From Synechococcus sp. Tobar12-5m-g (GTDB lineage Bacteria; Cyanobacteriota; Cyanobacteriia; PCC-6307; Cyanobiaceae), in the NCBI RefSeq assembly GCF_024345415.1, contig NZ_JAGQBB010000024.1:1-34919 (forward strand): a DNA stretch of 34,919 nucleotides, given 5' to 3'. Positions 1 through 34,919 of this stretch are shown piece after piece. The stretch's first letter is position 1, and the number at the start of each line of letters is the position of its first letter. The position numbers and the translations under genes are program-made. The notes beneath the pieces are model-generated. The model saw nothing but the letters and a program-made list of their open reading frames with translations, had not been told where the DNA came from and did not search any database.

Positions 1-139
1 TCTCCTGGTAGAGCGCCGTGAGCCGGGCGCGAAAGGCCCCATCGAGGTGGTGCACGAAGCGGGGCTCGCCATAGAACACCGCGTCATCGGAGCGATCCTG
101 CTTCCAGCGGTCCTGTTCACTCAGCACCATCACGTCCAT
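1..139 (-). CDS. Class I SAM-dependent methyltransferase, N-terminal part only
   Basis: Only the first 46 codons lie in the window; the gene continues past the left edge. Translation from the ATG at 139-137 gives a charged N-terminus followed by YGEPRFVHHLDGAFRARL. That stretch resembles the start of cyanobacterial class I methyltransferases, where it precedes the SAM-binding motif. The SAM-binding loop itself lies outside the window, so the assignment rests on this motif from memory. A GGAG-like ribosome site sits about 8 bases upstream of the ATG. The start overlaps a P450-like remnant in another frame on the same strand. The substrate cannot be inferred. Confidence 0.55.
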   Translation of the reverse strand, partial: MDVMVLSEQDRWKQDRSDDAVFYGEPRFVHHLDGAFRARLTALYQE

Positions 140-303
140 GGCTCACTCCAATGCCCCAGCAAGCTGGTTAAGTACACATCGCCGTAGCGCTCGAAGCCTG
201 AGCGGGCGAAATCAGGATCCCGAAAGAAAGCAACGGTCAGGAGCAGACTGCTCTGCGCTGGCGTGCTCGGCAGGGGCTGAAGGGTGGCGGGGTCGAGGGG
301 CAG
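130..303 (-). pseudogene. Cytochrome P450 N-terminal remnant
   Basis: Reading the minus strand from about 303 to the TGA at 132-130 gives about 57 residues. They include PLPSTPAQSS, a proline-rich P450 leader, then FFRDPDFARSGFERYGDVY. This matches the conserved start of cyanobacterial P450s: the proline-rich hinge and the first helix ending in RYGDV. No in-frame ATG or GTG precedes it, because an in-frame TGA lies just upstream. The frame then runs into the next gene's start region and stops. The I-helix, ExxR and heme-cysteine regions are all missing. I read it as a truncated fragment left by a deletion; the match is short. Confidence 0.45.
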
Positions 304-569
304 CCAACGTCATCTGGATTGGTGCCCAGGCTGTCGGATCACAGCCAGCACCGCGAAGGCGTGGGCCATCCAGCTGCTCAGAACAACAAGGTGTCAGAAC
401 AGCAAGGTGATGGAGAGGCTCACCAAGGCCAGCCCAGCCAGACCGGTGGCGGCCAGAATCGATACGGATTGGGTCACGGACAGATCCAGCAAGGCCAAAA
501 CCTAGAGCAATCCTTAAGGTCCGCAATCATTCCGGCCTGGAACCGCAGCAATCCGTCATGGCAGCGAGG
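304..569. other. Stretch without a recognisable gene
   Basis: No reading frame here matches a family I recognise. The minus strand between about 394 and 497 reads as a hydrophobic, leucine-rich 30-odd residue peptide, but it lacks a convincing start codon. The segment lies between a P450 remnant and a photolyase remnant and is most simply read as decayed sequence. Confidence 0.5.
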
Positions 570-1310
570 CCCGGCGAGCGTGGAGCAGTTCTGCGGCGAG
601 CAGGCAGTGCAGCTGAGCGTGCTGCCTTCTCCGGCTTTCCTCGAATCGGTGGCCGAGAGCCAGGCCTGGTTCGAGGGCCGGCGACACCCTTCATGAAGAC
701 CTTCTACGAGAGCCAACGCCGGCGCCTCGGCCTGCTGCTGGAAGCCGATGGTTCCCCCATCCGCGGCCGCTGGAGCTTCGATGTGGAGAACCGCCGCCGG
801 CTGCCGAAGGGGTAACTGGACCCCCCGTTGCCGGCGGTGGCGGCCAGCCCCCATGGGCGGGCGGTGCGGACACTGATCACCACCCACTTCGACGATCACC
901 CCGGTGAGCTCGCTGATCTCTGGATTCCCTTTGATCACGCCGGGGCCCAGGTCTGGTTGGAGCGGTTTCTCAGAGAGCGGCTCGATGATTTCGGGCCTTT
1001 CGAGGACGCGCTGAGTGAGCGCCACGCCACCCTGCACCATTCCCTGCTCTCCTCCCTGCTCAACATCGGCCTGCTCACCCCCGCCGAGGTGATCGAGGCC
1101 AGCCTTGCTCGCGCAGAGGCGGGAAGCGGCAGGCCAGTCGCTTCCGATCGCCTCGCATGAGGGGTTCCTCAGCCAGGTGATCGGCTGGCGCGAGTTCTTG
1201 CGCGGCATCGACCGGGTGCACGGCGAACGGCAGACCGTATCGAATTTCTGGGACCATCAGCGTCAGCTGGCCCCCTGCTGGTGGGAGGGCCGCTCCGGCC
1301 TGCCGCCAGC
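570..1310 (+). pseudogene. Photolyase/cryptochrome-like gene, multiply broken
   Basis: Three pieces in order resemble the middle of the deoxyribodipyrimidine photolyase-related (FeS-BCP/CryPro) family. First comes SPAFLESVAESQAWFEGRR (about 630-685). After a frame change comes MKTFYESQRRRLGLLLEADG and then RWSFDVENRRRLPKG, ending at an in-frame TAA (813-815). The same frame continues with WLERFLRERLDDFGPFEDAL and LHHSLLSSLLNIGLLTP. A second frameshift near 1125-1140 leads to EGFLSQVIGWREFLRGID and NFWDHQRQLAPCWWEG. Intact family members bind FAD and repair pyrimidine dimers or act as light sensors. Here the N-terminal domain and the last roughly 200 residues with the iron-sulfur cysteines are absent, so it cannot be functional. 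Confidence 0.75.
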
Positions 1311-1455
1311 TCAGCTCTTCACAGCCCAGCTCCTGCCGCTTGGCCCCTCGGCCCAGGCCAGGTGGGTCGAAAGGCGCGAACAGCTCTCGAAGGCCGTGCG
1401 CGGGCTGGACAGATGCCAGGGGCCAGTCCCTGCTCGGCGGCGGAGCCAGTACGGC

Positions 1456-2364
1456 TCAGAACCCGGCCAGTTGCTTGAACAGCACATAGGCATCGACGTC
1501 GCCGAAACACCGGTGGCGGAAGGCTCCCGGCAGGGTGCCGACGATCTGGAAGCCATTGGCACGCCAACAGTGCAAACCGGCGTCGTTGGTGCTCACCACC
1601 AGGTTGAACTGCATGGCGCGGTAGCCCAACCGTTGGGCCTGCTGCTGGGAATGGCGGCAGAGCTGGCTGCCGATCCCCCGACCCCTGGCCGCCTCGGCCA
1701 CCCCATAGCCCGCATTGGCGACATGGGCGCCGAGCGATGGAGCGTTGGGCTTGAGGTAGTACGTGCCGACGACCCCATCGGCAGGATCAAGAGCCACGTA
1801 GGTGGCCTGGGGCTCGTCGACCCACACACGCCGGGCCTCTGCCTCGCTGATGCCCGGATCGTGCGGGAAGGTTTCACCGGCCCGAAAGATCGGCTCCAGC
1901 AGCGACCAGGTGCCGGGCCAGTGGTGGGGCTCCAGGGGGCGAATCAGGGTCGAGCTGAACAGGGCCTCGACCGCACACTGCAGCGAAGGAGCCAGGGGCC
2001 TGGACTCCTGGAGCCTTGGGCTCCAGACCCGGCCGGAGAGAAGCTCCTCTCTGGTGGCCAGCACCATGTCCTGGCCTTCCTGCAACCGCAGCGCCTCGAG
2101 CGGTACTGGCAGGGTGGTTCGGAAGAAATGGGCCACCCGCTGGGGGTTGGTGTGGCTGAACCAGAAGGGCAGATCGCCCGCCTGCCAATTGATTTCCTCG
2201 CGAAGTTCACGGCGCAGGGCCTGCTGGGGAGTTTCACCTGGATCGAGGTGCCCTCCGAACAGGCCCCAGCGGCCCGGCGCCACGATTGTGGTGATGTCGT
2301 CCCGCAGCTGGAGGAGCCAGGTTCCATCCCGCTCCAGCATGGCCAGGGCCACCTCAACCGGCAT
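1456..2364 (-). CDS. Nudix hydrolase-GNAT acetyltransferase fusion
   Basis: The 302-residue protein has two domains. Residues 1-135 form a Nudix fold with a complete Nudix box at 38-58 (GHLDPGE, then RELREEI), which in this family binds the metal for cleaving nucleoside-diphosphate-X substrates. Residues from about 140 form a GNAT domain with the acetyl-CoA loop ARGRGIGSQL (226-235) and a typical C-terminal part (CWRANGFQIVG). The likely activities are removal of a nucleotide-type metabolite and N-acetylation of an unknown amine; substrates cannot be read from sequence. Its ATG lies inside the last codons of the upstream small membrane protein gene (11-base overlap), suggesting translational coupling. 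The domain order and single frame argue for a true fusion. Confidence 0.85.
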   Translation of the reverse strand: MPVEVALAMLERDGTWLLQLRDDITTIVAPGRWGLFGGHLDPGETPQQALRRELREEINWQAGDLPFWFSHTNPQRVAHFFRTTLPVPLEALRLQEGQDMVLATREELLSGRVWSPRLQESRPLAPSLQCAVEALFSSTLIRPLEPHHWPGTWSLLEPIFRAGETFPHDPGISEAEARRVWVDEPQATYVALDPADGVVGTYYLKPNAPSLGAHVANAGYGVAEAARGRGIGSQLCRHSQQQAQRLGYRAMQFNLVVSTNDAGLHCWRANGFQIVGTLPGAFRHRCFGDVDAYVLFKQLAGF

Positions 2365-2566
2365 GGGATGGCAGCGACGGCGGTTGCTGCGGTCGCTGCA
2401 GAACGGGAAGGAGGCTGTTGATTCCCAGCATCACGAAGGCCAGGGCCCCGACCAGGGCCAGAAGGCGCAGGCCTAAGGGCCGGCCGCGATCGACCGGCCA
2501 GTCATCCCCGTCGTCGTTCTCGCCACGGCGCCAGTCTGGGGGTGGGAGCCTGGGGCGACGGGCCAT
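2354..2566 (-). CDS. Small single-span membrane protein, unknown function
   Basis: A 70-residue protein starts at the ATG at 2566-2564. It has a basic, proline-rich N-terminus (MARRPRLPPPDWRR), an acidic patch (ENDDGDDW), one hydrophobic segment at about residues 31-57 and a short polar proline-rich tail. I do not recognise a named family, but this layout is familiar from small hypothetical proteins of picocyanobacteria. Its 3' end overlaps the Nudix-GNAT start by 11 bases, so the two are probably cotranscribed. The start codon is only 22 bases from the divergent SDR start, leaving little room for separate promoters. Confidence 0.6.
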   Translation of the reverse strand: MARRPRLPPPDWRRGENDDGDDWPVDRGRPLGLRLLALVGALAFVMLGINSLLPVLQRPQQPPSLPSHAG

Positions 2567-2588
2567 CGCGCTGCATAGGGTGCACCCC

Positions 2589-3641
2589 ATGATGCCCAAA
2601 CCGTCTCTCGACCCCCAGCCGCGGCGCATTCTGCTCACTGGCGCCAGCTCAGGCCTCGGCTTTGAAGCTGCCGTGCGCCTTCGCCGCGCCGGCCACCAGC
2701 TCACCCTGCCCTGCCGGGATGGGCCCACGGCCGAGACCACCTTGGATCGCCTCGAAGGCGAGGCGACCTCCGGCCCACCACCTGTGGCACCCCTGTGCGA
2801 TCTGGCCGACCTGGCCAGCGTTGAGCGCTGCGCCGCCGATTTGCTGCGCCGGGGTGAGCCCATCGACTGCCTGGTGCTCAATGCCGGCCTTCAGTACAGC
2901 GGTTCCCCTGCGCCAAGGCGCTCCGCCCAGGGCCATGAGCTCACCATCGCCGTGAACCACCTCGGCCACCAGGCCCTGGCCCAGCGCCTGCTCCCCTTGC
3001 TCGATGGCGGCCAGGCCCCCCGGGTGGTGGTCACCGCCTCGGAGGTGCATGATCCCGCCGCAGCAGGTGGCCGGGTCGGCAAGCCGGCCGGCCTGGGTGA
3101 TCTGGAAGGGCTCAGAGCAGGCCTGATCACGGAATCGGGCCTCACGATGATGGTGGCTGGTGGCTTGCCGTTCAATGCCGACAAGGCCTACAAGGACAGC
3201 AAACTCTGCAACCTGTTGTTCGCCCGTGAGCTGGAGCGGCGACTGCGGCTGCGGGGCACACCGATGCCGGTGCTGGCCTGGAGCCCTGGCCTGGTGATCC
3301 CGCGCAGCGGCGGCGGCTTCTTTCGCTACAGCCGCCGCCACAACGAATGGGGCCAACGCCTGTTTGCCCTGCTGGCCCGCGATCTCCTGCGCATCACCGC
3401 AACCCCTCAGCAGGCCGGGGTGCTGCTGGCGAGCCTCTGCACCGATCCAGCCTTCGGGGACACGGGGTTCAGCTACTGGAGCAACCGGGTGCTGGGCCCC
3501 GGGCGCCTGCGCTTCGCGCAGACCCATCCCAGTGCTGAAGCCCTCGACGACGGCCTGGCCCAGACGTTGTGGGCGATCAGTGCGAAGCTGGTGGGGTTGG
3601 CTGATGCCTTGCCCCAAACCAGGACCACCCGGCAGCTTTGA
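2589..3641 (+). CDS. Short-chain dehydrogenase, protochlorophyllide-reductase-like
   Basis: The 350-residue Rossmann oxidoreductase has the NAD(P) motif TGASSGLG (17-24), LVLNAG (95-100), a serine in VVTASEV (near 151) and the catalytic YKDSK (201-205). The AYKDSKLCN context and the overall length resemble the light-dependent protochlorophyllide reductase and retinol-dehydrogenase branch of SDRs. The true POR of chlorophyll synthesis is more conserved, so this is better called a POR-like paralogue with an unknown substrate. Two adjacent ATGs (2589 and 2592) are possible starts. It converges on the response-regulator gene with 71 bases between the stops. Confidence 0.85.
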   Translation: MMPKPSLDPQPRRILLTGASSGLGFEAAVRLRRAGHQLTLPCRDGPTAETTLDRLEGEATSGPPPVAPLCDLADLASVERCAADLLRRGEPIDCLVLNAGLQYSGSPAPRRSAQGHELTIAVNHLGHQALAQRLLPLLDGGQAPRVVVTASEVHDPAAAGGRVGKPAGLGDLEGLRAGLITESGLTMMVAGGLPFNADKAYKDSKLCNLLFARELERRLRLRGTPMPVLAWSPGLVIPRSGGGFFRYSRRHNEWGQRLFALLARDLLRITATPQQAGVLLASLCTDPAFGDTGFSYWSNRVLGPGRLRFAQTHPSAEALDDGLAQTLWAISAKLVGLADALPQTRTTRQL

Positions 3642-3712
3642 CGGGTCGTTTCGATCAAACCATCCGGCGGGGAGGAGCTGGCCATGGCCTGGCCTCAGGT
3701 CGCGCAACGGCT

Positions 3713-4360
3713 TCAGTGGCGAGGCCTCAGTTTCAACACCGCCTGGGTGCGGTTGGCCACCTCCAGCTTCTGCATGATCGCGTGGCCGTGCACCCGCACC
3801 GTGCCGAGGCCGATGCCCAGCTCGACGGCGATCTCGCGGTTGCTCAGCCCCCGGGCCATCGCCTCCAGCACCTGGCGCTCCCGCGGTGTCAGCAGCGCCA
3901 GGGCGTCGGCCTCGCTCGTGGCGCTCTCGCCGGCCTGCGGCCCGCCCTGAGTGCCCAGCTCCCGCAGGGCGGCGGTGGCGTCTGCGTCCCACCAGGAGGC
4001 ACCCCGCAGCACCGTCTGGATCGCCAGTTGAAGGTCGGCTGCGGCCACCCCCTTGCGCACATAGCCCCGGGCGCCCGCCCGCATCATCCGCAGGCACCAG
4101 GCGGGATCCTCCTGGCTGGTGACCACCAGCACCGGGATCGTTGGGTGATCGGCGGCGATGCGGCGGCAGGTCTCCAGCCCCCCCAGCCCCGGCAGGCCCA
4201 GATCCAGCAGGATCACATCGAACGATTGATGGCGCAGCAGATCGAGTGCCTGCTCGCCATCGCCCACGGCCGTCACCAGTTCGATCACCTCGAAACCCTG
4301 GAGCGTGACCTCCAGCCCGAGCCGGAACAGTTCGTCGTCTTCCACCACCAGGGCCCGCAT
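3713..4360 (-). CDS. NarL/FixJ-type response regulator
   Basis: The 215-residue protein has an N-terminal receiver domain: acidic pocket EDDE at 7-10, phospho-acceptor D53 in ILLDLGLPG and conserved lysine K103. A C-terminal LuxR-type helix-turn-helix follows (LTPRERQVLEAMARGLSNRE, then GTVRVHGHAIMQKL). It should bind DNA after phosphorylation. The start MRALVVEDDE was chosen because it is the family's normal N-terminus; the frame stays open further upstream, but into the kinase gene. It lies 4 bases after the histidine kinase gene, so the two form a two-component pair. The pair is divergent from kdpA, which suggests control of potassium uptake; that is inference from position, since classical KdpE is OmpR-type, not NarL-type. 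Confidence 0.9.
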   Translation of the reverse strand: MRALVVEDDELFRLGLEVTLQGFEVIELVTAVGDGEQALDLLRHQSFDVILLDLGLPGLGGLETCRRIAADHPTIPVLVVTSQEDPAWCLRMMRAGARGYVRKGVAAADLQLAIQTVLRGASWWDADATAALRELGTQGGPQAGESATSEADALALLTPRERQVLEAMARGLSNREIAVELGIGLGTVRVHGHAIMQKLEVANRTQAVLKLRPRH

Positions 4361-4364
4361 CGGC

Positions 4365-5456
4365 TCAGCCTCCTTCGGGCGGGGGCTCAGCGCTGCCCTG
4401 GGGCAGCAGCACCTCGATCTCGGCGCCACCGCCGGGCCGGTTGCGCAGGCCGATCGTTCCCCCGTGGGCGTTCACGATCTGGCGGCAGAGGTAGAGCCCC
4501 AGGCCGCTGCCCGGCCGCTCCTCGGAGAGCCGCTGGAAGCGTTGGAACAGCTTGGAGATCTCCTGTTCCGGCACCCCCGGGCCGCCATCGGCAACCCGCA
4601 GCTGGAGACCGTTGCTGCGGTTCTCCAGCACCAGCTGGATCTGGCCGCCCCGCAGGCTGTGGTGGATGGCGTTGAGCAGCAGATTCTCCACCAGCCGCCT
4701 GAGCTGGGCCCCATCGCCGATCAGCAGATGCGGATGCCACTGCGATGCCTCACCGAAGCCCAGGCGCAGGGTGAGTTGCCGTTCCTGGGCCAGCGCCGAG
4801 AGCTCCCGGATCACCTCCTCCACCAGGCGTGTGAATTCCACCTCCACGGACTGCAGCACAAGACCCTCGGCGTCGTTGCGGTAGACCTCCAGCAGGGTCT
4901 GAATCTGGGCCAGGGCGCGGCTCTGGCCCCGCTCGATCGTGGCCAGGGTGCGCTCCAGCAGGGGCCCCTCCCGGCTCTGGCGGCTGGAGGACAGGCTGCG
5001 CAGGGTGGCGATCGTTCCCAGGATCGGCGTCTTGAGGTCATGGGCGAGGGTGGCGACGAAATCCCGCCGCAGGTCTTCCACGGCCAGCTGGCCCTCCAGG
5101 TGAAGCCGCTGGCGCTGCAGGCCCTGGATGCGCAGGCACTGGCGCGCGGTGAGCACCAGGGCGCCGCAGACCAGCAGGCGGTTCATGAGCACCGAGCCGC
5201 TGATCGGTGTGAACTCCGGGATCACAAGATTGGAGAGGGTGAGCCCGCACGTCAGGGCCACAAAACTCCAGATCGTTCTCGGCCGAGCCGTTTCACTCAA
5301 CAGGATCAGCGGCAGCACATAGAGATAGGCCAGCACCACCTGCACCGGGGTGATCACCTCCACCAGGGCCACCGCAGCGGTGAGGGCCGCCGCCTGCCCG
5401 CCGGGTGAGGCCAGCGCCGCTATATCTCCGGATAGGGACCGGCCGTTCACATCCAT
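4365..5456 (-). CDS. Membrane-bound sensor histidine kinase
   Basis: The 363-residue kinase has four hydrophobic segments in roughly residues 20-105 and no PAS or HAMP domain that I can see. A DHp helix follows with the phospho-acceptor H139 in LAHDLKTPI. The HATPase domain has an N-box (NLLLNAIHH), G1 (DGGPGVP) and G2 (GSGLGLYLC). It should autophosphorylate and pass the phosphate to the regulator encoded 4 bases downstream. With so little outside the membrane, it may sense a membrane or turgor-related signal or a membrane partner. It starts 73 bases from kdpA on the opposite strand. Since the KdpD here has no kinase half, this enzyme is a candidate functional partner (inference). Confidence 0.9.
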   Translation of the reverse strand: MDVNGRSLSGDIAALASPGGQAAALTAAVALVEVITPVQVVLAYLYVLPLILLSETARPRTIWSFVALTCGLTLSNLVIPEFTPISGSVLMNRLLVCGALVLTARQCLRIQGLQRQRLHLEGQLAVEDLRRDFVATLAHDLKTPILGTIATLRSLSSSRQSREGPLLERTLATIERGQSRALAQIQTLLEVYRNDAEGLVLQSVEVEFTRLVEEVIRELSALAQERQLTLRLGFGEASQWHPHLLIGDGAQLRRLVENLLLNAIHHSLRGGQIQLVLENRSNGLQLRVADGGPGVPEQEISKLFQRFQRLSEERPGSGLGLYLCRQIVNAHGGTIGLRNRPGGGAEIEVLLPQGSAEPPPEGG

Positions 5457-5503
5457 ACCCTCCGCTAGTAGCGCCCAACTCCAGGGCGGTCGACAGTGAA
5501 CGG
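5443..5503. promoter_or_regulatory. Inverted repeat at the kinase/kdpA divergent promoter
   Basis: The 8-base arms CCGTTCAC (5443-5450) and GTGAACGG (5496-5503) are perfect inverted repeats, 45 bases apart. They flank the kinase start codon and the short kinase-kdpA intergenic region, and similarity extends outward (GGACC before the left arm, GTCC after the right). This could be an operator for a dimeric regulator acting on both directions. The left arm lies inside the kinase's first codons, so chance or coding constraint is also possible. Confidence 0.3.
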
Positions 5504-5529
5504 GTCCCCCGAACCGGACGCTACCGCCG

Positions 5530-7197
5530 ATGATCGACTGGATTCAGGTCGCCCTGCTGCTCGCCCTCGTGCTGGGCTCCGCCCCGCTGCTGGGGCGTCA
5601 CCTCTGGCAGGTGTACGACAATCGATCCCAGCCCCTGCTGGATGGCTGGCTCACCCCCGTGGAAACATCCCTGCTGCGGTGGGTAGGGGACCCGGGCCGC
5701 CCAGCCGAGCAGGCCTGGGACTACCTGCGCCCCCTGCTGCTGAGCAACATTCTGTTCGGTGCCGTGGCTTTTCTGCTGCTGCTCCTCCAGCCCGCCTGGC
5801 TGAACCCCCTGGGGCTGCCGGGGGTGCGCTGGGACACGGCCCTGCACACCGCCATCTCCTTCCTCACCAACACCGACCAGCAGCACTACACCCCCGAGCA
5901 GACCCTCAGCGACTTCACCCAGCTCGGGGCGCTGCAGTTCCTGTTCTTCACCTCCGCCGCCACCGGCCTGGCGGTGGGCTTCGCCTTCATCCGCGGCCTC
6001 TGCGGCCGCCCCCTGGGCAACTTCCACTGGGATCTGGTCCGCTCGATCACCCGGGTGCTGTTACCCCTCAGCCTGGTGTTCGGCCTGATCCTCCTGATCA
6101 ATGGTTCTCCCATGACCCTGGGCGGGCCGGTGACCCTTCGCACCCTGGAGGGGGCCACCCAGATCCTGGGGCGGGGCCCGGTGGCCGCCTTCGAGGCGAT
6201 CAAGCAGCTGGGCGAGAACGGGGGTGGCTTCTACGGCGCCAACTCCGCCCACCCCTTCGAGAACCCCAACCCGTTCACGAACCTGCTGGCGATGGTGGCC
6301 ATGTTCGCCATCCCCGCTGCCACGATCGACGCCTTCGGCCGTTTCCTTGGCAACCGCCGCCAGGGCACCCTGCTGTTGCTGCTCGTCACCGGTCTCTTTC
6401 TGGGGCTGGCCGTGGTGGCGATCAAGGCCGAGCAAGCGGGCAACCCCCTGCTGGCCCCCTGGCTCAGTGGACCCAACCTGGAGGGCAAGGAGGTGCGCTT
6501 CGGCGCCGCCTTGTCGGCCCTGTTCGCCACGATCACCACCGGCTCGATGACCGGAGCGGTGAACGCAGCCATGGATTCGCTGATGCCCCTGGGGGGCCTG
6601 GTGCCCCTGTTCAACCTGTTTTTGCAAGTGGTGTTCGGCGGCCAGGGCACCGGCGTTGCCTACCTGCTCGTGTTCCTGATCCTCACGGTGTTCCTCACCG
6701 GGCTGATGGTGGGCCGCACCCCCGAACTGTTCGGACGCAAGGTGGAGAAGGCGGAAGTGGTTTACAGCAGCCTGATCCTGCTGATCCACCCGGTGTTCGT
6801 GCTGGTGCCTGCCGCCATCACGATTGGCTTCCCCGCTCTCCAGGGCATCAGCAACCCCGGCTTCCACGGCGTCAGCCAGGTGGTTTACGAATACGCCTCG
6901 GCCGCCGCCAACAACGGCAGTGGCTTCGAGGGCCTGGGCGACGGCACGGTGTGGTGGAACCTCAGCGCCATCGTCAGCCTGCTGGGGGGTCGCTACCTGC
7001 CGATCATCGCCCTCTTGTTCCTGGCGGCCGGCTTCTCCCGCAAACAACCCGTACCCCCCAGCCAGGGCACCCTGGCCACCGACACCGGCCTGTTCACCGT
7101 GGTGACCGCCGTGGTGATCCTGATCCTCGGCGCCCTCACCTTCTTCCCGGTGCTGGCCCTGGGGCCGATCGCCGAAGCCTTCTCGCTCCCTCGCTGA
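5530..7197 (+). CDS. kdpA: Potassium-transporting ATPase, K+-binding subunit KdpA
   Basis: The 555-residue integral membrane protein matches KdpA in length (E. coli KdpA has 557 residues) and in its four pore-loop repeats: [42 protein letters not shown] and [11 protein letters not shown]. In the KdpFABC complex of the plasma membrane, KdpA forms the selectivity filter and takes up K+ at low external potassium, powered by KdpB. It is the first gene of the operon, and kdpB follows after 16 bases. No strong ribosome site is visible before the ATG. Start choice is supported by the normal N-terminus of the family (W, then Q, then a hydrophobic helix). Confidence 0.97.
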
Positions 7198-7213
7198 CCG
7201 CCTCGCGGCTCCC

Positions 7214-9310
<2,097 letters not shown>

Positions 9311-9320
9311 AGCTCCTGAG

Positions 9321-9506
9321 ATGTTCTTCACCAAGCCCCTCTTCTGGATCCCCCTGCTGCTCGCGGCCGGGGCGGTGGCGGCCTCCTCGCCCCTGCGCCT
9401 CTTCCATCCGCCCCTGCAGACCGGCGCCCTTTCGTTGCTGCTGAGCGGCACCGTGGCGCTCTCGATCTACCTGTTCGCCGTGATGATTCAACCGGAGAAA
9501 TTCTGA
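9321..9506 (+). CDS. kdpF: Small Kdp membrane subunit (KdpF/KdpG-like)
   Basis: A 61-residue protein with two hydrophobic segments ends in YLFAVMIQPEKF. This resembles the KdpF tail (Tyr-Leu, hydrophobics, then Pro-Glu-Lys/Arg-Phe). KdpF stabilises the KdpABC complex. In enterobacteria kdpF is first in the operon; here the gene sits between kdpB and kdpC, as described for the small kdpG gene of Anabaena. It is about twice the length of E. coli KdpF because of an extra N-terminal membrane span. Its stop overlaps the kdpC start (TGATG), so translation is coupled. Confidence 0.85.
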   Translation: MFFTKPLFWIPLLLAAGAVAASSPLRLFHPPLQTGALSLLLSGTVALSIYLFAVMIQPEKF

Positions 9507-10078
9507 TGACCCTGTTTCGCGATGCCCTCCGGGCCCTGAGGCTCACCGCTGCGCTGTGGCTGATCACCGTGGTGCTCTACACCCTTCCCCTGCTGGGGAT
9601 CGGCCAAGGGCTGTTCCCCGCCCAGGCCAACGGCTCCCTGTTGCGGGTCGATGGTCGGGTGGTGGGCTCAGCCCTGATCGGCCAGCCCTTCGCCACCGCT
9701 CGCTACTTCCTGAGCCGTCCCAGCGCCGTCGACTACAGCACCGGTAAGCAACCCAGCTCTGCCCCCAGCAACCTCGGTCCCACCAACCCCGATCTCGTCA
9801 AGCGCATCACCGCAGCATCCAAGGTGCTGCAAGGGGCAGGGCTGAAGGATCCCTCCCCCGATCTGCTCTACGGCTCCGGTTCGGGCCTCGATCCCCACAT
9901 CTCGCCGCTGGCCGCCGAGCAGCAGATCGAGCGTATCAGCGCCCAGCGGCAACTGACCCCCCAGCAGCTGCGGCAGATGGTCCGCCGCCACACCGAGGGC
10001 CGGACCCTTGGGATTCTGGGGGAGGCGCGGGTCAACGTGCTGGAACTCAACCTGGAGCTGGATCGCCGTTCGCCATGA
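9506..10078 (+). CDS. kdpC: Potassium-transporting ATPase subunit KdpC
   Basis: The 190-residue protein has one N-terminal membrane span (about residues 12-33) and a soluble domain. Typical KdpC motifs are present: GSALIGQPF, a YFLSRPSAVDY segment and SGSGLDPHISP, with a final VNVLELNLELD. KdpC is the periplasm-facing subunit thought to assist K+ loading and stabilise KdpA-KdpB. The length fits the family. The start overlaps the kdpF stop by one base and the stop overlaps the kdpD start (ATGA), indicating a tightly coupled operon. Confidence 0.97.
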   Translation: MTLFRDALRALRLTAALWLITVVLYTLPLLGIGQGLFPAQANGSLLRVDGRVVGSALIGQPFATARYFLSRPSAVDYSTGKQPSSAPSNLGPTNPDLVKRITAASKVLQGAGLKDPSPDLLYGSGSGLDPHISPLAAEQQIERISAQRQLTPQQLRQMVRRHTEGRTLGILGEARVNVLELNLELDRRSP

Positions 10079-11172
10079 TCAGGATCAGGGGGCGGGGCCG
10101 CCACAAGCTGTTCATCGGCATGGCACCGGGGGTCGGCAAGACCTTCCGCATGCTCCAGGAAGCACAGCAACTGCGGCGTGACGGCACTGACGTGGTGATC
10201 GGTGTGCTCGAAACCCATGGCCGCGCCGACACCGCTGCCCAGGCCGAGGGCCTCGAGCGGGTGCCCCTGCGGCGCTTCCAGCACCAAGGGGTCTGGCTGG
10301 AGGAACTGGACCTTGCCGCCCTGCTGCTGCGCCGAGCCCAGTTGGTGCTGGTTGACGAGCTGGCCCACACCAATGCCCCCGGCAGCGAGCGGACGAAGCG
10401 CTGGCAGGACGTGGAACTCCTTCTGGCCTCGGGTCTGGATGTCTACTCCACCGTGAACATCCAGCATCTGGAGAGCCTCAACGATCTGGTGGCCCAGCTC
10501 ACCGGCGTGGTGGTGCGCGAGCGGCTGCCGGATCGGGTGCTGGAGCGGGCCGATGAGGTGGTGCTGGTGGACGTCACCCCCGAGACCCTGCAGGAGCGTT
10601 TGCGCGGCGGCAAGGTGTACGCCAGCGAGAAGGTGGGCCAGGCCCTCGCCAACTTTTTTCAGCGCCGCAACCTGGTGGCCCTGCGGGAGCTGGCCCTGCG
10701 GGAGGTGGCCGATCGGGTCGACGACGAAACCCCGCTCGACAGCTCCCTGCGCGAACGGGTGCTGGTCTGTCTCTCCACCTATCCCGAATCGAAGCGGCTG
10801 CTGCGCCGCGCTGCCCGCCTGGCGGGCTTCATGGATGCCCCGCTGTTGGTGGTGATCGTGCTCAATCCCCAGACCTTCCTGAGCCGGGAGGAGGGGGTGT
10901 TGCTGGAGGAATGCACCCGGCTCTGCGACGACTTCGGTGGTGAATTCCTGCGCATCGACAGCGACGACGTGCTCGGTTCGATCGCGAAGGTGGCGATCGA
11001 ACGGCGGATCACCCAGATCGTGATGGGCCAGTCGCCGCGCTCCAGGGGCCGGGCCCTCCTGGGCCGCTCCCTCTCCGAGAAGCTGCAGCAGCGGCTGGCC
11101 GGCAGGAACGTGGATCTCCACCTGATCGCCGACGACCCGCCCACGGCGGCAGGTGCGTTGACGCGACCCTAG
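10075..11172 (+). CDS. kdpD: Short KdpD: sensor and USP domains without kinase
   Basis: The 365-residue protein contains the KdpD N-terminal domain, with Walker A GMAPGVGKT, Walker B LVLVDELAHTN and the GLDVYSTVNIQHLESLND block. A universal-stress-protein-like domain follows (about 225-350, including IVMGQSPRSRG). It stops there: the four membrane spans, the histidine and the ATPase of full KdpD (about 890 residues) are missing. Short KdpD proteins are known from cyanobacteria such as Anabaena, so this is a natural form rather than a fresh truncation. It cannot phosphorylate a regulator alone. It may modulate another kinase, possibly the one encoded divergently upstream of kdpA. It is the last gene of the operon. 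Confidence 0.95.
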   Translation: MIRIRGRGRHKLFIGMAPGVGKTFRMLQEAQQLRRDGTDVVIGVLETHGRADTAAQAEGLERVPLRRFQHQGVWLEELDLAALLLRRAQLVLVDELAHTNAPGSERTKRWQDVELLLASGLDVYSTVNIQHLESLNDLVAQLTGVVVRERLPDRVLERADEVVLVDVTPETLQERLRGGKVYASEKVGQALANFFQRRNLVALRELALREVADRVDDETPLDSSLRERVLVCLSTYPESKRLLRRAARLAGFMDAPLLVVIVLNPQTFLSREEGVLLEECTRLCDDFGGEFLRIDSDDVLGSIAKVAIERRITQIVMGQSPRSRGRALLGRSLSEKLQQRLAGRNVDLHLIADDPPTAAGALTRP

Positions 11173-11232
11173 GGTTGGAAAGGTGGTCCAGAGCGCCAAC
11201 CGAAAGGCATGCTCGAGAAGGGATCAGCGGCT

Positions 11233-11721
11233 CTAGCCTGCCGCAGGCCAGGATCCCCCTGCGCAGGCTTCACCTTGGTGGAGGGTGGCAAGCAGCCGCA
11301 GGCGGGTGAACCGCTGCAGCCACAGGCAGGGCAGGTTGAAGGCCGTGGCGAAGATCAGGTTGATCAGCACCCCGAGCGGCGGCAGCCACAGGGCCGTGAC
11401 CAGCCAGAAGGGCCAGAGGGCCAGGTGAACCAGCTCGGCGCGGCGGGTTTCCGCCACCAGGCGCTGCAGGGCGGCGGGGTCGCGGCACACCAGGCTGTTT
11501 TTGCACACCCCGCCGGGCAGGCTGTCCCCGGCATCGGGCAGCCAGCGCTTCCAGCGCCGGATCCCCAGCCGGCGTTCGTAGCCGGCCGCACTCTCCGCCC
11601 AGGGGCGCGGCCCGGTGAGCCAGCTGTCGTGATCGAGGGCGGCGAGGGGCAGGCGGTTGGCCAGGGCACCGATCAGCAGCGACCAGCCCAGCCAGCCGAT
11701 CACACAGGCCAGCACCGCCAT
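11233..11721 (-). CDS. CrtO-like acyltransferase (carotenoid glycoside type)
   Basis: The 162-residue protein has hydrophobic helices at about residues 1-22, 100-115 and 115-135. Its pattern resembles staphylococcal CrtO, the glycosyl-4,4'-diaponeurosporenoate acyltransferase: RRWKRWLPDAG, ETRRAELVHLALWPFW and NLPCLWLQRFTRLRLL correspond in order to CrtO segments. That enzyme adds a fatty acyl chain to the sugar of a carotenoid. The ATG shares one base with the stop of the upstream glycosyltransferase (TGATG), so the two act together. Recognition is from memory of CrtO motifs and the real acceptor is unknown. Its stop faces that of kdpD across 60 bases. Confidence 0.7.
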   Translation of the reverse strand: MAVLACVIGWLGWSLLIGALANRLPLAALDHDSWLTGPRPWAESAAGYERRLGIRRWKRWLPDAGDSLPGGVCKNSLVCRDPAALQRLVAETRRAELVHLALWPFWLVTALWLPPLGVLINLIFATAFNLPCLWLQRFTRLRLLATLHQGEACAGGSWPAAG

Positions 11722-12800
11722 CAGGTCTTGAACCGCCTGCCCTTCCATTCGATCGTGCCGCGCTCCAGATTCAGGATCGCCAGAACGAAGACGCCCAGGA
11801 AGAACAGCACAGGAATCGGAAACACCAGGCAGATCCAGCCGAAGCCCCCGACTCGCCGGGTGAGCACCAGAAGCTGGAGCGCGAAGGCCCCATAGAGCAC
11901 CAGGTTGGGCAACAGGGAGGGGTCGCCCACCAGCGGCCAGCCCAGCAGGGAGGCCGGCAGACACCAGGCCGCCCAGAACAGACCGGAGAGCCAGAGCAGC
12001 ACGGCCAGCATCCAGGGACAGCGCACCTCGCCAGCGGCGGTGGCGAAGTTCTTGGCGAAGCCCACCACCATGTCGTGGAGGCCGCCGGGATACATGCGGT
12101 ACGCGATCAGGCCATCGCCGATGAAGGCACTCACCGGCAATCCTGCCTTCTCGTAAAGGTGTCCCATGAACCAGTCCTCCACCACCTTGCCGGCCACCGC
12201 CCCATGCCCGCCGATGCGTTCGTAATCGGCCCGGCTGGTGACCATGGCCGGCCCGAAGGCCACGCCGCAGCCCTGTCCCATCGGCACGGCCATCAACCCC
12301 ACCAGGTTGAAGAGCACCGAAAGCTGCTCGTAGGGCTTCTCGGTGCGATGGAAAGGCTGGACCGAAACCAGTCCGCCCAGGGCCTGCTGCGTCGCCACGA
12401 GGCGCTCCAGGAACGCGGGGCTGGGCTCGGTGTCGGCATCCAGAAAGACAAGCAGGTCGCCCTGGCTGGCCCGTGCGCCGTTGTGCAGCGCCCAGGGCTT
12501 GCCGCACCAGCCCTCAGGCAGGGGAGGCGGCTGCATCACCGTGACCCCCGCTGCCGCGGCAATGGCGGCGGTGCGATCGCTGGAGAGATCGTCGATCACG
12601 ATCACCTCAAGCGGTTGGAAGCTCTGGCCGCGCAGGGCCGGAAGCAGGTTGGGGAGGGTGCGTTCCTCGTTGCGGGCCGGGATCAGCACGGAAACCCTCG
12701 GCTGCCCTTGCAGCCGGTGCTCGGGAAGCCGCGACAGCCGGAGACAGAGGACCCAGCCGAGCAGCCAGCGGACCGCCAGGGAGATGGCGACCAGGCCCAT
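11721..12800 (-). CDS. Family 2 glycosyltransferase, CrtQ-like
   Basis: The 359-residue protein has an N-terminal membrane anchor (about 1-20), a GT-A catalytic domain and C-terminal membrane spans (about 265-345). Catalytic features are VSVLIPARNEE, VIVIDDLSSD, the metal-binding DADTE and a VVEDWFMG segment. This layout fits processive or lipid-linked GT2 enzymes, including 4,4'-diaponeurosporenoate glycosyltransferase (CrtQ). Pairing with the CrtO-like acyltransferase, translationally coupled at its 3' end, supports a role in glycosylating a carotenoid or related lipid at the membrane. No carotene synthesis gene is in the window, so the substrate is inference. Confidence 0.85.
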   Translation of the reverse strand: MGLVAISLAVRWLLGWVLCLRLSRLPEHRLQGQPRVSVLIPARNEERTLPNLLPALRGQSFQPLEVIVIDDLSSDRTAAIAAAAGVTVMQPPPLPEGWCGKPWALHNGARASQGDLLVFLDADTEPSPAFLERLVATQQALGGLVSVQPFHRTEKPYEQLSVLFNLVGLMAVPMGQGCGVAFGPAMVTSRADYERIGGHGAVAGKVVEDWFMGHLYEKAGLPVSAFIGDGLIAYRMYPGGLHDMVVGFAKNFATAAGEVRCPWMLAVLLWLSGLFWAAWCLPASLLGWPLVGDPSLLPNLVLYGAFALQLLVLTRRVGGFGWICLVFPIPVLFFLGVFVLAILNLERGTIEWKGRRFKT

Positions 12801-12868
12801 GGTTTGTGATCCCCTACTGCATGGCCCACGCTATTGGCAAATCGTCAACCTGACTGCGTCCGCCAGGG

Positions 12869-13504
12869 TCAAGGCCCGGGGCGCAACAACTCCTCCACCA
12901 GGGGTTGGAGAGCATCGTCGTGGCTCATCAACTGGTGGTGGTAGCGAACCGGCAGGCTGCGTCCAGGTCCGAGCGGAAGCACGGCGCGCCAGGCGGGCAT
13001 CACCATCAGGTCCGGCTGGCAGTAAAAGCTGCAGCAGTTCACGTCCCGCAAGGTGTCGAGATTGGTGTTGAGGCGCTGCAGCAGGGCGCTCCCTGCTTTG
13101 AGATCGGCGATGCCGGCCAGAGGCCAGCTGGGCCAGGGCTGGGCGGTGATGGTGCCCCGCTGGGGACTGCCCACACTGATCAAGCGCCGAGTACGCCGAT
13201 GGCCCCCGAGCAGCTGGATCCAGGACCGTCCGATCACCCCGCCCATCGAAAATCCCAGCAGGTCGATGGGCTGCTCCAGGCCGAAGGTCGCCTCGATGTG
13301 CATGCCCAGCAACGCGGCCAGCTCCTCGATCGGGGTGACACCGAATCGATGGGGCAGATGGGGTATTAGTAAAGGCCCACGGAGCTGGCCGAGCTTCCGC
13401 TTGAGTCGATCGAACAGCCGTGGGGTGTCCCACATCCCGTGCACCAGCACCAGCGGGGGGGAGGCATCTGGCCGCGGGTCTGGTGGCGGGTCCGCAGAAA
13501 GCAT
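12869..13504 (-). CDS. Alpha/beta hydrolase (lipase/esterase-like)
   Basis: The 211-residue protein has LVLVHGMWDT (oxyanion region), the nucleophile elbow GFSMGG with S86, and probable acid and base residues near D165 (QPDLMVMP) and H195 (MSHDDAL). This layout is common in cyanobacterial triacylglycerol-lipase-like hydrolases. No signal peptide is evident, so it is probably cytoplasmic. It lies 68 bases upstream of the glycosyltransferase on the same strand and could be in the same transcript. The substrate is unknown. Confidence 0.85.
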   Translation of the reverse strand: MLSADPPPDPRPDASPPLVLVHGMWDTPRLFDRLKRKLGQLRGPLLIPHLPHRFGVTPIEELAALLGMHIEATFGLEQPIDLLGFSMGGVIGRSWIQLLGGHRRTRRLISVGSPQRGTITAQPWPSWPLAGIADLKAGSALLQRLNTNLDTLRDVNCCSFYCQPDLMVMPAWRAVLPLGPGRSLPVRYHHQLMSHDDALQPLVEELLRPGP

Positions 13505-13594
13505 GGCCGGCGCCAGGGATGGGAGATACTCCCAATACTGGGGGGCCGAAGGCCGGCTACTAAGTTTGGTGGCTGGTTCAACCTGGAATGGGTC

Positions 13595-14068
13595 ATGGCG
13601 ACACTTGCCATCCCGATCTGGGAGTTCTTCCTACGCGGATCAGTCGTATACATTATTCTAGTCGTTCTGCCTCGACTAACGGGCAAACGATAGATCGGCC
13701 AACTCGCCACCTTTGACCTGGTTCTGTTGCTGTTGCTATCCAATGCGATTCAGAACCAGATGAATGGAGGAGACAATTCCCGGGTGGGGGGGCTCATCTC
13801 CGCTCTGCCTCTCGTGGCACTCAACTATATGGTTGGCATCGCCACCAGCCGCAGCAAACGCCTTGATGCCTTCATTGAGGGTCGTCCGGAAGTACAGGGA
13901 CACCATGGGGGTTTGTATCCCCAGGTGCTGCTGAGTGCGCAACTCACGCGACACGAGCTTGACACCGCCATCCGGGCTGCAGGCTGTGAATCGATCCAAG
14001 ATGTGCACGTTGCCATTCTGGGGAACACCGGATCAATCACCGTGTTGCCGAAACATTCCAGGGCTTAG
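13595..14068 (+). pseudogene. DUF421 (YetF-like) membrane protein gene with in-frame amber stop
   Basis: From the ATG at 13595 the frame reads MATLAIPIWEFFLRGSVVYI and LVVLPRLTGKR, then meets TAG at 13691-13693. It continues in the same frame as IGQLATFDLVLLLLLSNAIQ, GGDNSRVGGLISALPLV, DAFIEGRPEV and ILGNTGSITVLPK. This is a complete DUF421/YetF-like protein of about 157 residues: three membrane helices plus the cytoplasmic domain. In the family the position of the stop is usually glutamine (GKRQ), so a single CAG-to-TAG change would explain it. The downstream half is well preserved, so the mutation looks recent, or the stop may be read through. Residues before the ATG (GGWFNLEWV) also look family-like but have no in-frame start. 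Confidence 0.8.
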
Positions 14069-14075
14069 GATCAAG

Positions 14076-14942
14076 TCATGGGCACGAAAGCTTGGTGACG
14101 CTAACTGTCACGTCCATCGACAAGAGCCGTGAGTCTCCGATAAACGAGCCCGCGACGGGGGGAACGGAGTCAGGCAGGCGGCCAACCGCTACCGAGATGT
14201 GGTTCTCACCTACGATTTCGCCTCGGGTAGGATCAAATCCCTTCCAGCCTGCGCCCGGGAGGAAGACTTCAGCCCAGGCATGGGTGCTGCCCGCATCATC
14301 CGCTGCAAGCGTCGTGCAGCTGTAACCACTCACGAAACGAGCGGCAAAGCCGAGCAGCTTCGCCGCTTCCATGAACAGGAAGGCAAGATCGCGGCAGGAT
14401 CCAGAGCCACTGGCAAGGGTTTCAGCAGGGGTCTGCACCCCTGGCTCTTCGCGTTGGCGATAGGCGACAAGCTCGTGAATGGCCAGATTGAGGCGCTGCA
14501 GCAAGGCGTAGCTCTCGATGGACTTGCCGGGCTGCCAGACCGTTGATGTCCACTGCGCCAATGTCCCGGTCTGAGGCGCTGGCAAGGCAAGCAGGTAATA
14601 AGCGTCGAGAACGGGGCGGTCTTCAGGGGCATAGGCGACGGGAAAAGAAACGGCATAGTCTTCCACCAGAAAGTCAAGGGGCTCCTGGTCGTACTGCTCG
14701 ATGATCAAACTGCTTTCGATCAGGAGCAGGTCAGCGGGATCTTCGAAGGTTGCGATGGCGACGGAATTGCTCTCAACATCACGATGCCAGCGCAGGCTCG
14801 CCGTTGGTTGAATCGTGATCGTCGAGCTTTCAATTCGCAGATCGTGCCCTGCCCTTGGTCGAAGACGAAGCGAATGGGGGCCGAGCTGCACTGGAGCGGC
14901 GTAGGAGTAAGTGGTGCGATGAACGATCTGATAGCGCTTCAT
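14076..14942 (-). CDS. Transglutaminase-like cysteine peptidase family protein
   Basis: The 288-residue protein has the N-terminal beta domain that often precedes bacterial transglutaminase domains (YQIVHRTTYSYAAPVQLGPH). The transglutaminase core follows with catalytic triad C183 in GSGSCRDLAFLF, H221 in STHAWAEVFLPG and D237 in FDPTRG. Such proteins are thought to be proteases or amide-forming enzymes; the substrate is unknown. No signal peptide is seen. Its stop lies 7 bases from the end of the convergent DUF421 pseudogene. Base composition is lower in GC than the kdp region, like its neighbours to 16.4 kb. Confidence 0.88.
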   Translation of the reverse strand: MKRYQIVHRTTYSYAAPVQLGPHSLRLRPRAGHDLRIESSTITIQPTASLRWHRDVESNSVAIATFEDPADLLLIESSLIIEQYDQEPLDFLVEDYAVSFPVAYAPEDRPVLDAYYLLALPAPQTGTLAQWTSTVWQPGKSIESYALLQRLNLAIHELVAYRQREEPGVQTPAETLASGSGSCRDLAFLFMEAAKLLGFAARFVSGYSCTTLAADDAGSTHAWAEVFLPGAGWKGFDPTRGEIVGENHISVAVGRLPDSVPPVAGSFIGDSRLLSMDVTVSVTKLSCP

Positions 14943-15416
14943 CAGCGTAAGTAGATGCCCCTACTGAGAGTAGATCAGACCACTATAGGGTGCAAAGGAT
15001 ACTGGGACATGAAACGGAAGCCCATTGCAGCCACCTGGAGCTGCCTCTGCGACATAGCGGACCATGAACAATGACATTGCCCACGGAGTTCGTTATCTCA
15101 CGCCCATAGGGGTCAATACGCGTGACCTCTCCCACCTCTGTAATGTGCTGGTCGCTGTAGTGATCGCCCACATTGGAGCCTGCAACATCAGCATGCCAAA
15201 GTCCTGCTCCTCCGGATTCGTTGCAAAAGTCCCCAGCCCAGCTGACGGGCGTGCATGACGACAATGCCCCAACAACTCGTTACATCCTTGAGATGCCATG
15301 CAGCAACTAATGTTCCATTTGCTCCACGGCTCACAACAGGTTGGGGGGAGCCGATCAGAGGTCGCCGCAGACCGAGCTGCCTAGGGTGAGGTTGAGCACC
15401 AATTGGTAAGAGCTCT
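14943..15416. other. Gene-free 474-base stretch
   Basis: No family could be recognised on either strand. Several open frames of 60-93 codons occur, but they have no conserved motif or clear ribosome site. An AGTAG/CTACT inverted repeat (about 14950-14965) lies just upstream of the transglutaminase start. The right end should contain the promoter of the CsbD-like gene. Confidence 0.5.
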
Positions 15417-15803
15417 ATGGGAATTCATGCAAAGCATCCTGTTGGCTTGAGCACAACCTCGCGCATCACCTCGACAATGGCTTCGCTTGCTGCTTTGGCC
15501 CTCATGCTCTGCTTCCTGCTGATTCCATTGCCTGCCATGGCCTTGGTCAGCGATCACGCCCCCTATCCCTTCGCCTTCGGAACCATGTCAAACAGAGCTG
15601 ACGCCACCGCCAAATCCGCAGAAGGCAAACTGGAATCTGCCTATGGTGAACTGACTGGCGATGCTGGCCACCAGATCAAGGGAAAAGCCAAGCAGGTTCA
15701 GGGCTCTGCCATGAACGCGGCAGTAGACCTCAAGCAAGGCGCAAGATCAGTCGCCGAGAAGATGAGTGATGTTGTCAGTAAAGTGGCACACGATCTCAGC
15801 TAA
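15417..15803 (+). CDS. CsbD-like stress protein with export or membrane signal
   Basis: The 128-residue protein has two parts. Residues about 20-42 are strongly hydrophobic and end in PAMALVSD, like a signal peptide with an AMA-type cleavage site. Residues about 55-128 are a CsbD-like charged helical domain (KSAEGKLESAYGELTGDAGHQIKGKAKQVQG). CsbD proteins are small, abundant general-stress proteins of unknown mechanism and are mostly cytosolic elsewhere, so the leader is a point of note. Alternative ATGs occur downstream (for example the one starting MASLAALAL), so the first 20 residues are uncertain. A GC-rich hairpin follows the stop directly. Confidence 0.8.
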   Translation: MGIHAKHPVGLSTTSRITSTMASLAALALMLCFLLIPLPAMALVSDHAPYPFAFGTMSNRADATAKSAEGKLESAYGELTGDAGHQIKGKAKQVQGSAMNAAVDLKQGARSVAEKMSDVVSKVAHDLS

Positions 15804-15836
15804 GCCGCCAAGACGTTGCCTTTGCAAGGAGGCGGC
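15804..15836 (+). terminator. Hairpin directly after the CsbD-like gene
   Basis: The arms GCCGCC (15804-15809) and GGCGGC (15831-15836) start at the base after the stop codon, and inner TTGC/GCAA pairs add to the stem. No run of T follows, so this may be a weak terminator or an mRNA-stabilising 3' structure. Confidence 0.45.
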
Positions 15837-15860
15837 GTCTGCTTCCAGCAACAGTCTTTG

Positions 15861-15887
15861 TATCCGCCCAGCCTTGCTGTGCGGATA
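15861..15887 (+). other. Second hairpin between CsbD-like and small membrane gene
   Basis: The 7-base arms TATCCGC (15861-15867) and GCGGATA (15881-15887) enclose a 13-base loop. It lies 44 bases upstream of the next start codon, so it could be part of that gene's leader or a processing site. No T tract follows. Confidence 0.35.
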
Positions 15888-15930
15888 CCTGTGCATGCCA
15901 CCATTGCTTTCCGTTCTCAGGAGAGGCTTC

Positions 15931-16077
15931 ATGTTGGAAACACTTGCGGTCGTACTGATCGTTCTCTGGCTGCTGGGCCTGCTCACCTCCTACACACTGG
16001 GAGGATTGATCCACATCTTGCTGGTCATCGCCGTGATTGCCATCCTGTTGCGCCTGATCAGCGGCCGTGCTGTCTGA
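15931..16077 (+). CDS. Lmo0937-type tiny membrane protein
   Basis: This is a 48-residue, almost wholly hydrophobic protein: MLETLAVVLIVLWLLGLL, then HILLVIAVIAILLRLISGR. It matches the Lmo0937 family pattern of two short spans separated by a glycine turn (SYTLGGLIH). Function is unknown; the family is often found near stress genes such as CsbD. A good ribosome site (AGGAGAGG) precedes the ATG. It lies between the CsbD-like and DUF302 genes on the same strand. Confidence 0.85.
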   Translation: MLETLAVVLIVLWLLGLLTSYTLGGLIHILLVIAVIAILLRLISGRAV

Positions 16078-16108
16078 ATGCCTGAGAGGTTCATCGCCCA
16101 CGAAGCCC

Positions 16109-16438
16109 ATGACTCCGTTCTTGATTGCCGATACGGCCAAGTCGTTTGAAGAAGCAAGAGCCGATCTCCATGCCGCTGTGCAAGCCCATCGTTTCGGGCT
16201 GCTGGCCGTGCATGACCTCGGCCATATCCTCCGCAGAAAAAGCACCGACTTCGCCGAGAACTGCCGTGTGTTCGAGGTGTGCAACCCCCAGCAGGCGGCA
16301 AGCGTCCTGCGCAACGACGTGACACTGAATATGGCACTGCCCTGTCTGTTTTCGGTTTACACCAAAGCCGGCCAGACCCGGATCGCCATGATCCGGCCTG
16401 AGGACATGCTCAGCTCCCTGTCCTCCACCCCAGCCTGA
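16109..16438 (+). CDS. DUF302 domain protein
   Basis: The 109-residue protein starts MTPFLIADTAKSFEEARADL. It has the DUF302 layout: FGLLAVHDLGHILRRK, then FEVCNPQQAASVLRNDVTLN, then LPCLFSVYTKAGQTRIAMIR and a final MLSSL. DUF302 is a small alpha/beta domain of unknown function, probably ligand-binding. The ATG at 16109 was chosen because upstream codons overlap the previous gene and show no conservation. The stop is 4 bases from the GH3 gene's GTG, so they may be cotranscribed. Confidence 0.85.
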   Translation: MTPFLIADTAKSFEEARADLHAAVQAHRFGLLAVHDLGHILRRKSTDFAENCRVFEVCNPQQAASVLRNDVTLNMALPCLFSVYTKAGQTRIAMIRPEDMLSSLSSTPA

Positions 16439-16442
16439 GCGG

Positions 16443-18656
16443 GTGCGTACGGATGCCGAAGGGGGTTCTCACGGGGACCAGGCCCGGTCTCTTCTGGATC
16501 AACTCAGCCTGGCCGAGAAGCTCGGCATGCTCGACGGCGACACCCCCTTCTGGTCGGGCATGGCAGCCACCATGCTGCGCGACGCCTCCCACCGGCGCCC
16601 GTGGCCGGCCGGCGTGGTGCCCCGGCTGGCGATCGGCGGGCTGCACTTTGTGGACGGCCCCCGCGGCGTGGTACTCGAGGGGGGCGCCACCACCTTCCCG
16701 CCGCCCATCGCCCGCGGCGCCAGCTGGGACCCGGAACTGGAGGAGCGCATCGGCGAAGCCATGGGCCGCGAGGCCCGTTCCTTCGGCGCCAACCTCCTCG
16801 GCGGGGTCTGCGTGAACCTGCTGCGGCATCCCGGCTGGGGCCGGGCCCAGGAGACCTACGGCGAAGACCCGGTGCACGTGGGTGCCATGGGTGCAGCGAT
16901 GACCCGCGGCGTGCAGCGCCATGCCATCGCCTGCGTCAAGCACTTCGCCCTGAACTCGATCGACAGCGCCCGCTTCCGGGTGGACGTGCAGGCCACGAGC
17001 CGCGTGCTGCACGAGCTCTACCTGCCCCAGTTTCGTGAATGCGTGGAGGCCGGCGCCCTGGCGGTGATGAGCGCCTACAACAGCGTGAACGGTGAGTGGT
17101 GCGGCCAGCACCCACAGCTGCTCACCGACATCCTCAAGAGGCGTTGGGGATTCCGCGGCTTCGTGCTCACCGACTTCATCTTCGGGCTGCGCGACGGGGT
17201 GGGGGGCGTGCTGGCCGGCCAGGACCTGGAGATGCCGTTCCCCATGATCTTCGCGGCCAGCCTGCCGCAGGCGGTGGCCAGCGGCAGGGTGCCGCTCGAG
17301 CGGATCGACGACGCCGTGCAGCGCCTGCTGCGCGCCCAGCTCTCGCTGCCGGCAAGGATCGGGGAAGCCGGGGCCTACCCGGCCTCGATCCGGGGCTGCG
17401 CGGAGCACCGGGCGCTGGCACGGGAAGCGGCCACCCGCTCGATCGTGCTGCTGAAGAACGCCGGTCCGGTGCTGCCGCTCACGGACATCGGCTCGCTGGC
17501 CGTGATCGGGCGGCTCGCCGCCACGGCCAACCTGGGCGATCGCGGTTCCTCCGACACCCGGCCCACCCCGGGCACCGTGGTGACCCCCCTCGAGGGGCTG
17601 CGGGCCGCAGCGCCAGAGATTCAGGTGCAGCATGCCGATGGCGCGAACCTGGAGGCCGCCGCCGCCCTGGCCGCCGCCAGCGACGCGGTCGTGGTGGTGG
17701 TGGGTCTGGACTGGCGCCACGAAGGCGAGCACATCCACAACGGCGATCTGGCCCCGATCCTGCGCCAGATCCCGCCCCCGGAGCCGCTGCTGCTGCGGAT
17801 CGGCCGAGCCCGGCTCCAACCGCTGTGGTCGCCGGTAGCCGGAGCGATCGCCACGATGGCGAGCCTCGGCTCTGCCCTGCCGGGCGGCGACTTCGCCTCC
17901 GGGGACCGCACCGATCTCCGCCTCCCCCCGGTGCAGGAAACGCTGATCCGCTCGGTGGCCGCCGCGAACCCGCGCACGACCGTCGTTCTGATGGGGGGCG
18001 GGGCGATCCTCTGCGAGGCCTGGCGGCAGGTGGTGCCAGGGATCGTGCTGCTCTGGTATCCGGGCATGGAGGGAGGCGCGGCGCTGGCCGACGTGCTGCT
18101 GGGGCGGGTGTCGCCATCGGGGCGGCTGCCTTTCGCGGTGCCCACCGCCCATGAGCACCTGCCGCCCTTCGATCCCCGCGCCCGGCGGATCACCTACGAC
18201 CTCTGGCACGGCTACCGGCGGCTGCGCCGGCAGGGGCACCCGGCCGCCTTCCCCTTCGGCTTCGGCCTTTCCTACGGCCCGTTCCATTACTCCGCGCTGG
18301 CGGCAGAGCTCCTCGGCGACTGCGGCGAGGTTGGGGTGCTGCGGGTGGGAGTCACGGTGGAGAACGGGGGGTCCATGGCCGCCGATGACGTGGTGCAGGT
18401 GTATGTCGAGCCGCCAGCGCAAGCGGTGGAGCGGGCGGGGCGGTTCCTGGTGGGATTCACCCGGGTCTCTCTCGCGCCAGGCCAGTTGGAGCGGGTCTGG
18501 CTGGATGTGCCGCTGCGGCGCCTTGCCTACTTCGATGAGGCCACCGATGCGTTCGTCCTGGAGGGCGGCCGGCACCGGCTACTGGTGGCACGGCACGCCG
18601 AGGACACAGGCCTCGGCATGGACATCGAACTGGAGGCGGCAGTCGTGGGTCCCTGA
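16443..18656 (+). CDS. Glycoside hydrolase family 3 (beta-glucosidase-like)
   Basis: The 737-residue protein has a GH3 N-terminal TIM-barrel-like domain with ETYGEDP, CVKHFALNS and the nucleophile region GFVLTDFIFGL, where D244 is the likely catalytic aspartate. A GH3 C-terminal domain follows (STRSIVLLKN-like region, WYPGMEGGAALADVLLG). A fibronectin-III-like tail ends it (VTVENGGSMAADDVVQVYV). It should remove terminal beta-linked sugars from oligosaccharides or glycosides. TDF replaces the more usual SDW motif. No signal peptide is seen, suggesting a cytoplasmic enzyme. The GTG at 16443 lies 4 bases after the DUF302 stop and is the best start; GC is high again from here. Confidence 0.92.
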   Translation: MRTDAEGGSHGDQARSLLDQLSLAEKLGMLDGDTPFWSGMAATMLRDASHRRPWPAGVVPRLAIGGLHFVDGPRGVVLEGGATTFPPPIARGASWDPELEERIGEAMGREARSFGANLLGGVCVNLLRHPGWGRAQETYGEDPVHVGAMGAAMTRGVQRHAIACVKHFALNSIDSARFRVDVQATSRVLHELYLPQFRECVEAGALAVMSAYNSVNGEWCGQHPQLLTDILKRRWGFRGFVLTDFIFGLRDGVGGVLAGQDLEMPFPMIFAASLPQAVASGRVPLERIDDAVQRLLRAQLSLPARIGEAGAYPASIRGCAEHRALAREAATRSIVLLKNAGPVLPLTDIGSLAVIGRLAATANLGDRGSSDTRPTPGTVVTPLEGLRAAAPEIQVQHADGANLEAAAALAAASDAVVVVVGLDWRHEGEHIHNGDLAPILRQIPPPEPLLLRIGRARLQPLWSPVAGAIATMASLGSALPGGDFASGDRTDLRLPPVQETLIRSVAAANPRTTVVLMGGGAILCEAWRQVVPGIVLLWYPGMEGGAALADVLLGRVSPSGRLPFAVPTAHEHLPPFDPRARRITYDLWHGYRRLRRQGHPAAFPFGFGLSYGPFHYSALAAELLGDCGEVGVLRVGVTVENGGSMAADDVVQVYVEPPAQAVERAGRFLVGFTRVSLAPGQLERVWLDVPLRRLAYFDEATDAFVLEGGRHRLLVARHAEDTGLGMDIELEAAVVGP

Positions 18657-19166
18657 TGGATCAAGGGGCGTTCCGGGATTGAAGAAAGCGCCGCAACTGC
18701 TCCGGCCAGTCACCCGGCAGATCTCCCTTCCGGATCTTGACGCTCACCATCGAGCGGGCCAGCGGCCACCCTCCCCGGGCCAGCAGACCGGCCAAATGGG
18801 CCAGAACCGCTCCAGCCATTGCGACCCAGGCGAGGAGATGGAGGCCGTAGACGAGCTGGTTGAGATTCCCCTCCCGCAGCCAGTCTTCCTGCATCAACTT
18901 GCCGGTGGCGATCGCCAGGATCAGCGCCCCCAGGGTCACCGCATTGCTGGCCCGGCCCAGCTGGCGCCGCCCCAGGGTGACGGCATAGGCGGCGAACAAG
19001 ACAGCCAGAGGCAGCAGGGCCACTCCCACCGAGCCGTGCAGGTCGATCCAGTCCCCGGGCCAGCGGAACGGCAGCCGCCCCCAGCGTCCGTCGTACTGGC
19101 TGTAGACGATCAGCCCGCTCAGCCAGGCCAGGGCCACGCCGATGGCGGTGGCTCCATGGAGGAGCC

Positions 19167-21575
<2,409 letters not shown>

Positions 21576-21668
21576 CCCGGCTCCGCTTCTGGCTCCTTGC
21601 TAGCGGGATCCGGGAACGGCTCCCATCAACCAAGCCGGGTTGTCGCAATCCATGGCCGGGAGCTGTGT

Positions 21669-22328
21669 TCAGAGATGTTCGATCAACTCGGACGCCGGGA
21701 AGCGCACCTTGGCAAGGGAGGCGTGCTTGTCATCGGCGGCCCGGTAGCCAGCCGCGCACACCACGGCGCTTCGGTATGGCGACGCCTCCAGGCCCAACAG
21801 ACGGTCGTAGTCGGGAGGGGAGAAGCCTTCGATCGGACAGGTGTCCACGTCCAACAGGGCGGCGGCGGTCATGAAGTTGCCCAGGGCGATGTACACCTGA
21901 TTGGTCGACCATTGGTCAATGAAGGCGCTGCGGGGCCCATCCACCAGGTCTTTCTGGATGAGGTCGCGATAGAAGCCGAGCTGCTCGAGGGGCAGGCCCC
22001 GGGCTTCGCTGGTGGCCTGGATCAGCCGATCCAGATCCGAGTCGGTGATCGAGCGCCGGGCCAGAAAGACCACCAGGTGGGAGGCGTCGGTGATCTGGCT
22101 TTGGTTCCAGGAAAAGGGGCGTAACTCAGCCCGCAGGGCCGGATCGTCGATCACCAGAAACTTCCAGGGCTGCAGCCCGTAGGAGGAGGGGGTGAGCACC
22201 AGCGCGTCTTCAAGGGCACTCCAGGTGTCGGCGGCGATGGAGCGGCTGCTGTCGAACAGCTTGGTGGCATAACGCCAGTGCAGGGCCGCCAGAAGCGAGG
22301 CGGTGGCAGGCTGTGTGGCTGTGCTCAT
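21669..22328 (-). CDS. NAD(P)H-dependent nitroreductase family protein
   Basis: The 219-residue flavoprotein is of the NfsB-like nitroreductase family. Features are RYATKLFD near the start (FMN phosphate contact), LTPSSYGLQPWKFLV, QVYIALGNFMTAAALLDVDT, CPIEGF and a final KVRFPASELIE. These enzymes use FMN to reduce nitroaromatics, quinones or related compounds. The start MSTATQPATAS fits family length (about 220). It is separate from the ATPase gene downstream by 93 bases on the same strand. More than 500 gene-free bases lie upstream and presumably hold its promoter. Confidence 0.93.
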   Translation of the reverse strand: MSTATQPATASLLAALHWRYATKLFDSSRSIAADTWSALEDALVLTPSSYGLQPWKFLVIDDPALRAELRPFSWNQSQITDASHLVVFLARRSITDSDLDRLIQATSEARGLPLEQLGFYRDLIQKDLVDGPRSAFIDQWSTNQVYIALGNFMTAAALLDVDTCPIEGFSPPDYDRLLGLEASPYRSAVVCAAGYRAADDKHASLAKVRFPASELIEHL

Positions 22329-22859
22329 GGGGATCCGACATCCATAGTGTCGAAGAAGCTTCTGGGGCCTTCGACCAGTCGTTCATCCTTACAGCACTGT
22401 GCGGCATCGACGAACACCAGATCAGCCCCTGGCCGTGCAGGTCAAACGCTGATGCAGAAACGATGCATTGTGAAAGCAGCGGAATGGACATCCGCTCATT
22501 CATGGTCTCTGGTTGAAACCCATCTGCGTCCCATCGCCAGCGCCGCTCAGCCCCGACAGGACCGGCCCGAGCATGGACGAGCCCAATGTTAGCGAACATT
22601 ACACGGCGGCAGATTTGGGTCCCAGCTGATCAACGGTTCGCAGTTACACGACAACCGCAGTGGAAGGGACACCGAGCGGCAACTTCGAAGGGATGCTTCC
22701 ATCCCTGGGGCTGATTGCAACGATAGAATGTCAAAGAGAACGTGAACCCTTCACGACCGGACAGGCTGGAAGCCACCATTTGTAGCGGTGCTATTCATCC
22801 GTATCATCCGAATGATGGCCATTCCAGTTGGATGGAGAAGGGACGCGAACCTGAGCCGA
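22329..22859. other. Gene-free 531-base stretch
   Basis: I found no family-like protein on either strand; open frames here are short and lack motifs. A small perfect hairpin, GGGATG/CATCCC, occurs around 22690-22705. Composition is less GC-rich than in the flanking genes. It should hold the nitroreductase promoter and, just left of 22860, the tRNA 3' trailer. Confidence 0.5.
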
Positions 22860-22933
22860 TGGCTCGGGGGAGACTTGAACTCCCGACCTTGGGGTTATGA
22901 ATCCCACGCTCTAACCAGCTGAGCTACCGAGCC
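22860..22933 (-). tRNA. tRNA-Met (CAT), elongator type
   Basis: The complement folds as a full cloverleaf. It has a 7-bp acceptor stem (GGCTCGG/CCGAGCC), a D arm GCTC/GAGC, the anticodon loop TTCATAA with anticodon CAT, and a T arm GGGAG/CTCCC with loop TTCAAGT. The discriminator base is A and CCA is not encoded. The anticodon stem ends in an A-C mismatch at 31-39. The first acceptor pair is G-C, which argues against the initiator tRNA; a tRNA-Ile with lysidine-modified CAT cannot be fully excluded. Confidence 0.93.
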
Positions 22934-22971
22934 GCAATCAAAAAAACTTTAGACGATCGCGTGAAGGCATC

Positions 22972-24024
22972 TCAGGCCCGTCCCGGCAGGAAAAGGAGCG
23001 GGTTCATCGCACCACGGCCCGGAGGGTGGATCTCGAAATGGAGGTGGGGACCCGTGCTGCGACCCGTACTGCCCATCTCCGCGATCATGGTGCCCTGCCC
23101 CACCTGTTGGCCAACCTGCACCATCAGGCGGCTGTTGTGGCCATAGAGCGACTTGCTGCCGTCCTCATGCAGGATCTCGACCAGATAGCCGTATCCACCG
23201 TCATGCCAGCCGGCAAAGGTCACCTGGCCAGAACGGGCGGCCACGATCGGTGTACCGACGTTGCTGGCGATGTCAACACCTTTGTGCATCCGTCCCCAGC
23301 GCCAGCCGTAGCCGGAGCTGAACACCCCCTGGCTTGGCCAGATCCAGGTGCCGTCCGAACGGCTGGGCCCCACTTCGGGCTGACGCCCGAACCGGGGCAA
23401 CTCCGGCCAGCTCAGCCCGCCACTGCCCACCGGGTTGAGACCCAGCACCAGGCGGTTGCGAACCGGCGCCGAATTCGCCACGCGGATCTGGGTGCCCGCC
23501 ACGAGCCCAGCGGCCTGCAGACCAGGGTTCAGCTGCAACAAATCCTGAAGGCTCATGCCATAGCGCAGGGCAAGCTTGCGAAGATTGTCTCCGAGGCGGA
23601 CAACGCCGGTGGATTCCAAAGGAGGAGGCGTGGTCAACGGGGCACTGCGGCGAAGCTCGGCCCCATCCAGGGAGGCGAGCTGGCGAACACGCTCCGCCTT
23701 TCCCGCTGGCAGGACCACCCAATCACCGCCCCTGAGGCGGTGGTCAGCCTCGACGGCGTTCAGTTCAGCCAAGGCCGCAGGCTGGATCTTTAGCTGGGAC
23801 GCCAGCTCATCGATGCTGATGCCGAAACGCACCTTGGCCCAGAGTTTTGTTGTCTTGGCATCGGGCAGGGCTGCCAACTGGGGGGCCTCCACCGTGGTCA
23901 GATCTGCATAGGACTCCCAGCTGGACCCATTGGAATCGGCGATACCGGGAATGGCCCCCGCCGCCACCAGCGAAAGCACCGGTACGGCCCCCGCCAGGGG
24001 CCAGAGGAAGTGATAAGGCTTCAT
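22972..24024 (-). CDS. LysM and M23 peptidase, cell-wall endopeptidase
   Basis: The 350-residue exported protein has an N-terminal signal or anchor (about 5-28) and two LysM-like modules (about 58-106 and 140-183; the second contains GDNLRKLALRYGMSLQDLL). A C-terminal M23 peptidase domain follows, with zinc ligands H247 and D251 (MHKGVDIA) and HLHFEI (H327, H329). All are intact, so it should cut peptidoglycan cross-links or act in septal and envelope remodelling. The ATG at 24024 (MKPYHFLW) was chosen because it precedes the signal sequence; the frame is open upstream without conservation. A 130-base gap separates it from trmL, suggesting its own promoter. Confidence 0.93.
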   Translation of the reverse strand: MKPYHFLWPLAGAVPVLSLVAAGAIPGIADSNGSSWESYADLTTVEAPQLAALPDAKTTKLWAKVRFGISIDELASQLKIQPAALAELNAVEADHRLRGGDWVVLPAGKAERVRQLASLDGAELRRSAPLTTPPPLESTGVVRLGDNLRKLALRYGMSLQDLLQLNPGLQAAGLVAGTQIRVANSAPVRNRLVLGLNPVGSGGLSWPELPRFGRQPEVGPSRSDGTWIWPSQGVFSSGYGWRWGRMHKGVDIASNVGTPIVAARSGQVTFAGWHDGGYGYLVEILHEDGSKSLYGHNSRLMVQVGQQVGQGTMIAEMGSTGRSTGPHLHFEIHPPGRGAMNPLLFLPGRA

Positions 24025-24154
24025 GTGTCTCCCCAGAGGAACAAAGCCCGGTGGAGAAGCCACCATCCCCAGGCCGCGCCGAGAGTAGCGGTAGGAACCA
24101 CAGCGCACAAGCCTTTGCCGGTTGCAGGGGATGCGCTCAGCAGGGCCCCCAGGC

Positions 24155-24631
24155 TCAGAACCCAGTCTCCAACTGCCTGAGGGCTTCGAACAGAACGACA
24201 GCGGCAGCCACCGACAGGTTGAGGCTGCGGACCCCGCCACCGCTGCGCACCGAGCCCGCCATCGGGATGGTGAGCCGGGCATCGGCCAGATCCATCACCT
24301 CAGGGGGCAGGCCATCCGTTTCCCGGCCCAGCAGCAACCAGTCGTCGGCCGCAAAGCGAAAACCGGTGTAGGGGCGATCCCCATGGCTGGTGAGGGCCAC
24401 CAGGCGGCCACCCCGGGCCCCTCGCTGCTGCTCGAAGCTGCCGATCGAAGCGTGGACCTGCAGCGCAACCCACGGCCAGTAGTCGAGGCCGGCCCGTTTG
24501 AGCTGGCGATCGTCGAGGCTGAAGCCCAGGGGACCGATCAGGTGCAGCTCGGTGGAAGTGGCGGCGCAGGTGCGGCCCACGTTGCCGGTGTTGGGTGGAA
24601 TCTGGGGCTGGTAGAGCACAAGCTGCGGCAT
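24155..24631 (-). CDS. trmL: tRNA (cytidine/uridine-34-2'-O)-methyltransferase TrmL
   Basis: The 158-residue SPOUT methyltransferase has the family start LVLYQPQIPPNTGNVGRTCA, the LIGPLGFSLDD loop and LDYWPWV. The knot region is LLLGRETDGLPPE, IPMAGSVRS and SLNLSVAAAVVLFEALRQ. TrmL methylates the ribose of the wobble base in tRNA-Leu isoacceptors. Length is typical (about 157). It starts 4 bases after cobU and is presumably cotranscribed with it. Confidence 0.95.
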   Translation of the reverse strand: MPQLVLYQPQIPPNTGNVGRTCAATSTELHLIGPLGFSLDDRQLKRAGLDYWPWVALQVHASIGSFEQQRGARGGRLVALTSHGDRPYTGFRFAADDWLLLGRETDGLPPEVMDLADARLTIPMAGSVRSGGGVRSLNLSVAAAVVLFEALRQLETGF

Positions 24632-24635
24632 CGCC

Positions 24636-25190
24636 CTAAGGGCTGGGAACCGGCTGGCTGAGCGCCAGCAGATTCAGGGCCCGGCCGTGCAGAACCAGCC
24701 AGCTGGCCAGGCAACGCTGATGCAGCTGCTGCTGAAGGGAACCGAGCCGATCCCGGAACCGACCGCCGATCGCCGTGGCGGGTACGACCCCCCAACCCGT
24801 CTCCTCGCAGACGATCAGCTGGGCGGAGCGGCAACGGCCCAGCGCCTTGAGCAGCTCCGCCTGGCAGTGTGCCCACTCGCCGCTCTCCAGGGCAAGGTGA
24901 TGGGCGAGCCAGGTGCCGAGCGAATCGATCAGCAGCAGCTGGCCGGGCTCCACCCGATCGAGGGCCTCACTGAGGCCGCCGGCCACCTCCCAGGTGGGCC
25001 AGCTGGCCGGTCGGCGCTGGCGATGCAGCTCCAGTCGCTGCCGCCAGGCGTCGTCTCCGTGCCGAAGCGGGCCGGTGGCGATATAGAGCACCGGAAGGCC
25101 GCTGTTGGCGGCGAGGTGTTCGGCCCAGCGGCTCTTGCCGCTGCGGCTTGGACCGCTCACCAGGGTGAGGGCGGGCTCAGCCACCGCCAT
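24636..25190 (-). CDS. cobU: Adenosylcobinamide kinase/guanylyltransferase CobU
   Basis: The 184-residue enzyme has the Walker A GPSRSGKSRWAE, then YIATGPLRHGDDAWRQRLELH and the HRQRRPASWPTWE block, with the histidine that carries GMP in this family. LLIDSLGTWLAH and VCEETGWGVVP follow. It phosphorylates adenosylcobinamide and transfers GMP in late cobamide assembly, in the cytoplasm. Its start overlaps the pcxA stop by 14 bases, and trmL follows after 4. No other cobalamin gene is in the window. Confidence 0.95.
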   Translation of the reverse strand: MAVAEPALTLVSGPSRSGKSRWAEHLAANSGLPVLYIATGPLRHGDDAWRQRLELHRQRRPASWPTWEVAGGLSEALDRVEPGQLLLIDSLGTWLAHHLALESGEWAHCQAELLKALGRCRSAQLIVCEETGWGVVPATAIGGRFRDRLGSLQQQLHQRCLASWLVLHGRALNLLALSQPVPSP

Positions 25191-26319
25191 TCATGTTGCG
25201 CAACGTCGCCACCGAGGAGGGCGAGACCCGGTTGAGATAACGGAAGATCCAATACTTGAAGATTGTGGCGAGGATCACCGGAAAGGTGGCGATGAACAGC
25301 AGCACGAAGTTCTCTCGCTGGGGAAGTCCTAGGTGGTTCGAGATGCCATCGAGCAGTACAGTCCAGCCTTCAGGGCTGTGAAAACCCACGAAGATGTCGG
25401 TGAAAAGAATGATCGCAAATGCCTTGGCGCTATCGCTGAGGCCATAGATCTGCTCATCGATGAAACCTCTCAACACCCGGATATCCTCCCGGCCCACCAC
25501 GCAGACCAGCGCGAAAGACAGCAGAGCAAAGCCATCGGAGAGCACGTTCTTGATCGCCCGGGTGCTCTGGCCGTCTGCCTCCTCCTTCAGTTGCTCGGCC
25601 CGGGCGGCCAAGGCCTTGTGGAGTGCTTCCGGGCTGGGCAGCTCATCCCCCTTGAGCAGGGCGTCGAACTCGATCTCCGCCCTGTAGATCCGCAGCCGCT
25701 CCACCGCCTCCTCCTCCAGCTGGGGCTTGGTGTAACTGAGAAAGGGCACATCAGGAGCCAGCCGATTGACCAGGGGAGAAATCACAAAGGTGCGGCTGGC
25801 CTGCTGGACCAGCAGCGGCACGAGAATCAGCAGCAGCAGGATCCGCAACGACACCAGGGTGGTATCGCGGCGGCGGCGAAATCCCGCCACCACGGAGGCC
25901 TCGGCCTCGGGATCAAGCTGGCGGCGGACCCGCTCGACCACACCGATCAGGCTGCGGGGCAGCAATTCGGGGGAACGGCTGAGGGCCGGCAGGGGTGAGC
26001 GGTTGTTGTAGCGGGCCTCCACCGACTCGATCAGGTTCAGTTGACGCTGCTCCTGGCCATCGAGTTCATGGCGGCGACCCTCGAGGCTGTCGATGAACTG
26101 GCTGCAGATCTGCAGGGCGGTACGAAAACGCCGCAGCATCTGGGCCTGCACCGAGCGCGGCAGGCTGAGGTTCACCTCTGGGCGTACGGGGCGGTCGTTG
26201 TAATACTCCAGTTCCAGGCCCTGGATCAGCAGGGCCGCTTCGTAGGCGCGCTCGAGATCGTTGCTGAGATCGCTGGACCTCGCCTGGCCGAACGTTCCGA
26301 TCCAATCGCGCAGGGTCAT
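25177..26319 (-). CDS. pcxA: Proton extrusion protein PcxA (CemA family)
   Basis: The 380-residue protein is related to chloroplast CemA/Ycf10. It has a soluble N-terminal part of about 170 residues (WIGTFGQARSSDLSNDLERAYEAA at the start). A C-terminal membrane part has about four helices, including ILLLLILVPLLVQQASRTFV, FALLSFALVCVVGRED, AFAIILFTDIFVGFHSPEGW and PVILATIFKYWIFRYLNR. PcxA is needed for light-dependent proton extrusion and affects inorganic carbon uptake. The length matches cyanobacterial PcxA. It follows the TPM gene by 6 bases and overlaps cobU. Confidence 0.95.
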   Translation of the reverse strand: MTLRDWIGTFGQARSSDLSNDLERAYEAALLIQGLELEYYNDRPVRPEVNLSLPRSVQAQMLRRFRTALQICSQFIDSLEGRRHELDGQEQRQLNLIESVEARYNNRSPLPALSRSPELLPRSLIGVVERVRRQLDPEAEASVVAGFRRRRDTTLVSLRILLLLILVPLLVQQASRTFVISPLVNRLAPDVPFLSYTKPQLEEEAVERLRIYRAEIEFDALLKGDELPSPEALHKALAARAEQLKEEADGQSTRAIKNVLSDGFALLSFALVCVVGREDIRVLRGFIDEQIYGLSDSAKAFAIILFTDIFVGFHSPEGWTVLLDGISNHLGLPQRENFVLLFIATFPVILATIFKYWIFRYLNRVSPSSVATLRNMNGGG

Positions 26320-26325
26320 CGGAGG

Positions 26326-27006
26326 TCAGCGAGAAAACACCCACCAGGTGAGCATCGGCACAATCGTGCCCACCGCCAACAGAACCACCACCCAGGTGAA
26401 GCCACTTCCCGCAGCGGTTTCGGCCATGGTGGGAATGCTGCTGACCACCACTGGCTGCTCCAGTTCCTGGGGCGGACCTGGATCATCGGCGCCACCGAGA
26501 ACCTGCTCGAGCCGGTTCAAGGCATCAATGGAAGCCTGGCGATAACGGGACCCCATCCTCAGGGGGATGTTCATCGTGGTGTCGGCAGTGCTGCGCAACA
26601 GGCTGGCGGGCAACTGCTCCAGCAGATCAGGCGAGGCCACCACGGCGGCGGTGTTGGTCTGGGCATCGATCAGCAGCAGCAGGGCGGTGTCGCCATTGGG
26701 TGTGGCGCTTCTCCAACGCTGGATCAGGTCGGCTCCGAGGGTGTCGAGTTCGAGGCCGTAGTCGAGCCGGTCCACCGTCACCAACCGGGCCTGGACGTGG
26801 CTGGCCTCGAAGGCCGAAAGCCGCCGCTCCAGCTCGGAATCGGTGGAGCGGCTGAACAATCGGGCCGAATCGGTGACGCGGCCCTGGGGCGCCAGGGCCG
26901 GATAGTCGCTGGCGGACGCCGCCCAGGCCGCCTGCAGGGGGATCCAGCCGACCACCAGGACGGCGAGGGCGGCCAGCAGACGGGAGAGGAGGGGCGACGG
27001 GCGCAC
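26326..27006 (-). CDS. TPM-domain protein (Psb32-like)
   Basis: The 226-residue protein has a signal peptide or anchor (about 8-30, ending AAWAAS), a TPM domain (VTDSARLFSRSTDSELERRL, then ALLLLIDAQTNTAAVVAS) and one C-terminal helix (about 202-222). The TPM-domain protein Psb32 of cyanobacteria and its plant relative sit on the lumen side of thylakoids and help photosystem II repair; this protein has the same layout. The start codon is GTG; no better ATG precedes the signal sequence. It sits between terB and pcxA in a close-packed minus-strand run. Confidence 0.88.
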   Translation of the reverse strand: MRPSPLLSRLLAALAVLVVGWIPLQAAWAASASDYPALAPQGRVTDSARLFSRSTDSELERRLSAFEASHVQARLVTVDRLDYGLELDTLGADLIQRWRSATPNGDTALLLLIDAQTNTAAVVASPDLLEQLPASLLRSTADTTMNIPLRMGSRYRQASIDALNRLEQVLGGADDPGPPQELEQPVVVSSIPTMAETAAGSGFTWVVVLLAVGTIVPMLTWWVFSR

Positions 27007-27046
27007 GGATCGGTGGCGACGGGACAGGGATGGGATCAGTCTGCCC

Positions 27047-27454
27047 TCAGCCGGCCAGGCTGTCGCGGTGGAGGATCTCGATCACCTCAAGAATCTGGGC
27101 GGCCCGCCCCTCCGGCAGCTCCAACTGGCCGGAGAGGCGATCCAGAAACACCCGCTCGGATTGTTCCACCAGGCGGTCGCTGTGGACGAGATGGGCCGCC
27201 ACCGCCAGGGCCGTTTCGCGCTGCTCGGCTGTCAGGGCGGGGATCGCGCCCGCCACCAGCGTCTCGAGCCCGTCGTCGCGAAGGATCTGCAGCAGATCGT
27301 CGAACATGGCCCCGATGGTCTGATCCGAGAGCTCGGCATAGGGCGTGCGGTGATCGAGCTCACCCCGCAGGGCCTTGGCTTCCTCGCGGCCCATCGCCCC
27401 GTCGCAAGCGACCGCGGCCAGGGCAATGGCGGCAAAGGCCTTGCTGGCATTCAT
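27047..27454 (-). CDS. TerB-like protein
   Basis: The 135-residue all-helical protein matches the TerB-like pattern: FAAIALAAVACDGAMGREE, TIGAMFDDLLQIL, AVAAHLVHSDRLVEQSERVF and a final LPEGRAAQILEVIEIL. It has the conserved acidic turns (ACDG, HSDR). TerB-like domains are linked to tellurite resistance and membrane-associated stress functions, but the reaction is unknown. A standalone TerB in this setting is common in cyanobacteria and need not mean tellurite resistance. It is the first gene of the minus-strand run that includes TPM, pcxA, cobU and trmL, and is divergent from the cytochrome b6f assembly gene. Confidence 0.88.
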   Translation of the reverse strand: MNASKAFAAIALAAVACDGAMGREEAKALRGELDHRTPYAELSDQTIGAMFDDLLQILRDDGLETLVAGAIPALTAEQRETALAVAAHLVHSDRLVEQSERVFLDRLSGQLELPEGRAAQILEVIEILHRDSLAG

Positions 27455-27558
27455 CTCAGGGAGTCCGGCATCGGTGGGATGGGAGCAAAGCTGTCACGGA
27501 TCGGCGCCGGGGCGGGGGGGATTGTGTCAGCGTTTGCACGAACCCCCTCGGGACCACC

Positions 27559-28266
27559 GTGACCGGCCTGCCCGCTGCGGCCCGCCTCTGCCTGGCCGCC
27601 GGCCTGCTCGGCCTGGTGCTGTGCATGATCAATCAATTCAGCGCACCGGAGCTCAGCCCAGCCCTGGAGCGCGCCGCCGTGCTGGCCAGCCTGATGGCGG
27701 TGGGGCTGATGCTGGTGGCCCTGCTCTGGTCCCGTGCCAACCCGCTCGCCCCCGAGCTGGTGGAGCTGGAGGGGCCGCGGGGGCTGGAGCTGATCGCCGG
27801 ATTGCCTGGGGATCTGGCCGTCGAACTGGGCTGGGGCAGCCGCATGCTGCTCACCGCCACCCCGGCCGCCAGCCTGGTGGTGCTCTGGCAGGGGCAGGTG
27901 ATCCTGCGACGGGGGGTGCTGGCGCCACGGCCCTTTGCCCCTGGGGCGATCTGCCAGCGGGCACGGCAGACCGGCAAGGCCGTTTCTCTGGTGACCCTGA
28001 AGCTCTATCCCGGCGCCGACGAGTTCGGCGGCCTGCCGGCAGGAACTCCCGCCGTGCTGGTCCAACCGATCGGGGAAGGCGGCTGGCTGGTGCTGGGGGG
28101 ATGGTCGCCGCGCTGCTTCAGCCGCTCCGATGAAGCGTGGATCGAGGGCTGGGCCGAAAAGCTCAGAACGTCACTGCAGGGGTGGTGCGGCCCGGGCGGG
28201 AGCCAGGGCCCGGGGAGGACGGAGCAATCCGCAGCTGGGAGTTCACCCGACCACCCGGCGTCGTGA
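27559..28266 (+). CDS. Cofactor assembly of complex C subunit B (CCB2/CCB4-like)
   Basis: The 235-residue protein has two N-terminal membrane helices (about 5-24 and 36-58) and a soluble domain with TPAASLVVLWQGQVILRRG, YPGADEFGGLPAGTPAVLVQ and GGWSPRCFSRSDEAWIEGWA. The pattern matches CCB2/CCB4 proteins, which help attach the unusual heme c(i) to cytochrome b6 of the b6f complex. The GTG at 27559 is the best start; no in-frame ATG precedes the first helix. The last 34 codons, after the conserved domain, overlap the lptC-like gene on the other strand by 104 bases. The tail is proline- and serine-rich and probably disordered. Confidence 0.85.
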   Translation: MTGLPAAARLCLAAGLLGLVLCMINQFSAPELSPALERAAVLASLMAVGLMLVALLWSRANPLAPELVELEGPRGLELIAGLPGDLAVELGWGSRMLLTATPAASLVVLWQGQVILRRGVLAPRPFAPGAICQRARQTGKAVSLVTLKLYPGADEFGGLPAGTPAVLVQPIGEGGWLVLGGWSPRCFSRSDEAWIEGWAEKLRTSLQGWCGPGGSQGPGRTEQSAAGSSPDHPAS

Positions 28267-29308
28267 ACTCGGCGAGGCCGCCCGTTCCCACCCTGCCGAC
28301 CACCTGGTCGCTGCGGGTGACCTGCTGGTTCGCATCGCGATGCAGAACCACGCCGCCGCGGGCCAGGACCGAACGGGTCTGCCAGTTGTAGAGGCAATCC
28401 CGCGCCAGGAGTTTCTCGCCCGGCTGGCGCAGGTCGCAGCCACTGGGGATCAGGGCCCAGTGCTGATCCAGCTGAACCTCGAGGGAGTTGCCGCGCACCT
28501 GGAGCTTGCCACTGCGGCCCACGAAGGGCAGCAGAGTGCTGATGCGCTCGGTGGTGCTCGTCCAGCGGACGCGCTGGGCGTCGATGACGGTGTTCTGGGC
28601 CGGATCGGTGAAGCGCACCGGCGCCAGGGCATCGAGCACCTCGTCGCGGGTGTTGCCTTCAAGGGCGGAGGCGGTGAGGGTCTGAACGGGGCCCTTGCCC
28701 ACGCGCCGCTCTCCCAGAACGGGGCCGGCGGCCAGCAGGGCACCGGTGCTGGCGAACCAGTCGGCCCGGGCGACCCGCAGGTCGAGTTGCTTGTTCAGCA
28801 GGCGGGTGGGGCCGCGCAGCTCCAGCTTGCTCTGGTCGATCAGGAACAGGGCCGTCGTGGCGGTGAGGCGCGACGCTTGGTCGACCAGCATCGGCCGTCG
28901 GTCGATGGCGATGCGCTCCCGCTTCGGAATCCAGCGCACCCGATCCCCGGAGATCACCGACGGCTTGGGACCCAGCACCTGGATCCGCACGCCACCCTCA
29001 AGTTCGATCATCTCGCCGTCATTGAGAACAGTGCCACTGGCGGCCTCGATCCTGTAGCGGGGCTTGCCAGCGGCGTAGATCACCCCCCGCGGCCGTTTCA
29101 CCCTGGCCTGCCGCCCCTGCAGGTCGTAGCGGGCCTCCGGGCTGATCAGTTCCCAGGTTGGCCGGCCCTTGGCATCCTGCTGACGCAGGTCGAGGGCGCG
29201 GAACACAAACGGCTGGGGTTTGGGCTGCTGCACGGCCGCCCGGCTGCAGCCCAGCAGGGGCAAGCCGCCCAGCAGGGCCGTGAGCAGGATTGGCACCAGA
29301 CCCTTCAC
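28163..29308 (-). CDS. LptC/OstA-like lipoprotein of the outer-membrane LPS pathway
   Basis: The 381-residue protein begins at a GTG with a lipoprotein signal. Hydrophobic residues run to PLLGC (lipid cysteine at about 21), then AAVQQPKPQPF. Repeated beta-strand segments follow (GVIYAAGKPRYRIEAASGTV, IELEGGVRIQVLGPK, LIPSGCDLRQPGEKLLARD), like LptC/LptA beta-jellyroll proteins of LPS export. E. coli LptC is only about 190 residues; the longer two-part form is usual in cyanobacteria. A GTG 24 bases upstream is an alternative start. It follows metG by 14 bases and overlaps the convergent b6f assembly gene at the 3' end. Confidence 0.8.
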   Translation of the reverse strand: MKGLVPILLTALLGGLPLLGCSRAAVQQPKPQPFVFRALDLRQQDAKGRPTWELISPEARYDLQGRQARVKRPRGVIYAAGKPRYRIEAASGTVLNDGEMIELEGGVRIQVLGPKPSVISGDRVRWIPKRERIAIDRRPMLVDQASRLTATTALFLIDQSKLELRGPTRLLNKQLDLRVARADWFASTGALLAAGPVLGERRVGKGPVQTLTASALEGNTRDEVLDALAPVRFTDPAQNTVIDAQRVRWTSTTERISTLLPFVGRSGKLQVRGNSLEVQLDQHWALIPSGCDLRQPGEKLLARDCLYNWQTRSVLARGGVVLHRDANQQVTRSDQVVGRVGTGGLAEFTTPGGRVNSQLRIAPSSPGPGSRPGRTTPAVTF

Positions 29309-29322
29309 AGCCCATCCATTGG

Positions 29323-30897
29323 CTACAGCCACTCGATCGGCTCCAGCCGCGCCATCACCGGCGCCGGTTCCGGCAACGGCAGGCCGCACACCAAGCCACC
29401 CCACTGGAGCTGGGCCAGCCAGGCCGAGGGCAAGGACTGGGCCGCGTCGGAACCGCTGGCAATGGGCCCCTGGGCGAGCTGGAGCAGCATCCGTCCGGAG
29501 AGCTCCGGCAGCAGCGGCGCCAGCAGCAGGGCCACGTGGCGGCTGGCCTCCAGCACGGCATAGAGGTCATCGGCCACCTGCTGCCGCTCTTCTTCTCGCT
29601 TGATGCGGCTCCAGGGGGTCTGGTCGTTGAGGAAGCCGTTGGCTGTGATCGCCAGCTGCAGGGCCGCTTCAGCCGCCTGGCGGAAATCCAGCCGCCCCAT
29701 CCCCTCCAGCACCAGCTGCCGGGCCGTGGTCGCCGCCTGCGCCAGGGGGTGCTGGTCGGTCACGGCTGCGGACACGGCAGGAACGGCATCCGCGAACCAG
29801 CGGCGGGCCATCGAGGAGGTGCGGTTGAGCAGGTTGCCGATCGTGTTGGCCAGGTCGTTGTTGACCAGGTCGAGGAAGCGTTGCTGCTGGAAGTCGCCGT
29901 CCTCCCCGAAAGCGATGTCGCGCAGGAGATACCAGCGCACCGCATCGGTGCCGCAGTGTTCGAGCATGGCGGCCGGATCGAGCACGTTGCCCAACGACTT
30001 GCCCATCTTCTGCCCTTCGCGGGTGAGAAAACCATGGCCGAACACCTGGCGCGGCGGCTCCAGGCCAGCCGAGAGCAGCATCGCCGGCCAATACACGGCG
30101 TGGAACCGGAGGATGTCCTTGCCGATCACATGCAGCTGCGCCGGCCAGCCATAGCTGATGGCCAGTTCCAGGTCGGGCGGATCGCCCGGTTCGAGCAGGG
30201 CGGTGAGGTAGCCGAGCAGGGCGTCGAACCAGACGTAGAAGGTGTGGCCGGGGTGGCCGGGCACCGGGATACCCCAGGGAAGCTGGCGCCGGGAGATCGA
30301 GAAATCCCGCAGGCCCTGGGCCACGAAGTTCTCCACCTCACGGCGGCGGCTGGCCGGAGCGATGAAGCCCGGCTGGGTGATCAGGGCCTCGATCGGCTTC
30401 TGGTAGCGCGACAGCCGGAAGAACAGGTTGAGCTCATCGCGCCACTCCAGCGGGCGCCGGTGGATCGGGCATTCCGGATCTTCAGCTTCATGGGCGTCGT
30501 CCTTGAACTCCTCGCAGGCCACGCAGTACCAGCCCTGCTGGCGGCCCTCCACCACATCCCCGGCCGCCTCGACCCGCCGGTAGAACTGCTCGACGAGGCT
30601 CCGGTGGCGGGGGTCGCTGGTGCGGATGAAACGGTCGTTGCTGATCCCCCAGCGCCGCCACAGCTCCTGGTACTGGGCACTGACAAGGTCGCAGTGGGCC
30701 TGGGGGCTGAGGCCGGCGGCCTCGGCGGTGCGCTGGATCTTGAGGCCGTGCTCATCGCAGCCGGTGATCAGCAGCACTCGCTCCCCAATCAAGCGCTGGA
30801 AGCGGGCCAGGGCATCGCAGGCCAGGGTGGTGTAGGCGCTGCCGAGATGGGGCTTGTCGTTGACGTAATAGAGCGGTGTGGTGAGCGTGTAGGTCAT
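29323..30897 (-). CDS. metG: Methionyl-tRNA synthetase
   Basis: The 524-residue class I synthetase has the HIGH-type signature HLGS (17-20, within VNDKPHLGSAYT) and GCDEHGLKIQRTA. A zinc knuckle (C125, C128, C143, H146) and the KMSKS-type loop KMGKS (297-301) follow. The anticodon-binding helical domain is complete, and the protein ends without the tRNA-binding C-terminal module of longer forms, as is normal for the roughly 520-residue bacterial type. It charges tRNA-Met in the cytoplasm. It is followed by the lptC-like gene in the same direction and is divergent from the FAD oxidoreductase gene. Confidence 0.98.
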   Translation of the reverse strand: MTYTLTTPLYYVNDKPHLGSAYTTLACDALARFQRLIGERVLLITGCDEHGLKIQRTAEAAGLSPQAHCDLVSAQYQELWRRWGISNDRFIRTSDPRHRSLVEQFYRRVEAAGDVVEGRQQGWYCVACEEFKDDAHEAEDPECPIHRRPLEWRDELNLFFRLSRYQKPIEALITQPGFIAPASRRREVENFVAQGLRDFSISRRQLPWGIPVPGHPGHTFYVWFDALLGYLTALLEPGDPPDLELAISYGWPAQLHVIGKDILRFHAVYWPAMLLSAGLEPPRQVFGHGFLTREGQKMGKSLGNVLDPAAMLEHCGTDAVRWYLLRDIAFGEDGDFQQQRFLDLVNNDLANTIGNLLNRTSSMARRWFADAVPAVSAAVTDQHPLAQAATTARQLVLEGMGRLDFRQAAEAALQLAITANGFLNDQTPWSRIKREEERQQVADDLYAVLEASRHVALLLAPLLPELSGRMLLQLAQGPIASGSDAAQSLPSAWLAQLQWGGLVCGLPLPEPAPVMARLEPIEWL

Positions 30898-30998
30898 CGG
30901 CGGTGGTGAAGGGCCCGCTGCGCCGCCAGAGCGGCCCTGCGCCGGGGCTGGATCTTACCCAGCGCCCCCGGACCTTCAGAATCGCCCCGATCGCGCCG

Positions 30999-32804
30999 GT
31001 GGTTGCCATCAACAGGATCAACGACGACGGAGCCGCCGTGGTGATCTGGGGCGGCGGCAGTGGCGGCCTGGCGGCGGCCCTGCAGGCGGCCCGCGGCGGC
31101 GCCGACACGGTGCTGCTCACCCCCGGCCCCTGGCTGGGGGGGATGGTGAGCGCCGCCGGGGTGTGCTGCCCCGACGGCAATGAACTGAGCCCGTGGCAGA
31201 CGGGGATCTGGGGTGCCCTGCTGCGGGAACTGCAGCGCCAGGAGCCCGAAGGGCTGGATCAGAACTGGGTGAGCTGCTTCGGCTGGCGGCCCGCCACCGC
31301 CGAGGCGATCCTGCGCCGCTGGGTGGCGGCCGAGCCCCGGCTGCGCTGGTGGAACAACTGCCAGTTGAAGGCGGTGGAACGGCGCGGCACACGGCTGGAG
31401 GCCCTGGTGGTGGAGCGGGGCGGCCAGGCGATTCGGCTGACCCTTCAGGTGCTGGTCGATGGCAGCGACCGGGGCGACCTGTTTCCCCTGGCGTCGGTGC
31501 CTTTCCGGCTCGGCTGGGAAGCCCGTGACGAGTGGGGCGAGCCGAGCGCGCCGCCTCGGCAGCGGCTGGTGCAGGAGCCCTTCTTCCAGCGGCAACCGGT
31601 GCAGTCCCCCACCTGGGTGGCATTTGGCCAGCTGGGTGCTGGACCGTGCCCAGCCGGCTCGTTCCCCGCCGCACCCTTCGAGCGGGCCACCAAGCGCTTC
31701 GGCATGGAGCGCACCCTCACCTACGGGCGCCTTCCCGGCGGGCTGGTGATGCTGAACTGGCCCCTGCACGGCAACGACTGGCACGGCGAGCTGGGGCGGG
31801 CCTTCAGCGGCGATCCCTCAGCCGAGAGCAGTCTGTTCGAGCAGATGCAGGCCCACAGCCTCGCCTTCGCCGGCGCCCTGCGCGAAGCCTCAGCCGGCTG
31901 GTTGCAGCCTGTCGGTGTGTTTCCGGAGGCGGGCAGCGACAGCCTTCAGGGACCCTCGCCCCTTGCTCTGATGCCTTACTGGCGGGAAGGGCGGCGGCTG
32001 GTGGGGGTGAAGGTGGTGACTGAGCAGGATCTGCTGCCGGTGGGTGCCGGCGCCCGGATCGCGCCCTTGCCCGTGGGGATCGATGGGGCGGTGGATTCGA
32101 TCGCGGTGGGCAACTACGCCAATGATCATCATTATCCCGGCGACGACTGGCCCCTTGCCCCGAAGAGCTGTCGCTGGGGTGGCCGCTGGAGCGGCACCCC
32201 GTTCTGCATCCCCTACAGCGCCCTGGTGAGTGTAGAAGTGGATAATCTGCTGGCGGCGGACAAGGGCTTCAGCAGCAGCCACATGGCCAACGGCGCCACC
32301 CGGTTGCAGCCGCTGATCCTCAACATCGGCCAGGCGGCCGGGGCGGCGGCGGCCCTGGCAGTGCAGACGGGAACAGCCTTGGCCGACTTGCCGGTGCGGC
32401 GGCTGCAGAAGGTGCTGATCGACGATCCCCAGGCCCCAGCCGGGCTACTGCCCCTCTGGGACACCCCCTGGCACCATCCCGAGTGGCGGCAACGCCAGTG
32501 GCAGGCCCTGGAGGATCCGGGCCTGCTTTCAGAAACTGGCTCGTTGGACGGGGGGCCCGTAGGCAATCCCACCCGGGCACCGGCTGAACCCCATGAGCAG
32601 CACTTCAGCGGCACCCTGCGCCCGGATGGATCAGGTGGGTATGTCTTGCAAACTGCGGAACAGGATTGGCCCCTGATCACCCTGGAACCGGCTCTGCACC
32701 AATGGCTGCTGTTGCACAATCGACTATCAAGCGTGGACCTGATCGCCACCGCCAATCCCTGGGGTCCCTGGTTGCGGGCCTCGCGGCTGGCGAACTCAAC
32801 CTAG
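30999..32804 (+). CDS. FAD-dependent oxidoreductase
   Basis: The roughly 600-residue flavoprotein has an N-terminal dinucleotide-binding fold, AAVVIWGGGSGGLAAALQAA, followed by PWLGGMVSAAG, a pattern of the FAD_oxidored family. Further typical blocks are VLVDGSDRGDLFPLA, IAVGNYANDHHYPGDD, FCIPYSALVS, NLLAADKGFSSSHMANGA and NIGQAAGAAAALAVQTG. Its substrate is unknown. The start is uncertain: the GTG at 30999 leaves about 100 bases for a divergent promoter with metG. GTG codons further upstream (30903) would overlap that region and add unconserved residues. Confidence 0.85.
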   Translation: MVAINRINDDGAAVVIWGGGSGGLAAALQAARGGADTVLLTPGPWLGGMVSAAGVCCPDGNELSPWQTGIWGALLRELQRQEPEGLDQNWVSCFGWRPATAEAILRRWVAAEPRLRWWNNCQLKAVERRGTRLEALVVERGGQAIRLTLQVLVDGSDRGDLFPLASVPFRLGWEARDEWGEPSAPPRQRLVQEPFFQRQPVQSPTWVAFGQLGAGPCPAGSFPAAPFERATKRFGMERTLTYGRLPGGLVMLNWPLHGNDWHGELGRAFSGDPSAESSLFEQMQAHSLAFAGALREASAGWLQPVGVFPEAGSDSLQGPSPLALMPYWREGRRLVGVKVVTEQDLLPVGAGARIAPLPVGIDGAVDSIAVGNYANDHHYPGDDWPLAPKSCRWGGRWSGTPFCIPYSALVSVEVDNLLAADKGFSSSHMANGATRLQPLILNIGQAAGAAAALAVQTGTALADLPVRRLQKVLIDDPQAPAGLLPLWDTPWHHPEWRQRQWQALEDPGLLSETGSLDGGPVGNPTRAPAEPHEQHFSGTLRPDGSGGYVLQTAEQDWPLITLEPALHQWLLLHNRLSSVDLIATANPWGPWLRASRLANST

Positions 32805-32871
32805 TCCGATCACTGGACAATAGAACGAATATTACCCTGAGGCTGCTCAAGCCATAACTTGACCACCCACT

Positions 32872-32993
32872 CTCTTAGGGTTCTGACCAAAAACGGGGGG
32901 CACGCCCTACAAAGAACAGCATAAACTCCTTTCCTCACCTCCAACGATTGCCCATGTCTGCGACGAAAACATGAACTTAACTCTTAGGGTTCT
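32872..32993. repeat. 13-bp perfect direct repeat around a start codon
   Basis: The 13-base sequence CTCTTAGGGTTCT occurs at 32872-32884 and again at 32981-32993, 109 bases apart. The second copy lies within codons 4-8 of the methyltransferase gene; the first is in the AT-rich leader. The distance is not a multiple of three, so this is not a repeated peptide. It may be a duplication scar or a regulatory site. Confidence 0.6.
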
Positions 32994-34002
32994 AATCGAT
33001 TTCATTGCGCCTGAGACTCCACTCTATGGGCCCACTTGGGGCGTAACAAAGAATCTTATCCGCAGCCCAGTACCCCATGACCCCATGATGCTATGGAATG
33101 GCTTGCAGACAAAGTTACCACCAATGTTGGATTGGCTTCGAAATCACTATCCTCCTTATCCCGTACGCAAGTTTCTAATCGAGCAGAGTTTGCGTCGACC
33201 GCACAGCGAAGGAATCGCCCATCATTACGATGTCTCAAACGAGTTTTACCAACTCTTCTTGGACAAGAAGTTCATGTTCTACAGTTGCGCTGACTTCGAC
33301 CATGAAGCCGATACGCTTGAACAAGCCCAAACAAACAAAGCCAACTTTCTCTTGGGTCTGATTGATCCCCAGCCTGGCGAACGAATTCTTGATCTCGGGT
33401 GCGGCTGGGGCGGAATGCTGCAACACATCTACGAATCAACCGGAGACAGTGACAACATACTTGGATACACATTATCCAACGATCAGTTTGAGTATGCAAA
33501 CCAGCGACTTCCTTTTCGCGTTGAGCTTGAGAACTTCATCACTAAAGATTACGAGCCAGAATCGTTCGACAAAATCTATTCTATTGGCGCGTGGGAGCAT
33601 GTCCGTCCCAAGGACGTACCCGACGTGCTCAGTAAGTTGTACACGGCACTAAGTCCAGGCGGTCGCTTGGTTCAGCATTTCTTTTGCTCGCTAGTGGATG
33701 GTTACCATACGTGGCAGCTGGCGGGCCAATTTTACTTTCCCGGCTCGCATCCTCCGGCATATCCATCACAAGTTCGTGCATTCGAAGCGGCTGGCTTTCG
33801 CATCTCTGCTCGTTCGATCCACGATTATCGCCCTACCTTGCGTGCGTGGTTTGACAACCTTTCAGCCAATCAAGACCGGGCCATCGAGTTGGTTGGTCTG
33901 AGAACCTATCATCGCTACTTGGTGTTCTTTGCATCTGCCTGGCGTCTTTTCGATGAATCGAAGGCGATGCTTGTCCGCTATCGGCTCGATAAGCCGGTCT
34001 AG
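32971..34002 (+). CDS. CFA-synthase-like SAM methyltransferase
   Basis: The 343-residue protein has the cyclopropane-fatty-acid-synthase signature HHYDVSNEFY (84-93) with FYSCADF, and the SAM-binding loop ILDLGCGWGGML (139-150). A C-terminal part follows with HDYRPTLRAWFDNL and TYHRYLVFFASA. CFA synthases transfer a methylene or methyl group from SAM to unsaturated phospholipid chains. The usual N-terminal lipid-binding part is short or replaced. By eye its coding sequence is clearly less GC-rich than its neighbours and uses many AT-ending codons, which suggests acquisition from elsewhere. The ATG at 32971 fits, with a weak ribosome site. Confidence 0.87.
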   Translation: MNLTLRVLIDFIAPETPLYGPTWGVTKNLIRSPVPHDPMMLWNGLQTKLPPMLDWLRNHYPPYPVRKFLIEQSLRRPHSEGIAHHYDVSNEFYQLFLDKKFMFYSCADFDHEADTLEQAQTNKANFLLGLIDPQPGERILDLGCGWGGMLQHIYESTGDSDNILGYTLSNDQFEYANQRLPFRVELENFITKDYEPESFDKIYSIGAWEHVRPKDVPDVLSKLYTALSPGGRLVQHFFCSLVDGYHTWQLAGQFYFPGSHPPAYPSQVRAFEAAGFRISARSIHDYRPTLRAWFDNLSANQDRAIELVGLRTYHRYLVFFASAWRLFDESKAMLVRYRLDKPV

Positions 34003-34138
34003 CTTTTCTGGTCGTCAATCATACGTAGACCCATCCAGCAGCAAGTGATCAACAAGCTAGGAGCCACTCCCTTCGGCATCTGCCCTGGAGAACTTTCACG
34101 CAAACTAGGTTGCTGATGTCGTGAATCAATTCGATCGA

Positions 34139-34812
34139 CTAGGCCACGAAGCGCTGCTGGCGACCATGGCCAGCGACGTCCAACTTGCTTACCGTGCATC
34201 CGCGCAAGGAGCTTCTTCCCCTCGCAGTTGGAGCCAAAGCGCAAAGTTGGCCGGGCCCTGTGGGCAGGGTGATGGAGGCACAGCCGTTGACCCTGATCCC
34301 CAAGGAGGAGGCGCGGTCGCCCTGGGCCTCAACTTGTTGAAGTTCCGAGCCAGGTCCAGTATCGAGATTCTGGATGCCATCCCCGGAAACATTGATGATC
34401 GGTCTGACGCAAGCAGTGGTGAAGAAGGAATTGGTGTTTAGGGCGTTGATGGCGAACGCCATTGCGCAGGAAATACAGCTTCTATCGCCTATCAAGCTCG
34501 AACTATGCCTGGCTATGGTGTTTACCAAATCGGCGAACGCGTTCACTTCCGCAGTGGTCTTCAACAAGGTCCAGCTGATCTCCTGGCTCGTATCAGTGGA
34601 AGCCCAGAAAGATCCACCCGCCACCCAGCCGTTAGCCGAAGTGGTGATGGCATTGATCGCCGAAGCCTGCCGGAAGGCATCGCGATAGCCATCCATCATG
34701 ATGGTGAACTCCGATGTGTCGATGCTTCCGGAGGAATCGATCGAAAGGAACAGCTCCCCGCTTACCTGAGTGGCAGCTGTTGCGGCCTGGGGGCCCCCGG
34801 GTTCAGGAAAGA
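34139..34812 (-). pseudogene. DUF1194 (vWA-like) secreted protein gene, truncated
   Basis: The minus-strand frame reads AATAATQVSGELFLSIDSSG with the MIDAS motif DSSGS. TIMMDGYRDAFRQ, NGWVAGGSFWAS and VRPIINVSGDGIQNLDTG follow, then ASSLGIRVNG. This is the DUF1194 type of von Willebrand-like domain, which in cyanobacteria is usually exported. The signal peptide is missing: the frame upstream of about 34812 runs into an insertion-sequence end. After VNG the frame no longer looks like the family, and another frame there (ANFALWLQ) is as plausible, so a frameshift is likely. I read it as a gene broken at both ends. Confidence 0.65.
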
Positions 34813-34919
34813 TGTCACCCCTTTCATCCGTACACCCGGGGGCTTGAGGAGATGACCGATGCGTCGCTACAGCGAGGCCGTCAAGGCTGATGTGAGAAGG
34901 CGGATGAGCCCGCCGCACA
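34813..34919 (+). mobile_element. Left end of an insertion sequence, runs off the window
   Basis: A change occurs near 34813, where DUF1194-like coding (minus strand) gives way to TGTCACCCCTTTCATCCG. A leader of about 40 bases follows, then a transposase start on the plus strand. IS3-type elements start with TG, as here. The right end and target duplication are outside the window, so the boundary is estimated. Confidence 0.5.
34859..34919 (+). CDS. Transposase N-terminus (IS3-type HTH protein)
   Basis: Twenty codons remain in the window: MRRYSEAVKADVRRRMSPPH. This matches the start of helix-turn-helix transposase proteins of IS3-like elements common in cyanobacteria, in which the next residues form the DNA-binding helix pair. 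A GAGGAG ribosome site lies just upstream. The gene continues beyond the window, so the family subgroup and integrity cannot be judged. Confidence 0.55.
   Translation, partial: MRRYSEAVKADVRRRMSPPH

What the first reader, a model, noticed from the sequence alone, without database searches (positions are those of the whole stretch)
3713..11172. Kinase-less KdpD next to an unrelated membrane kinase and NarL-type regulator
The kdp operon ends in a KdpD with the sensor (Walker) and USP domains but no kinase. Divergent from kdpA sits a complete two-component pair whose kinase is nearly all membrane and catalytic core, and whose regulator is NarL-type rather than the OmpR-type KdpE. A split system, in which short KdpD gates a separate kinase that controls kdp, would be a new arrangement. 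Short KdpD itself is known from cyanobacteria; the pairing is inference from position.
Basis: partly seen in the sequence, partly recalled or inferred. Interest (0 to 1): 0.72.

Follow-up and report, generated by a model that had tools for sequence, protein, structure and literature searches.

The report
Known two-branch control of potassium pump
A cyanobacterium carries a high-affinity potassium pump, a neighbouring sensor-regulator pair that most likely switches the pump genes on, and a short protein that most likely switches the finished pump off; this layout is already described in related bacteria, so the window is a further example rather than a new system.

Summary
A kdpA-B-F-C operon ends in a 365-aa KdpD that has the Walker and Usp domains and no kinase. 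Divergent from kdpA lie a small histidine kinase (HK) and a NarL-type response regulator (RR).

The guess that the pair controls kdp is well supported. In 290 cyanobacterial genomes this HK occurs in 122, of which 117 also have kdpA. Of 132 HK genes, 78 lie within 3 kb of kdpA and divergent from it.

It is not a new arrangement. Deinococcus radiodurans has the same layout with a NarL-type RR, which is required for kdp induction and binds the promoter (PMC5716572). An Anabaena RR is reported to bind a kdp promoter (title only).

Gating of the HK by short KdpD is not supported. KdpD and HK occur without each other, and short KdpD is published as a serine kinase that inhibits the pump through KdpB (PMC11018627). 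Most of its catalytic residues and the target serine are conserved here.

By-product: a repeat, CTAAACG, not found with kdp in the paper library, marks 38 of 60 HK-kdpA regions in other cyanobacteria. The window's own 73-bp region lacks it.

The parts
3713..4360 (-). NarL/LuxR-type response regulator (215 aa)
   Evidence: Response_reg 2.2e-24 and GerE 2.7e-19; start at ATG 4360 chosen from alignment A3 and read
4365..5456 (-). membrane histidine kinase (363 aa): about four N-terminal helices, HisKA, HATPase_c; kdp-associated lineage
   Evidence: AlphaFold2 model mean pLDDT 85.8
5457..5529 (.). divergent intergenic region between HK and kdpA, 73 bp; lacks the CTAAACG repeat found in other cyanobacteria
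5530..7197 (+). kdpA
   Evidence: PF03814 8.9e-209; TIGR00680 above cut-off
7214..9310 (+). kdpB; Glu179-Ser180 match E. coli Glu161-Ser162, Asp326 matches Asp307
   Evidence: TIGR01497 1081.5 bits; residue mapping
9321..9506 (+). small hydrophobic open frame in the kdpF/kdpG position (61 aa)
   Evidence: translation; position matches annotated KdpF in PCC 7002, T. variabilis and PCC 6714; no family search was run on it
9506..10078 (+). kdpC
   Evidence: PF02669 4e-62
10075..11172 (+). short KdpD: KdpD (Walker) domain + Usp domain, no kinase part
   Evidence: PF02702 1.5e-93, Usp 1.6e-06; NF038185 374.9 bits, below its curated cut-off of 550

Best explanation
Two separate control branches act on one potassium pump. 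Branch 1 (transcription): the kinase at 4365-5456 senses low K+ or a linked membrane state and phosphorylates the NarL-type regulator at 3713-4360, which activates kdpA-B-F-C-D from the shared divergent region. Branch 2 (protein level): the short KdpD is an atypical serine kinase. When K+ is high it uses its Walker A/B site to phosphorylate KdpB Ser180 and so stops the pump, possibly under a second messenger such as c-di-AMP acting through its Usp domain. KdpD does not need to gate the kinase. Shown here: gene content, conservation of most catalytic residues and of the target serine, co-occurrence and linkage of the HK with kdp, and separability of KdpD and HK. Inferred from published homologues: the activating role of the RR, the serine kinase activity and the K+ signal. 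Inferred more weakly: c-di-AMP as the input in this organism.
For: HK linkage: 117 of 122 HK-bearing genomes have kdpA, and 78 of 132 HK genes are divergent from kdpA within 3 kb. In a named set, 59 of 80 are divergent from kdpA, 9 of 80 follow KdpD, and 74 of 80 have the RR directly after the HK. The same HK/RR layout is annotated in Picosynechococcus 7002, Synechocystis 6714 and Trichormus variabilis plasmids. D. radiodurans: same layout, NarL-type RR; the published RR deletion abolishes KdpB induction and the RR binds the promoter. Synechocystis 6803: slr1731 (KdpD), sll1590 (HK) and sll1592 (RR) are all higher in a slr1821 mutant than in wild type under ammonium stress (log2 4.93, 3.13, 2.19; slr1728 also higher). 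Serine kinase branch: E. coli Walker A, Asp109, Glu110 and Arg190, and KdpB Glu161 and Ser162, all have conserved counterparts. A short KdpD from Deinococcus geothermalis phosphorylates E. coli KdpB. A diadenylate cyclase is encoded in this genome. Separability.
Against: I saw no functional data for this organism. E. coli KdpD Trp39, an adenine-contacting residue, is Phe24 here. The S. aureus c-di-AMP motif SXS-X20-FTAXY is absent from all 11 KdpDs aligned, so c-di-AMP control is doubtful. The window's 73-bp divergent region lacks the CTAAACG repeat, so RR control of this particular promoter rests on homology. The D. radiodurans RR is only 31% identical to the window RR, hardly more than E. 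coli KdpE at 27%, and its HK is 27% identical; no tree was made, so common descent of the two pairs is not shown. In one family genome (L028) the RR frame as read lacks the GerE part. Four genomes carry the HK with neither kdpA nor KdpD found, and 27 of 132 HK genes are unlinked or on another contig. The HK profile was built from kdp-linked members, which biases the survey towards linkage.
Confidence: 0.72

Rival explanations
1. Split sensor: soluble short KdpD binds the membrane kinase and gates it, so that both together make one functional KdpD.
For: Strong co-occurrence of KdpD and HK (112 of 130 KdpD genomes). In some genomes the HK is beside KdpD without kdpA within 3 kb (11 HK genes). 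In six of the 151 family genomes searched the HK follows KdpD on the same strand.
Against: Sixteen genomes have kdpA and KdpD without the HK; in 14 of them the HK sensor domain is absent even by a sensor-only profile, while control genome G265 rings. Several of these are draft assemblies, but G178, G208 and G234 are single contigs. Single-contig genome G265 has kdpABC, HK and RR with no KdpD domain. When KdpD lies apart from kdpA it rarely has the promoter repeat upstream (2 of 17; what lies directly upstream was not identified). Short KdpD already has a published independent job.
Confidence: 0.08
2. Short KdpD is a leftover of a full KdpD and has no function; the HK/RR pair does everything.
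For: The HK/RR pair persists without KdpD in at least one single-contig genome.
Against: Walker A, Walker B and Arg190 counterparts are invariant in all 11 sequences aligned, Deinococcus and E. coli included. KdpD is found at E <= 1e-60 in 127 of 135 kdpA genomes.
Confidence: 0.05
3. The HK/RR pair controls something else, and its place beside kdp is only shared ancestry of the neighbourhood.
For: Twenty-seven of 132 HK genes are unlinked or contig-broken, and four genomes have the HK without kdpA or KdpD found. No CTAAACG repeat at the window's own promoter.
Against: Linkage persists through several gene orders: divergent from kdpA, after KdpD, and beside KdpD only. The D. radiodurans pair acts on kdp. 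The pair changes together with kdp genes in Synechocystis.
Confidence: 0.1

Closest known systems
Deinococcus radiodurans kdpBAC-kdpD-N with divergent SK/RR (DR_B0081/DR_B0082; PMC5716572, Introduction and Results part 1 of 2 read)
   Same: Short KdpD at the operon end; HK and NarL-type RR divergent and immediately upstream. RR deletion abolishes kdp induction and the RR binds the promoter.
   Different: Gene order starts with kdpB, not kdpA. The HK is longer (515 aa) and 27% identical to the window HK; the RR is 31% identical. Common descent of the two pairs was not tested by a tree.
Synechocystis sp. PCC 6803 Sll1590 (Hik20) / Sll1592 (Rre19) and PCC 6714 plasmid pSYLC pair
   Same: NarL-type RR; Sll1590/Sll1592 are called homologous to KdpD/KdpE (PMC7090099 passages). 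The PCC 6714 pair is divergent from kdpA across the record start and its HK and RR are 38% and 44% identical to the window proteins.
   Different: Intergenic region much longer. That the 6714 pair is the counterpart of sll1590/sll1592 is recalled, not tested.
Anabaena sp. L-31 kdp response regulator (Ballal and Apte 2008, title only, from the reference list of PMC5716572)
   Same: An RR reported to bind the kdp promoter region in a cyanobacterium.
   Different: Sequence and RR type not seen here.
Deinococcus geothermalis short KdpD (PMC11018627, abstract, two results sections and discussion part 1 of 2 read)
   Same: KdpD+Usp domains only; serine kinase acting on KdpB.
   Different: Its c-di-AMP response was measured; the window protein's input is unknown.
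Escherichia coli KdpD/KdpE
   Same: N-terminal kinase site mostly conserved and KdpB target serine conserved.
   Different: One long KdpD with its own histidine kinase; KdpE is OmpR-type (Trans_reg_C).

Membership tests
Short (kinase-less) KdpD | KdpD domain followed by Usp domain | tested here: met
   PF02702 1.5e-93 and Usp 1.6e-06
Short (kinase-less) KdpD | no histidine kinase part | tested here: met
   no HisKA/HATPase match; gene ends at 365 aa
Short (kinase-less) KdpD | NCBIfam NF038185 curated cut-off of 550 bits | tested here: not met
   374.9 bits; also 0 of 290 cyanobacterial genomes reach it, so the model was probably set for another group (inference)
KdpD atypical serine kinase | Walker A GxGKT, Walker B Asp-Glu, Arg190 | tested here: met
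   G19-V-G-K22-T23, D94-E95, R175
KdpD atypical serine kinase | Trp39 coordinating adenine | tested here: not met
   Phe24 here; Tyr, Phe or Cys in the other nine short KdpDs aligned, Trp only in E. coli
KdpD atypical serine kinase | KdpB Glu-Ser target | tested here: met
   KdpB E179-S180
KdpD atypical serine kinase | phosphorylation of KdpB measured | not testable with these tools
   needs an enzyme assay
S. aureus-type c-di-AMP-binding KdpD | SXS-X20-FTAXY motif in Usp domain | tested here: not met
   absent in all 11 aligned sequences
kdp-linked HK plus NarL-type RR pair (Hik20/Rre19, DR_B0082/DR_B0081) | adjacent to kdp, divergent from its first gene | tested here: met
   window; relatives
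kdp-linked HK plus NarL-type RR pair (Hik20/Rre19, DR_B0082/DR_B0081) | RR with receiver plus LuxR/GerE domain | tested here: met
kdp-linked HK plus NarL-type RR pair (Hik20/Rre19, DR_B0082/DR_B0081) | common descent with the D. radiodurans pair | not tested
   alignments only, 27% (HK) and 31% (RR) identity; no tree
kdp-linked HK plus NarL-type RR pair (Hik20/Rre19, DR_B0082/DR_B0081) | RR required for kdp induction | not testable with these tools
   published for D. radiodurans only among texts seen
Canonical KdpDE | OmpR-type KdpE and KdpD with its own histidine kinase | tested here: not met
   NarL-type RR and kinase-less KdpD; E. coli KdpE compared

The most novel reading that the evidence does not exclude
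Short KdpD does two jobs: it phosphorylates KdpB and also docks on the separate membrane kinase, so that pump activity and pump gene expression are set by one split sensor. Where KdpD or the kinase has been lost, the remaining half works alone.
Probability: 0.07. Interest if true: 0.6.

Novelty: new member of a known kind. Interest (0 to 1): 0.27.

Why it matters
It shows that the cyanobacterial 'KdpD' is most likely not a histidine-kinase sensor, and that an independent kinase/NarL-regulator pair carries the transcriptional control. Annotations that call short KdpD a 'sensor histidine kinase' (for example) mislead. The survey and the CTAAACG repeat give testable predictions for kdp regulation in laboratory cyanobacteria.

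Tried and rejected
Relation of the HK membrane part to a known sensor domain: Pfam at E <= 1 on all 15 HK members gave only kinase domains at significant scores (one DUF3517 match below its cut-off lies in the kinase core) and chance-level hits otherwise. Foldseek against the PDB matched kinase cores in nearly all of the 50 rows shown (539 matches in all); one row, the kinase of the BceAB-S complex (8g3a_D, rank 49), aligns over 344 columns at TM 0.43, so a resemblance to such transporter-coupled kinases was neither shown nor excluded. No direct comparison with the KdpD membrane part was made.

Finding the CTAAACG operator in the window: not present in the 73-bp region, nor in the 187-column alignment of six relatives that reaches into the HK coding end. 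Conserved blocks there (CATACCC over the HK start, GGACGCTACCGCC next to kdpA) could be promoter parts; no claim is made.

S. aureus-type c-di-AMP motif: tested and absent. The Ser244 equivalent appears kept in the cyanobacterial 'STYP' stretch by eye in alignment A1; not tested further.

Motif upstream of KdpD genes lying apart from kdpA: CTAAACG in 2 of 17; 15 of the 17 are from genomes with the HK and 2 (G160, G178) from genomes without it, one region had only 208 bases, and the genes upstream were not identified.

kdpA+HK genomes lacking KdpD: of six, G392 has a partial KdpD. G241 and G380 may lose it at contig ends, as may G367, whose contig stops after kdpB; in G386 the HK is on another contig than kdpA. 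Only G265 (one contig) is firm. kdpA+KdpD genomes lacking the HK: of 16, two have HK fragments (G335, G345), several are drafts of hundreds of contigs, and single-contig G234 keeps part of an RR between two kdpA genes, so some losses look recent.

Counts and rows dropped: HK 'orthologues' are rows at 293 bits or more; rows at 246 bits or less were left out, the list stopped near 230 bits, and one search scored at most 7 candidates per genome (checked for the 16 genomes only). KdpD counts include fragments that pass E <= 1e-60. For two genomes (G187, G314) the kdpA match was taken from the genome table, as their places were beyond the printed rows. The motif test used 60 of the 85 HK-kdpA pairs. 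The no-HK control was 12 kdpA upstream regions from 11 genomes: ten that kept KdpD, plus G226, which has neither.

Full report
WHAT IS THERE. The window is contig 17 of a 2.95-Mb genome; its closest named relatives by HK sequence include Synechococcus sp. CS-1325 and Cyanobium. Genes on the + strand: kdpA 5530-7197, kdpB 7214-9310, a small hydrophobic kdpF-like frame 9321-9506, kdpC 9506-10078 and a short kdpD 10075-11172. On the - strand: HK 4365-5456 and RR 3713-4360. The RR is receiver + GerE. The HK model (mean pLDDT 85.8) has about four helices before the long signalling helix and then a kinase core; Foldseek's listed matches are nearly all kinase cores. The short KdpD is the only KdpD-domain match in the genome. 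A diadenylate cyclase is also encoded.

IS THE PAIR REALLY TIED TO KDP? In 151 genomes of the family, KdpD above cut-off occurs in 15. The 12 strongest HK matches, the window's own included (226 bits or more; the next is 131), all lie beside kdp (loci). Six are divergent from kdpA as in the window, and six follow KdpD on the same strand. In 290 genomes of the class (selected as at least 90% complete), KdpD occurs in 130 and the HK in 122, and kdpA in 135. Patterns of kdpA-KdpD-HK: all three 111; kdpA+KdpD 16; kdpA+HK 6; kdpA only 2; KdpD+HK 1; KdpD only 2; HK only 4; none 148. Of 132 HK genes, 78 are divergent from kdpA within 3 kb, 6 are within 3 kb of both, 11 are beside KdpD only, 10 are at 3-20 kb and 27 are unlinked or contig-broken. 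In a named set of the best 80 HK relatives, 59 are divergent from kdpA, 9 follow KdpD, 1 has kdp elsewhere in the locus and 11 have none; the RR is next to the HK in 74 of 80. These sets are drawn with a profile of kdp-linked HKs, so they lean towards linkage, and related genomes are not independent.

IS IT NEW? No. In D. radiodurans the MP1 plasmid shows RR and HK divergent from kdpB-A-C and short KdpD, and the RR is NarL-type (GerE 2.6e-18). Sequence identity to the window pair is low (27% HK, 31% RR; E. coli KdpE is 27%), and no tree was made. The published work reports that the RR deletion abolishes KdpB induction and that the RR binds the intergenic region (PMC5716572, Introduction and part 1 of 2 of Results read). 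That paper's reference list names an Anabaena L-31 RR that binds the kdp-promoter region (title only). PMC7090099 (passages) calls Sll1590/Sll1592 homologous to KdpD/KdpE and Sll1592 NarL-type. PMC10094980 (passages) shows sll1590, sll1592 and slr1731 all higher in a slr1821 mutant than in wild type under ammonium stress, log2 3.13, 2.19 and 4.93. PMC11018627 (abstract, sections on mechanism and conservation, discussion part 1 of 2) shows that the KdpD N-terminal domain is a serine kinase acting on KdpB Ser162, that a short Deinococcus KdpD does this under c-di-AMP, and states that kdp in D. radiodurans, Anabaena and Alicyclobacillus is regulated by a separate two-component system.

DOES SHORT KDPD GATE THE KINASE? 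The evidence leans against it. Residue mapping against E. coli gives Walker A K22-T23, D94, E95 and R175, and KdpB E179-S180, all conserved; Trp39 is Phe24. KdpD therefore plausibly has a sufficient job of its own. Sixteen genomes have kdpA and KdpD but no HK. A sensor-domain profile (A5) finds nothing in 14 of them and fragments in 2, with control G265 found; three further family genomes (G032, G074, G022; the last two only 76% and 62% complete) are also negative. Several of the 14 are drafts; G178, G208 and G234 are single contigs, and G234 keeps part of an RR. Conversely, single-contig genome G265 has kdpABC, HK and RR and no PF02702 match. When KdpD lies apart from kdpA, CTAAACG is upstream in 2 of 17. 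Separability does not exclude an added interaction where both are present, so gating keeps a small probability.

A CIS-ELEMENT SEEN ON THE WAY. In 60 of the 85 HK-kdpA divergent pairs (30,638 bases) CTAAACG occurs in 38 regions (2.4 expected from shuffles) and CTAAACGC in 32 (0.8 expected); TATACCTTG occurs in 28 (0.6 expected). Nine of the 60 have not even the half site CTAAAC. Same-direction half sites lie 10-11 bp apart in 16 of 60 regions, and often 59-60, 70-71 or 81 bp upstream of TATACC. Density is 1.70 per kb, against 0.10 per kb in whole loci of the named set, which are mostly coding, and about 0.58 per kb (4 sites in 6,923 bases) in kdpA upstream regions of genomes without the HK. 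There it occurs in 3 of 12; 38 of 60 against 3 of 12 gives Fisher p 0.023 without correction for relatedness. One of the three, G234, keeps an RR remnant nearby. A library search for CTAAACG with kdp listed eight papers, none about cyanobacterial kdp by title. This fits an operator for the NarL-type RR, but binding is untested. The window's own 73-bp region has no such repeat, so if the RR binds there, the site must be different or diverged.

VERDICT. Observation confirmed. Control of kdp by the pair is supported by survey and by published homologues. The layout is already described, so this is a new member of a known kind. The split-sensor mechanism is not supported but not excluded.

Noticed in passing
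L061 (G162:C1:606626-608845), L062 (G192:C1:2869584-2871803); likewise G180, G213, G222, G231, G240, G247: Two KdpD-Usp units lie head to tail in one open frame (about 725-935 aa, stop to stop) in genomes of two cyanobacterial families. In the two read, both units keep Walker A and Walker B. I saw no mention of a fused double KdpD in the passages I read.
   Followed up: partly
HK-kdpA intergenic regions L076-L135: CTAAACG repeats at about one helical turn, upstream of a TATACCTTG element; candidate operator of the NarL-type RR.
   Followed up: partly
L037:4431-5135: In Picosynechococcus 7002 an extra response regulator gene is annotated inside the kdp operon between kdpB and kdpF.
   Followed up: no
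L039:2438-9557: Trichormus variabilis plasmid A has two KdpD-like genes, neither next to kdpC (about 6 and 12 kb away), one of them beside a hybrid kinase, while the HK/RR pair is divergent from kdpA.
   Followed up: no
L028:91-651: In family genome G069 the RR frame as read stops short of the GerE domain (187 aa): frameshift, assembly error or decay.
   Followed up: no
window 2595-3641: SDR-family protein with a sub-cut-off protochlorophyllide-reductase-like match (LPOR 144 bits, cut-off 331), next to the RR gene and convergent with it.
   Followed up: no
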